From Oscillospiraceae bacterium (lineage in GTDB: Bacteria > Bacillota > Clostridia > UBA1381 > UBA9506): 54,093 nt of DNA. Positions 1 to 54,093 of the stretch are shown here, in pieces. Where the stretch lies: assembly GCA_015069045.1 (NCBI GenBank), contig SVJJ01000010.1, forward strand, positions 1-54,093. The letters are read 5' to 3'. The notes under the pieces are model-generated. The model searched no databases. It worked only from the letters and a program-made list of their open reading frames with translations, and was not told where the DNA came from. Position 1 is the first letter of the stretch; every line of letters starts with the position of its first letter. Made by a program: the position numbers and the translations under genes.

Positions 1-17
1 AAATTATAACTATGATA

Positions 18-62
18 AACCCGCATTAACCTTGTTACGCAAGGATGATGCGGGTTTTTATA
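18..62 (+). terminator. Rho-independent terminator of an upstream gene
   Basis: Arms AACCCGCAT (18-26) and ATGCGGGTT (48-56) enclose a second short stem, CCTTG/CAAGG, and are followed by a T run. It ends a transcript entering from outside the window and isolates the dGTPase-like gene from it. Confidence 0.85.
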
Positions 63-208
63 TGAAAATGCCTGCCGTAAAACATACGGGGATTATTATA
101 GACGAAAAATTATAGTCTGTGACAAAATTTTTAAAGTTTTTGTTTAAAAATCAAAAAAAAGGGTATATAGAGTATTGTATTATTTTAATGTTGAAAGGGG
201 TGCGTTTT

Positions 209-1210
209 ATGGATATTCGAGTTTATACGGAAAATACAGAGGAACAGACGTTATCCCCTTATGCGGTTTTATCGAAAAACAGTCGAGGAAGAGAAAACCC
301 CTTGACGCCCTGTTCGGTTAGAACCTGTTTTCAACGAGATAGGGATAGGATTATTCATGCAAAATCCTTTCGTCGTCTCATGCACAAAACCCAGGTCTTT
401 CTAGCCCCGGAGGGGGATCATTATCGCACGCGTTTAACCCATACTTTAGAGGTTTCTCAAATTGCCCGTACCATTGCCCGAGGATTGCGTTTAAACGAAG
501 ATTTAACGGAGGCGATTGCCCTGGGCCACGATTTAGGGCACACCCCCTTTGGACATTCAGGAGAGGATGTGCTCAACACTATTTGTACCGGAGGGTTTCG
601 GCATTACGAGCAAAGCTTGCGGGTGGTTGAGGTTTTAGAGGGTGATGGTGGTCTAAACCTAACCTGGGAAGTGCGGGATGGCATTGTGAATCATGCCGGC
701 CAGCATGAGGCAAGCACCTTAGAAGGCCAAATCATTAAATTGGCTGACCGAATCGCCTATATTAACCATGATATAGATGATGCGATTCGTGGCGGCGTTA
801 TTGGTCCGGATGATATTCCTGTGGCCTGTCGACAGGTGTTAGGGGATACCCATAGCCAGCGACTTCAAAGGATGATTGTTGATGTGATTGACCATAGCAA
901 CAATCAGCCTCGTGTTTCCATGAGTGCAGAGGTGTATGAGGCCATGATGGAACTTCGACAATATATGTTTGATTCTGTTTACACAAATTCGGTAGCAAAA
1001 GCTGAGGAGGCTAAAGCCAAGGGTATTTTACATACTCTATTTGAAACATTTCTACAAAATCCGAATAAACTACGGGAAGTGGGTCTTAGTGATGTTACCC
1101 TTAACGGAGAACGAGAGATATGTGATTATATCGCTGGGATGACGGATAATTATGCGATTTATGTTTTTAAATCCTTATTTTTACCCCAAGGTTGGCAGGT
1201 TCGACGTTAG
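209..1210 (+). CDS. dgt: Deoxyguanosinetriphosphate triphosphohydrolase-like HD-domain protein
   Basis: A 333-residue HD-superfamily phosphohydrolase of the dGTPase family, which removes triphosphate from dNTPs. The metal-binding HD signature is clear: RLTHTLE (His78), then GHDLGHTPFGH (His107, Asp108) and the later IVNHAG and INHDIDD segments. The reading frame is open further upstream, but the ATG at 209 is preceded by GAAAGGGG at a good distance and starts the conserved part, so I use it. It lies directly before dnaG-rpoD, a known firmicute arrangement, although a 160-bp gap with its own promoter separates them. Substrate preference among dNTPs cannot be told from sequence. Confidence 0.9.
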   Translation: MDIRVYTENTEEQTLSPYAVLSKNSRGRENPLTPCSVRTCFQRDRDRIIHAKSFRRLMHKTQVFLAPEGDHYRTRLTHTLEVSQIARTIARGLRLNEDLTEAIALGHDLGHTPFGHSGEDVLNTICTGGFRHYEQSLRVVEVLEGDGGLNLTWEVRDGIVNHAGQHEASTLEGQIIKLADRIAYINHDIDDAIRGGVIGPDDIPVACRQVLGDTHSQRLQRMIVDVIDHSNNQPRVSMSAEVYEAMMELRQYMFDSVYTNSVAKAEEAKAKGILHTLFETFLQNPNKLREVGLSDVTLNGEREICDYIAGMTDNYAIYVFKSLFLPQGWQVRR

Positions 1211-1280
1211 TATACATAGTTTTTTACGGAATGGATATTCTATGGAAAGACTGCTTTTATATGAATTTTTTGTAAAAGGT

Positions 1281-1309
1281 AAAGGAAATTTAAGATTTTT
1301 GTCGAATAC
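1281..1309 (+). promoter_or_regulatory. Candidate sigma-H promoter for dnaG-rpoD
   Basis: AAAGGAAAT (1281-1289) fits the sigma-H -35 consensus RnAGGAwww completely. After 11 bases, GTCGAATAC (1301-1309) fits the -10 consensus RnnGAATww except for the last base. The B. subtilis rpoD operon is known to have a sigma-H promoter, which makes this likely to be real. A perfect TGTCGAA (Spo0A-box core) at 1300-1306 overlaps the -10. I could not find a convincing sigma-A promoter in the same gap. Confidence 0.65.
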
Positions 1310-1370
1310 ATATGTTTGTTGACAACTGTATAGTTTGGCAACAAAAATTTATCAATAGGAGAGGGAAGTT

Positions 1371-3152
1371 TTGGCCCGTTATAAACAAAGTTCAATCAAC
1401 GAGGTCAGTCGGCGTAGTGATTTGGTAGAGCTTGTATCCGGCTATGTGCATTTAAAGCGCAATGGGACAAGCCATGTAGGGCTATGCCCGTTTCACAAGG
1501 AAAAAACACCCTCTTTTCATGTGGATGAGGATAAACAGTTATTTTATTGCTTTGGTTGTGGCGCAGGCGGTAATGTGTATGACTTTGTGATGCGAGCAGA
1601 AAATTTAGATTTTGTGGATGCACTCCGATTTTTAGCGCAACGAGCCTCCGTGACTTTAGAAGAAGAGCACGGAACCTACAATAGCAACCATGATGAGGAA
1701 GCCTTGTTACGAAAACGTATTTTGGAAATGAATCGGTTGGCTGCTCGTCATTTTTATGAAAATTTATTAAAACCCGAGGCTATATCTGCACAAAGCTACA
1801 TGCAGCGCCGCGGATTAGATAAAAAAACCACTATAAAATTTGGTATTGGATATGCACCAGATCAATGGACTGATTTGCGTGATTATATGGAATCCCGGGG
1901 TTATACGGCCGAGGAATTGGTTACAGCGGGATTAGCTGTTAAAAACGAAAAGGGTCGTATTTATGACAAATTTCGAAACAGATTAATGTTTCCCATTATT
2001 GACGTGCGTGGCAATGTGGTGGCCTTTGGAGGTCGCACCTTGGGAGAGGATCAAGCCAAGTACATGAACTCTCCGGAAACGCCGGTGTTTCATAAAGGTC
2101 GCAACTTATTTGCACTAAATCTTGCTAAACAGGTGGGGATGAAGGAAGGCCTGATTTTAGTAGAGGGATATATGGATGTGGTTTCTCTCTATCAGCGGGG
2201 CATTACTAACGTAGTAGCTGGACTGGGAACAGCCTTAACAGAGGAACAAGCCCGACTGTTGAAACGGTACGCCAGTCAGGTGTATGTGTGTTATGATGGG
2301 GATGAGGCTGGGCAAAAAGCAGCACAAAAGGCAATAGCCTTGCTCGGTGAAGCGGAGAATGTTGTTAAGGTAATCAGCTTTACAGGCGCAAAGGACCCGG
2401 ATGAATATATCCTTAAAAAAGGGCCGGAGAGCTTTCGCGCCCTGATAGCGGAAGCACATGAATCTGTGGAGTATCAGTTGTTACGATTGCGACGGCAGTA
2501 TGATTTATATGATGTAAGCCAGAAAATTACTTTTTTGGGAGAGGCAGCTAAAATTTTGGCGGAAATTGATAATGAAGTAGCACGGGAGGCTTATATTAAA
2601 CGTCTGTCTGTCGAAACGGATATAACAACAGAGGCTATAAAAGCTGAGGTTTTAAAACTTGTTTATTATCGTAATAGGAAACAGGTAAAAAAGGAGTTAT
2701 ATAATGCGTCAACACCGGAACGACTTAACGTAGATGTATCCGGCGTCAATCAAGGGCAAGGCACGGCTACATATAAAACAGAACGTATTTTGCTCAATTT
2801 AATTTTTTTCCATCGACGAGCCTGGGAATTGGCCCAAGAAATTGTTCAACCGGAATGGTTTTCTGGGGAAATGCATAGAGAATTGTTTCAAAGAATTATG
2901 ACATATCGCCGTGACAACGAGGAGGTTCGTGCATCAGATTTTATCACCAGGTTATCTGAGGAATCGCTCAAACAAGCAGCGGTATCTCTTTTATACATTC
3001 AGTTTGAGGGTGATAGTGTACAGGCTATGAGAGAAGCCGTAATCAAACTTGAAACCGAATACTTAAAAAAATATGCTGCAAAGCTGGCAGGAGAAGGTAA
3101 CGTGAAAGAAGCAAGTGAAATTTATCGCAAAATTAACGAAAGGAGAGGGTAA
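1371..3152 (+). CDS. dnaG: DNA primase
   Basis: A 593-residue primase that makes RNA primers for the replication fork. The N-terminal CHC2 zinc finger is visible at Cys39, His42, Cys60 and Cys63. The catalytic TOPRIM core follows, with the EGYMDV glutamate and the DGDEAG acidic motif. The C-terminal part should be the DnaB-binding domain; dnaB itself lies 5 kb downstream. The start is TTG, 5-6 bases after AGGAGAGGG. The next gene, rpoD, begins 2 bases after the stop, so the two form the classic macromolecular-synthesis operon. Confidence 0.97.
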
Positions 3153-3154
3153 GG

Positions 3155-4273
3155 ATGCTGGAAACAGAAAACAAAAGAGAACAAGCAGTTTTAGACGTCG
3201 TAGCCAAAGGTAAGGTGAGTGGTGTTCTCACGTATAAGGAAATTATGGATGCCCTTTCCGAATTTGAGTTAGATCCGGAGCAAATTGAAGCTGTTTATGA
3301 AACCTTGGAACGAGAAGGCGTCGAAGTTGTTGCCGATATGGACAAGGAATTGGAAAAAATCGAGGAAGAAATCAATGACATGCCACCTATTGAAGAGGTG
3401 GATTTGGATGCAGAAGTAATGGAAATATCTGGCGTTGAGGGTGTTTCTGTTGATGACCATGTTAAAATGTATCTGAAGGAAATTGGCAAAGTGCCTCTTT
3501 TGGCACCTGATGAGGAAATGCAATTAGCCAAACTGATGGCTGAGGGTGATGGGACAGCCCGACGTCGCTTATCCGAGGCTAATCTTCGTTTGGTGGTATC
3601 TATTGCCAAGCGATACGTGGGTCGTGGTATGCTGTTTTTGGATTTAATTCAAGAGGGTAATTTGGGTTTAATTAAAGCAGTTGAAAAATTTGATTATACA
3701 AAGGGATATAAGTTCAGTACTTATGCTACTTGGTGGATTCGGCAAGCCATTACACGTGCTATTGCTGACCAAGCACGGACAATTCGTATTCCGGTACACA
3801 TGGTTGAAACGATTAATAAATTGATTCGCGTATCTCGGCAGCTTGTACAAGAGTTAGGTCGCGATCCCCATCCTCATGAAATTGCCAAGGAATTAAATAT
3901 GTCCATTGACAAGGTTCGAGAGATTATGAAAATAGCGCAAGAGCCTGTTTCCTTAGAAACTCCTATTGGTGAGGAGGAGGATAGTCACCTAGGAGATTTT
4001 ATTCCGGATGATGATGCGCCGGCACCCTCTGAAGCAGCGTCTTTTATGCTTTTAAAGGAGCAGCTTAGCGATGTGCTTGACACTTTAACACCACGAGAGG
4101 CAATGGTATTAAAACTACGTTTTGGTTTGGAAGATGGTCGTGCACGCACCCTTGAGGAAGTAGGCAAAGAGTTCAATGTAACCCGTGAACGCATTCGTCA
4201 AATTGAGGCAAAAGCGCTTCGCAAATTGCGCCATCCCAGTCGCAGTAAAAAGCTAAAGGATTATTTGGAATAA
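3155..4273 (+). CDS. rpoD: Primary sigma factor (sigma-A/sigma-70)
   Basis: A 372-residue housekeeping sigma factor. Region 2 is intact, including the -10-reading stretch with [10 protein letters not shown] and the [12 protein letters not shown] segment. Region 3 follows, and region 4.2 near the end has the helix-turn-helix with [20 protein letters not shown]. The short N-terminus with an acidic region 1.1 is usual for firmicutes. It is translated from an ATG after AAAGGAGAGGG and is cotranscribed with dnaG. A strong terminator follows. Confidence 0.98.
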
Positions 4274-4294
4274 AGGTTGCATAGTATAAAATTT

Positions 4295-4330
4295 TACCCC
4301 TTTTCGTATATATGAAGAGGGGTATTTTTG
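4295..4330 (+). terminator. Terminator of dnaG-rpoD
   Basis: TACCCCTTTTC pairs with GAAGAGGGGTA across a short AT loop and is followed by TTTTTG. It closes the dnaG-rpoD unit. Confidence 0.8.
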
Positions 4331-4466
4331 TAGACAAAAAAGATACAATGTCATTTTACTTTATTTGCTATATTGTATAAATGGCGATGAACTGTTTTTT
4401 TGCTCTCTAATTATAGCTTTGTTATTGAGAAAAATAAAACAAATTGCGTAATTTTGGTAAATTTTC

Positions 4467-4495
4467 TTGTAAAATGATTTGTCTTGTGTTACAAT
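4467..4495 (+). promoter_or_regulatory. Sigma-A promoter for yybS-gdpP-rplI-dnaB
   Basis: TTGTAA, a 17-base spacer and TACAAT lie about 60 bases before the yybS start. This is the only convincing promoter between rpoD and hpt, so it may drive the whole run of genes to 11.3 kb. Confidence 0.65.
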
Positions 4496-4552
4496 AAGAT
4501 ATAGTGGTGGCTTATGCCATCCGATAACTGTGGGAAATAAAGGAGAATTAAT

Positions 4553-5509
4553 TTGAATACCAATCGTTTACGCACTTATGCGCTTAATACTTTATTGACT
4601 ATTGCGCTTTGTGCTATATACTGTTTGCTGGGGGGTACCACCAGCCTGGTGCTGGGCCTTTTTATCAGCGCGTTGCTGGCTTTGGTTATGTACCATGAAC
4701 ATTTTGCTCTTGGTGTAACTAATTCTATTGTTCTGTTAGTGATTTTTACTTTGTTTGGAGGCTTAACAAATGCTCTTTTAAGCGGTGTGCCGTTGATTGC
4801 GTTGGCTTTAGCTCTGGCATTAGGAACAAAGGCAAAACTTCCATTTGGAAAGATGTTGGTATTGTGTGCCTTTTTGTTAGTGGCAGATTTTATTGTCAAT
4901 ATGAAATTTATGAGTTTCACAACGGGTGGTGAGTTTACTTTTAGCCGTGTGGCATTGGAAGTTGGCCGCATGCTGCGTGAAACCATGGTGGCAGCACATC
5001 AGGACCCGGCTATGGTAACTGCTATTGAAAAAACTGTTAGTGCAGCAGTAGATATTTCCATTATGTTGGCACCGGCAATGTTTATGATTGCGTGTACAGT
5101 TATGGCGTACGTTCTCATTGTTCTATATAAACATCTACAGAAAAAGCGGGAAACGGATGTTAGTTTTTTAACGGATTTTGACTGGTTGCAGGGCGATAAA
5201 ATGATGGTAATGCTTTATTTAATTTTGGCCTTGATTGTCACGATAGCCCCCACCGGCATTTTTCTTTCTGCTTCTGCAAACGTACTCTTGGTTATGAGTT
5301 TTGTGTTTGTTATGTTGGGCGCATCGGTTTTAGATTGGAAACTGAGGCAAAAGGGCATGAACCCCCTTTCTCGCCGATTGCTTTTATTTGGGTTACTATG
5401 CGTGATGACCATGTTCTTTTTTCTGCCAGTCTTGTTATTATTGCTTTGCGGATTGACAGATTGCATATTTGATTATCGTCATATACAGGTGAAAAAAGAA
5501 GGGAAATAG
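4553..5509 (+). CDS. YybS-like polytopic membrane protein (DUF2232)
   Basis: A 318-residue, very hydrophobic protein with about eight predicted membrane segments and a short charged C-terminus (HIQVKKEGK). Its position directly before gdpP, rplI and dnaB matches the conserved yybS-yybT-rplI-dnaC order of firmicutes, which is the main reason for the family call. The family is unrelated in sequence to known transporters by eye, and its function is unknown. The start is TTG after AAAGGAG. The gap to gdpP is 30 bases, so the two are likely cotranscribed. Confidence 0.8.
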   Translation: MNTNRLRTYALNTLLTIALCAIYCLLGGTTSLVLGLFISALLALVMYHEHFALGVTNSIVLLVIFTLFGGLTNALLSGVPLIALALALALGTKAKLPFGKMLVLCAFLLVADFIVNMKFMSFTTGGEFTFSRVALEVGRMLRETMVAAHQDPAMVTAIEKTVSAAVDISIMLAPAMFMIACTVMAYVLIVLYKHLQKKRETDVSFLTDFDWLQGDKMMVMLYLILALIVTIAPTGIFLSASANVLLVMSFVFVMLGASVLDWKLRQKGMNPLSRRLLLFGLLCVMTMFFFLPVLLLLLCGLTDCIFDYRHIQVKKEGK

Positions 5510-5539
5510 ATTATTTGCCAGTGAAAGGGAGTGAACCCT

Positions 5540-7531
5540 ATGAATACAAATAAAAAAGCTGATTTTTATTATGTAACCGGTGGATTCTATATTGTTATTG
5601 TTTTTATTTTGGCCGCTGTTACCTTTATGTTTAATCGCTATTTAGCTATAGCAGAGTGCATTTTAGGCCTGATTTTATGTGTAGCTAATTATATTTACAA
5701 ACAGCATTCTGAGCGCAGAATATCGGAAATGTTTGAAAATATGACTCTACATCTTGGTTCAGCTACACACAATGCTTTGATGCATTTTCCCCTGCCGACC
5801 TTAATTGTTGAAGAGGGGGGCAAGATTAAATGGTACAATGATTTATTTTGCGAAGTGTTTGAGGAACAGCAGTTATTTGATAAAAATATATCGGAGCTGA
5901 TTCCGGCTTTGTCTTCTCAAACGATTTTTTCGGTTCCCTCTGTACCAGTCAGCATGAATGTTCTGTACCATGGTCGCACATTTCGTGTTTTTGGAAGTCA
6001 GCCACAGTCCGAAGAAAAAAATACAATCATGGTTCTTTATTTTGATGAAATTAGCGAATATGTTTCCTACCAACAAAAGTACGAAGACGAAAAAACCATT
6101 GCATGCTTAATTTTTGTTGATAATTATGACGAATTAATGGAGTCGGTAGGCTCTGATGCCACACCCCAATTGCAAGCACAACTTTATAAACACATTAATG
6201 ATTGGGCAAGTGAAAATGGTGGTGTTTTGGTTAAATATGAAAAGGATAAATACAGTATTCTTTTTGAACAACGTTATTTAGAGGGCTTTATTAAGGATAA
6301 ATTTGATATTTTGTCCAAAATTCGGGGAATTGACGAGGGTAATACCATTCCTGCCAGCGTTAGTATTGGTATCGGTACTCGTGGGCATAATATTGCCGAG
6401 AATCATGAATTTGCTAAAAATGCAGTTCATATGGCTTTGGGTCGTGGCGGCGACCAAGCAGTTATTAAGGATAATGATCAATTTTACTTTTATGGCGGCA
6501 ACAGCAAAGAGTATGAAAAAAGTACCCGCGTAAAGGCCCGTGTGGTTAGTTCTGCCTTGAGTGGTCTTATAGCAAATGCCGATAATGTGATTGTGATGAG
6601 CCATAGAGATGCCGATGCGGACTCTTTAGGTGCAGCATTTGGTGTTTATCGTATGTGTCGCATGCAAGATAAGTCGGTACGTATTTTATTGGAAACCTAT
6701 GACCAAACGGTGAAAAACATGTTAGACCGTTTGGAACATGTAGAGGAATATGTGGGGCTATTTATTAATGGGCAGCAGGCCATGACCCGTACACAAGGCA
6801 ACACCTTATTAGTGGTAGTTGATACTCATAAACCTAGCCTTCTTGAAATGCCAGGTCTTTTGCAAAAAGCTGGTCAGGTCGTGGTGATAGACCATCATCG
6901 GCGGGGGGCCGAGTTTATTGAAAATACGGCGCTAATTTATCATGAACCCTATGCTTCCTCAACTTGCGAGATGTTGACGGAAATTCTGCAATATTCAACA
7001 AACAAAATGTCCCTTACAAAATTAGAAGCAGAGTGTTTATATGCGGGCCTTGTGGTGGATACAAAGAATTTTACATTTAAAACCGGTGTCAGAACTTTTG
7101 AGGCGGCTTCCTTCTTACGTAAGCAAGGCGTGGATACAGTTGTGATCAAAACAATGTTTCAACAGGATTTGACCTCCTATATTAAACGTGCTACCATCAT
7201 TAAAAATGCAGAAATTATTCGCGAACAAATTGCAGTCAGCACTTATGACGAGGTGGAAAAGGATATTCATGTTACCATTGCACAAGCAGCGGATGAACTA
7301 TTGAACATAAAGGGTATTACAGCTTCATTTGTGCTATGTCGAACAGAAAATGGTGTTGATATCAGCGGACGTTCTCTGGGCGGCATTAATGTGCAGGTTA
7401 TCTTAGAAAAATTAGGCGGTGGCGGTCACTTAACTATAGCGGGCGCACAGCTTGACAATATGTCTGTAGACGAAGCTAAGGAATGCCTTAACAAAGCCAT
7501 TGAAGAATATTATTTAGAAACAGTTAATTAG
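5540..7531 (+). CDS. gdpP: Cyclic-di-AMP phosphodiesterase
   Basis: A 663-residue GdpP (YybT) protein that hydrolyses c-di-AMP at the membrane. Two membrane helices come first, then a PAS-like region and a degenerate GGDEF domain (about 170-300). The DHH phosphoesterase domain contains SHRDADADSLGAA and VVIDHHRRG, and a DHHA1 domain with GGGGHLTIAGAQ closes the protein. I chose ATG 5540 over the in-frame GTG 5531, because the AAGGGAG ribosome site overlaps that GTG. In Bacillus, GdpP sets c-di-AMP levels that control potassium transport and wall stress. Confidence 0.95.
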   Translation: MNTNKKADFYYVTGGFYIVIVFILAAVTFMFNRYLAIAECILGLILCVANYIYKQHSERRISEMFENMTLHLGSATHNALMHFPLPTLIVEEGGKIKWYNDLFCEVFEEQQLFDKNISELIPALSSQTIFSVPSVPVSMNVLYHGRTFRVFGSQPQSEEKNTIMVLYFDEISEYVSYQQKYEDEKTIACLIFVDNYDELMESVGSDATPQLQAQLYKHINDWASENGGVLVKYEKDKYSILFEQRYLEGFIKDKFDILSKIRGIDEGNTIPASVSIGIGTRGHNIAENHEFAKNAVHMALGRGGDQAVIKDNDQFYFYGGNSKEYEKSTRVKARVVSSALSGLIANADNVIVMSHRDADADSLGAAFGVYRMCRMQDKSVRILLETYDQTVKNMLDRLEHVEEYVGLFINGQQAMTRTQGNTLLVVVDTHKPSLLEMPGLLQKAGQVVVIDHHRRGAEFIENTALIYHEPYASSTCEMLTEILQYSTNKMSLTKLEAECLYAGLVVDTKNFTFKTGVRTFEAASFLRKQGVDTVVIKTMFQQDLTSYIKRATIIKNAEIIREQIAVSTYDEVEKDIHVTIAQAADELLNIKGITASFVLCRTENGVDISGRSLGGINVQVILEKLGGGGHLTIAGAQLDNMSVDEAKECLNKAIEEYYLETVN

Positions 7532-7584
7532 GCAATCCCTTTGTTTTTGGTACGGGGGATGAGAGTAAAGGAGAAGAATAAAAC

Positions 7585-8034
7585 ATGAAAGTTATTTTAA
7601 CAGCCGATGTTAAGGGCCATGGAAAAAAAGGCGATATGGTGAATGCATCTGATGGATATGCTCGTAACTATTTGTTACCCAAAGGCCTTGCAATTGTTGC
7701 CGATAAAAGTGCAGTTAACGTTATGGAGAGCAAAAAAAGTGCACAGGCCTATCATAAAAATCAGGAAAAACTTAGAGCTATGGAGCTGGCAGATAAGTTA
7801 AAGGAAGCTGCGGTAGAATTTTCTGCCAAGGCAGGAGAAAATGGAAAGTTATTTGGTTCCATTACAGCTAAGGATGTGGCAGAGCAACTGAAAATGCAAT
7901 GTCATTTGGTTGTGGATAAGAAAAAAATACATTTACCGGATGGTATTAAGACCTTGGGAGATACCAAGGTGCTTATTAAAGTTTATCCGGAAATTACAGC
8001 AGAAATTACGGTTAGAGTTACAGCCCAGAACTAA
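7585..8034 (+). CDS. rplI: 50S ribosomal protein L9
   Basis: 149 residues, the normal length for L9. It opens with the conserved MKVILTADVKGHGKKGD and NYLLPKGLA segments of the rRNA-binding N-domain. A long connecting helix and the C-domain follow. AAAGGAG stands before the ATG. It lies between gdpP and dnaB, the standard place in firmicutes. Confidence 0.97.
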   Translation: MKVILTADVKGHGKKGDMVNASDGYARNYLLPKGLAIVADKSAVNVMESKKSAQAYHKNQEKLRAMELADKLKEAAVEFSAKAGENGKLFGSITAKDVAEQLKMQCHLVVDKKKIHLPDGIKTLGDTKVLIKVYPEITAEITVRVTAQN

Positions 8035-8055
8035 CCTGTTAGAAGGGGAAGAGCT

Positions 8056-9387
8056 ATGGAAAACGGTTTGCCGAAGGTTATGCCTCACAACAAGGAAGCG
8101 GAGCAGTCAATTTTGGGTGCTATGCTTATTGATGCAGAATGTGTCACCTCAGTTTTTGAGAGCTTAACCGAACAAGATTTTTATATGGAAGCCAATCGTT
8201 TGGTGTTTGAGGCCATGCGTGCCCTATTTAATCGTGATGTTCCTGTGGACTTGGTAACGGTTTCAGAGGAGCTTACGTTAGGTGAGCAGTTGGCGGCGGT
8301 AGGTGGCGTGGAGTATTTGACCTACTTGGCATCTACCTTACCTACAACAGCTAATTTAAAGCAATATATTGATATTGTTCAGGAAAAGGCCATGCTGCGC
8401 CGCTTAATCCATGTTTCCGGAGAAATTATGGAATTGGGTTATTCGCCCGGATCCGTATCGAAAAATATTGCCGATGAGGCCGGTCGACTGATGTTTGATG
8501 TGCTTGAAAATCAGCAACAGCGTGGTGTGGTACATATTAAGGATGTACTATTGCAAACCCACGATTCCTTAGCAGAGATTTATCAAAATCAAGGGAAATT
8601 GACCGGTACACCTACGGGTATCTTAGAGTTAGATAAAACATTATTTGGCTTACAAAAATCCGACTTTATTTTAATTGCAGCTCGTCCATCTATGGGTAAA
8701 ACCAGTTTTGCTCTTAATATTGCAACCCATGCGGCGGTTCATGGTCATGTCCCTGTTGTTATTTTTAGCTTAGAAATGTCCAGCGTGCAGCTCGTAACCC
8801 GTATTATCAGTTCTGAGATGTTAATTGACAGTAATCATCTGCGCACCGGAGATTTAACAGACGAGGATTGGGAAAAAATTGCTGCCTCCTTATCTACATT
8901 GGGACAAGCACCCATTTATATTAATGATTCCACGAATGTAACTATTAGCGATATTCGTGCAAAATGTCGGAGACTTAAACTTGAGAAAAATTTAGGATTA
9001 ATCGTTATTGACTACTTGCAGCTTATGCAGGGAAGCCGTTCCGAAAATCGTCAGCAAGAAATTTCGGATATATCTCGTTCTTTGAAAATTTTAGCTAAGG
9101 AGTTAGACGTTCCGATTTTGGCACTATCCCAGTTATCCCGTGCTCCGGAGCAACGTGCTGAACACAGACCTATGCTGAGTGATTTGCGTGAATCCGGTGC
9201 CATTGAGCAGGATGCAGATGTTGTTATGTTTTTATATCGGGATGATGTATATAATCCTGATACGGAAAAGAAAAATGTGGCGGAATGTATTGTTGCCAAG
9301 CACAGAAATGGTTCTACGGGTACGGTGGAAATGTTCTGGGCAGGACAATATACCCGCTTTATGAATTTGGATAAGAATCATGAATGA
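8056..9387 (+). CDS. dnaB: Replicative DNA helicase
   Basis: A 443-residue RecA-fold hexameric helicase that unwinds DNA ahead of the polymerase (DnaC in B. subtilis naming). The N-terminal DnaG-interacting domain begins with MPHNKEAEQSILG. The Walker A motif is RPSMGKTSFA, Walker B is LIVIDYLQLM, and the conserved LSQLSRAPEQR and SDLRESGAIEQDAD segments follow. No intein is present. The last 8 bases overlap the start of tilS, suggesting coupled translation. Confidence 0.97.
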   Translation: MENGLPKVMPHNKEAEQSILGAMLIDAECVTSVFESLTEQDFYMEANRLVFEAMRALFNRDVPVDLVTVSEELTLGEQLAAVGGVEYLTYLASTLPTTANLKQYIDIVQEKAMLRRLIHVSGEIMELGYSPGSVSKNIADEAGRLMFDVLENQQQRGVVHIKDVLLQTHDSLAEIYQNQGKLTGTPTGILELDKTLFGLQKSDFILIAARPSMGKTSFALNIATHAAVHGHVPVVIFSLEMSSVQLVTRIISSEMLIDSNHLRTGDLTDEDWEKIAASLSTLGQAPIYINDSTNVTISDIRAKCRRLKLEKNLGLIVIDYLQLMQGSRSENRQQEISDISRSLKILAKELDVPILALSQLSRAPEQRAEHRPMLSDLRESGAIEQDADVVMFLYRDDVYNPDTEKKNVAECIVAKHRNGSTGTVEMFWAGQYTRFMNLDKNHE

Positions 9388-10753
9388 TTTTGTAAAAAAA
9401 GTATGGGAAATAATTTGTAAAAGGGATTTGATTGCACCGGGAGAACGGGTGCTTGTTGCTCTATCCGGCGGGGCCGATTCAGTTTGCTTACTCCATGTTT
9501 TAAAGCGTCTTTCGGAAACTGTTGGATTTTTGCTAGGTGCAGCGCACCTAAATCATGGCCTCCGTGGAGATGAAGCAGATGAGGATGAAGCCTTTGCCGC
9601 AAGCCTTTGTCAGCAATTAGATGTGCCTTTTTTTAGTTGCCGTTGCGATGTGCGTGCCTTGGCAGACCAGCTGAAGGTTGGTGTGGAGGAGGCTGGTCGT
9701 CATGCCAGATATGATTTTTTTGATGCCTTATGTCAGCAGAAAGGCTTTGACAAGATTGCTACGGCTCATCACGCAGGAGATAATGTGGAAACGGTTTTAA
9801 TGCGACTGATGCGTGGAACGGGACCTATTGGTTTGGCCGGCATTCCCTATCGAAACGGCAAGGCGATTCGTCCCTTTTTAGATGTGACAAGGGCTGAAAT
9901 TGAAGCGTATTTGTCCAGCAAGAATCTTTCCTTTAGAATAGACGACAGCAATTATAGCAATGTCTATACACGCAATCGTATTCGACATCGGTTAATTCCC
10001 ATGATACAGGAAGAATTTAATCCGAATTTTCAAAAAAACTTTCAAAAACAAATTGAATTATACAGCGCTTGTGCTGCCTATATTGAGCAGGAAGTAGAAC
10101 AAAAGCGCATGGCATTAGTACAACCCATTCTCGGTGGCTATAGCTTCAGCTGCTCGGCACTAAGGGCAGAATCGCCGTTTATAGTTGGCCAGTTACTCCA
10201 TCAGATTATTACACAGCTTTCCCCGGAACGGGAGCTGGGTATGGATGGTGTACAAGCTGTGGAAGACCTATTGCGTCAGGGAAAAGGGCGGGTGAGTCTT
10301 ACTCAAGTTTTAACAGCGCAGATTTGTTATGATATTTTATACATTCGCCGCAAGGATGCCATCCGACCTTTTTGTTATCCGATTCGATGTAAGGACAAGG
10401 TTTTCATTAAGGAAACAGGCGGGATTTTCCATGTTGGCAGGGAAGAGAAGCAAACCGGCAATAAAGAGTCCCATAGGGTTTGGGTGCGGGCAGAGGCTCT
10501 GGAGAATAAGCCTTTGCAACTACGTTCCCGTCGCGAGGGAGATTTTTTTTATCCTGTGGGCATGACGGGCAGAAAAACATTACGAGAATTTTTTATTGAC
10601 CACAAAATTCCTCAATTTCTGCGGGATACGATTCCTATTTTAACAGCCGGTGAGGATATCGTTTGGATTGCCGGCATGCGTGCAGACAGACGATTTGTTT
10701 CTACGCAAGAGAAGGACCAACAGTTGTTGCTTTCATATTATAGGGGGGACTAA
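9380..10753 (+). CDS. tilS: tRNA(Ile)-lysidine synthetase
   Basis: A 457-residue N-type ATP pyrophosphatase that converts C34 of the CAU-anticodon tRNA-Ile to lysidine, so that it reads AUA. The PP-loop SGGADS is at residues 29-34, followed by AAHLNHGLRG and the conserved ATAHHAGDNVET and MRGTG elements. The C-terminal TilS domain with LRSRREGDFFYPVGM and the DHKIPQFLRD segment is complete. It overlaps dnaB by 8 bases and is followed by hpt after one base, the usual tilS-hpt-ftsH order. Confidence 0.95.
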   Translation: MNDFVKKVWEIICKRDLIAPGERVLVALSGGADSVCLLHVLKRLSETVGFLLGAAHLNHGLRGDEADEDEAFAASLCQQLDVPFFSCRCDVRALADQLKVGVEEAGRHARYDFFDALCQQKGFDKIATAHHAGDNVETVLMRLMRGTGPIGLAGIPYRNGKAIRPFLDVTRAEIEAYLSSKNLSFRIDDSNYSNVYTRNRIRHRLIPMIQEEFNPNFQKNFQKQIELYSACAAYIEQEVEQKRMALVQPILGGYSFSCSALRAESPFIVGQLLHQIITQLSPERELGMDGVQAVEDLLRQGKGRVSLTQVLTAQICYDILYIRRKDAIRPFCYPIRCKDKVFIKETGGIFHVGREEKQTGNKESHRVWVRAEALENKPLQLRSRREGDFFYPVGMTGRKTLREFFIDHKIPQFLRDTIPILTAGEDIVWIAGMRADRRFVSTQEKDQQLLLSYYRGD

Positions 10754-10754
10754 G

Positions 10755-11303
10755 TTGAAATTTTTGGAAGACAATATTGAGAGAGTTTTACTGTCAAAGG
10801 AAGAGATTGCAGACAAAATTTCTGTCATGGCGCAGGAAATGGGTGCATATTATCAAGGGAGAGAAGTTGTGCTGGTGTGCATTTTAAAAGGGAGTGTTAC
10901 CTTTTTTAGTGACCTGGCCCGCGAACTTTCCTTTCCTGTTACATATGATTTTATGTGTGTTTCCAGCTACGGAAACGGTGCTGTTTCCGGTGGAAGTGTA
11001 CGAATCAATAAGGACCTTTCTGTTGACATCACGGATAAGCATGTGGTTATTGTGGAGGATATTCTAGACACCGGCAATACGCTATTTGCCCTATTCGAGC
11101 AACTCAAATCGAGACGGCCGGCCTCTTTAAAACTGTGCTGTTTGCTAGATAAGCCGGAACGACGCCAAAAACCGGTTGAAGCGGATTTTGTTGGGTTTTG
11201 TATATCGGATGAATTTGTGGTTGGTTATGGTTTAGACTACGGTGAGCAATATCGGCAGCTTCCTTACGTTGGCGTGTTGAAACGTAGTGTGTATGAGAAG
11301 TAA
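10755..11303 (+). CDS. hpt: Hypoxanthine phosphoribosyltransferase
   Basis: A 182-residue purine-salvage enzyme that makes IMP or GMP from the base and PRPP. The PRPP-binding signature VVIVEDILDTGNTL lies at residues 97-110, and the C-terminal GYGLDYGEQYRQLPYVG segment is typical. The frame is open upstream inside tilS, but the TTG at 10755, after the GGGGGGAC ribosome site, starts the conserved protein. It is one base from the tilS stop. Confidence 0.95.
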   Translation: MKFLEDNIERVLLSKEEIADKISVMAQEMGAYYQGREVVLVCILKGSVTFFSDLARELSFPVTYDFMCVSSYGNGAVSGGSVRINKDLSVDITDKHVVIVEDILDTGNTLFALFEQLKSRRPASLKLCCLLDKPERRQKPVEADFVGFCISDEFVVGYGLDYGEQYRQLPYVGVLKRSVYEK

Positions 11304-11357
11304 TTTTAGTAATTTTTATCTAAAAAATGAATAGATAATTAAATTTTTTAATATTCC

Positions 11358-11386
11358 TTGTAATTTATTCCATTTTGTGTTAAACT
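11358..11386 (+). promoter_or_regulatory. Candidate sigma-A promoter for ftsH
   Basis: TTGTAA, a 17-base spacer and TAAACT lie 35 bases before the ftsH start. The same -10 (TAAACT) appears in the candidate rpsB promoter. The match is moderate. Confidence 0.5.
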
Positions 11387-11420
11387 AAGTTCTATTCGAA
11401 GCCATAAAGGGGTGACATTC

Positions 11421-13343
11421 TTGAACAAAAAGAATTTGGGTGGCATTGGTTTTTATGTGCTGTTGTTTGTCATTGTTTTAATTATGTTCGGTATTTTTAA
11501 TTACGAACCGGGCATCAGCACTATACGATATTCCGATTTGCTGTCCTATATTAAAAGTGGTAACGTATCTGAATTGGTTTTGACCGACAGAACGGCTACT
11601 ATTACATTACGAAACATTGAGGCAGAGTATCCTAATGAAAACAAACGTGTGTCTGACATTTCATCAATTTATATTTTATATGAGGATGCGGGAGAGGCTA
11701 TTCGCCAACAGATGGATGCGGGCACTTTAAAGGTTGATACACCGGCACCTCAAGAAATGCCTTGGTGGCTTTCTCTGCTGCCGACTTTGTTAACTGTGGG
11801 CATTTTTGTGCTTTTCTGGTTTGTCTTTATGCGTCAATCCCAAGGTGGCGGCAAAGTGATGTCTTTTGGAAAGAGTAATGCCCGTATGAGCCAAAGCGGT
11901 GAAACGCACATTACCTTTAAAGATGTGGCAGGTGCTGATGAAGAAAAGGAAGAACTAGCTGAAATAGTTGAATTTCTGCGTGATTCTTCTAAATTTATTG
12001 AGTTGGGTGCACGTATTCCTAAAGGGGTGTTACTAGTTGGACCGCCGGGTACCGGTAAAACATTGTTGGCTAAAGCAATTGCCGGCGAGGCAAAAGCCCC
12101 CTTCTTTAGCATTAGCGGTTCGGATTTTGTTGAAATGTTTGTAGGTGTGGGAGCCTCTCGTGTACGTGATTTATTTGATAGAGCTAAAAAGAATGCTCCC
12201 AGCATTATTTTTATTGATGAAATTGATGCGGTTGGCCGTCACCGTGGCGCCGGATTAGGTGGCGGTCATGATGAACGTGAGCAAACCCTAAACCAATTAT
12301 TAGTGGAAATGGATGGTTTTGGTGCAAATGAAGGTATTATTATTATTGCGGCTACCAATAGACCGGACATTTTAGATCCGGCCCTTTTGCGTCCCGGCCG
12401 ATTTGACCGCCAGGTTGTGGTTAATTATCCGGACGTTAAAGGTCGTGAAGCAATTTTAAAGGTGCACACCCGTGCTAAGCCTTTGGCCAAAGATGTTGAT
12501 TTAAGTGTTATAGCCAAAACAACCTCTGGTTTTACCGGGGCAGATTTGGAAAATTTGATGAATGAGGCAGCACTGTTGGCTGCTAAGCGTAATAAAAAGA
12601 AAATTGAGATGGAGGATATTGAAAACTCCATCATTAAAGTTATTGCCGGTCCAGAAAAACGGTCGAAGACAGTGACAGATAAAGAAAAACGCTTGGTAGC
12701 CTATCATGAGGCAGGGCATGCAATAATGCATAAATTAATGCCGAATTGTGACCCGGTTCACGAAATTTCCATTATTCAGCGAGGCCGTGCGGGCGGTTAT
12801 ACCTTATCCCTGCCTACAGAGGATAAAAACTATGTGTCCAAACAGGATATGCTGGACCAAATTGTTGCACTTTTGGGCGGACGTACGGCAGAAAAGCTTG
12901 TACTTGATGATATCAGCACCGGGGCATCCAATGATATTATGCGTTCTACAAAAATGGCCCGTGAAATGGTTACTAAGTATGGTATGAGTGATGTGCTTGG
13001 CCCCATGACCTTTGGGTCTGATAACAATGAAGTATTTTTAGGCATGAGCTATGCTCAAACAAGAGATTACAGCGAGCAAGTAGCAGCGGAAATTGATGGA
13101 GAAGTCAGAAAGATTATTGATCAGGCATATCAAACCTGTGAGCAGCTGCTGAAAGAGAATCGTCAGGCACTGGATCGTGTAGCCAAGGCATTGATTGAAA
13201 AAGAAAAACTGACGGGTGAAGAATTTGAAGCCTTATTCGTCGGCAAGATAAAAGCAGAACAGGTTGACGTGACACAATCCGATGCAATAAAAGAGGCAGA
13301 TGCTGTGGATACAACTGCAACAGAGGAGAATACAGAGAAATAA
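11421..13343 (+). CDS. ftsH: ATP-dependent zinc metalloprotease FtsH
   Basis: A 640-residue membrane-anchored AAA protease. It has a first membrane helix at about 10-28, an extracytoplasmic domain, and a second helix at about 115-135. The AAA domain has GPPGTGKT near residue 207 and the second-region-of-homology arginines (RPGRFDRQ). The zinc motif HEAGH starts near residue 429. I prefer TTG 11421 to GTG 11412, because the AAAGGGG ribosome site overlaps the GTG. FtsH degrades membrane proteins and regulators and in Bacillus is needed for sporulation. Confidence 0.97.
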
Positions 13344-13353
13344 CAGTCAGAAG

Positions 13354-13408
13354 GGTACAATTTTACATGCAGCTTTAGGCCCATGTAGGTTGTGCCTTTC
13401 TTTTCTTG
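13354..13408 (+). terminator. Terminator of ftsH
   Basis: GGTACAATTTTACATG pairs with CATGTAGGTTGTGCC through several G-U pairs and one bulge, and the T-rich stretch TTTCTTTTC follows. It ends the transcript from ftsH. Confidence 0.7.
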
Positions 13409-13413
13409 TTTAA

Positions 13414-13425
13414 TGCAAAATTTGC
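13414..13425 (+). promoter_or_regulatory. Upstream copy of a 12-base operator-like repeat
   Basis: TGCAAAATTTGC is nearly palindromic and recurs exactly at 13476-13487, where it overlaps the -35 of the next gene's promoter. Two identical copies 62 bases apart suggest an operator pair, perhaps for autoregulation by the PucR/CdaR-type protein downstream. Confidence 0.4.
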
Positions 13426-13474
13426 CAAACCATAATTTTTTTTGTGAATTATAATAAAAAATTGCAAATAAATC

Positions 13475-13503
13475 TTGCAAAATTTGCAAAAAAAGTATAT
13501 AAT
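13475..13503 (+). promoter_or_regulatory. Sigma-A promoter of the CdaR-type regulator, overlapped by an operator-like repeat
   Basis: TTGCAA (13475-13480), a 17-base spacer and a consensus TATAAT (13498-13503). A second TATAAT stands at 13513-13518. The repeat TGCAAAATTTGC (13476-13487) covers the -35, so a bound protein there would block the polymerase. Confidence 0.65.
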
Positions 13504-13586
13504 CATAGGGTATATAATCATGCAGATGAATATGTTTAGAACCTATTATTTGTGCAATATCTTGTACTAAGAGCGGAGGAATATAT

Positions 13587-14666
13587 ATGCTAGGTCAAAT
13601 TTTTCAACCGGTGTTGGAGCAAATGCGTGCTGTATCCGGAAAGGATATGGGTGTTTTAAATAATTCCGGTACAGTGGTTGCGTGTGTGGGAGAACGCTTG
13701 AGCGAGGAACTTGCTTTTGATGCTGTTATGAACAATACAAACAACGGAAGACCCTTCGTTTTATCTGCATATACTTTTGTTGCTTTTGGTATGCGAAATA
13801 TGATGGATTATGTTGTTTATGTGCGGGGAACAGATGCAGAGTCCCAGCGTTTATCGTTGCTATTATCTGTCAGCTTGTCTAATTTACAGATTTATTGTGG
13901 TGATAAGTATGATAAAACAAATTATTTAAAAAGTGTCCTATTGGGTAACGTTTTACCGGGCGATGTGTATTTGCATGCTGCGGAATTACAAATTGATATG
14001 GAAATTCCCCGTTTAGTATATATTATTCAGTTGCAAGAACCCGCAGATATTTCGTTGCAGCACATTTTACAAAATCTATTTCCGGAGAATGATTTTGTTA
14101 TCGGTATTGATAACTTAAATGTTGTATTAATTAAGTCCTTGCCCGTAAACTACAATAGAGATTTTATCAATAAGATTGCGAAAAACATTGTTGAAACCGT
14201 TAATTCAGAGTTGATGCTTCAGATTTATGTGGGTGTAGGTACACCGACAGAATCTATTTATGATATTGCCCGCTCCTACTCAGAGGCGCAAATTGCCTTA
14301 GAAATTGGTCGTGTTTTTGAAGGCGACCAATATATTTTAAGTTATGATGCGTTGGGGATTGGTCGTCTTATTTACCAACTGCCCAGCAAACTATGTGAAT
14401 TATTTTTAGATGAAATATTTAAAAAAGAAAGCATTGATGTTTTGGACGAGGAAACGCTGCAAACTATTTATAAATTCTTTGAAAATAACTTAAATGTTAG
14501 TGAAACTTCTCGCCAGTTGTTTGTACATCGTAACACATTGGTGTATCGACTGGACAAAATTGAGCGTTTAACAGGTCTTGATTTGCGCAAGTTTGATGAT
14601 GCGGTTATTTTTAAAGTTGCAATTCTTGTCAACAAGTATCTCCGTGCCAATTCGGCAAAATTTTAA
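13587..14666 (+). CDS. CdaR/PucR-type transcriptional regulator
   Basis: A 359-residue protein ending in a PucR-type helix-turn-helix (about 295-350; FFENNLNVSETSRQLFVHRN followed by TLVYRLDKIERLTG). The middle has a GGDEF-like CdaR domain (about 125-275, with YVGVGTPTESIYDIARSYSEAQ). The N-terminal part resembles the sugar-diacid recognition region of CdaR, but its ligand cannot be inferred. AAGCGGAGG precedes the ATG. ftsE starts 17 bases after the stop with no terminator between, so the regulator and FtsEX are probably one transcript. Confidence 0.85.
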   Translation: MLGQIFQPVLEQMRAVSGKDMGVLNNSGTVVACVGERLSEELAFDAVMNNTNNGRPFVLSAYTFVAFGMRNMMDYVVYVRGTDAESQRLSLLLSVSLSNLQIYCGDKYDKTNYLKSVLLGNVLPGDVYLHAAELQIDMEIPRLVYIIQLQEPADISLQHILQNLFPENDFVIGIDNLNVVLIKSLPVNYNRDFINKIAKNIVETVNSELMLQIYVGVGTPTESIYDIARSYSEAQIALEIGRVFEGDQYILSYDALGIGRLIYQLPSKLCELFLDEIFKKESIDVLDEETLQTIYKFFENNLNVSETSRQLFVHRNTLVYRLDKIERLTGLDLRKFDDAVIFKVAILVNKYLRANSAKF

Positions 14667-14683
14667 TATTTTGGGAGTTATCT

Positions 14684-15370
14684 ATGATTATTTTCAGTAA
14701 TGTTTCTAAAATTTACGAAAACGGCGCTAATGCATTGGATAATATAAGCTTTTTTATTGAACGGGGCGAGTTTGTTTTTGTGGTGGGTCCTTCTGGCGCA
14801 GGTAAGTCTACATTAATCAAGCTTTTAATGCATGAAGAAACACCAACGGCTGGTGATGTTATTGTTAACGGTGTAAACGTTAGTGGATTAAAGCAAAATC
14901 AAATTCCTTTTTTGCGTCGTAATATGGGTGTAGTTTTTCAGGATTTTAGACTGCTTCCTAAAAAAACTGTTTATGAAAATGTTTCTTTTGCTATGGAAAT
15001 TGTTGGGGCCAGTCGGCGTGAAATTCGCCGTCAGGTGCCGAATATTTTAAGCATGGTTGGACTTTCTCATAAAGCCAAGGCATATCCCACACAGCTTTCC
15101 GGCGGAGAACAACAACGGGTAGCATTGGCTCGGGCCTTGGTTAACAATCCCTCCTTTTTAATTGCCGATGAACCCACAGGTAACTTAAATCCCAGAACGG
15201 CTATGGAAATTATGGAGTTGTTAAGCGAGATTAATAAACGAGGGACAACTGTCATTATGGCAACCCATGCTAAGGATATTGTGGACCAAATGAAAAAAAG
15301 GGTTATTGCTATAGAAGATGGGGTTATTGTTCGAGACGAAGCCAGAGGTGTTTACGGATATGAAAATTAA
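14684..15370 (+). CDS. ftsE: Cell-division ABC ATPase FtsE
   Basis: A 228-residue ATPase of the FtsEX complex, which controls cell-wall hydrolases at the division site or during elongation; in B. subtilis FtsEX also affects the start of sporulation. Walker A GPSGAGKST is at 35-43. The LSGGEQQR signature and the ADEPTGNL Walker B region are present. The ATG follows GGGAG. It overlaps ftsX by 11 bases. Confidence 0.95.
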   Translation: MIIFSNVSKIYENGANALDNISFFIERGEFVFVVGPSGAGKSTLIKLLMHEETPTAGDVIVNGVNVSGLKQNQIPFLRRNMGVVFQDFRLLPKKTVYENVSFAMEIVGASRREIRRQVPNILSMVGLSHKAKAYPTQLSGGEQQRVALARALVNNPSFLIADEPTGNLNPRTAMEIMELLSEINKRGTTVIMATHAKDIVDQMKKRVIAIEDGVIVRDEARGVYGYEN

Positions 15371-16253
15371 CAGTATTAAATATTTTAGCAAAGAAGCCTT
15401 TAAAAATGTATTTTCCAACGGCTGGATGAGCTTAGCCTCGGTGTTTACTGTTGTGGCAAGCTTACTCATGTTTGGTATTTTTATGGTAATGGTTTTAAAC
15501 ATTAACCACATGATGACTAAGGTTGAATCTGATTATGAAATTACACTAACGGTTGATGAAAATTATACGTCGGCGCAAACAACCCAACTTGGCAGAACTT
15601 TGGCAGAGATACCCAATGTGTCTGAAGTTATTTTTGAATCTAAGGCACAACGGTTGGAACTTTTGCGTGACCAATTTGGGGAAAATGCCTCTCTTTTAGA
15701 CAGTTATCAGGGCGAACGAAATCCGCTACGGGATTGGTATAAAATTCGATGCGTTGATTTATCAAAATCTCAAGAAACAGTAGAAGCCGTTAGGAAACTT
15801 GATGGTGTTGTCAAGGTCATCAGTAACGAGGGCACCATTGATAAGCTAACAGCGGCATCTTCCTACATAAGCCGTATGAGTATTTGGATTATGATAGCAT
15901 TGGCGGTTATTTCAGTTTTTATCATATCCAACACCATTAAACTAGCCGTTTTTTCTCGCCGCAAAGAAATCAACATTATGAAATTTGTAGGTGCAACAGA
16001 CTGGTTTATCCGTTGGCCATTTATTATTGAAGGTATGTTAATTGGTGTTTTAGGGGCGGCTATATCCTGTTTTATCATGTCCCTTGGTTATGATGGATTG
16101 ATTCATATGTTTCAATCATTGCAGATAGGTTTTGTGAGCTTTATTTCTCTACAAGATATTATTTTCTTGCTGGCCGGTGTTTTTTTGCTAATGGGAATTG
16201 GCTTGGGTGCAGCGGGCAGTTTGCTTTCAGTACGAAAACATTTAAAAGTGTGA
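15360..16253 (+). CDS. ftsX: Cell-division ABC permease FtsX
   Basis: A 297-residue, four-helix permease-like partner of FtsE. It has a first helix after a short cytoplasmic N-terminus, then a large extracytoplasmic loop (about 55-165) that would contact the wall hydrolase. Three C-terminal helices form the FtsX core, with a conserved RRKEINIMKFVGATDWFIRWPF stretch. The ATG at 15360 lies inside the end of ftsE, so translation is coupled. No wall hydrolase gene follows; a terminator and rpsB come next. Confidence 0.95.
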   Translation: MKINSIKYFSKEAFKNVFSNGWMSLASVFTVVASLLMFGIFMVMVLNINHMMTKVESDYEITLTVDENYTSAQTTQLGRTLAEIPNVSEVIFESKAQRLELLRDQFGENASLLDSYQGERNPLRDWYKIRCVDLSKSQETVEAVRKLDGVVKVISNEGTIDKLTAASSYISRMSIWIMIALAVISVFIISNTIKLAVFSRRKEINIMKFVGATDWFIRWPFIIEGMLIGVLGAAISCFIMSLGYDGLIHMFQSLQIGFVSFISLQDIIFLLAGVFLLMGIGLGAAGSLLSVRKHLKV

Positions 16254-16274
16254 CAATCAAATAGATGTATATAT

Positions 16275-16313
16275 AGGAAAAATGCAAAAAAAACTTGCAT
16301 TTTTCCTATTTTT
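16275..16313 (+). terminator. Terminator of ftsEX
   Basis: Perfect 13-bp arms, AGGAAAAATGCAA (16275-16287) and TTGCATTTTTCCT (16295-16307), are followed by ATTTTTAT. The 3' arm also contains the -35 of the candidate rpsB promoter. Confidence 0.85.
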
Positions 16314-16323
16314 ATGATAAACT
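16295..16323 (+). promoter_or_regulatory. Candidate rpsB promoter inside the ftsX terminator
   Basis: TTGCAT (16295-16300), a 17-base spacer and TAAACT (16318-16323). The -35 is the beginning of the terminator's 3' arm, so read-through from ftsX and initiation for rpsB would compete. Confidence 0.5.
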
Positions 16324-16433
16324 ATCATGGCAAATACGCACGCATTGTGATTTTGTGGGTGGTGCCGGACATCCGGTTCCCGCAAGAGAAGATCAATGGG
16401 GAGGTTATGCAAATAAAACCGGAGGTGACAGAA
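16324..16433 (+). promoter_or_regulatory. Untranslated leader of rpsB
   Basis: About 110 bases separate the candidate promoter from the rpsB start. The leader holds a small GC-rich stem (CCGG-A-CAT-CCGG near 16366) and ends in GGAGGTGAC. S2 leaders are often targets of autoregulation by S2, but I cannot match this one to a defined motif. Confidence 0.3.
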
Positions 16434-17180
16434 ATGTCAGTAATTTCAATGAAACAACTGCTGGAGGCAGGCGTCCATTTTGGACATCAAACCAGAAGAT
16501 GGAACCCTAAAATGGCGGAATACATCTTCACAGAACGGAACGGAATCTACATTATAGATTTGCAGAAAACCGTTAAGAAAATCGAAGAAGCTTATAGTTT
16601 CGTTCGTGACATTGCTCAGGATGGTGGCGATATTCTCTTTGTTGGCACCAAGAAGCAAGCCCAGGAATCCATTAAGGAAGAAGCAGAGCGCGTAGGCATG
16701 TACTGGGTTAACGCAAGATGGTTGGGCGGTATGCTTACCAACTTCAAAACCATTAAACAGCGGATTGAACGTTTGGAACAGCTGACTCGCATGGAAGAGG
16801 ATGGAACTTTTGATCTTCTGCCTAAGAAGGAAGTTTTAAATCTTAAACATGAGAGAGAAAAGTTGGAGAAGTTCTTAGGTGGCATTAAGACCATGAAGAA
16901 ATTGCCGGCCGCTTTGTTTATTGTAGATCCCAGAAAAGAAAAGATTGCTATTGCCGAGGCTAAAAAGCTAGGCATTCCCGTTGTAGCTATTGTAGATACT
17001 AACTGCGACCCTGAAGAGGTTGATTATGTTATCCCCGGCAACGATGACGCTATTCGTGCTGTTAAATTGATTGCTTCCACGATTGCTAACGCAATTGTTG
17101 AAGGTCGTCAGGGTATTGATAGTGAAGTTGTAGAAAGTGCAGAAGTCGAAGCACCTGCAGAAGAAGTAAGTGCAGAATAA
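16434..17180 (+). CDS. rpsB: 30S ribosomal protein S2
   Basis: 248 residues. It begins [20 protein letters not shown], the highly conserved S2 opening, and has the [13 protein letters not shown] and [10 protein letters not shown] segments. An upstream in-frame extension exists but lacks conservation and a ribosome site, whereas GGAGGTGAC precedes the ATG at 16434. The C-terminal tail is acidic ([12 protein letters not shown]). tsf follows after 34 bases. Confidence 0.97.
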
Positions 17181-17214
17181 ATCCTTAGATTAATTTAGAA
17201 AAGGGGAGAATAAC

Positions 17215-18108
17215 ATGGCTTTTACAGCTGCTGATGTTAAAACATTAAGAGAACGTACCGGTTGCGGTATGATGGATTGCAAAAAGGCACTGACTGAGGT
17301 TGGTGGCGATATGGATAAAGCAATTGAATTTTTAAGAGAAAAAGGCCTGGCAACAGCTGCTAAGAAGTCCGGCAGAATTGCATCTGAGGGTATCGTTAAG
17401 GCGTATCTGTCTGATGATAAGAAAGTTGGTGTCTTGGTTGAAGTTAACTCTGAAACCGATTTTGTTGCTAAGAATGACGAGTTTCAGAACTTTGTTGCCG
17501 CAGTGGCAAAAATTGTTGCTGATACAAACCCTGCTGATGTAGATGCATTAAAGGCAACTGCATTTGAGGGAAGCACCGTTGGTGATGCTTTAACAGCATT
17601 AATTGCTAAGATTGGTGAAAACATGAATATCAGACGTTTTGCCAGAATCGAAGGCAATGTTTGCTCTTACATCCACGGCGGTGGCAGAATTGGTGTATTA
17701 GTTGAGGCTGAGGGAAGCCTGGCTGATGATGCTGCATATGAGGCAGCCAGAGATGTTGCTATGCAGGTTGCGGCTATTAATCCTTTGTATCTTTCTAAGG
17801 ACGTTGTTCCTGCTGAAGATGTTGAGAAGGAAAAGAGCATCATTATTGCCCAAATTAAGGAAGATCCTAAAAATGCTAACAAGCCTGACAATATCATAGA
17901 AAAAATGGTAGGCGGTAAAATTAATAAGTTCTTCGAGCAGAACTGCTTATTGCAACAAGAATTTGTTAAGGACAGCGAATTTAAGGTAGAGGCATACCTT
18001 GCTTCCAAGAATGTTAAGTTGGTTAATTTTGTTAGATTTGAAAAAGGTGAAGGTCTGGAAAAACGTGAGGAAGATTTTGCTAACGAAGTTGCCAATATGA
18101 TTAAATAA
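17215..18108 (+). CDS. tsf: Elongation factor Ts
   Basis: A 297-residue guanine-nucleotide exchange factor for EF-Tu. The N-terminal UBA-like domain carries [18 protein letters not shown], and the TDFVAKN motif that contacts EF-Tu is present near residue 80-90. The core domain and the C-terminal coiled-coil region are full length. It is cotranscribed with rpsB. The usual downstream partners pyrH and frr are absent; a terminator and a convergent gene follow. Confidence 0.97.
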
Positions 18109-18136
18109 TTCTTTATAAAAAGAGTTACAGTACTAA

Positions 18137-18186
18137 TATGCACCCCAAAAGGTGAGACACTTTTGGAGGTGCATATTTTTATTTGG
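18137..18186 (+). terminator. Terminator of rpsB-tsf
   Basis: ATGCACCCCAAAAG and CTTTTGGAGGTGCAT form a long near-perfect stem, followed by ATTTTTATTT. Confidence 0.85.
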
Positions 18187-18390
18187 GTTCAATAAATAGA
18201 AAATAATTGGTCAGTTTTTCAATCATCTATTATCAGGATACGTTCTTAAACCTTCCGAAAAGCTTACAAGAAGTGTAACAGAATGTACGGTATATAATAA
18301 TGAAGTTTAGTTTCTCTGTAGTATGTATTGATTTCAGCGTTAAAAAGGTATCTTCTTATTAAAGTAGCGACAAAAGGATATTAAAATTCA

Positions 18391-18427
18391 AAGGAGCGAG
18401 CTCTGTGCAATACAGAGCTCGCTCCTT
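18391..18427 (-). terminator. Terminator of putP
   Basis: A perfect 16-bp stem (18391-18406 with 18412-18427; AAGGAGCGAGCTCTGT and its complement) around a 5-base loop. On the minus strand it is followed by a T/A-rich tail. It lies about 60 bases after the putP stop. Confidence 0.8.
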
Positions 18428-18486
18428 AATAGTTTAACGTTATATTTAGACCTTTATAGACCCATATTTGTTGTTTATACAGACTC

Positions 18487-20052
18487 TTAACATTCAATTG
18501 TTTTTGCTGCTTCAAACTCTGCCTGAATCTCAGCGGAAGGTGCCTTGGTGCACAAGGATACAACAACAATAAAGATACAGGAAATAATGAAAGCAGGGAG
18601 AAGTTCATAAATGGAGAATATACCACCTAGTGGATTGAGTACCAGTTTCCAAACAAAAACGGCAATACCACCGGAAAGCATACCGGCTATAGCACCGGCA
18701 CGATTAATACGTTTCCAGAACAGTGAAAACAGCATCAATGGGCCAAATGTAGCACCAAAACCGGCCCAAGCAAAGCTAACAATACCAAAAATAATACTGT
18801 TTTCATCCAGGGCAATAATAATGCCAATTAAAGCCACAATCAGCATGGTAATGCGGCTCACAGTCATAACTTGTTTATCGGTTGCATTCTTTTTTAATAC
18901 ACCCTGATACAGATTTTTGGAAATAGCAGAAACGGCAATCAGCAAATAAGAATCAGAGGAGCTAATGGTTGCAGCCAAGATGCCGGCCATAATAACACCG
19001 GCAAAAATGGGATGTAACAAAATTTTGCTCATGTAAATAAAGATTGTTTCTGCGCCGGATTTTGTTAACAATTCCGGAGCAGTGGAATACACACTTCGGC
19101 CAATTAAACCGATACATACGGCAGCAGCCAGAGAGATAACACACCATACAGTAGCAATTCGTCTGGAACGCTTTAGTTCGTCAGCTTTTCTAATGGCAAT
19201 AAAGCGTAACAAAACCTGGGGCATACCAAAGTAACCTAAGCCCCATGCCATCATGGAAAGAATGCTTAAGAAACCGTATTTTACGGCAGGACCAAAGACG
19301 GGTTCGCCATCGGCAACCTGCTGCACACCGTCGACAACCGTTGGTTGTGCAATGTTAAAGAACTCGGTAAAACCGGGAATGCCATTGATATTTTCTATAA
19401 CATGGGAAATGCCACCGGCTTCGAACACGCCCACAAGCAACATGACCAACAAGGAGATAATCATTAACAGCGCTTGCATAAAGTCAGAAACACTTTCAGC
19501 TAAAAAGCCACCTAAGAAGGTGTATGCAATAACGAAAATAGCGCCGATTACCATCATAAGCTGATAGTCAATGCCAAAAATCTGGTTAAATAATTTACCG
19601 CAGGTAACAAAGCAACTGCCGGCGTAAACGGAGAAGAATATTACAATAAATAAGGATGCAATGGTCATTAAAACCTTCTTGTTTTCCTTAAAACGATTAC
19701 TAAAAAAGTCCGGAATTGTAATTGCGTTACCGGCAACGACAGAATACTTCCGCAACCGCTTAGAAACAATTAACCAGTTTAAGTATGTACCTACAGCTAA
19801 ACCAACTGCCGTCCAAAAAGCATCGGCAATACCACACCAATAAGCTACACCGGGAAGGCCCATTAAAAGCCATCCACTCATGTCTGATGCCTCAGCACTC
19901 ATTGCAGCCACCCAAGGACCAAGAGAACGACCACCAATGAAAAAGTTTTCCGAATTTTTGTTGGAACGCTTTGCAAAGTAAACACCAATACAGATAACAA
20001 TGGCAATGTATACGCACATTGTTATAAATGTCTGTAAAATTTCTTTACTCAT
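18487..20052 (-). CDS. putP: Sodium/proline symporter
   Basis: A 521-residue sodium:solute symporter (SSS family) with about 13 membrane helices. The second-helix region SAEASDMSGWLLMGLPG matches PutP, and the family's Ser/Asp-rich sodium site region (AATISSSDSYLL) is present. It takes up proline with sodium, for nutrition or osmoprotection. The minus-strand start ATG follows AAAGGAG. It is monocistronic, with its own terminator and promoter region. Confidence 0.93.
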   Translation of the reverse strand: MSKEILQTFITMCVYIAIVICIGVYFAKRSNKNSENFFIGGRSLGPWVAAMSAEASDMSGWLLMGLPGVAYWCGIADAFWTAVGLAVGTYLNWLIVSKRLRKYSVVAGNAITIPDFFSNRFKENKKVLMTIASLFIVIFFSVYAGSCFVTCGKLFNQIFGIDYQLMMVIGAIFVIAYTFLGGFLAESVSDFMQALLMIISLLVMLLVGVFEAGGISHVIENINGIPGFTEFFNIAQPTVVDGVQQVADGEPVFGPAVKYGFLSILSMMAWGLGYFGMPQVLLRFIAIRKADELKRSRRIATVWCVISLAAAVCIGLIGRSVYSTAPELLTKSGAETIFIYMSKILLHPIFAGVIMAGILAATISSSDSYLLIAVSAISKNLYQGVLKKNATDKQVMTVSRITMLIVALIGIIIALDENSIIFGIVSFAWAGFGATFGPLMLFSLFWKRINRAGAIAGMLSGGIAVFVWKLVLNPLGGIFSIYELLPAFIISCIFIVVVSLCTKAPSAEIQAEFEAAKTIEC

Positions 20053-20096
20053 ACACTTCTACTCCTTTTGTTTGCATAAAATTTGTATACTCATAC

Positions 20097-20129
20097 ATTA
20101 TAACACAGTTTTCGGTAAATGTATACATT
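20097..20129 (-). promoter_or_regulatory. putP promoter -10 with adjacent palindrome
   Basis: On the minus strand TATAAT (20097-20102) stands about 45 bases before the putP start; no good -35 is visible. Upstream of it the 12-base perfect palindrome AATGTATACATT (20118-20129) covers the place where the -35 should be, and a related TTTGTATAC lies just downstream. This looks like an activator or repressor site. Confidence 0.45.
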
Positions 20130-20148
20130 TTTTGCATATAAATTAAAA

Positions 20149-20225
20149 AAAAGAAGTTCTCTTTAAAAAAGGAAAATTAGCTCCTACTGTAAGTCGCATA
20201 CAGTATGCTGATAAAGAGATCTTTT
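20149..20225. other. Structured element between putP and spoIIID
   Basis: An outer imperfect stem (AAAAGAAGTTCTCTTT at 20149-20164 with AAAGAGATCTTTT at 20213-20225) encloses an inner 7-bp hairpin (TACTGTA 20185-20191, TACAGTA 20199-20205). There is no open frame. It could be a small RNA, an upstream regulatory structure, or chance. It is the only notable element in the 348-bp gap apart from the putP promoter. Confidence 0.3.
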
Positions 20226-20400
20226 GTCATTGGAGCGGACTTTGTTCTAATGATATTTAATGAAGTGGAGTGGCGAATATAGAGCGCCTTTTTAATTTTA
20301 TTTATTAAATGTTATGGTTTAACTTTTCTTTTCCTTCTAAAATGCATACTCTACACATATAGTGTTAGTAACAACCAAAATTCGGAAGGCGGGAAGTATT

Positions 20401-20661
20401 TTGAAGGATTATATATCCCAGCGTGTTCTTTTACTTGCCGAATATATTATAGAAAATAAAGCTACAGTCCGAAAAGCTGCAAAGCAATTTAATATATCCA
20501 AGTCTACCGTACATAAAGACATTACAGAACGGCTTGTGTCTGTAAACAACGGTCTGGCCAAGGAAGCAAAGAAAGTGTTGGAAGAGAACAAGGCTAGTCG
20601 ACACATTCGAGGAGGTATGGCGACAAAACAAAAATATGAGAATCAAAAACGAGGTGAATAG
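20401..20661 (+). CDS. spoIIID: Sporulation transcriptional regulator SpoIIID
   Basis: An 86-residue mother-cell DNA-binding protein that tunes sigma-E genes and leads to sigma-K. It shows the family pattern: KDYI at the start, then a helix-turn-helix with ATVRKAAKQFNISKSTVHKD, then the conserved basic tail with RHIRGGMATKQKY. The frame is open upstream, but the TTG at 20401 is where homology begins. A GGGAAG site precedes it at short spacing. A clear sigma-E promoter could not be identified upstream. In Bacillus the gene lies near mreB-like genes; here it stands alone. Confidence 0.95.
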   Translation: MKDYISQRVLLLAEYIIENKATVRKAAKQFNISKSTVHKDITERLVSVNNGLAKEAKKVLEENKASRHIRGGMATKQKYENQKRGE

Positions 20662-20711
20662 AAGTTTTTTTATCAACTAATATTAATTTTTTGTGACAAG
20701 GTAAAAAGCTG

Positions 20712-20740
20712 TTGAATTTTTTCTGAAAAAGAGATATAAT
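20712..20740 (+). promoter_or_regulatory. Sigma-A promoter of the SLH protein gene
   Basis: TTGAAT, a 17-base spacer and TATAAT. The spacer holds TTTTTCTGAAAAA, an inverted repeat resembling a CodY box (11 of 15 positions by my count). Confidence 0.7.
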
Positions 20741-20779
20741 AAAAAAGGAAAGTATGCATATACAAAGGAGGATTTACTT

Positions 20780-22600
20780 ATGCTAAAAAAAGCCTTGTCA
20801 CTTTTGCTCGGTGTTATGTTGCTTATGTCTGTCACGTTGGTTTCTGCAGTGACCTTTAGCGATATGACGAGTCAGTACAGCTGGGCAGAGGAAGCGGTAA
20901 CGGCCCTGTCGGAGGATGGTATTATTAACGGCTATCCTGATGGAACTTTTAAACCGGGAAACAACATTACCAAGGAAGAAGCAATTTCTCTTTTTGCCAG
21001 AACTTTAGGTTCAGAGGAAACTTTAAACAGTTCAGTGGTTTCTTTAGCCAATGTTTTGTATGAGGAAGATCTTGAAAACTATAATACATATGCTAAAGAA
21101 TCTGCTGCATATTTGTTGTATAAAAAAGTGTTGTCTGTAGATGAATTGGCAACCTATTTATCCGCAGCCAATAAAGGTGAGTCTTTAAAGCGCTATGAAG
21201 CCGCTACATTGATTGCAAAATGTCTGGGTGGAGACGTTTGGCTCAAAAGCAATCCGGACGTAACCTTAACCTTTGCAGATGCAGCAGATGTTCCAGCATC
21301 AGCTAAGGGATATGTTTATTTTGCGTCGGAAGCACAAATCATGCAAGGCATGGAAAATAATATGTTTGTGCCTATGGGTGATGTGACTCGTGCTCAAATA
21401 GCGACCATGATTTATAGAATTATAACCCGTATGGATTACACCTACTCCCAAGGTGTTATTTCACAACTTGATGCAACAACAAACACTGTAACTTTGCGAG
21501 ATGAGCAAGGGCTCTCAGAGTCTTATGTTGTTAATAAAAATGTGGCAGTTATGTTAGATGGTGAGCAATCACAAATAACATTGCTTGAGGTTGGCCAAGA
21601 GGTTATTATCACCTTTTCAAATGGTGCCTTATACTCTTTAGATGTTGTAGAAATGGCTGTGGATGCTACCTTCCAAGCTGTTTATAAAGGTAAGTCCACC
21701 AATTCCAGTGCTACAACTTTGAAGTTTACAACTTTAGATACGGAGGACACTCTGTCTTATAAGCTGGCAGATAACGTGGTTATATCCTATAATGGTGTTG
21801 CAGGTACTTTAGGGGACTTACAAGTGGGAGATTATATGGATATTTCCATTAAATCAGGTAAAATTTCCGCTATTGTTGCTGAAACCAAAACAACAAAAAT
21901 AGAAGGTGCGAGGGTAGAAAATATTACCTATGAGCCGGACGTTTTAATTACTGTTCGCACAGCAGAGAACGAGTTACTTAGCTATGGTGTTAAGGCCGGT
22001 GCCACAATTCGTAAAAATTCAGCTATTACAACATTTTCTGATCTAGCTATTGGTGATAAAGTAGATTTAACTTTAGAGTATGGTGAAATTTCTTCTGTAA
22101 CAGCTATTGGTGTAGAAAAGAAAATTACCGGTCAAATTGAAGAAATTAAAATTTCCAAAACAAATTCTTCCTTAACAATTAATAATGGTAGCGCGACAAC
22201 GGTATATAATGTTAGTCGCGATGTTGAAATAACATTAGATGAGGAAGCTGCAACTCTGTATGATTTGCGTATTGGTTTTTCTGTGGAATTGATAACCTCC
22301 AGCTCTACCATTACTGAGGTTAAGGTTAAATCTGTTGCATCACCCATGCAAATCACCGGCGAAATCGTTTTGGTGAACAAAACATATGGCATGTTACGGA
22401 TTGCCTATGCAGATGCTAATGGCAACATGAGCGATGCAACGGTTTTTGTTAAGGCTAATGCAAAAATTTTAGATAGCAACGATGGAAAAATTAAAACTAT
22501 TGATTATTTGAAGGCTGGTCAAAATATAACAGTAGCCTGTGCAGAAAATGTAGGTGTTTTTGAAGCCACATCAATTATGATTCTTTCCAATACTCAATAG
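20780..22600 (+). CDS. Secreted S-layer-homology protein with tandem beta-rich repeats
   Basis: A 606-residue exported protein. A signal peptide (KKALSLLLGVMLLMSVTLVSA) is followed by SLH motifs at about 25-80 (FSDMTSQYSWAEEAVTALSE and GYPDGTFKPGNNITKEE) and about 165-220 (FADAADVPASAKGYVYFA, VTRAQIATMIYRI), with a diverged middle unit. SLH domains attach proteins to pyruvylated wall polymers. From about residue 225 to the end come roughly five 70-80-residue modules, each with a hydrophobic beta pattern and an 'L-x-x-G-x-x-V/I' turn; two of them open with ITGQIEEI and ITGEIVLV. No enzyme motif is visible. The ribosome site is AAAGGAGGA. It is probably a structural or adhesive wall protein. 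Confidence 0.85.
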   Translation: MLKKALSLLLGVMLLMSVTLVSAVTFSDMTSQYSWAEEAVTALSEDGIINGYPDGTFKPGNNITKEEAISLFARTLGSEETLNSSVVSLANVLYEEDLENYNTYAKESAAYLLYKKVLSVDELATYLSAANKGESLKRYEAATLIAKCLGGDVWLKSNPDVTLTFADAADVPASAKGYVYFASEAQIMQGMENNMFVPMGDVTRAQIATMIYRIITRMDYTYSQGVISQLDATTNTVTLRDEQGLSESYVVNKNVAVMLDGEQSQITLLEVGQEVIITFSNGALYSLDVVEMAVDATFQAVYKGKSTNSSATTLKFTTLDTEDTLSYKLADNVVISYNGVAGTLGDLQVGDYMDISIKSGKISAIVAETKTTKIEGARVENITYEPDVLITVRTAENELLSYGVKAGATIRKNSAITTFSDLAIGDKVDLTLEYGEISSVTAIGVEKKITGQIEEIKISKTNSSLTINNGSATTVYNVSRDVEITLDEEAATLYDLRIGFSVELITSSSTITEVKVKSVASPMQITGEIVLVNKTYGMLRIAYADANGNMSDATVFVKANAKILDSNDGKIKTIDYLKAGQNITVACAENVGVFEATSIMILSNTQ

Positions 22601-22628
22601 GTACTTTGTTACAAGTCAATAGGTTATT

Positions 22629-22669
22629 AGACTGTAGCAGAACATATTTGTTCTGTTACAGTCTTTTTT
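22629..22669 (+). terminator. Terminator of the SLH protein gene
   Basis: AGACTGTAGCAGAACA pairs with TGTTCTGTTACAGTCT with one wobble, followed by TTTTTTA. The rest of the gap to gdhA is AT-rich and holds only the gdhA promoter. Confidence 0.85.
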
Positions 22670-22823
22670 ATTATATTTAAAATGACAGCATTTTGCATAT
22701 ACTATGATTAATATGGCTATATGAAAGTTTTAACACAGTTTGCTTTCTACACAAAAATATTTTGAATGAAATATGTTGTATCAATTATATATTATAGAAA
22801 ATATAAAAAAAATGAAATTATAA

Positions 22824-22852
22824 TTGACAAAAAATTCATTTTGGTATATAAT
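22824..22852 (+). promoter_or_regulatory. Consensus sigma-A promoter of gdhA
   Basis: TTGACA, a 17-base spacer and TATAAT: a full match in both hexamers. Strong constitutive or repressed transcription is expected. Confidence 0.85.
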
Positions 22853-22869
22853 TTAGTGATATAAATTGA

Positions 22870-24240
<1,371 letters not shown>

Positions 24241-24263
24241 TTTCGTTCATTAGGGTGAGCATT

Positions 24264-24302
24264 CACCGACAGGCAGGTTCCTTACCTGTCTGTCGGTTTT
24301 TA
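24264..24302 (+). terminator. Terminator of gdhA
   Basis: ACCGACAGGCAGGT and ACCTGTCTGTCGGT flank a TTCCTT loop with few mispairs, followed by TTTTTAC. Confidence 0.9.
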
Positions 24303-24332
24303 CTTATTAGTTTATCAAAAGGAGTATGACAT

Positions 24333-24755
24333 ATGCAACTCTACATACCTATTTTAATTGTTGTTTTATCTAATACCTTTTATCACATTTGTGCCAAATC
24401 GACCCCGTCCTATACGAATCCATTTGCATCCCTGATCATTTCCTATGGGGTGGGTGCCCTTTTATCATTTGTTTTGTATTACATAACCAATCGAGACGGT
24501 CATTTTTTGCATGAGTTTACCAAGCTTCATTGGAGTAGTTTTGTGCTGGGACTTGCTATTGTTGGCTTAGAAGCCGGGAATTTATTTATGTATAAAATGG
24601 GTTGGCATATTAGTATTGGACAAATTGTAACAAGCTCCCTTTTGGCGGTTATCTTACTTTTTATTGGGATATTTTTCTATCATGAAGCATTAACAATACA
24701 AAGAATAATTGGCATTTTGATTTGTATGGTAGGACTGTATTTTATTAATAACTGA
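24333..24755 (+). CDS. Half-size EamA/DMT-family membrane protein
   Basis: 140 residues with about five hydrophobic helices, the size of one EamA repeat. The C-terminal part (LLFIGIFFYHEALTIQRIIG followed by a final GLYFINN) carries the usual EamA 'E-x-L-x(3)-I-x-G' pattern. Full-length EamA transporters have two such repeats, so this protein would work as a dimer, like small multidrug resistance proteins. The substrate is unknown. AAAGGAG precedes the ATG. It lies between the gdhA terminator and the DegV promoter. Confidence 0.75.
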   Translation: MQLYIPILIVVLSNTFYHICAKSTPSYTNPFASLIISYGVGALLSFVLYYITNRDGHFLHEFTKLHWSSFVLGLAIVGLEAGNLFMYKMGWHISIGQIVTSSLLAVILLFIGIFFYHEALTIQRIIGILICMVGLYFINN

Positions 24756-24762
24756 TCCATAC

Positions 24763-24791
24763 TTGATTTTTGAGGAGAAAAAGAATATAAT
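24763..24791 (+). promoter_or_regulatory. Sigma-A promoter of the DegV gene
   Basis: TTGATT, a 17-base spacer and TATAAT, 42 bases before the GTG start. Confidence 0.7.
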
Positions 24792-24832
24792 AAAAACAGG
24801 ATACACATTACTTTAGAAGGGGATGGTGTTTT

Positions 24833-25729
24833 GTGACAGAGCAGTTTATTTTATCCTGTGGTTCAACGGTGGATTTGCCTTTCGCTTATCTGCAACAAAG
24901 ACAGATTTCAGTTATTTTTTATAGCTATTCCATTGATGATAAGGCATATATTGACGATATGGGTCGGGACTCCCAAGCCTTACCTCGGTTTTATGAAATG
25001 CTTGCTGAGGGGAAAATGCCTTCAACATCCCAAGTAAATGAATATCAGTATTATGATTATTTTGAGGCATTGTTAGAGAAGGGTGATGTTTTACATATTG
25101 CTTTTGGCTCCGGCATGACACCCTCTGTCAATAATGCAATGCATGCGGCAGAAACCTTGCGTGAGAAATATCCCCATCGCCGTTTAATTGTTATAGATTC
25201 TCTATGCAGCTCTTGTGGTTATGGTATGCTGGTAGATGGTGCTGCAGATTTACGAGATGCAGGGAAGTCTATGGAGGAGATAGAGGCGTGGGTTTTAGCC
25301 AATCGCCAACGCATTCATCATCAGTTCTTTTCTACAGATTTAAAATACTTTCGTCGTGGTGGACGTGTTTCCGGCACAGCTGCAACAGTAGGTGCCATTT
25401 TGAATATTTGCCCTATTATGCATTTAAATGATACCGGCCATATTATTGCCTACGATAAGGTACGGGGAAAAATTAATGCTATTAAGCGAACCGTTCAAAC
25501 TATGGTTGAGCATGCAGATAATGGAACGGATTATGCAGATAAATGTTGGATTTGTCATTCCAATTGCATCGATACAGCGTTGCAAACAAAAGAGATGATT
25601 GAAACTCAATTTTCCAATCTTGTGGGAAAGGTGCAAATTTATGATATTGGCACTATTATTGCGTCTCACTGTGGTCCTAATACAGTAGCAGTATTTTTCT
25701 TTGGTGACAAACGTATTAGTCATGCATAA
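24833..25729 (+). CDS. DegV-family fatty-acid-binding protein
   Basis: A 298-residue DegV protein. The family binds a single fatty acid and, in some firmicutes (FakB), presents it to a kinase. The opening CGSTVDLP replaces the usual DSTADLP. Later come PSTSQVNEYQYYDYFE, the IAFGSGMTPSVNNAM loop, and LKYFRRGGRVSGTAATVGAI with the conserved Arg-Gly-Gly-Arg. The cysteine-rich stretch DSLCSSCGYGM is notable. It starts with GTG after AGAAGGGGATGG. No FakA kinase is nearby. Confidence 0.88.
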   Translation: MTEQFILSCGSTVDLPFAYLQQRQISVIFYSYSIDDKAYIDDMGRDSQALPRFYEMLAEGKMPSTSQVNEYQYYDYFEALLEKGDVLHIAFGSGMTPSVNNAMHAAETLREKYPHRRLIVIDSLCSSCGYGMLVDGAADLRDAGKSMEEIEAWVLANRQRIHHQFFSTDLKYFRRGGRVSGTAATVGAILNICPIMHLNDTGHIIAYDKVRGKINAIKRTVQTMVEHADNGTDYADKCWICHSNCIDTALQTKEMIETQFSNLVGKVQIYDIGTIIASHCGPNTVAVFFFGDKRISHA

Positions 25730-25820
25730 ATAAAGCAAAGCTTCGTAGGAAAATAAATTGCATCAGTTTACGCAGACAATAAGACCCACATCCCTTTAGT
25801 ATCATAATTCACTTTAAATA

Positions 25821-25858
25821 AAAAACTGACACCGTGTTTCTATCGGTGTCAGTTTTTT
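25821..25858. terminator. Bidirectional terminator
   Basis: AAAAACTGACACCG and CGGTGTCAGTTTTT flank a short loop, with A/T tracts on both sides. It serves the DegV gene on the + strand and the phosphohexomutase-like gene on the - strand. Confidence 0.8.
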
Positions 25859-25935
25859 GCAAAACGGATATGTTTACCTAAAAAGATAGATGCTTCATCA
25901 TAGGGTTTGTGTTTCATTTTGTGGATATATTTTAT

Positions 25936-27105
25936 TCATTCACTACAGACAGTACATGGGTTATATTCTGAAATTAATCTACACACATAGGAAAAACTGC
26001 ATTTGTTTAAATATAAAAATTCACAAATGCGAATCATGGAACAAATAGGATCAAAACAAAGATTGTGCTGTAAACGGGAGGGAACAGTATTTTCAGCCAG
26101 GAGCTGATTTTCCAGCTTATAATCGGCTACACGGCTCACAGAAGCTCCGCAGACTTCTGCAATTGCTTCCGCTAAGCCGGATGTATGTTCTGGCAGATAT
26201 ACGGTGGCGTTTTCCACGGCCGATGCAACAATGAGGGTTATGAATGCATAAAAGGCATCGCCATCTATGATATGGCCATGCTCATCCAACAGACCAAATT
26301 TTCCATTTTGACCAACTAATAAACCGAAATCTAGTTTATTTTTTTGTATTAGTTCAGGTAACAGTTTTGGTTCATTGGTGAAGAAAAGAGATAATCCAAA
26401 TGCTGTGCCTATTCTTTTCATGTATCCTTGGGTTTCAGGGTTTTGAATGCATAGGGCAATGCTATAGTTTAATCGTTTGATTGGGGTGGTGGCCACTAAA
26501 TGACGAAAATAGTCTTGTGCCATGTGACTAACATTAATGGGGGTGCGGAGTTTTTCAATGTTTGCCCGATGAAAGGCATGCTCTTTTATATGCCATTTAA
26601 TACGACCCATGGAATCTTTTGACATAGGTGCACCTGTGTGATTAAACAGCTCTATGGTCATTCTTTCTCCTACACATTGCACAAAAATACCACCATCTAA
26701 ATGGAGATGGTTTATGGCAAACTTAGTAATACTTCTGTCGCCACCATCAATTAAATTATATACCTCTGCGCCGCCGGCCATACATCCGGAGAGAAGGGCA
26801 AATTTTGGCATCATATATTGACTGTTGTCAGACATGGACAGGAGGATTTTCTTTGCCTCTCCCAAAACTTCGGTTACAGATAAGGCAATTTCAATTAAAA
26901 ATTCGGGTGTTATTTCTCGATTTACAATACCACTGAAACAATGACATTCCTCTTCGACTTGATGCGGTTTTTTCTGAGAAACCGATGTTTTTTTGTTTAT
27001 ATTAAGGGGGTGCAAATTTGAAATGGCCGTTTTTGAATTGTTTTCTGTTGAAGGCCTCAGGTGTTTTCCTTTTTTATGAGTTACGTTAATAGGTTTCATA
27101 TGCAT
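25936..27105 (-). CDS. Catalytically degenerate phosphohexomutase-like protein
   Basis: 389 residues with the fold signature of alpha-D-phosphohexomutases: GIVNREITPEFLIEIALSV at the start, then GGAEVYNLID, HLHLDGGIF, NHTGAPMSKDSMGRIKW, a DFGLLVGQNGKFGLLDEHGH region, and a C-terminal 'LSEL'-type domain. The catalytic phosphoserine loop (normally TASHNP) is replaced by QCVGERMT, and the metal loop reads DGDAFY instead of DGDADR, so catalysis is doubtful. Similar degenerate domains occur fused to sugar-nucleotidyltransferases; here it stands alone. The first ~50 residues are basic, polar and low in conservation. The start could also be 6 bases later. It is 60 bases downstream of the AraC regulator, probably in the same transcript. 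Confidence 0.6.
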   Translation of the reverse strand: MHMKPINVTHKKGKHLRPSTENNSKTAISNLHPLNINKKTSVSQKKPHQVEEECHCFSGIVNREITPEFLIEIALSVTEVLGEAKKILLSMSDNSQYMMPKFALLSGCMAGGAEVYNLIDGGDRSITKFAINHLHLDGGIFVQCVGERMTIELFNHTGAPMSKDSMGRIKWHIKEHAFHRANIEKLRTPINVSHMAQDYFRHLVATTPIKRLNYSIALCIQNPETQGYMKRIGTAFGLSLFFTNEPKLLPELIQKNKLDFGLLVGQNGKFGLLDEHGHIIDGDAFYAFITLIVASAVENATVYLPEHTSGLAEAIAEVCGASVSRVADYKLENQLLAENTVPSRLQHNLCFDPICSMIRICEFLYLNKCSFSYVCRLISEYNPCTVCSE

Positions 27106-27165
27106 CAGTTCCTTTCCAATACAATGTGATTAGTTTGCATAAAAAACCAATAATTTATTCAACAT

Positions 27166-28206
27166 TTAGCGGAGTATTTTATCCCGATATCGTTTTGGCG
27201 TTGTTTGTGTCAGCTGGCGAAATATTTTGCCAAAATAGCTTCTATCCTCGTAGCCTATCATGGATGAAATTTCATGAATCGGAATCGAAGGATTAGTCAA
27301 AAGTTCCTTGGCCTTTTCAATGCGGATGTTATTGACAAATTGTGTAAAAGTTTTCCCTGTGCTCTCTCGAAAGATTTTAGAAAAATAAGATGGGCTTATG
27401 TAGACCTTAGAAGCCACCATCTTATGTGATAATTTTTTATTATAATTTTCTTGTATTATACATATAGCTTGTTGTATTAACAGATTATGCTTTAGGGAAA
27501 CAGCTTGAAAAACACCCTCAACAAAATTTTGAGAGGCTCGGTTCATACAGCTTTTAAGACTGCCAATTGACGTGGCCCTGGAAAGTGTAAGGGCAAACTC
27601 TTTAGACCAACCCTTTTGATGTTGTTGTGCGGTGCATATATTATCCATTATGGTAAAGAGCAACATAATAAATCGAATACAATCTGTTTTAAATTTTTTA
27701 AAATGATTGCCGTTATGAATCAAAAAATTATTGAATGCATCGTCTATAATGTTTTGTGCCAGGCTTGGGTTGCCTTCTTTTATGGCTTGTTTTAATTTGG
27801 AGTGATAGCCTTCAATTTCCGGTGTTTCAGGATAAATGTCAGGGGTAACGATTAAAGTCAATAAGTGTGCCATTTTTTCAAAGGTTTCCGGTCTCATAAC
27901 GATTGGAAAAGAATGCTGTAGATTCTTGTTTTTAATAGTGTGAACGGTGGCAGGTTTGTTAACATAACTTGAGCATAGGATGGGGTCAGATATTATGTAG
28001 CCGATTTTAGTATCCTTTGCACAAATGGGTATAGATATACAACATAAACCGTTTTTGCAAACGGAAATGGACCATGGTGATTGCGGAACATCGGTAATGG
28101 CGGGGTCATGCAGTTCATGCCATGTAATGCCCAGACCAAACAAATCTGTGAATAGTGTTGCATTTTTTAACACTTGTTGTTTAATAGCTTCGACATTTTT
28201 TTCCAT
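27166..28206 (-). CDS. AraC-family regulator with a possible PocR-like sensor domain
   Basis: A 346-residue regulator. The C-terminal ~100 residues are a double helix-turn-helix of the AraC type: ASKVYISPSYFSKIFRESTG and SSMIGYEDRSYFGKIFRQLT. The N-terminal ~120 residues (with GLGITWHELHDPAI and the Cys-rich CKNGLCCISIPIC) recall PocR ligand-binding domains, but weakly. A helical linker joins the two parts. AAAGGAG precedes the ATG. It has its own promoter and leads into the degenerate phosphohexomutase gene, which is its most likely partner or target. Confidence 0.85.
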   Translation of the reverse strand: MEKNVEAIKQQVLKNATLFTDLFGLGITWHELHDPAITDVPQSPWSISVCKNGLCCISIPICAKDTKIGYIISDPILCSSYVNKPATVHTIKNKNLQHSFPIVMRPETFEKMAHLLTLIVTPDIYPETPEIEGYHSKLKQAIKEGNPSLAQNIIDDAFNNFLIHNGNHFKKFKTDCIRFIMLLFTIMDNICTAQQHQKGWSKEFALTLSRATSIGSLKSCMNRASQNFVEGVFQAVSLKHNLLIQQAICIIQENYNKKLSHKMVASKVYISPSYFSKIFRESTGKTFTQFVNNIRIEKAKELLTNPSIPIHEISSMIGYEDRSYFGKIFRQLTQTTPKRYRDKILR

Positions 28207-28234
28207 ATGGCGCTCCTTTTTGCTGATTTTCTAT

Positions 28235-28263
28235 ATTGTACCAATTATTTAAAGTAAAAGCAA
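28235..28263 (-). promoter_or_regulatory. Candidate promoter of the AraC-type regulator
   Basis: On the minus strand TTGCTT (28258-28263), a 17-base spacer and TACAAT (28235-28240), about 30 bases before the ATG. The -35 is weak, as expected for an activator-dependent promoter. Confidence 0.45.
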
Positions 28264-28345
28264 GAAATGGCGCGCTGTTATTTGTCACAATTAGACACAA
28301 AATGTAAAGGATTATTTTATCCACAACTTATGGGGAAAATAAATA

Positions 28346-28379
28346 ACAAAGGCACAAAACCGCAATTTTGTGCCTTTGT
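28346..28379 (-). terminator. Terminator of the DtxR/MntR-type gene
   Basis: ACAAAGGCACAAAA and TTTTGTGCCTTTGT flank a 6-base loop with an AT-rich tail on the minus strand. It lies just after the stop of the regulator gene. Confidence 0.8.
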
Positions 28380-28394
28380 TTAGATGGTTTATTT

Positions 28395-28760
28395 TTAATG
28401 CTTTTCAAAATATTCTTTGATTTTAGCAAAGCTTTGTTCGCTTAAACTATGTTCAATTTTACAACTGTCTTCATAGGCTGTTTTTTCATCCACTCCTAAA
28501 CGCATTAAAACCTTAGCGATTAATTGATGGCGGTCTAAAACGCCTCGAGCAATTTCGAGGCCTTTTTCCGTTAAGGAAATGGTTCCATCCTTTTCTACTG
28601 TAATGTAACCTGCTTCTCGAAAGTTCTTCATAGCCACAGAAACACTTGGCTTGGTAAACCCTAATTCGTTGGCCACATCAATGCTTCTAACCGCGCCCTT
28701 ATTGTTTTTTATCACCAAGATTGCCTCTAAATAATTTTCGGCAGATTCTTTTATAATCAT
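28395..28760 (-). CDS. DtxR/MntR-family metal-dependent regulator
   Basis: A 121-residue metalloregulator with the winged-helix N-domain (SAENYLEAI, VANELGFTKPSVSVAMKNF) and a dimerisation domain, without the SH3-like C-terminal domain of DtxR. Candidate metal ligands are Glu12, His78, Cys100, Glu103 and His104. The Cys-x2-Glu-His set is as in iron-sensing DtxR/IdeR, but the N-terminal Asp8 position of MntR reads Asn9. So manganese or iron preference is unclear. It is monocistronic, with a consensus promoter and its own terminator, and no metal transporter lies nearby. Confidence 0.88.
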   Translation of the reverse strand: MIIKESAENYLEAILVIKNNKGAVRSIDVANELGFTKPSVSVAMKNFREAGYITVEKDGTISLTEKGLEIARGVLDRHQLIAKVLMRLGVDEKTAYEDSCKIEHSLSEQSFAKIKEYFEKH

Positions 28761-28793
28761 GTCTGCACCCTCGTCATTTAATGAATTTGTTTT

Positions 28794-28822
28794 ATTGTAT
28801 CATAGTTTACAGAGATTGTCAA
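28794..28822 (-). promoter_or_regulatory. Sigma-A promoter of the DtxR/MntR-type gene
   Basis: On the minus strand a consensus TTGACA (28817-28822), a 17-base spacer and TACAAT (28794-28799). The -35 lies in a run of TTTGTCA-like repeats (28817-28840) that could serve as a metal-regulator operator. Confidence 0.75.
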
Positions 28823-28959
28823 ATTTGTCATTTGTCAAAGCAGTTAGCTGTTTTCTGGACTTTGAAAGCAGGTGATTAACCGTTTATTTTGTCTTATTCT
28901 GATTCATTATACCATTCCTGCTTCCAATTGCAAAATTAATTATATGTTGCAGATTTTTG

Positions 28960-28995
28960 TAAAGGAAAAGGACGAAACAAATATTGTTTCGTCCT
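28960..28995 (-). terminator. Terminator of spoIVB
   Basis: A perfect 12-bp stem (AGGACGAAACAA 28969-28980, TTGTTTCGTCCT 28984-28995) with a 3-base loop, followed on the minus strand by TTTTCC. Confidence 0.85.
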
Positions 28996-29042
28996 CTACT
29001 TTTAAAACTGAATATGCCTAACAACATAAGCGAATAATTCTG

Positions 29043-30293
29043 TTAGGATACATTTTCAAGCATTTTCTCAATAAATATTCCGTATCCTCTCGTCGGGTCG
29101 TTTACAAAGACATGGGTCACAGCGCCAATAATTTTGCCATCCTGAATAATGGGGGAGCCTGACATGCCTTGCACAATGCCACCGGTACGAGCAAGGAGGG
29201 TAGGGTCTGTTACGTGTATAATCATATTTTTATTTTCGTCAGTATAAAAAGGGAAGGTTTTTTGAATTTCAATTTCAAAGCGTTCTACTTGCTCTTGTGT
29301 AATATTAGACAAAATGTAAGCCTTGCCTTCTTTAACTTGATTACCCGAAGCAACCGGATAGTATTCTGTGGCAGGTGGTTCCGTTAGTTGCCCGTAAACC
29401 CCTTGTTCACTATTCTTTATAATAACACCTAAGTCCGGCTCTTGTGTTTTAAATACGCCCTTTAATTCTCCTGGCTCGCCTTTTTCTCCCTTTTGAACAC
29501 TAAACACTCTGGCACGGAGCAAACTTCCTTCAGATACAGGCATTAAAGCCCCGGTATCAGTATCCGTAATGGGGTGCCCTAATGCGCCAAAATGGAGTGA
29601 TTGTGGATCATAAAAGGTTAAGGTGCCGATGCCGGCTGTGCTGTCTCGTAACCAAATGCCCAAACGAAATCCTTCTTGGGTTTCAATGGGTGTAATGCTT
29701 TTTGTAAAGGTCTGGTTATTTCGTAATATAATCAGGTTTACACTTTGATGACCATTTTCAGCGATAAGGTCAATGAGTTGCTTTGTTTCCGTTAATTCGT
29801 GACCGTTTGCACTTATTATAATATCGCCGGTTCGAATGTCTGCCTCACGAGATATATTGCGAGAGTGCCCGTCTTTGCCCTTAATTTCTTGGGTACCTAC
29901 ACAAACAAGTCCCTTTGTAAAAATTTTAATTCCAACTGCATTTCCGCATGCAGCTAAGGTTCTTTTTGGTTCAACATTGACTGTAACAGAACGGACAGGA
30001 ATAAGGCCGAACAATTTCACGGTCATGGCATAGTCTCCGGTTTGCGATAGGGTCACATGTCGGTTATAGTTATCTGCAATCAGTTGACCGGTGTGGGTTA
30101 AAACGCCATTTGTACCTGCGGGGGTGTCAATAGAGTAAACCGATGCGGATTGTATGGGCAGTTGTTCCCCTTCAAACAAGGTAATGGTGTTGGGATATCG
30201 CAGTTGGCAATCTAAAATCATGGTAACAATAACCAACAATATCAATCGAAAAAATAGTGATATTCTGGTCGTACGTCTTATGCGCTCTATCAT
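29043..30293 (-). CDS. spoIVB: SpoIVB serine peptidase
   Basis: A 416-residue forespore protease that crosses to the intermembrane space and triggers pro-sigma-K processing by cleaving SpoIVFA. It has one N-terminal membrane helix, a PDZ domain (about 115-200, with RTGDIIISANGHEL), and an S55 peptidase domain. The catalytic candidates are His240 (GALGHPITD), Asp363 and Ser378 (GMSGSP), positions close to those reported for B. subtilis. I chose ATG 30293 because GGAGTGG precedes it; the ATG at 30320 has no ribosome site. Confidence 0.95.
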   Translation of the reverse strand: MIERIRRTTRISLFFRLILLVIVTMILDCQLRYPNTITLFEGEQLPIQSASVYSIDTPAGTNGVLTHTGQLIADNYNRHVTLSQTGDYAMTVKLFGLIPVRSVTVNVEPKRTLAACGNAVGIKIFTKGLVCVGTQEIKGKDGHSRNISREADIRTGDIIISANGHELTETKQLIDLIAENGHQSVNLIILRNNQTFTKSITPIETQEGFRLGIWLRDSTAGIGTLTFYDPQSLHFGALGHPITDTDTGALMPVSEGSLLRARVFSVQKGEKGEPGELKGVFKTQEPDLGVIIKNSEQGVYGQLTEPPATEYYPVASGNQVKEGKAYILSNITQEQVERFEIEIQKTFPFYTDENKNMIIHVTDPTLLARTGGIVQGMSGSPIIQDGKIIGAVTHVFVNDPTRGYGIFIEKMLENVS

Positions 30294-30330
30294 GTAATTC
30301 CACTCCGAATCTTCTAACATTATTCTTATT

Positions 30331-30359
30331 TAGATTGACCCGAAGCCACGTGATTATGC
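30331..30359 (-). promoter_or_regulatory. Candidate forespore (sigma-F/sigma-G) promoter of spoIVB
   Basis: On the minus strand AGCATA (-35; core 30355-30359) and, 14 bases later, GGTCAATCTA (30331-30340), which fits the sigma-F -10 consensus GGnnAnAHTR except at one position. B. subtilis spoIVB is known to be transcribed by sigma-F and sigma-G. Confidence 0.5.
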
Positions 30360-30382
30360 TGGAACGTTTTTGGAAAAGTGTT

Positions 30383-31234
30383 TTAATTTGTAATGGACTG
30401 ACCGAATTCATCCAACGATTTAAATCGATATCCTTCACTTTTTAAATCTTTAATAATTTTATCTAACACCTCAGCATTATCTTTTGACACAGCGTGTAGC
30501 AATAAAACAGCACCATCGTGTACACCTTTTTTTATTTGATTATAGGCATGGTCTGTGCCTTTCTGTTGATTAACATCCCAATCCTTATAAGCAAAGCTCC
30601 AGAATACATTGGTATATCCCAAATCCTCACAAATTTTCAAGGTACGTTCGGAGTATTCGCCACGGGGAGGACGGAAATATTTCATCTCTTGCCCATATTT
30701 TTCTTGAAACATTTTGGCAAGCTGAGTAATTTCCTCCTTGACCTTTTCCGTGCTGTCAAGTTGAGGCATGCTGGGATGATGAACAGTATGGTTGCCGACG
30801 ATGTGACCCTCTTCGATCATGCGTCGGACTAGTTTTTCCTCCTTTTCTAAATAAGGTCCGGTTACAAAAAAAGCAGCTTTTACGTTGTTTTCTTTTAAAA
30901 CATCTAAAATTTTTTCGGTATAACCATTTTCATAGCCTTCGTCAAAAGTTAAATATAGAGAACGGGGCGTTGAATCCAGATATATGGCGTGATATGTATT
31001 GATTAGGGTCTTAATACTATCGGGAATATCCGGGGGCGCATTTACGTTTTTCTTAAGGCCCCAGCCATACATGGTATTAGAGTAAGATTCGTAGCCGGTT
31101 TCAACATTTGCCATGGTAACGGAAACAGGGCGCACCGGGTTTAAAGAAATTTCTTTACGAAATGGGTTTTCCTTATTTGTACATCCAGATAGAAATACAA
31201 GGGCAAACGCAGTTATTAGAAGAAATTTTTTCAT
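30383..31234 (-). CDS. PdaA-like polysaccharide deacetylase lipoprotein
   Basis: A 283-residue NodB-fold deacetylase. It shows the PdaA-type catalytic motif TFDEGYENGYT (Asp98 region), the zinc motif HTVHHP (His149, His153), then RPPRGEYSERT and LLLHAVS. PdaA makes the muramic delta-lactam of the spore cortex, so that germination enzymes recognise it. Unlike B. subtilis PdaA, this one has a lipobox (VFLSGC, Cys18). I chose ATG 31234, nine bases after AAAGGA; upstream ATGs at 31240 and 31273 fit less well. Its place beside spoIVB and a sporulation-type promoter support the role. Confidence 0.88.
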   Translation of the reverse strand: MKKFLLITAFALVFLSGCTNKENPFRKEISLNPVRPVSVTMANVETGYESYSNTMYGWGLKKNVNAPPDIPDSIKTLINTYHAIYLDSTPRSLYLTFDEGYENGYTEKILDVLKENNVKAAFFVTGPYLEKEEKLVRRMIEEGHIVGNHTVHHPSMPQLDSTEKVKEEITQLAKMFQEKYGQEMKYFRPPRGEYSERTLKICEDLGYTNVFWSFAYKDWDVNQQKGTDHAYNQIKKGVHDGAVLLLHAVSKDNAEVLDKIIKDLKSEGYRFKSLDEFGQSITN

Positions 31235-31262
31235 TGCCATCCATCCTTTATATTTTTTTATT

Positions 31263-31290
31263 ATTGTATGCATATTTTTTTGTTTTATGT
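31263..31290 (-). promoter_or_regulatory. Candidate sigma-E/sigma-G promoter of the pdaA-like gene
   Basis: On the minus strand CATACAAT (31263-31270) is a full match to a sigma-E -10 and close to sigma-G. The -35-like ACATAAA (31284-31290) lies 13 bases upstream and is partial. Confidence 0.4.
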
Positions 31291-31374
31291 CGATTAATTT
31301 TAAATTATAATCAAGGAATGGGGCAAAAGATGTAGTTTTAGAAGAAATTTTATTTTTAAATACAATTTTTTCTC

Positions 31375-31403
31375 TTTACAAGAAATAAAATAAATGGTAC
31401 AAT
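31375..31403 (+). promoter_or_regulatory. Sigma-A promoter of tRNA-Arg
   Basis: TTTACA, a 17-base spacer and TACAAT, 15 bases before the tRNA. Confidence 0.75.
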
Positions 31404-31417
31404 AATAAAATGAATAT

Positions 31418-31494
31418 GTCCCGATAGCTCAGCTGGATAGAGCGACCGCCTCCTAAGCGGTAGGCCGGAGGTTCAAATCCTCTTCGGGACGCCA
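31418..31494 (+). tRNA. tRNA-Arg (anticodon CCT)
   Basis: 77 bases. The acceptor GTCCCGA pairs with TCGGGAC, the discriminator base is G, and CCA is encoded. The anticodon stem ACCGC/GCGGT carries the loop CTCCTAA, giving CCT, which reads AGG. The T arm has GTTCAAATC. No terminator is evident before the next gene at 31613. Confidence 0.95.
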
Positions 31495-31612
31495 CATTAC
31501 AGCAAACATCCTTATAATTCCATTGGGTATTGGCAGGTGCACTCATGATATTTTGCTAATTTATTGTACAGTAAGTAATATATCATTATATAACACTAAG
31601 GAGGAATACAAC

Positions 31613-32620
31613 ATGACTTGCAATCCATATATAGGTCATTCGGCGCAGATTTCCGGCGTGGAGGAGGTGACCTTAGCTAAAGGACGCGGCAAGGGGATGA
31701 CATTGCTAGAGGTGCGAAATGGAAAGGGTCTCACCTTTACACTTTCGGCAGATCGCGCTATGGATATTTCCAGATTATCCCTATGTGGTGTTAACATGGG
31801 ATTTTTTGCCCCCTGTGGATATGTAGCGCCTACGTATTATGATAACAAGGGTGCTGGCTTTTTAAAATCCTTTACAGCCGGTTTTTTAACCACCTGTGGT
31901 TTAGAGGCAGCCGGCCAACCTTGCGTGGACGAGGGAGAGGAACTTCCCCTTCATGGTAGTATTGCCAATACGCCTTGTGAAAATTATTCCTATCGTGAAA
32001 CGGAAACAGAAATAATTGTAGAAGCAACCGTTAGAGAAGCTCGTTTGTTTGGCAGAAAAATGATTTTAAACAGAACCTTTACTTGTTCAAAAATCGAAAA
32101 TATGTTAACCATTGAGGATAGCGTTTTTAATGAGGGTTCAAAGGTAGAGCCTTGCATGTTATTATATCATTTTAATATGGGTTATCCTCTTTTATCCGAA
32201 ACGGCTAAAGTGGTTATTCCTGCTCATAGTGTCCAGGCGCGGAATGCACATGCACAAGCGGGATATGATGATAGATTGCAGATGGAAAAGCCCCAGGCGG
32301 ATTATGAAGAAAGATGTTATTTTTATGATGTTGTGGAACAAAATGGCATGGCTTCGGTGGGTATTTTTAATGGGGCAGTGCAAAAGGGTCTTATTATGAG
32401 CTATGATAAATCTACTTTAGATTGCTTTACCCAATGGAAAATGATGGGTGAGGGAGAATATGTTTTAGGTCTTGAACCTTCCAACTGTACACCGGATGGT
32501 CGTGATGTGATGCGCCGAGAGGGTATATTGAAATTTGTAGAACCGAAGGCTACATATAAAACAAAAATTGTGTTACAGTTTACAGAGCAGGAAGAACAGG
32601 TTTTGGCTATAGAAAAATAA
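31613..32620 (+). CDS. DUF4432 aldose-1-epimerase-like protein
   Basis: A 335-residue protein of the galactose-mutarotase-like beta-sandwich fold. Typical segments are LSADRAMDISRL, GLEAAGQPCVDEGEELPLHG, and YHFNMGYPLL, with a C-terminal LEPSNCTPDGRD. DUF4432 members probably act on sugars or sugar acids, but the substrate is not known. The ATG at 31613 follows AAGGAGGA; the open frame upstream lacks such a site. It is followed by a perfect terminator. Confidence 0.85.
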   Translation: MTCNPYIGHSAQISGVEEVTLAKGRGKGMTLLEVRNGKGLTFTLSADRAMDISRLSLCGVNMGFFAPCGYVAPTYYDNKGAGFLKSFTAGFLTTCGLEAAGQPCVDEGEELPLHGSIANTPCENYSYRETETEIIVEATVREARLFGRKMILNRTFTCSKIENMLTIEDSVFNEGSKVEPCMLLYHFNMGYPLLSETAKVVIPAHSVQARNAHAQAGYDDRLQMEKPQADYEERCYFYDVVEQNGMASVGIFNGAVQKGLIMSYDKSTLDCFTQWKMMGEGEYVLGLEPSNCTPDGRDVMRREGILKFVEPKATYKTKIVLQFTEQEEQVLAIEK

Positions 32621-32631
32621 GTAAAGATAAA

Positions 32632-32663
32632 AAAGACGCCGACACATTTGTGTCGGCGTCTTT
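32632..32663. terminator. Bidirectional terminator
   Basis: A perfect 15-bp stem (AAAGACGCCGACACA 32632-32646 with its complement 32649-32663), flanked by A-rich and T-containing sequence. It ends the DUF4432 gene and lies 22 bases after the stop of the small minus-strand gene. Confidence 0.85.
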
Positions 32664-32685
32664 GCTGCCTGTTGGAAGGGTTTTA

Positions 32686-32784
32686 TTAGTCGTTGCAGCA
32701 GCAGGAAATGAGGATGATGATTAAGATGATCCAGAGACAGCTGTTGTTGCCGAAGCCACCAAATAAACCGTTATTGCATCCCAT
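32686..32784 (-). CDS. YjcZ-like small Cys-rich hydrophobic peptide
   Basis: A 32-residue peptide with the strong ribosome site GGAGGT eight bases before its ATG. It has a Gly/Asn-rich head (MGCNNGLFGGFGNN), a hydrophobic Ile/Leu helix and the cysteine tail SCCCND. This layout is that of the YjcZ/'sporulation protein' group of small firmicute peptides, seen in spore coats or membranes. The gene is too short for most gene callers. A sigma-K-like promoter lies upstream. The function is not known. Confidence 0.75.
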   Translation of the reverse strand: MGCNNGLFGGFGNNSCLWIILIIILISCCCND

Positions 32785-32814
32785 AGTTGCGACCTCCTTT
32801 TCTTTGTTATACTA

Positions 32815-32841
32815 CATACTATGCGAAAAGGAGTAATTGGT
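32815..32841 (-). promoter_or_regulatory. Possible sigma-K promoter of the small Cys-rich peptide
   Basis: On the minus strand AC (32840-32841), 16 bases, then CATAGTATG (32815-32823), against the sigma-K pattern mAC-N16/17-CATAnnnTA with one mismatch. This short consensus occurs by chance often. Confidence 0.3.
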
Positions 32842-32971
32842 GAAAAATCGGGATTATTTTTCTAAAAATTGAATCATATCTTTATTTACATCCATATATG
32901 CTGTTTTCATTGATATCGTTATTTTATCAATTTGCTTTATCATAAATTTATGCTTAAATTCAACAAAAATA

Positions 32972-32999
32972 TTGATTTAATTAAAAAATTGTGTATAAT
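32972..32999 (+). promoter_or_regulatory. Sigma-A promoter of murT-gatD
   Basis: TTGATT, a 16-base spacer and TATAAT, 55 bases before the murT start. Confidence 0.65.
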
Positions 33000-33054
33000 A
33001 ATAGGTGGAAAAATATGTATTGCCACAAATGCTCACCGAGGAGGAGAAATAAGA

Positions 33055-34401
33055 ATGAGAATCCGTTTGATTCTTGCCATATGGGCATGTAAGATTGGGA
33101 TTTCCCTCAGCCGATTATTAGGGAAAAAAGGTACATCCATGCCTGGACAGTTGGCTCTTAAAATTTGCCCTGAGGTACTATCTTTATTGTCTAAACAAGT
33201 AACAAAGGAGATTATTGTTGTTTGTGGTACAAATGGTAAAACAACAACCAATAATTTAATTGCATCATTTTTGCGTGCCCAGGGCATGCAGGTGGTTTGT
33301 AATGAATTAGGTGCCAATATGATATGGGGTGTTTGTTGCGCTTTTGCAGAAAAGGCGGATATTTTAGGTCGACTTAAGGCAGATTTTGCCTGTCTTGAAA
33401 TTGATGAGGCATCTGCGGTTAAAGTGTTTCCCCATGTAAAACCTAATCTGATGGTTATCACCAATTTATTTCGCGATCAACTTGATCGATATGGTGAAAT
33501 TGATACAACCGTGGATTTACTGCGTCAAGCCTTAGCCTTATCGCCTGAAACCAAACTTTTGTTAAATGGTGATGACCCGCTGGTGGCTCAATTTGGTGAA
33601 AAAACAGACAGGATCTGTTACTTTATGGCTGTGGATGAGGATACCGGTGCTGAGGTCGATGATATTAAAGAAGGTCGTTTTTGCGTTTTTTGTGGCGAGC
33701 CCTTGCAATATGCATACTATCATTATAGTCAGTTGGGAAAATTTCATTGCAATAGTTGTGGTTACGGACGCAGACAACCGGATTTTCGCGTGTTTAACGT
33801 ACAACAATCTCAGGGGCTTTCCTTTGTGCTGGAGCATAATGAAAAACAGGAAGAATTTTCTGTTTGCTATCGCGGGTTTTATAATATATATAACATCGCG
33901 TTGTCTTATGGCGCGACCACATTAGTCTTAGGAAAGAGCTTCGACTATCAACAGGTATTGGCAAACTATAAGCCTCAAATTGGTCGCATGGAGGAATTTA
34001 TTGTAGGCAAACCGGTTATTTTAAATTTAGCAAAAAATCCCGCAGGCTTTAATCAGGCTATCTCAACCGTTCTTTGTGATGAACGGGAAAAGGATTTATT
34101 GCTTGCGGTTAACGATTACGCTGGTGACGGCAAGGATATTTCGTGGATTTGGGATGTGGATTTTGAAAGGTTGCATCAAGGTAATATTCGTAACTTGATT
34201 GTAACCGGCATCCGTGCCGATGATTTGATGTTACGACTAAAACATGCCGGTTTCTCTGAGGATCGACAAATTAAATGCAGCAATTTGGAGGAAGCTACAC
34301 AAAGACTGGTGTCAGGGGAGGCAGCGGTTTGCTACGCATTGGTTAATTATACGGTTGTATTCAGCATGCAAACGATTTTGAAGGAAATGGAGGGGAAATA
34401 A
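33055..34401 (+). CDS. murT: Lipid II isoglutaminyl synthase, MurT subunit
   Basis: A 448-residue Mur-ligase-type ATPase that, with GatD, amidates the D-glutamate of lipid II to D-isoglutamine. The ATP-binding VCGTNGKTTTNN motif, the FRDQLDRYGEID segment and the C-terminal DUF1727 part (NDYAGDGKDISWIWDVDFE) are clear. MurT's special zinc ribbon is intact at Cys210, Cys213, Cys232 and Cys235. I chose ATG 33055 after GAGGAGGAG; the frame extends upstream without conservation. gatD starts one base after its stop. Confidence 0.94.
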   Translation: MRIRLILAIWACKIGISLSRLLGKKGTSMPGQLALKICPEVLSLLSKQVTKEIIVVCGTNGKTTTNNLIASFLRAQGMQVVCNELGANMIWGVCCAFAEKADILGRLKADFACLEIDEASAVKVFPHVKPNLMVITNLFRDQLDRYGEIDTTVDLLRQALALSPETKLLLNGDDPLVAQFGEKTDRICYFMAVDEDTGAEVDDIKEGRFCVFCGEPLQYAYYHYSQLGKFHCNSCGYGRRQPDFRVFNVQQSQGLSFVLEHNEKQEEFSVCYRGFYNIYNIALSYGATTLVLGKSFDYQQVLANYKPQIGRMEEFIVGKPVILNLAKNPAGFNQAISTVLCDEREKDLLLAVNDYAGDGKDISWIWDVDFERLHQGNIRNLIVTGIRADDLMLRLKHAGFSEDRQIKCSNLEEATQRLVSGEAAVCYALVNYTVVFSMQTILKEMEGK

Positions 34402-34402
34402 T

Positions 34403-35143
34403 ATGGAGCATAGAAGCCTAACCATTGGGCATTTATTTCCTGATTTGTTAAATTTATATGGTGATAGAGGCAATATTTTGACCCTGCAAAATCGTTTGTT
34501 ATGGCGTGGTTTTGGTGTAGAAACGGTCACCTTTGAAAAAGACACACCCCTTTCCTTTGAGGGGTTGGATTTGGTTTTTTTAGGTGGTGGTTCCGATAGA
34601 GAACAACTCTTAGTTTGTCAGCAATTGCACAGGTATAGAGAAGAACTGGCAAAATTTGTGGAATCCGGAGGTGTATTGGTGGCTGTTTGTAGCGGATACC
34701 AGCTTTTGGGACGCACCTTTCAATCCCATGGAGAAATAATTGAGGGATTATCTCTTTTGGATATTTACACAGAGGAAGGCGAGAATCGATTTATTGGTAA
34801 TGTGGTGATTACAACTGAAATCATGGGCACACCTCTGCAGATTGTTGGCTTTGAAAATCACAGTGGTCGTACTTATATTGGCAATCACGCTCCTTTTGGT
34901 CAGGTAATAAGCGGTTCAGGCAATAATGGTGCAGATGGTACCTGCGGTGTTGTTTACAAAAATGTATTAGGGACGTATTTACATGGTCCTCTTTTACCTA
35001 AAAACCCCCAATTAGCAGATTACTTATTGCAGCAGGCATTTATGAGAAAATATGGAGAACCTGTTGGGTTAATATCACTTCATGATCGTGCTGAACAAGA
35101 GGCGCATGCTTATGCACTGAATCGATTTTTGCATCAGTCATAG
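34403..35143 (+). CDS. gatD: Lipid II isoglutaminyl synthase, glutamine amidotransferase subunit GatD
   Basis: A 246-residue class I glutaminase that feeds ammonia to MurT. The nucleophile is Cys96 in AVCSGYQLLG, and the catalytic histidine is His194 in TYLHGPLLPKNP. The opening HLFPDLLNLYGDRGNI is diagnostic for GatD rather than the related CobQ/CobB enzymes. ATG follows AGGGG. It is cotranscribed with murT and 12 bases before the next gene. Confidence 0.94.
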   Translation: MEHRSLTIGHLFPDLLNLYGDRGNILTLQNRLLWRGFGVETVTFEKDTPLSFEGLDLVFLGGGSDREQLLVCQQLHRYREELAKFVESGGVLVAVCSGYQLLGRTFQSHGEIIEGLSLLDIYTEEGENRFIGNVVITTEIMGTPLQIVGFENHSGRTYIGNHAPFGQVISGSGNNGADGTCGVVYKNVLGTYLHGPLLPKNPQLADYLLQQAFMRKYGEPVGLISLHDRAEQEAHAYALNRFLHQS

Positions 35144-35155
35144 GAGGAGAAATAA

Positions 35156-36319
35156 ATGGAAAAAAAAGATACGTATTGGAAAAAATGGGCAGGCGCATTT
35201 TTCTTTGGCGCTGCTTTGATTGTATTTTACAAAACCTTTGATAATTTGCCCAACGTTTTTTCCACACTGACCAGCTTTTTAGCACTTTTGACTCCCTTTA
35301 CAATTGGTATTTTGTTAGCTTTTTTCCTTTATCCCGCTACCGCTCGATTAGAGAATAGGCTATCTGCATCCTCAAAAGGTTTTTTCCAAAAAAGAAAAAA
35401 GGGGATATCTATTTTAGCAGTTTATTTTGGATTTTTAGCCCTATTGGCAATTGCTATTGGTGTTATTTTACCCAGATTATCTGTTAGCGTGGCTGACTTT
35501 TTTAAGAAAATGCCTGGATTTATGACGAAACTGACTGTTTTTGTAGATGGGTTGGTTGGAGAAGGCGGCATTTTAGAAAATCTACAGCTGGATACCTTCC
35601 TTGAATCCTTAAACATCTCAACGCTACTGCAGAATTTCTTCATGCAGGATATATGGGGGTATATTGAAGGGGTTAAGGGTGTTACATCGGCAGTAACGTC
35701 TTTTATCTTAGGTATTGTTATATGTGCCTATACACTCTTTGAACGAGAAAATCTGTTTCGGTTGGTTCGTTTTTTGTTTGGCATCTTTATGAAACCGGAA
35801 ACACTGCAGGCAGCAGGGAATTATATTCATCGCATTAGTGCAATTTTTTATAAATTCTTTTTTGGCATGATGATTGACTCACTTGTGGTAGGAATTGTAG
35901 CTATGATTGGCTTTTCTATTATGAAAATTCCCTATGCGGCAATTTTGGGAATAACCCTTATGGTCTTTAATATGATTCCTTACTTTGGCCCTTTCCTTGG
36001 TTCCATTCCTGCTGTTTTGGTGGCTCTTTTAAGTAAGGGGATATATCCGGCTATATGGACAGTTCTTTTTATTCTGGTGTTGCAACAGTTAGATGGAAAC
36101 TTACTTGCACCTCGTATTTTAGGTGGCTCGGTGGGGGTTAGTCCTTTTTGGGTAATTTTTGCCATTGTAGTTTTTGGTGGACTTTTTGGTCTCTGGGGTA
36201 TGGTATTCGGGGTGCCTATACTGGCGGCTATTCAGATGCTGGCTAAAGATTATTTAGATGATGGCCGACTAAACTTCACCGATTCCGTCAAACAACGTAA
36301 AAAAGGGTCAGATGAATGA
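35156..36319 (+). CDS. AI-2E-family transporter
   Basis: A 387-residue membrane protein of the AI-2E/PerM family with about eight helices. It has the typical amphipathic middle region (FFKKMPGFMTKLTVFVDGLV) and the conserved C-terminal LVFNMIPYFGPFLGSIPA-type and QQLDGNLLAPRILG segments. Members export autoinducer-2 or exchange sodium and protons; the substrate is not shown by sequence. It follows gatD by 12 bases after AGGAGGAG, so it is probably the third gene of the murT operon. Confidence 0.88.
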   Translation: MEKKDTYWKKWAGAFFFGAALIVFYKTFDNLPNVFSTLTSFLALLTPFTIGILLAFFLYPATARLENRLSASSKGFFQKRKKGISILAVYFGFLALLAIAIGVILPRLSVSVADFFKKMPGFMTKLTVFVDGLVGEGGILENLQLDTFLESLNISTLLQNFFMQDIWGYIEGVKGVTSAVTSFILGIVICAYTLFERENLFRLVRFLFGIFMKPETLQAAGNYIHRISAIFYKFFFGMMIDSLVVGIVAMIGFSIMKIPYAAILGITLMVFNMIPYFGPFLGSIPAVLVALLSKGIYPAIWTVLFILVLQQLDGNLLAPRILGGSVGVSPFWVIFAIVVFGGLFGLWGMVFGVPILAAIQMLAKDYLDDGRLNFTDSVKQRKKGSDE

Positions 36320-36342
36320 GAAACTAACTGTTAATCTTAATA

Positions 36343-36386
36343 AAAAATGTGCAGTTCAAAATAAGGCATTTGAATTGCACATTTTT
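36343..36386. terminator. Bidirectional terminator
   Basis: An 18-bp stem with a single G-T pair (AAAAATGTGCAGTTCAAA, 36343-36360, with 36369-36386) has A and T runs as part of its arms. It separates the AI-2E gene (+) from the convergent rqcH (-). Confidence 0.85.
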
Positions 36387-36410
36387 CTATGTGGGGGGGT
36401 TATAACAGTT

Positions 36411-38168
36411 TCATTTTGTATGGGATATGTCTGTTGGAGTTACATAGGCAGTTTTGTTAGTTGTGTAAATAACAAAGCCGGGCTTAGCACCGGAAGGTTT
36501 TTTTACGTTTTTGATTTCCGTATAATCTACCGGTACCTGTTTAGATTCACGCGCCTTCGACAGATAGGCGGCATAAGATGCGGCTTCCGTAATCGCTTCA
36601 TCAGTAAAGGGTTTATCCGGCTCATAATGCAACACCACATGGGAACCGGGGATGTTTTTTGTGTGGAACCAAAGATCCTTATTTTGAGCAAATTTGCAGG
36701 TGAGATAATCGTTTTGACGATTATTTTTTCCTGCGTACAATATAAATCCATCGGCGGTTTCAAGTCGCATAGGGGTTGCAACGACGTCTTTTTTCTTTTT
36801 TATTTCCTTAGGCCGTCGAATGTACCCCTGGTCAGCCAATTCATCCCCAATTTGGGAAAGAACGGCAACAGAATCGGCTTTGTTTAAGGCCTCTTCTACA
36901 CTTTCCAAGTAGGTGAGCTCCTCCCGGGTTAATCTGATTTGCTTTGATAATTCTTCTGCCGCAGTTTTAGCCTTGTTATATTTTTTATAATATCGTTGGG
37001 CATTGGCGGCCGGTGTCAGTGTTTTATCTAGGGGAATCACAATCATAGGCAGCGTATCATCAAAATAATTCTGCACGCGAAAATTCTCCATTCCTTTTTC
37101 CAGTTGATATATATGGGCGGTGATAAGTTCGCCGAACTGTTTCCATTGTTCTTTTTTTTCTGTATCAGACAGTTCGGCAGCTTGCAGGGCCAATTTTTTT
37201 GCACAACGGTCAATATGATTCCCCACAAGTTTTGATAAATGAGCACTGCGACGTATCATGCGCTCTCTGGCATCTCGCCTACAGTAGAAATTATTAATCA
37301 AAAGACCCATAGAGTCCATGCTATGGACTTGGGCCGATGCACCATATTGCGTAATCGGTATAGCAGAAAATTCCAGCAGTTTTCCTGTTTCAGTATCGGT
37401 CAGATAACAAGGATAGGCTGTTCCGTTTTTAATTGGTTCTAATAGTCGATGCATGGTGGTTGCTACGTCTAAAAGCATACTATAGCTCATATTGCTCAAG
37501 GGAATATCTGTTTCTTTTGTGGCCTGAAAAACAATTTCTCGTGCAATGAGAGGACTAATACCCTGAAAACAAGACATAATTCCTTGATCTGCTTGCATGG
37601 ATTTATCGCAAAGAGAGAGAATATGCACGCATTCCTCCAAACTGCAAGTAAGTGGATCTGTCTTATCTTGGCTAGGGGGCAGTTCATAGAGAAGGCCGGG
37701 CAGGATTTGACGCTTAGAGCTAACAGAAAAATCAATTCTTTTAATGCTGTCGGCCACACGACCGTTTTCATCAATTAAAATAATGTTGGAATGACGCCCC
37801 ATCACTTCAATAATTAAAGTTTTTTGCACCTTATCCCCCAATTCATTTCGGGTTTCCAAATCAAAGCAAAGTAACCGTTCCATGCCAGGTTGACGCACGG
37901 TAACAACATGAGCCGAAGTTAAATGCTTTCGTAAAAGCATACAAAACATAGGTGCCACCATGGGATTTTCTTTTGTTTCTTCTGTCAAAGCGATGCGTGG
38001 GATGGAGGCATTAGCAGAAAGCGTGACCTTGTATACACCCTGGGGGCCGTGAAAAGACAGAAGTAGTTCGTCAGGTTCAGGTTGATAAATTTTATCTAAC
38101 CGTCCGCTGGCTAATTTATTATTGAGTTCAAGTGCTAATGCACGAATAACAAGTCCGTCAAAAGCCAT
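36411..38168 (-). CDS. rqcH: Ribosome quality-control protein RqcH (NFACT family)
   Basis: A 585-residue NFACT protein, the bacterial Rqc2 homologue that adds alanine tails to peptides stuck on split 50S subunits. NFACT-N begins MAFDGLVIRALALELN, with LSANASIPRIALTE and the MGRHSNIILID segment. A central coiled coil lies around 340-430. The C-terminal NFACT-R domain has GKNNRQNDYLTCKFA, DLWFHTKNIPGSHVVL. AAAGGAG precedes the ATG. Older annotations call it fibronectin-binding protein. The gap to whiA is 82 bases. Confidence 0.94.
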   Translation of the reverse strand: MAFDGLVIRALALELNNKLASGRLDKIYQPEPDELLLSFHGPQGVYKVTLSANASIPRIALTEETKENPMVAPMFCMLLRKHLTSAHVVTVRQPGMERLLCFDLETRNELGDKVQKTLIIEVMGRHSNIILIDENGRVADSIKRIDFSVSSKRQILPGLLYELPPSQDKTDPLTCSLEECVHILSLCDKSMQADQGIMSCFQGISPLIAREIVFQATKETDIPLSNMSYSMLLDVATTMHRLLEPIKNGTAYPCYLTDTETGKLLEFSAIPITQYGASAQVHSMDSMGLLINNFYCRRDARERMIRRSAHLSKLVGNHIDRCAKKLALQAAELSDTEKKEQWKQFGELITAHIYQLEKGMENFRVQNYFDDTLPMIVIPLDKTLTPAANAQRYYKKYNKAKTAAEELSKQIRLTREELTYLESVEEALNKADSVAVLSQIGDELADQGYIRRPKEIKKKKDVVATPMRLETADGFILYAGKNNRQNDYLTCKFAQNKDLWFHTKNIPGSHVVLHYEPDKPFTDEAITEAASYAAYLSKARESKQVPVDYTEIKNVKKPSGAKPGFVIYTTNKTAYVTPTDISHTK

Positions 38169-38250
38169 TTTTGTTCTCCTTTATCGTACAAGCAGGTTTA
38201 TTTTATAATGATATATGTTATAACGATACTCTTCTGATCCAATTTGAGTC

Positions 38251-39171
38251 CTATTCTAAATCCTCCGCCATAGATACCAACTTTTGCAATCGGCGACTTA
38301 CAGCAGATTTGCTGATAGGTTCATCTAATAAAGCGGCCAATTCTGCAAGGCTAGCCTCCGGATTTTTCAAACGCAGTTCTGCCAGCTCTGCGAGGGCAGG
38401 GGGCAGAGAGGCTGCCTTAGCTGAGGCCATTATCTTATTTATGGATACAATTTGTAAAGCAGCCGTATTGGCCGTTTTTGTCAGGTTAGCCGTTTCGCAG
38501 TTTACGCGTCGGTTAATCTTATTTTTCATATCTTTTTCTATTTTTATATGGTAAAGGCTTAGAGCAGAATCTGTTGCACCAAAGGCTGTTAGCGTATCAG
38601 CAATTTCTTCGCTATCCTTAATATAAATAACATAATTCGATTTGCGCACAACAGAACGGGCACTGATCTCTTCGTCTGTAAAAAGTTGTACAATATCTCG
38701 TGCTAAACCATGGTAATGGGTTTCAATTTCCAGATGATAGCTTTTTTCAGGCGCACTTACAGAACCGCTGCCTAAAAAAGCACCACGCAAAAAGGCCCGC
38801 CTGCAACAGGAATCTCCAGTAACAAAGGGGTCAGCGCAAAACTTAACACGATTATCTTGCCATAGACCTAAGGTTTTCATAATGTGGATGTAATGCTGAT
38901 TGGGATAAAATTGCAGCAAATGAATGTAACTATTGTCTTTTTTACGAGTGGCCATTCTCTTAGGGTGTACAGAAAAAAGCTCATTAAATAACTGATGCAT
39001 ACGTTGTGCAACGGCAACATTTTCCGTTCGTAGGCGTAGGCCGCCTCCTTCTGATTCTGACACAAGGGAACCACACAGAGCCGTTAAACCGGCTAGTTCT
39101 GCCCGCAAACAACAAGCATTTTCTGATTGTAAATTGCATAATTCTTGTTTTACCTCACTTGAAAAAGACAT
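38251..39171 (-). CDS. whiA: WhiA DNA-binding protein
   Basis: A 306-residue WhiA with the LAGLIDADG-like N-domain (CCLRAELAGLTALCGSL, RAFLRGAFLGSGSV) and the C-terminal helix-turn-helix (EASLAELAALLDEPISKSAV). WhiA affects cell division and chromosome segregation in Bacillus and sporulation in actinobacteria. In most firmicutes it sits beside rapZ and yvcK/glmR; here it is 20 bases behind polA, so it is probably translated from the polA message. AAAGGAG precedes the ATG. Confidence 0.94.
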   Translation of the reverse strand: MSFSSEVKQELCNLQSENACCLRAELAGLTALCGSLVSESEGGGLRLRTENVAVAQRMHQLFNELFSVHPKRMATRKKDNSYIHLLQFYPNQHYIHIMKTLGLWQDNRVKFCADPFVTGDSCCRRAFLRGAFLGSGSVSAPEKSYHLEIETHYHGLARDIVQLFTDEEISARSVVRKSNYVIYIKDSEEIADTLTAFGATDSALSLYHIKIEKDMKNKINRRVNCETANLTKTANTAALQIVSINKIMASAKAASLPPALAELAELRLKNPEASLAELAALLDEPISKSAVSRRLQKLVSMAEDLE

Positions 39172-39191
39172 AACGGCTCCTTTCTCATCAT

Positions 39192-41807
39192 TTATTTGGC
39201 TTCATACCAACTGGCGCCGGCATGCATATCCACAGCAAGGCGAGCACGGAGAGCCATGGCTTGTTCCATTTCCTCACACAAAATTTGACCGGCTTTTTCT
39301 TCTTCACACAAAGGCGCTTCCACTATTAGTTCGTCGTGCACCTGTAAAATTAAACGTGCTGTTAGCCCTTCGGCCTGCAGGCGACGATATACACGGACCA
39401 TAGCAAGTTTTATAATATCTGCTGCTGTTCCTTGAATGGGGGTATTTAAGGCGGCCCGTTCACCAAAAGCGCGCAACTGAAAATTGGAGGAAGCAAGTTC
39501 AGGTAATTGACGACGACGACCCAATAGGGTAGAAACATAGCCTTTCTTCTTAGCATCCTCTACAACGTTTTTCATATAATCCCGCACGCGGGGAAATGTG
39601 CCTAAATATTCTTCAATATAGGCCTTAGCTTCCTTCATGGAGATGCCCAAATCCTGGGCTAATGAATAATCTCCCTTTCCATATATCAAGCCGAAATTAA
39701 CGGCTTTAGCGGCCGTGCGCATTTCTGGTGTTACATCCTTTAATGATACGCCAAAAATTTTAGCAGCTGTACCTCTGTGAATGTCCTGTCCGACGGAAAA
39801 TGCATCAATCATGGCATCGTCATTGGCAATGTGCGCCAGTACACGCAGTTCAATTTGAGAATAGTCCGCATCTAGCAAAACATATCCTGCCGGAGCGACA
39901 AACATCTTCCGCATTTCACGCCCTAATGGGGTACGAATGGGGATGTTCTGCAGATTTGGCTCTGATGAACTGATACGACCTGTAATGGTAACGGTTTGAT
40001 GAAAGTTAGAATGGATGCGCCCATCTGTTCCAATTACGTCTTTTAAACCTTCCACGTAGGTGGAATTCAACTTCGTTAATTGACGATAATCCAGAATTTT
40101 ATTGATAATAGGGTGACGACCAAGTAGCTTTTCTAAAGCAGCTGCGTTGGTGGAGTAGCCTGTTTTCGTTTTCTTAGAGGCATGTAGGCCTAATTTATCA
40201 TATAATATAATACCCAACTGTTTTGGAGAATTAATATTAAATTCTTCTTCAGCTAAGGTATAAATTTCCTGGGTTAGGGTATCAATTTGTTCTTTTAGCA
40301 TGTGCCCAAACTCTAACAGTCGCTTTTTATCCACCAAAATGCCATCCCGTTGCATAGCGGCCAATACCTCTACCAACGGCATTTCTATGGTTTTTAGTAA
40401 ATCTAAGGAGCCTTCCTCTTCCAATCTGTTTTGTAAATAGACATATAAGGAGGGCAGGGCGGCTGTCTGTTCAGCCATGGCGGTGCTGTCTGTATCGGGT
40501 TCATCCAGCATGGTTAGCTGTTGCCCTGCATGGCTTTCTGACAAAATTATATTTATAAAATCACTGCAAAGGGAAATTAAGTCATAATTTCGCCTGGAGG
40601 GGTCCGCTAAATAGGCAGCGACGGCTGTGTCGAAGGTGACATTGCAAAGGGTTATTTCCCTGTTCCACAAATAAAGATACTGTTCCTTGCTGCCATGGGT
40701 CACCTTTTCAATAGCAGGATTTTCAAAAAAAGTCTTCCATACAGGTAGGAAATCCTTTTCCACAGGTGCTATAATAACCTCATTATTGCCTGTTGTCAGG
40801 TAAACCATATTTGTATTTAAATCAATTAAATAATATGCTTTTTCTGTTTGTATCAGGCTAACTAAATCCTTTGCCGTTGGAGAGAGTGTGGTAAAGGTCG
40901 ACTTTTCACCTGATGCAACAGAGTTGTCCTCTGTTTGGGGTAATTTTTTCAGGAAACTTTTAAATTCCAAACGGGTGTATAAATTACGCAACGCTTCAAT
41001 ATTGCCCTCTTGTTTATGGGCTTTTTCTATATCAAAGTTAATAGGCACGTTGCAATCAATAGTAGCTAATGTGCGTGATAGGTAGGCGGTTTCTTTATGG
41101 TCTTTTAGCTTGGTGCGAATAGAATTAGTAATTAATTCTGAATCCAGATGTTCATATATATTATCCAAGCTTTTAAATTGCCTAATAAGGGAAAAGGCAC
41201 CTTTTTCACCAATTCCCTTTACGCCCGGGATATTATCGGAGGTATCGCCCATAATGGCCTTTACATCAATAAATTCTTTTGGGGTAACACCATATTTTGC
41301 AAAAACATGGTCAGCATTGAAAATTTCGGTCTCTGTATTTCCCGTTCGGGTTGTAACCAAATATATTTTGTTATCCTGGGTTGCTAATTGAAGGTCGTCC
41401 TTGTCCCCGGTGAGAATTATACAGGCAAGACCTGACTCTGTGCAGCGAGTGGCTACCGTACCAATAATATCATCAGCTTCGTAGCCAGCAAGCTCTAACA
41501 CAGGAATAGCAAGGGCAGTTAATACTTCCTTTAAAAGAGGGAGTTGTGGTCGTAACTCCTCAGGCATGGGCTTTCGGGTTGCTTTGTAGCCATCGAACAT
41601 TTTATGACGAAAGGTAGGTGCCTTTAAATCAAAGGCAGCAGCCACATAATCCGGCTTTATCTCTTCCATATATTTATAGAAAATATTTAGAAAACCATAC
41701 ACAGCGTTAGTGTAGGTTCCATCTTTGGTGGTGAGCAAACGAATGCCGTAAAAAGCACGGTTAATAATACTGTTAGCATCAATAATTAAAAATTTTGGTT
41801 TGGTCAT
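39192..41807 (-). CDS. polA: DNA polymerase I
   Basis: An 871-residue repair and Okazaki-fragment polymerase. The N-terminal 5'-3' exonuclease is complete (LIIDANSIINRAFYG, GDKDDLQLA, KGIGEKGAF). The middle 3'-5' exonuclease-like domain lacks the acidic metal ligands, as in Bacillus and Thermus relatives, so proofreading is unlikely. The polymerase motifs are intact: DADYSQIELRVLAHI, RTAAKAVNFGLIYGKGDYSL, and VHDELIVEAP. I chose ATG 41807 after AAAGGGG; the upstream 41 codons show no homology. Confidence 0.96.
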   Translation of the reverse strand: MTKPKFLIIDANSIINRAFYGIRLLTTKDGTYTNAVYGFLNIFYKYMEEIKPDYVAAAFDLKAPTFRHKMFDGYKATRKPMPEELRPQLPLLKEVLTALAIPVLELAGYEADDIIGTVATRCTESGLACIILTGDKDDLQLATQDNKIYLVTTRTGNTETEIFNADHVFAKYGVTPKEFIDVKAIMGDTSDNIPGVKGIGEKGAFSLIRQFKSLDNIYEHLDSELITNSIRTKLKDHKETAYLSRTLATIDCNVPINFDIEKAHKQEGNIEALRNLYTRLEFKSFLKKLPQTEDNSVASGEKSTFTTLSPTAKDLVSLIQTEKAYYLIDLNTNMVYLTTGNNEVIIAPVEKDFLPVWKTFFENPAIEKVTHGSKEQYLYLWNREITLCNVTFDTAVAAYLADPSRRNYDLISLCSDFINIILSESHAGQQLTMLDEPDTDSTAMAEQTAALPSLYVYLQNRLEEEGSLDLLKTIEMPLVEVLAAMQRDGILVDKKRLLEFGHMLKEQIDTLTQEIYTLAEEEFNINSPKQLGIILYDKLGLHASKKTKTGYSTNAAALEKLLGRHPIINKILDYRQLTKLNSTYVEGLKDVIGTDGRIHSNFHQTVTITGRISSSEPNLQNIPIRTPLGREMRKMFVAPAGYVLLDADYSQIELRVLAHIANDDAMIDAFSVGQDIHRGTAAKIFGVSLKDVTPEMRTAAKAVNFGLIYGKGDYSLAQDLGISMKEAKAYIEEYLGTFPRVRDYMKNVVEDAKKKGYVSTLLGRRRQLPELASSNFQLRAFGERAALNTPIQGTAADIIKLAMVRVYRRLQAEGLTARLILQVHDELIVEAPLCEEEKAGQILCEEMEQAMALRARLAVDMHAGASWYEAK

Positions 41808-41822
41808 CCTGTTCCCCTTTCT

Positions 41823-41840
41823 CAAGGGCACACACCCTTG
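41823..41840 (-). promoter_or_regulatory. Small hairpin in the polA leader
   Basis: On the minus strand CAAGGG-TGTGTG-CCCTTG lies immediately before the polA ribosome site (AAAGGGG), whose complementary CCCTT it contains; an alternative pairing could hide the site. I see no good sigma-A promoter with both hexamers in this 181-bp gap, only TACAAT on the minus strand. Confidence 0.3.
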
Positions 41841-41988
41841 CTTTAGTTTTGTTGTGATTGTATCAAAGAGCGTAGATAATGCAGGCGATTCCTTACAACC
41901 GGAAACAAAAGTGTAGCAGATAACCCTCATACGGTATGTATCTTATGGGTATTCTCCTAATAAGCCGTTAGCGGGGCAGAAAATCCCA

Positions 41989-42552
41989 TTATGCCGAGGG
42001 CTTTATGTTGTACAGGAGTCGATAGATTGTTTCGTTATTACTAACCTGGGCAATATAGTGTCTGGTTTCAGGATAGGGAACATAGGTTAAGGTTTTACCA
42101 TCCTTTGAACATGCTTCGTCAAGTAACCATTGCCCTACGGTACCTTCGCCGGCATTATATGCCGCCAAGGCATTCTTTTTGTCTCCCTGATAAAGATCCA
42201 GCAAATAAGCCATATAATAGCAACCCATTTCGATATTAATGGAGGGGTCAGTGATATTCGCATACTGAAAATCTTCGATACCCATACGTTGTGCCAACCA
42301 ATTGGCGGTTGGTTCCGTAATCTGCATTAAGCCAGTAGCTTTGCGATGGGACACGGCATCTTTATCAAAATTACTTTCCGCTTTAATCATACTCATGATT
42401 AGGTAGGGGTCTACATGATACTCTTCAGCTTGCTTTTTTATATGGTCTATATATTGTACGGGATATATCAATCGTGCTAAATTGGGAATGTTAACAAACA
42501 AAACAATCAGCAAAATTGTAAAAATCCAGGGTTTCCATTTTAATACCTTCAC
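41989..42552 (-). CDS. Membrane-anchored lytic transglycosylase (SLT domain)
   Basis: 187 residues: an N-terminal membrane helix (about 9-28), then a Slt70-type domain. The catalytic Glu59 is in MIKAESNFD. The family motifs follow: ATGLMQITEPTANWLA, NIEMGCYYMAYLL and AAYNAGEGTV. It cleaves peptidoglycan glycan strands, making anhydromuramyl ends. It overlaps coaE by 4 bases (ATGA), so the two are translationally coupled. Confidence 0.9.
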   Translation of the reverse strand: MKVLKWKPWIFTILLIVLFVNIPNLARLIYPVQYIDHIKKQAEEYHVDPYLIMSMIKAESNFDKDAVSHRKATGLMQITEPTANWLAQRMGIEDFQYANITDPSINIEMGCYYMAYLLDLYQGDKKNALAAYNAGEGTVGQWLLDEACSKDGKTLTYVPYPETRHYIAQVSNNETIYRLLYNIKPSA

Positions 42553-43133
42553 AAGGGCAACTCCTTTAATATAGCATCTAAGGCCACCATAACAGCCTCA
42601 GCTTCACCGTTATTTTCAATAATATGTTGACAATGAGTGCGGTAGAAGTGGTCAGCAGGCTGAGCGTTGATTCGATTTAGGGCATCTGTTTTTGTAAGGT
42701 TATCACGCTCCATAATTCGATGCAAGCGATTTTCCTTATTGGAACAAATAGCAATACACAGGGTGCAAAGCCGATCCAAACCACACTCTAACAAAAGGGG
42801 AGCATCAATCACAATAAAAGACTGCTTACCTTCATCTATTAGTTTTTCAATTTCTGCTATAATATATCTGTGGGTTATGTGATTGAGGGTAGCCAAGGCC
42901 TTTCTATCGGCAAAAACAAGGCTTCCCAGTTTTTTTCGATTCAGCGTTCCGTCGGGTAGCAAAACATCCGGAAAAACGGCAGCTATTTCTGTTAAAGCCG
43001 GTTGTCCGGGTTCTACAATATGGCGGGCAATTTGGTCTGCATCTATTACATAGGCACCCTTTTGTTGCAAATAGGTGGCGGCCATACTTTTACCACAACC
43101 TGTACCGCCGGTAAGACCAATTACAACACCCAT
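42549..43133 (-). CDS. coaE: Dephospho-CoA kinase
   Basis: A 194-residue P-loop kinase that performs the last step of CoA synthesis. The Walker A motif GLTGGTGCGKS is at the N-terminus; the conserved DADQIARHIVEPG, HRYI and VIDAPLLLECGLD segments follow. I use ATG 43133, six bases after AAGGAAGGTG, instead of the GTG at 43142 that overlaps this site. It lies between the DUF6062 gene and the transglycosylase. Confidence 0.94.
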   Translation of the reverse strand: MGVVIGLTGGTGCGKSMAATYLQQKGAYVIDADQIARHIVEPGQPALTEIAAVFPDVLLPDGTLNRKKLGSLVFADRKALATLNHITHRYIIAEIEKLIDEGKQSFIVIDAPLLLECGLDRLCTLCIAICSNKENRLHRIMERDNLTKTDALNRINAQPADHFYRTHCQHIIENNGEAEAVMVALDAILKELPL

Positions 43134-43152
43134 GGCTGTCACCTTCCTTAGC

Positions 43153-43863
43153 TTATAAAAATTTTGCTAACTTTTCTATAGCGCGCTTTGGAGCATCTTT
43201 GGCATTTTTCCAAGGTTCGTTTTGATGACGATAATCAAATTTTTGCGTAAACCAATTTACCTCTTCATTAATTCGTTTCAAATGGCTAAGCTCCAATTGA
43301 ATCAAAGTATTTCGGGCGTCTTCTAATACCTTTCTGGAAAGCTCTCCGGGGGCACAGGAAAGCAATAAAGCAAAATGGGGCAGGCAAAAACCCTGACAAT
43401 TTTGTACCTTTTCCTTAAATTCATGTTCATTTTTATATAAGTACCAAAATACTTGTGCAAATTTTTCTAAGGTATGTTGTATTTTTTCGCAAATAAGACA
43501 GCTGTTTTCATTTTTGGCCAAAATATGCTCCAAGGTTAAATTCTCTGTATGTTTTTTAAAAACACTATTCTTCTGTGGGGGATTTTCAGCAGCCTTTTCC
43601 AGCTTTTGTATTAATTCGTTCATGTGAGTATCAAGAACAAGAGCCAGACTTAAGGCTTGAGATTCGCGGCTCATTTGTTCATAATGCCGACGACAATAGC
43701 CTCGTTCATTGGAAATAATTCGGCTATCAGGCTCCATCATGGACGCGCCGAGGGCATAGGATACTTGTTCTGTTTCCAGCTTTTTTTCAAGTGTACAAAA
43801 AGGGCACTCGCCCCCTTCATTCATGGCATCGGTTACAGGAATCGTGTAAATTTTTTCTTTCAC
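43153..43863 (-). CDS. DUF6062 protein with duplicated cysteine modules
   Basis: A 236-residue cytoplasmic protein with two similar metal-binding-like units: ECPFC (Cys20, Cys23) with a later GYCRRH, and SCLIC with a later GFCLPH. The order Cys-x2-Cys ... Cys-x2-His is repeated, so two zinc sites or one paired site are likely. The rest is helical and charged. I recognise it as DUF6062, without known function. The start is GTG 43863, five bases after GGAGG; the TTG at 43875 overlaps that site. coaE follows after 19 bases. Confidence 0.8.
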   Translation of the reverse strand: MKEKIYTIPVTDAMNEGGECPFCTLEKKLETEQVSYALGASMMEPDSRIISNERGYCRRHYEQMSRESQALSLALVLDTHMNELIQKLEKAAENPPQKNSVFKKHTENLTLEHILAKNENSCLICEKIQHTLEKFAQVFWYLYKNEHEFKEKVQNCQGFCLPHFALLLSCAPGELSRKVLEDARNTLIQLELSHLKRINEEVNWFTQKFDYRHQNEPWKNAKDAPKRAIEKLAKFL

Positions 43864-43995
43864 AAGCGCCTCCAAATATCTTCGCGAAATTCAGTCTAAA
43901 GTAACGACATAATTATTCTATTTTATAGTATATCACAATCTCATAAAAAAGAAAACAGGAATGTTAATTTTTAGTAGAATATTTTTTAAAAATTT

Positions 43996-44071
43996 CGTCG
44001 AATTTTAAAGAAATCTTTTTGGTAGCTGTACGCATAATTTGACAATTTTTGCATAAAAAATGGTATATAAT
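43996..44071 (+). promoter_or_regulatory. Spo0A-type sigma-A promoter of spoIIE
   Basis: TTGACA (44039-44044) and TATAAT (44066-44071) are consensus hexamers separated by 21 bases, too long for ordinary sigma-A promoters but the known hallmark of B. subtilis spoIIE and spoIIG, which need Spo0A~P. CGTCGAA (43996-44002) is a 6/7 match to the Spo0A box TGNCGAA, and its complement also matches 6/7. TTTGACAA over the -35 is a weaker second box. Confidence 0.65.
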
Positions 44072-44104
44072 GGAAATACCAAAATTTTCCTGGGAGGCGT
44101 ACAA

Positions 44105-46444
44105 ATGACAAATCAAGAATTACAAGCATATGAACGCATGGGGATTCCTGCCCCAAAACAAAAAAAGAAACTGCAGGATTTCGGGGTATATGAGATAACG
44201 GAATATATTTTTTGTTTTTTATTAAGTAAAATATATTTATTTGGCGCTTTATCGCCTTTTGGTCTTGCCTATTTTGTTGCGGTATTTCCCAAGCAAAAAA
44301 AAGGTATGTATGTGCTTGCAGTCTGTCTTGGTTTATTAACAGCCAATATGGGACTTTCCTTTATGAAATATGCAGGTGCTTTGGTGATTACGGCCTCCTG
44401 CTCCTTGCTAATGGAAAAGGAATTTTCTAAACACCAATGGCTTTATCCTATAACAGCCGGATGTTCGTTGGCATTAACCGGTTTTGTATTTATTTTATTT
44501 AACGGATTTTTGCTATATGATATTCTATACCAGGTATTGGAATCTATTTTGGTCTTTTTATCATTTTTTGCATTTAATAAAGCAGTTATGGTTGTGCGGG
44601 GCATAACAAAACGCCGTGTATTTGAAACCGCAGAAACGCTTAGTTTATTGGTTTTATGTGCCGGCGTTGTCATGAGCTTGGCATGTATACCTTATTTTCA
44701 GGGCGGTGCTCACCTTGTAAGTGTATTGGTTATTTTAATTGTTGCTTTAACATGCGGTTTGCCCTTAACCTGTACAGCTGGTGTACTTTTGGGTTTTGTC
44801 AATAGCCTGTCAGATGTGTTGCCGGCTCAAGTGGTTGCTGTATATGCAGTTAGTGCTTTGTGCGCCGGTGTGCTCCAGAGCAAGGGACGCTTTGGTGTTA
44901 TGGTAGGTTTTTTAGTTGCTAATGCAGCAACCATGCTTTATTTTAATGCTTCTGCTAATAGTATTATATCCGTCTACTACATTTTAGGAGCGGGAACAAT
45001 TTTATTTTTAATTCCGGATGCTGCTCTTTCTGTCTTTGGGGAATTGATGAAATCACCCAGGTATGCTTTAGATTCTGTTGAACGAATACGTGATATAATG
45101 TCCCGAAAGCTCATGGAGGCATCCCTTTCCTTTAATTCTCTTTCTCAAGTTTTTCACGAAACAGTAGAAAATCGTGTGAATGCGGATATTCGTGACCCGG
45201 GCCTTTTATTTGATAAAACTGCAGACAGAGTATGTCGCAATTGTTCCCTTATGAAATATTGCTGGCAGAAAGAATATAACGATACACGACATGCCCTGTT
45301 AACTTTATATCATCGCATGGAACAGCGTGGCGAAGCAACTGTTGAGGAAGTTCCGGAATCCTTTAGAAGCGCCTGTATCCAACTGGATGTTTTTTTAGAG
45401 AATTTAAATAAAAATTATGATTTACATAAAGTAAACCTTCTTTGGGCAGGGCGAGTTTTAGAAAGTCGTAAGCTGGTAACGGAACAGTTTAACAATATTG
45501 CCTCGGTGTTAAAACACCTGCAAACAGAGTTGAGTATGGAACCGACAGAAGGAATCAGGTTAGAACGCCGAATTTTGGCAGCGTTAGACCGAAAGGGATT
45601 TTCAGCTAATTATATTAGGGTGACAGGCACAGAAACATTAGAGGTTCGTTTGGATATGGATTATTACGATGAAGAAAATTTGCAAGCTCGGGAGGTGGAG
45701 GCTATTATCAGCAGCACACTGCAAACACCCATGCTTCGCCTTTCTGCAGAATCGACAGAAGGGAGTCTCTGCTTACGGTTTATAGAAAAGCCACGATATA
45801 CCATGGAAGCCGGCTTTGCTCAGGTTGCCGGGCGGGGTGGTGCGGTTTGTGGTGACCATCACATGTTTTCCGTTTCCCATGATGGCAAATATATTTTAGC
45901 TCTTTCTGATGGCATGGGTCAGGGCAGTAAGGCTGAGAGTCAAAGTAACATGACAGTGCATCTGATTCGTAAGCTTCTGTCGGCTGGTTTTGATAAAGAA
46001 ACCGCACTGCGCCTTATTAACAGCATGCTCATGGTTAGCGCAGAACGGGAGAGTTTTGCTACAGCAGATTTGTGTTTGGTTAATTTATACAGCGGGGCCC
46101 TTGAATTTATTAAAATAGGTGCAAGCAGTTCTTTTGTTAAAAATGGAGAACGGGTGGACACGGTAACATGTTCCTCTTTGCCGGCAGGTATTTTATGTAA
46201 CGTTGAAGCTGATTGCGATTTAAAATATGCAAAAGCCGGTGATTTTGTTGTCATGGTAACAGATGGCATAGCAGATGCGTTAGAAGGGAATGAAGAAGCC
46301 GGGCTTCATCACATTATCAGCCAATTTAACGGCACTTCGCCGCAACAATTGGCAGATGAAATTTTACATACAGCTTTAGGCTTGCAAAATGGTATTGCCA
46401 AGGATGATATGACGGTAGTTGCTGCACGGTTGTTAACAGCATAG
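44105..46444 (+). CDS. spoIIE: Stage II sporulation protein E (serine phosphatase)
   Basis: A 779-residue membrane phosphatase that dephosphorylates SpoIIAA to release sigma-F in the forespore and takes part in polar septation. The N-terminal half has about ten membrane helices (about 40-320). A middle regulatory region with a conserved CRNCSLMKYCW cysteine cluster follows. The C-terminal PP2C domain carries ALSDGMGQG (Asp602) and VMVTDGIADAL (Asp720). The ATG at 44105 follows GGGAGGCG. A Spo0A-type promoter stands upstream. Confidence 0.96.
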   Translation: MTNQELQAYERMGIPAPKQKKKLQDFGVYEITEYIFCFLLSKIYLFGALSPFGLAYFVAVFPKQKKGMYVLAVCLGLLTANMGLSFMKYAGALVITASCSLLMEKEFSKHQWLYPITAGCSLALTGFVFILFNGFLLYDILYQVLESILVFLSFFAFNKAVMVVRGITKRRVFETAETLSLLVLCAGVVMSLACIPYFQGGAHLVSVLVILIVALTCGLPLTCTAGVLLGFVNSLSDVLPAQVVAVYAVSALCAGVLQSKGRFGVMVGFLVANAATMLYFNASANSIISVYYILGAGTILFLIPDAALSVFGELMKSPRYALDSVERIRDIMSRKLMEASLSFNSLSQVFHETVENRVNADIRDPGLLFDKTADRVCRNCSLMKYCWQKEYNDTRHALLTLYHRMEQRGEATVEEVPESFRSACIQLDVFLENLNKNYDLHKVNLLWAGRVLESRKLVTEQFNNIASVLKHLQTELSMEPTEGIRLERRILAALDRKGFSANYIRVTGTETLEVRLDMDYYDEENLQAREVEAIISSTLQTPMLRLSAESTEGSLCLRFIEKPRYTMEAGFAQVAGRGGAVCGDHHMFSVSHDGKYILALSDGMGQGSKAESQSNMTVHLIRKLLSAGFDKETALRLINSMLMVSAERESFATADLCLVNLYSGALEFIKIGASSSFVKNGERVDTVTCSSLPAGILCNVEADCDLKYAKAGDFVVMVTDGIADALEGNEEAGLHHIISQFNGTSPQQLADEILHTALGLQNGIAKDDMTVVAARLLTA

Positions 46445-46456
46445 TCAAGAAATATA

Positions 46457-46492
46457 AAAAGAAGTGTTCAGTCTGAACACTTCTTTTATTTT
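46457..46492 (+). terminator. Terminator of spoIIE
   Basis: A perfect 14-bp stem (AAAAGAAGTGTTCA with its complement ending at 46487) and a 3-base loop, followed by ATTTTTTT. It may also act for the convergent thioesterase gene. Confidence 0.85.
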
Positions 46493-46563
46493 TTTGCAGT
46501 ATTTTTTAATCCATTGGGTATGGCAACTATAAACTGTATAAAAAGCTGAGGGACATATCAATT

Positions 46564-46968
46564 TTACAGACTCAATTCATGCAATTTGGGTACAGGAGTA
46601 GGACGACCCTTTTCATCTAATGCCACAAAAACAAGGGTAGCTTCGTTTGTCATAATAACATTGCCGGTTTGCAAATTCTCGGCCCAAACACAAACCTTAA
46701 TTCTCATAGAGGTATTTCCAACCGACTGAAGTTTTGCCACTAACTTTACCATTTCTCCTAATCGTATGGGGTGTTTAAAGTCTAAACTGTCAATAGATAC
46801 GGTGGCAACGATACAATTTGAATGGCGGGAAGCGGTCATAGCGGCGGCAATATCTATCCAATGCATGAGTTGGCCACCTTTTAAATTGTTCAGCAAATTA
46901 ACATCATTCGGAAGAACAAGTTCACACATTTCAACAACAGATTCATTAATTGATTTCATCTTTTCCAT
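46564..46968 (-). CDS. Acyl-CoA thioesterase (hotdog fold, YciA/BACH type)
   Basis: 134 residues, the length of a single hotdog domain. The pattern LPNDVNLLNNLKGGQLMHWID includes the conserved N-x-G-G-x-L-(M/L)-x-W-(I/M)-D of the YciA/BACH group, with Asp39 as the catalytic candidate. VSIDSLDFKHPIRLGEMV is also typical. It hydrolyses acyl-CoAs of unknown chain length. It starts with ATG after AAAGGAG and seems monocistronic. Confidence 0.85.
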   Translation of the reverse strand: MEKMKSINESVVEMCELVLPNDVNLLNNLKGGQLMHWIDIAAAMTASRHSNCIVATVSIDSLDFKHPIRLGEMVKLVAKLQSVGNTSMRIKVCVWAENLQTGNVIMTNEATLVFVALDEKGRPTPVPKLHELSL

Positions 46969-47116
46969 ACATATAACTCCTTTATTTTCGGCTTTATCTT
47001 ATTTTATCATAGAGAAGAGGAAAATGAAACAGGTTTTAAAAACTTTTCATAAATAAATAAAATATGCAGTAAATTATAAAAAATATGAAGAAAATAAAAT
47101 TTTATTTAAAATAGGC

Positions 47117-47145
47117 TTTACATAATTGAATTTTTGTTGTAAAAT
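47117..47145 (+). promoter_or_regulatory. Sigma-A promoter of the amino-acid ABC operon
   Basis: TTTACA, a 17-base spacer and TAAAAT, 50 bases before the start of the binding protein. No T-box or known riboswitch motif is visible in the short leader. Confidence 0.7.
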
Positions 47146-47194
47146 ATCTATGTTATTCTATAATATTTTATTTTACAATGAGGAGATGTACAGG

Positions 47195-48004
47195 ATGAAA
47201 AAATTTACAAAAGTTCTTGCCTTGGTTTTTGCTTTGGCTATATTGCTTACAGCTTGCCAGGGTGCAACCACCACGACTGACGAGGTATCTGATTTTGCTT
47301 ATGTTCAAGAGAAGGATGAGCTGATTATTGGTATGACCTTGTTTGCTCCCATGAATTATTATGAGGGTGAAGAATTGGTTGGCTTTGAAACAGAATTTGC
47401 TAAAGTCGTTGCTGAAAAATTGGGTGTAGAAGCAAAATTTGTTGAAATTGACTGGAACACAAAAGAAGTTGAGTTGGCAGCCAAAAGCATTGACTGCATT
47501 TGGAATGGTATGACCATCACACCGGAGAGAAGTGAGGCTATGTCTATTTCAACACCGTACATGGCCAACAAACAGGTTATGGTTGCTAAGGCTGAAAATG
47601 CTGAGGCATATACAACTGCAGACGCTTTAGAGGGTATCGTTTTAGTTGCTGAAGCTGAATCTGCCGGCGAAAGCGTTGCCATGGAAGATGAATTCTTCAG
47701 CAAGGCTTCCTATACTGCAGTAGATTCTCAGGCAAAGGCTCTGATGGAAGTTAGCAGCGGTACTGCTGGTGCTTGCGTAGTTGACTATGTTGCCAGCATT
47801 GGTATGATTGGCGAAGGTACAGATTATGAAGATTTAGTTGTTGTTGCAACAGAAGAATTTTCACCTGAGCAATATGGTATTGCTTTCAGAAAGGGCAGTG
47901 ATATTACAGAGAAAGTTAATGTTGCTATTGCTGAACTTGCTGAGGATGGTACATTAGAAGCTATTGCTAAAAAGTATAAGTTGGTTGACCTGCTAGAATT
48001 CTAA
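47195..48004 (+). CDS. Polar amino-acid ABC transporter, substrate-binding lipoprotein
   Basis: A 269-residue family-3 solute-binding protein. The signal peptide ends in the lipobox LLTAC (Cys21). The mature part has the typical ELIIGMTLFAPMNYYE, LVGFETEFAKVVAEKLG, IWNGMTITPERSEAMSISTP and EQYGIAFRKGSD segments. The ligand is a polar amino acid or a cystine-like compound; it cannot be narrowed further. ATG follows GAGGAG. A hairpin terminator separates it from the permease gene, which should make it the most abundant subunit. Confidence 0.92.
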   Translation: MKKFTKVLALVFALAILLTACQGATTTTDEVSDFAYVQEKDELIIGMTLFAPMNYYEGEELVGFETEFAKVVAEKLGVEAKFVEIDWNTKEVELAAKSIDCIWNGMTITPERSEAMSISTPYMANKQVMVAKAENAEAYTTADALEGIVLVAEAESAGESVAMEDEFFSKASYTAVDSQAKALMEVSSGTAGACVVDYVASIGMIGEGTDYEDLVVVATEEFSPEQYGIAFRKGSDITEKVNVAIAELAEDGTLEAIAKKYKLVDLLEF

Positions 48005-48023
48005 TTTTTTAATGAGCTATACA

Positions 48024-48060
48024 AAAGAACTTCCGGTTTTATAACCGGGAGTTCTTTCAA
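48024..48060 (+). terminator. Attenuating terminator within the ABC operon
   Basis: AAAGAACTTCCGGTT and AACCGGGAGTTCTTT flank a 4-base loop, followed by TTTC and no long T run. It stands between the binding-protein gene and the permease gene, with no new promoter seen after it, so partial read-through is likely. Confidence 0.7.
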
Positions 48061-48080
48061 ATCTTATTTTGGAGTTTGCT

Positions 48081-48824
48081 ATGACCTTTAATGTTGTAAC
48101 TCAGGAGCTATTGGGCGGGTTTGCGGAAAATTGTAAACTGTTTGCTATGACACTTTTGTTTGCAATTCCCTTAGGGCTGATTATTACCTTTGGTTCTATG
48201 TCGAAATGGGCCCCTTTATCCTTTTTGCGTCGATTTACACCCGCAGTCAGGGTGGAGACAGAGAGAAAAAATAAGGTTCAGCTGTCTATAGCTGCAGTAG
48301 CGGCATTTCGTCCTATTAGTTTTATAACGAGAATTTTTATCTGGATTATTCGAGGCACACCATTGCTTTTACAGCTATTGGTGGTTTTTTACGTGCCTGG
48401 CTTAATTTTTGATTATCCTATGACAAATCGAATGCTAGCCGCACTTGTTGCCTTTGTGATTAATTATGCCTGTTATTTTTCCGAAATTTACAGAGGTGGT
48501 ATTGAGGCAATCTCTAAAGGTCAGTATGAAGCCGGCCAGGTTTTGGGTATGACCAAGACCCAGGTTTTTTTCAAAATTGTTTTAATGCAGGTTATTAAGA
48601 GAATTGTTCCCCCGATGGGTAATGAGATTATTACTTTGGTTAAGGACACCAGCCTAGCGCGCATTATTGCAGTTGCTGAAATTCTAAAGGCAGCTGAGCG
48701 GTTTTCAGCACGTGGGGTTATTTGGCCTTTGTTCTATACAGGTGCGTTTTTCCTTGTGTTCTGTGGGGGATTAACGATTCTGTTTAGCTATATTGAAAAG
48801 AAATTAGACTATTATAAAGGATAG
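48081..48824 (+). CDS. Polar amino-acid ABC transporter, permease
   Basis: A 247-residue HisM/GlnP-type permease with about five helices. The EAA loop reads YEAGQVLGMTKTQVFFKIVL, which docks the ATPase. The first cytoplasmic loop (about 33-75, including RRFTPAVRVETERKNKVQ) is longer and more charged than usual. ATG 48081 is six bases after TTGGAG; the TTG at 48069 is part of this site. The ATPase gene begins 11 bases after the stop. Confidence 0.92.
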   Translation: MTFNVVTQELLGGFAENCKLFAMTLLFAIPLGLIITFGSMSKWAPLSFLRRFTPAVRVETERKNKVQLSIAAVAAFRPISFITRIFIWIIRGTPLLLQLLVVFYVPGLIFDYPMTNRMLAALVAFVINYACYFSEIYRGGIEAISKGQYEAGQVLGMTKTQVFFKIVLMQVIKRIVPPMGNEIITLVKDTSLARIIAVAEILKAAERFSARGVIWPLFYTGAFFLVFCGGLTILFSYIEKKLDYYKG

Positions 48825-48835
48825 GGGTGACAGCA

Positions 48836-49585
48836 ATGTACGTTTTGGAAGCGAGGAACATCACAAAAAGCTTTGGGAAATTAGAGGTTTTAAAAGGCGT
48901 AGATTTGTCTGTTTCTAGGGGCGATGTTATTGCTATTATCGGTCCATCCGGTTCCGGAAAAAGCACCTTTTTACGTAGTCTGATTAATTTAGAAAAAGTG
49001 AGCGGGGGCAGTATTGTTATTGAAGGGGAGCATGCAGTAACCGATGGGGTTTATCATAAAACACCTGCTGCCAAGGAAGCATTTAAGAAATTGGGTATGG
49101 TATTCCAAAATTTTAACTTGTTTCCTCATATGTCTGTTCTTGATAACATTGCGGCAGCACCCATTTTGGTAAAAAAAACACCCCGGGCAGAAGCCGAGGC
49201 TCAAGCACAGGAATTGCTGAAACAGGTTGGGTTACTTGATAAAGCAGAATCCTATCCATATGAATTATCCGGTGGCCAACAGCAAAGGGTAGCTATTGCA
49301 CGTGCTTTGGCATTGAAGCCAGACATCCTTTTATTTGATGAGCCAACATCAGCTTTAGATCCAGAATTGACCGGTGAGGTTTTGCGTGTTATTAAAAACT
49401 TGGCAGAGGAGAATATGACATTGCTAATTGTTACTCATGAAATGTCCTTTGCCAGAGACGTGGCTAAGGAAATTGTTTTTATGGATGGCGGCGTGATTAT
49501 TGAGCGAGGAACACCGGAGAAAATTTTTGGGTGTCAATGTAATGAACGTGTAGCAACATTTTTAAAAAATGTTACTGAATATTAG
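48836..49585 (+). CDS. Polar amino-acid ABC transporter, ATPase
   Basis: A 249-residue GlnQ/HisP-type ATPase. Walker A is GPSGSGKST, the signature is LSGGQQQR, Walker B is LLFDEPTSALDPE, and the switch histidine is in LLIVTHEMSFARDVA. I chose ATG 48836 instead of GTG 48827, which overlaps the AGGGGTG ribosome site. It completes the binding protein-permease-ATPase set; one permease suggests a homodimeric channel. Confidence 0.94.
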   Translation: MYVLEARNITKSFGKLEVLKGVDLSVSRGDVIAIIGPSGSGKSTFLRSLINLEKVSGGSIVIEGEHAVTDGVYHKTPAAKEAFKKLGMVFQNFNLFPHMSVLDNIAAAPILVKKTPRAEAEAQAQELLKQVGLLDKAESYPYELSGGQQQRVAIARALALKPDILLFDEPTSALDPELTGEVLRVIKNLAEENMTLLIVTHEMSFARDVAKEIVFMDGGVIIERGTPEKIFGCQCNERVATFLKNVTEY

Positions 49586-49601
49586 GGTATAGTACAATTT
49601 A

Positions 49602-49644
49602 TATGACGCCTATAATATTATTATAGTGTCATAAAATTTTTTTA
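49602..49644 (+). terminator. Terminator of the ABC operon
   Basis: TATGACGCCTATAAT and ATTATAGTGTCATA pair with one bulge and one G-T pair; AAAATTTTTTT follows. Confidence 0.75.
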
Positions 49645-49673
49645 AAAAAAGTATAATTTTTTTAAAAAATTCA

Positions 49674-49702
49674 TTGACAGAGGGATTTTTTTGTGCTATA
49701 AT
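49674..49702 (+). promoter_or_regulatory. Consensus promoter of the tRNA-Tyr gene
   Basis: TTGACA, a 17-base spacer and TATAAT, 36 bases before the tRNA. Confidence 0.85.
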
Positions 49703-49738
49703 ATACCAAGTCAGCTAGGAAAGCTACCATAGATATGT

Positions 49739-49823
49739 GGAGGGGTTCCCGAGTGGCCAAAGGGGGCAGACTGTAAATCTGTTGTCTTCGACTTCGATGG
49801 TTCGAATCCATCTCCCTCCACCA
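49739..49823 (+). tRNA. tRNA-Tyr (anticodon GTA)
   Basis: 85 bases, a class II tRNA with a long variable arm (TTGTCTTCGACTTCG region). The acceptor GGAGGGG pairs with TCCCTCC, and A-CCA is encoded. The loop CTGTAAA gives anticodon GTA. Confidence 0.96.
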
Positions 49824-49846
49824 TTTATTCCTATCAAGTAGGAAAC

Positions 49847-49872
49847 AAAGCCCGATTAGAGGGCTTTTTGTA
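49847..49872 (+). terminator. Terminator after tRNA-Tyr
   Basis: AAAGCCC and GGGCTTT flank GATTAGA, followed by TTG. No separate promoter is evident before tRNA-Pro, so read-through may be needed. Confidence 0.7.
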
Positions 49873-49887
49873 TTTATAACACTCTAC

Positions 49888-49964
<77 letters not shown>

Positions 49965-49966
49965 AC

Positions 49967-50005
49967 AAAACCTCAGTAACCAAGCGGTTTCTGAGGTTTT
50001 TATTT
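49967..50005 (+). terminator. Terminator after tRNA-Pro
   Basis: AAAACCTCAG and CTGAGGTTTT enclose an inner AACC/GGTT pair and are followed by TATTTT. Confidence 0.8.
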
Positions 50006-50192
50006 TGAATAAAACCATTCTGACATAAACTAGGTTGTTATTTCCCATATAAACCTTGATGGTTACCTTGACAACCCCACGCTCATCAGTAAACACCTTG
50101 TAATAATTTTCGATGATATTTTAATTTGTATAACCTCAAATCATGTTGTTAACTGATACAAAATTATGCCCGAATTTTTCCATGAATGAAAC

Positions 50193-50236
50193 AAGCGGAA
50201 CCGAGAATTTTTCTATTTCTCGATTCCGCTTTTCTT
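50193..50236. terminator. Terminator-like hairpin
   Basis: AAGCGGAACCGAGAA (50193-50207) pairs with TTCTCGATTCCGCTT (50217-50231) with one C-A mispair, followed by TTCTTTG. It lies between tRNA-Pro and the degenerate repeat, without an evident gene to end on the + strand. Confidence 0.55.
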
Positions 50237-50367
50237 TGTTTAAGGTATATCATTTTTTAATATGGCCGTTATGGATAGTTTTGCCGTAACTGGATCAAAA
50301 ATGCCTTGTGTCGCGTCTAAGAACATCTGTCGATTAATTTCATCTTAATTCATTCTGTTAGTTTATA
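50231..50367. repeat. Degenerate direct repeat, copy A
   Basis: This sequence resembles 53335-53465 in the same orientation. The first 28 bases (50231-50258 and 53335-53362) are identical, the first 75 are about 85% identical by my count, and the rest is weaker. The two copies bracket the block of accessory genes. Confidence 0.75.
50240..50347 (-). pseudogene. C-terminal protein remnant in repeat copy A
   Basis: On the minus strand 34 codons are open between two stops (TAA at 50345-50347 and TAA at 50240-50242), with no start codon or ribosome site. The end reads LSITAILKNDIP. The same frame in copy B ends ITTISKNDIP but has an internal stop. The shared ending suggests the tail of one lost protein, perhaps from a mobile element. 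I cannot identify it. Confidence 0.4.
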
Positions 50368-50390
50368 CGGACAATTCCACTTTGCGACAT

Positions 50391-50768
50391 TTAAAAGCCC
50401 GAATCTCTTTCCTTTTCAAATGACAATATTTCGCCATTCTCGGCGTTGATATCAATATCATATTCAATGTCACCGTGTCGGAAATCTACCTCATACTGCC
50501 ATACGCCATCGTCATTGTCAAGCTCAACACGGTCAAACTTCACACCGTCAGCACCTAATTCTGCTCTTTTCAAAGCAAGCTCCTTAGCTTTTTCTTCGCC
50601 TATAAATTTTGAAGTGTCTACCTGTGTTTTCCCAGTAGCTTGCGGCATTATTCCATCTGCTGTTGCACTGGCATCCGGCATAGGTACAGTATTTTGTTTA
50701 GAACCGCATGCAGTCAGCAGTAACATTGCCAAAGAAAATACCATTATACTTACTAAAATCTTTTTCAC
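50391..50768 (-). CDS. PepSY-domain lipoprotein
   Basis: 125 residues. The signal peptide ends in the lipobox LLLTAC (about Cys21). A Pro/Ala-rich linker follows, then a single PepSY domain (about 55-120; EEKAKELALKRAELGADGVK and YEVDFRHGDIEYDIDINAEN). PepSY domains often inhibit or hold proteases at the surface. AAAGGAG precedes the ATG. It ends next to repeat copy A. The role is not known. Confidence 0.85.
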   Translation of the reverse strand: MKKILVSIMVFSLAMLLLTACGSKQNTVPMPDASATADGIMPQATGKTQVDTSKFIGEEKAKELALKRAELGADGVKFDRVELDNDDGVWQYEVDFRHGDIEYDIDINAENGEILSFEKERDSGF

Positions 50769-50916
50769 AATAATGCTCCTTTCTTTTATTTAATATAACA
50801 AATTTGCTCCATCTTTTACAATCAAGCCCAGATGGAAGTATGAAGTATTAGTCCGTTTAAGAACTTATTATTTCAGAATTTATTAGTCATGTGGTTGTTC
50901 TTCGGTAACTGATACT

Positions 50917-51768
50917 TTATTTTTTATATTCAAATTCAAAACTTGCCCTGTCACTTGTAAACTCGAAAAGCAGTTTACCTTTGCAGGAAAATTTGTAATA
51001 TGCCTTACAGGACGCACTTTCGTGAATAATCCTGTTCATTACTCCATTAATGGGAGCGTAAAGCGGTTGTGCTTTCTTTTCTATAAGCTTTGCAGTAAGC
51101 TCATAACCGCCTTGACTGACGGTGATTGTATTATCCCCAATATGCCTTACTTTTGCTCCAAGATAGGTTGCGATTCTGTATTCTTTTCCGCCTGACAAAA
51201 CAACGCCGATAATCCCCGTAAACTGAAATCCCAATAGCGGAATATCTGCAACCGACAGCATCAACGAGCCTTCATCAAAGCAGCATTGTGTCCATATATA
51301 TTTGTCCGGGAAAGAACGACCCCTATCACCCTCTATATAACCAATTCCGTTTTGAAAATTAAATCTTCGGTCATTAACAACAATTTCACCCTCAAGTTTA
51401 TGTCTCATACTGTAAACACTGTGACTGCATTGCATAAATGGTACAAATCGAAATGGTCCCATAATATCGTAGTTAATGGGAGTAATACCGTGAAATTTAA
51501 TATTACCATTGATAAGCAGATTATTAGATTGGATATTTAGCTTGATACCATCTTTGGAAAAATGACAGTTTTTTAAATTTACACTTAACGGCTTTTCGGA
51601 ATATTCCAAAGAGTCAAATGGTATGTTAAATGCCGCATCATCCGTAATAATTTGTAAGGAGGCAGTTTCCTTGCCACTACTACAATGAAATGAGGGAATA
51701 AAAGCAATTGTCGTATCATTTCCTATACATTTAAAGTACCAGCCTTTAAAATAGTTATTTCCTGACAT
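50917..51768 (-). CDS. Tocopherol-cyclase-like protein
   Basis: A 283-residue soluble protein of the tocopherol cyclase-like/lipocalin-type family. The conserved start FKGWYFKC, the MGPFRFVPFMQCSHSVYSM segment and above all GYIEGDRGRSFPDKYIWTQC are diagnostic. In plants and cyanobacteria the family closes the chromanol ring of vitamin E, but firmicute members have no known substrate and probably handle another lipid. No signal peptide is visible. It lies 57 bases behind the DUF421 gene on the same strand. Confidence 0.8.
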   Translation of the reverse strand: MSGNNYFKGWYFKCIGNDTTIAFIPSFHCSSGKETASLQIITDDAAFNIPFDSLEYSEKPLSVNLKNCHFSKDGIKLNIQSNNLLINGNIKFHGITPINYDIMGPFRFVPFMQCSHSVYSMRHKLEGEIVVNDRRFNFQNGIGYIEGDRGRSFPDKYIWTQCCFDEGSLMLSVADIPLLGFQFTGIIGVVLSGGKEYRIATYLGAKVRHIGDNTITVSQGGYELTAKLIEKKAQPLYAPINGVMNRIIHESASCKAYYKFSCKGKLLFEFTSDRASFEFEYKK

Positions 51769-51825
51769 TTATTAACTCCATATTTTGCTCGCTACTCGTA
51801 AATTGACTGTTGGTAATTTGCTGTT

Positions 51826-52500
51826 TTAATTCATTTCAAACAAGGAAAGCTTGTTATTTTGATCACATACACCTAAATAGATTTCTTTTGCACTATTATA
51901 CTTTTGCTGCTTTAATTGCTTGTCCAGCCAAGTAGTATCAAGCCCGAGTCTTTTCAAGTTTTCACCTAAAATACGACCATCCATAATAACCTCAGTACAT
52001 ATTTCTTCTTTTGGAGGTGTAAGATTCATATCTTTTGGTGTTACTGGTCGTTTGTCGCTCACAGGTAATATTGTTAGCCTTCCGTTATATTCAAATATTG
52101 CTGTCTGGATATCATTTAAATTAAAATACCCTTCCTGTCGGCACAAAACCATAAATTCAGAAAGTTCAAGCTTTGCTTTCTTCATATTTTTTCGATACAA
52201 CTTTCCATTATCCATAATGATGGTTGGCGTTCCATTGATATATTTTCGGGTTTTAGGAATTTTGTGTGCGAGTATAGTAAGTCCAAACGCAACAAGACCG
52301 TAAATTACCATAGCAATTAACGGCTTCCATGGCTTTTCCAGCTCCGTTGCCAATTCTGCAGCTATAGAGCCTATGGTTATTCCCGTAATATAGTCAAAAA
52401 AATCAAGCTGTGCCATTTGTTTATGTCCCATAACTTTTGCAATTAAAAACAAAGCCAAAGCTGAAAGTAGCGATGTTAAAACAACTTTAAGTATTTCCAT
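51826..52500 (-). CDS. DUF421 membrane protein (YetF/YdfS type)
   Basis: 224 residues with about three N-terminal helices and a cytoplasmic DUF421 domain. The family's LDFFDYITGITIGSIAAELA segment, GTPTIIMDNGKLYRKNMKKA, and LNDIQTAIFEYNGRLTILP are clear. In B. subtilis such proteins are linked to spores, where some are put in the spore membrane and others affect germination. It starts at 52500 after AGGAAG. It probably leads a unit with the tocopherol-cyclase-like gene. Confidence 0.9.
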   Translation of the reverse strand: MEILKVVLTSLLSALALFLIAKVMGHKQMAQLDFFDYITGITIGSIAAELATELEKPWKPLIAMVIYGLVAFGLTILAHKIPKTRKYINGTPTIIMDNGKLYRKNMKKAKLELSEFMVLCRQEGYFNLNDIQTAIFEYNGRLTILPVSDKRPVTPKDMNLTPPKEEICTEVIMDGRILGENLKRLGLDTTWLDKQLKQQKYNSAKEIYLGVCDQNNKLSLFEMN

Positions 52501-52606
52501 ATGATATCACTTCCTATTCTATGTTAGTATGTCCGTATATTTTTTTCTTATCCCGCTTAAACACTTCAAAAAGAATAACATATAATACAATATCAGAGGT
52601 GATATT

Positions 52607-52786
52607 ATGAATTCGTGTGAATTGACCGCATCTATCACGGCACTTGCAAATGCACTGGCGTGCAAATTAAGTATAGATGAAATAAGTCTTTTAGCTTCAT
52701 CTTTGGTGCAACTGGGAGACACTTTAGCAACCATTGCATTACAAAGAACCCTTTGCGAAAATTCCAAAGAAACCACTAAGTCCTGA
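52607..52786 (+). CDS. DUF6774 small protein
   Basis: A 59-residue protein with GAGGTG before its ATG. TASITALANALACKLSIDEI and LLASSLVQLGDTLATIALQR are the DUF6774 pattern, a small helical clostridial family of unknown function. TATAAT stands at 52581-52586. The overlapping minus-strand frame lacks such support. Its stop is directly beside the stop of the convergent 162-residue gene. It is the only + strand gene in the accessory block. Confidence 0.8.
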   Translation: MNSCELTASITALANALACKLSIDEISLLASSLVQLGDTLATIALQRTLCENSKETTKS

Positions 52787-53275
52787 TTATTTTGATTTTC
52801 CGCAGCTAACCAAAAATCCTATAGATGCTGATAGGAAATCCCTCAGTTGAGAAACGGTAGCTGAAAACTCAGGTGTTGTTTGAGTATAATTTCTTGAAAT
52901 AAGTAAAAGCACTAAAGCTATGAATCCTATTGCTGATACAACTATTATCTGCAATTTGCTGCAATATACAGATATATTTACAGCAGTATTTTTTTCTTGT
53001 TCAGTTATATCGTTTTGAGCTTGAATGTTCATTTCACTTTTTGATTCAGTGTCAGAATTTGACCTTATAAAATTATTGCTGATAAAATATCCGAATATTG
53101 CAGAAGCTGATGTCCTGATAATCGTGTCAACAGAGGTGCTTTCTTTCAGAGTTGTACTGCAAATAAGATGAATGGCGATATAAACAAGTAAAATTCCCAT
53201 GTATGCCATCAAAATCTTATCGATTAAACAAATACCATCTAATGATTGTTTTATAGTTTCAAATAATTTTTTCAT
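52787..53275 (-). CDS. Hypothetical membrane protein
   Basis: 162 residues. Two hydrophobic helices near the N-terminus (about 20-40 and 50-70), a polar Ser/Asn/Glu-rich middle (about 70-100, with NSDTESKSEMNIQAQNDITE), and a third helix (about 108-128). I do not recognise the family with certainty. GGGAGG precedes the ATG but is embedded in a long inverted repeat (53281-53320). It is convergent with the DUF6774 gene with no base between the stops. Confidence 0.65.
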   Translation of the reverse strand: MKKLFETIKQSLDGICLIDKILMAYMGILLVYIAIHLICSTTLKESTSVDTIIRTSASAIFGYFISNNFIRSNSDTESKSEMNIQAQNDITEQEKNTAVNISVYCSKLQIIVVSAIGFIALVLLLISRNYTQTTPEFSATVSQLRDFLSASIGFLVSCGKSK

Positions 53276-53280
53276 ATTAA

Positions 53281-53320
53281 AATCCTCCCATATGATTATA
53301 ATTTATCATATGCGAGGATT
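53281..53320. repeat. Inverted repeat over the ribosome site of the membrane-protein gene
   Basis: AATCCTCCCATATGAT (53281-53296) pairs with ATCATATGCGAGGATT (53305-53320) with one mismatch around an 8-base AT loop. It contains the minus-strand ribosome site (GGGAGG) and a minus-strand TATAAT (53295-53300). It could be an operator or, if transcribed entirely, a hairpin that hides the ribosome site. Confidence 0.6.
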
Positions 53321-53334
53321 GTGCTGTCGGCGTA

Positions 53335-53465
53335 TTTCTTTGTTTAAGGTATATCATTTTTTGATATGGTGGTTATGGAACGTGTTGCCGTAATTGGTCC
53401 CAAAATGTCTTCTGTTGGTTACACAGATGACTGTCAATATATTTGCCTTAATTCATTCCGTTATC
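53335..53465. repeat. Degenerate direct repeat, copy B
   Basis: This is the second copy of 50231-50367, identical over the first 28 bases. The minus-strand frame shared with copy A has a stop codon, so this copy is more decayed. The remaining sequence to 53545 has no intact gene. Confidence 0.75.
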
Positions 53466-53477
53466 TTACCCCGACCA
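53466..53477 (+). other. Possible attachment-site remnant (copy of tRNA-Pro 3' end)
   Basis: TTACCCCGACCA differs by one base from the last 12 bases of tRNA-Pro (TTATCCCGACCA, 49953-49964) and has the same orientation. Integrative elements that use tRNA 3' ends leave such a repeat at their far end. No integrase gene remains between them, so this is only suggestive. Confidence 0.35.
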
Positions 53478-53545
53478 TGTCGAAACAAGTTTTTCTTGTT
53501 CGGTCGCCTGTTTAGGAACATGAGCCTAGAGCCGGTTCAATGTCG

Positions 53546-54046
53546 CTACCGCCATTTGTTGTTTTTTTCAAAGACCTTTATAAAGACAACGCTCAGTATA
53601 AGTCCGGCAATCCCCTGAACTGCGTTGGCAGGGATGTTTATAAGAGCAGGCCCAAAACCATATACAAAGCCTTCAAACACAAAATAACCGAGAACCATAG
53701 CAATCTCTCCAATAGACCCGGCTACTATTCTTGATAGGGTTTTGGGGATTTTTTTACTTATTATTTTACATCCATAATAGGCAATGATAGCCATCAACCC
53801 TTTGATTATAAAGGTTGCCGGTGCATATAGTGCATATCCTACAAATATGTCTGCAAGAGCTGAGCCAAGTCCCGCTGCAAAAAATCCGTATGTAGGGGAA
53901 AGAAGCCATCCGGTAACAAGTACGATGCTATCGCCTATATTTAAATATCCTTTAAGCGGTGATGGTATTTTGATTATCATTGTTGCGATACAGCAAAGAG
54001 ATGCGAGAAGTGCGGCTGTGACTAATCTTTGCGTTCTTGTTTTCAT
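53546..54046 (-). CDS. ECF transporter S component
   Basis: 166 residues with about six helices. The short N-terminus before the first helix (TQRLVTAALLASLCCIATMI) and the later NIGDSIVLVTGWLLSPTYGF and GLGSALADIF segments are those of substrate-binding S components. These work with a shared EcfAAT module that is not in the window. The substrate may be a vitamin or a vitamin precursor; I cannot tell which. A strong AGGAGGT site precedes the ATG, and TATAAT on the minus strand lies near the window end. Confidence 0.85.
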   Translation of the reverse strand: MKTRTQRLVTAALLASLCCIATMIIKIPSPLKGYLNIGDSIVLVTGWLLSPTYGFFAAGLGSALADIFVGYALYAPATFIIKGLMAIIAYYGCKIISKKIPKTLSRIVAGSIGEIAMVLGYFVFEGFVYGFGPALINIPANAVQGIAGLILSVVFIKVFEKNNKWR

Positions 54047-54093
54047 TTTTTTTCTAACCTCCTATATCTTTGTGATTTTATTATATAATAAAA

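Follow-up and report, generated by a model that had tools for sequence, protein, structure and literature searches.

The window, a stretch of 54,093 nucleotides from an Oscillospiraceae bacterium (contig SVJJ01000010.1), encodes a catalytically dead phosphohexomutase-like protein directly behind an AraC-family regulator. Sequence comparison and phylogeny identify this dead mutase as the released C-terminal half of a widespread clostridial fusion, in which a nucleotidyltransferase, a hexapeptide domain and a dead mutase are joined. The two genes might form a self-contained, autoregulated AraC operon, whose output would be a non-catalytic mutase-like protein that probably acts by binding another protein; we hold this reading with about even confidence.

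Both genes lie on the minus strand and have intact open reading frames, as the preliminary description had reported. The AraC-family regulator gene (27166..28206) encodes 346 aa. The dead-mutase gene (25936..27105) follows after an intergenic gap of 60 bases and encodes 389 aa, comprising domains I-III. Its likely start codon is found in ATGAAA at 27099, and the gene is preceded by a ribosome-binding-site-like sequence, GGAAAGGA (27110..27117, minus strand). The upstream boundary of the unit is a terminator-like hairpin 3' of an upstream MntR-like gene (28345..28380, minus strand), consisting of a 16-pair stem and a T-rich tail. The downstream boundary is a hairpin, CTGACACCG-loop-CGGTGTCAG (25826..25852, unstranded), which has T-runs on both flanks and is shared with a convergent DegV gene; its 9-base loop exceeds the limits of the terminator scan, and it was called by reading the sequence. 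No nucleotidyltransferase was found fused to the window dead mutase or near it, in line with the preliminary description, and none of that family was found in the genome.

The phosphohexomutase frame that had been proposed for this protein is well supported. Pfam PGM_PMM_I matches residues 59-178 (E 7e-6, above the curated cut-off), and NCBIfam Arch_GlmM matches with an E value of 2.6e-11. In the AlphaFold model, residues 50-382 are predicted confidently, with a core pLDDT of about 90; residues 1-49 are predicted to be disordered. Structural comparison (Foldseek, VIA-align) matched the model to the phosphohexomutase 9du5 with a Z score of 32.7 over 329 residues and an rmsd of 2.9. The folded mutase-like core, as delimited by pLDDT and the range of the structural match, contains domains I-III and corresponds to 25960..26958 on the minus strand.

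When the protein was aligned with intact paralogues of G007 and of the window genome itself, all active-site loops proved to be lost. The phosphoserine loop, (T/S)ASHNP, is replaced by VQCVGE, which agrees with the loss first described. The metal loop (DGDxDR; FDGDADR in GlmM) is also lost, but not at the place given for it: DGDAFY aligns with DGDKIM, a conserved GlmM segment past the metal loop, and the true position reads LVGQNGKF. Two further losses had been overlooked. The sugar-binding loop GE(x)SGH (GEQSGH) is missing from the alignment, and domain IV is absent together with its phosphate loop RPSGTEP, although the relatives run on into domain IV. A frameshift was considered as the cause of the domain IV loss and rejected; about 200 bp are left before the next gene, and they contain no continuation. 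Homologues with intact catalytic loops, which had been named as a refutation, were sought, and none of the 62 relatives carries any of the four active-site motifs (regular-expression check of the last 460 residues). The mutase domain must thus have been dead long before it stood alone. The non-canonical motifs KFA, GDR..AKF and CFDPIR..CEFL are strongly conserved across the fused and the stand-alone forms. With the metal, sugar and phosphate loops gone besides the catalytic serine, a classical site for sugar phosphates is unlikely, and sensing of such compounds would depend on a new pocket. The sugar-phosphate sensor suggested in the preliminary description finds no support, though a newly arisen pocket could still accommodate a small ligand.

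Homologue searches covered 101 relatives, then the whole genus and family and 245 genomes of the class. The dead-mutase family is present in about 80 of the 245 sampled Clostridia genomes. Outside the genus, the closest relatives form the C-terminal half of proteins of 730-860 residues, in which NTP_transferase and hexapeptide domains come first (nucleotidyltransferase-LbH-PGM fusions of the COG1208 plus COG1109 type), and all of the checked fusions share the dead loops of the window protein. In comparison with these fusions, the window protein is without the enzyme, the hexapeptide and domain IV. The full fusion is kept in G007, with an AraC gene directly upstream; this fusion gene is cut by the end of a contig, with the C-terminal part on another contig. 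The window dead mutase and this fused sister share 50% identity. Stand-alone dead mutases of 435-451 residues occur in G001, G004 and G008, all with a domain-IV-like tail that was lost in the window genome. In the phylogenetic tree, the stand-alone clade (support 95/89) is a neighbour of the fused sister.

A trace of the lost enzyme is still found at the N-terminus. Pfam gave no NTP_transferase or hexapeptide match in the window dead mutase, and only a 23-residue stub is left (27031..27099, minus strand). This stub, MKPINVTHKKGKHLRPSTENNSK, aligns without gaps to MKAIILAGGEGRRLRPLTDKLPK, the N-terminal nucleotide-binding segment of the fused sister in G007, with 8 of 22 residues identical (Met excluded; permutation p 5e-5). 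The underlying DNA is identical at 32 of 66 positions (p 5e-5). The G004 dead mutase starts with MKAIILIG, and its enzyme stub reached the same permutation p of 5e-5. These remnants suggest that the enzyme half was removed by an internal deletion, which spared the start codon and the ribosome-binding site. Splitting off or relocation of the nucleotidyltransferase was also considered and rejected, as the window genome has only GlgC/GlgD, RmlA, GlmU-like and other generic enzymes with 18-30% identity. A 49-aa fragment at a contig end was likewise discarded as the lost nucleotidyltransferase; it is the start of GlgC after GlgB.

The release of the dead half was not restricted to this genus. Stand-alone dead mutases without the enzyme half were found in two other families: f32 (G250, G290, and G180; 401-432 aa) and f19 (G240, G196, G143, G109, G283, and G323; about 400-424 aa). 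In the maximum-likelihood tree, every stand-alone group branches, with starred support, beside fused relatives from its own family; the topology requires three state changes. As read from this tree, the enzyme half has been lost three times independently. A split-off nucleotidyltransferase of the fusion family is absent from the genomes with released mutases; only generic ones were found, with about 30% identity.

The pattern of constraint differs between the families. Between fusions of other families, identity is 58-70% for the enzyme half versus 30-43% for the dead half. In the window's family, the identities of the enzyme and dead halves are about equal (60/57, 44/47, and 47/47). One full-length fusion of G017 (L024 8519-10708) has an enzyme half without catalytic motifs (GGEQSRL, GN for GD, and no YWCD); its reading frame and its dead-mutase half are intact. 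By these comparisons, constraint has moved towards the dead half in the window's family, and the dead half seems to be the needed part. In G019 (L021 1027-1029), an in-frame TAA interrupts the nucleotidyltransferase half, and an ATG directly after it opens the remaining fusion; the split may be genuine, or the assembly may be faulty here. Codon differences between genomes, including the stand-alone genes, amount to 0.28 at the second position versus 0.63 at the third, and synonymous sites are saturated between the compared genomes. The genes are under purifying selection, and chance is thereby excluded. The branch of the window dead mutase (0.45) is close in length to that of the still-fused sister (0.38). 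By these measures, the window gene is not decaying freely.

The AraC protein contains a C-terminal double HTH (residues 251-342; HTH_18, E 5e-21), and both HTH_18 and HTH_AraC are above the Pfam cut-offs. A Foldseek search of its model against the PDB matched the HTH to AraC DNA-binding domains in fold, and gave HTH matches only, with none for the N-terminal domain. The N-terminal domain has a marginal similarity to PocR (23.3 bits, below the cut-off of 23.9). The window AraC protein and that of G004 (L018 10329-11357) have lost the CxxC motif of the PocR-like sensor domain, a motif kept by the other orthologues. Distant PocR-AraC relatives in G010 and G011 (L056, L057) have another conserved neighbour in common, a gene for a small membrane protein immediately upstream.

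A lack of conserved pairing with AraC, the second refutation named in the preliminary description, was not borne out within the genus, where every one of the five genomes with a dead-mutase gene has the pair. The gene directly follows AraC in each of them, at four chromosomal sites; the pair is known from these five genomes, at least four of which are metagenome-assembled. The dead-mutase gene is missing in the other five of the ten genomes of the genus. An AraC orthologue without the partner is found in G003, G005, and G006, and in two of these three AraC-only genomes it occupies the dpaAB-linked place where G001 and G008 hold the pair. The AraC tree leaves the branching order open. Outside the genus, none of 56 loci with fused or stand-alone relatives has an AraC-like gene nearby; some of these loci overlap, and many extend only about 1.5 kb to each side.

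Upstream of the AraC gene, a candidate operator was identified by matrix score and conservation. It is a 19-bp direct repeat, GTGTCTAATTGTGACAAAT (28280..28298, minus strand), with two half-sites, a 10-bp period and its centre at about -61. The sigma-A-type promoter consists of a -35 element TTGCTT (28258..28263, minus strand) and a -10 element TACAAT (28235..28240, minus strand), both at positions conserved in five genomes. All five paired genomes have this promoter at the same place, with TTGNTT/C, a 17-bp spacer, and TACAAT or TAAAAT. A generic promoter scan missed it, the -35 match being too weak, and the promoter call rests on conservation. The leave-one-out matrix score of the window operator is 20.2 bits versus 4.4 in shuffles (p 0.002). 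All five paired genomes scored 16-21 bits versus about 4.5 for shuffled sequences, with p 0.002 each, which is the floor of 500 shuffles; the matrix was built without the genome under test. The operator is missing in the three AraC-only genomes, whose scores are at or near the shuffled level. The operator centres in the five genomes lie at -61, -65, -61, -57, and -62, and the range of -57 to -65 is the position of a class I activator. In G004, the operator is in inverted orientation.

The operator appears to be confined to this operon. In the window genome, it is the only site with fewer than 3 mismatches. Ten genomes were scanned with up to 3 mismatches, and no second comparable operator was found in the five paired genomes; the G007 scan also gave an overlapping register of the same operator. 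The remaining matches have 3 mismatches and are mostly intragenic, with 6 in the window genome versus 5 for a reversed control pattern. Upstream of the fused genes in other genera, the best site scored 9.2 bits, compared with 21-25 bits for the five true sites. Since the operator is unique to the AraC operon, AraC is probably the protein that binds it. Another factor could bind there instead, and weaker operator copies elsewhere, hence further AraC targets, may exist.

With a single operator, the output of AraC would be its own operon, and the dead mutase would be an effector or a feedback partner. The AraC protein may bind the 19-bp operator upstream of its own sigma-A promoter. From the class I activator position, it would then adjust the transcription of its own gene and of the gene behind. 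The output would be a phosphohexomutase-fold pseudoenzyme under selection, which probably acts by binding another protein, perhaps with a target in cell envelope or sporulation control. A precedent for such binding is GlmM: even a form that lacks domain 4 binds the diadenylate cyclase CdaA and inhibits it (PDB 7olh; PMC8573169). There, too, a mutase fold acts by protein binding and domains I-III are enough; the window protein likewise lacks domain IV. However, GlmM is an active enzyme and has no transcription-factor contact. Two pseudoenzymes, PGM5/aciculin (a paralogue of PGM1) and GMPPA (a paralogue of GMPPB), serve structural or regulatory functions. These proteins resemble the window protein as non-catalytic members of the same enzyme families, but they are eukaryotic, are not known to be coupled to a neighbouring transcription-factor gene, and keep more of the parent enzyme. 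The window regulator itself is similar to AraC/XylS regulators with a PocR-type sensor in its C-terminal double HTH, its marginal PocR similarity and its candidate autoregulatory promoter site. It differs from them in the loss of CxxC (shared with G004), in an operator that apparently serves only its own operon, and in a neighbour that is not a catabolic gene. The nucleotidyltransferase-LbH-PGM fusions outside the genus were not seen with an AraC gene directly upstream, whereas the fused sister in G007 has the same AraC.

Along the lines of the preliminary description, the dead mutase might instead be a co-sensor or anti-activator. It would bind AraC and set its activity according to a metabolite, for example a sugar phosphate. 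The pairing is kept at four different chromosomal sites, and the operator is conserved only where the partner is present. The partner was retained after its enzyme half was deleted, and CxxC was lost from the AraC sensor domain in the window and G004, as if sensing had moved elsewhere. However, the dead mutase has lost its sugar, phosphate and metal loops, three genomes have an AraC orthologue but no partner, and the dead mutases released independently in two other families lack a neighbouring AraC gene. Furthermore, as no other operator was found, the only thing regulated by such a sensor would be its own production. The only operator that could be detected belongs to this very operon, and AraC acting on its own operon explains this at least equally well. 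We consider a dedicated co-sensor unlikely, and prefer an autonomous role under AraC control, which is about evenly probable, because dead mutases occur without AraC and AraC occurs without dead mutases. Slightly less likely again is a version in which the repeatedly released dead half was recruited in this genus as a partner of AraC, forming a closed two-gene module, and modulates AraC directly.

Two further explanations appear improbable. The protein might be an enzyme with a new chemistry, or a binder of some ligand in a new pocket of the mutase fold, under AraC control. The strong conservation of the non-canonical motifs in fused and stand-alone forms is in its favour, but no new catalytic motif was recognised and every canonical residue is gone. 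Marginally less probable still is a decaying remnant, a gene on its way out after the enzyme loss and carried along only by chance at the end of the AraC operon. The stepwise reduction, in which the enzyme half and then domain IV (in the window genome) disappeared, would fit such decay, as would the absence of the gene from five of the ten genomes of the genus. It is at odds with long intact frames at 45-50% identity, saturated synonymous sites with second-position constraint, a window branch nearly as short as that of the fused sister, and a compact fold that is predicted with confidence.

Regarding the possible target of the autonomous pseudoenzyme, the genes around the dead-mutase family might give a lead. 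The recurring sporulation neighbours were found at window positions 28395-31273, L018 11462-16375, L019 5299-6755, and L026-L029. In the window, spoIVB and pdaA lie near the gene pair (28395-31273). In G004, an apparent spoIIIA operon was recognised by eye (L018 11462-16375), and its single tested member had no NCBIfam match. A dpaA-dpaB neighbourhood recurs in G001, G003, G005, and G008, and in order-level relatives, spoIIP is divergent from the nucleotidyltransferase-mutase fusions. The stand-alone dead mutases of another family at L143, L144, and L145 are divergent from comEC and holA and have a spo0A-like response regulator a few genes off (all names by eye).

Regulatory pseudoenzymes and autoregulated AraC operons are both known kinds. 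In the literature searched, nothing relevant was found on the AraC-mutase pair or on the dead mutase half of the nucleotidyltransferase fusions, nor was any case found in which an enzyme was repeatedly discarded in favour of its dead partner domain. The usual expectation is reversed here: on three independent occasions the catalytic half of a fused enzyme was discarded, and the dead half was kept under selection. This retention points to an unrecognised non-catalytic role of a domain that many Clostridia possess; having one operator only, the AraC operon may provide a compact handle on that role.
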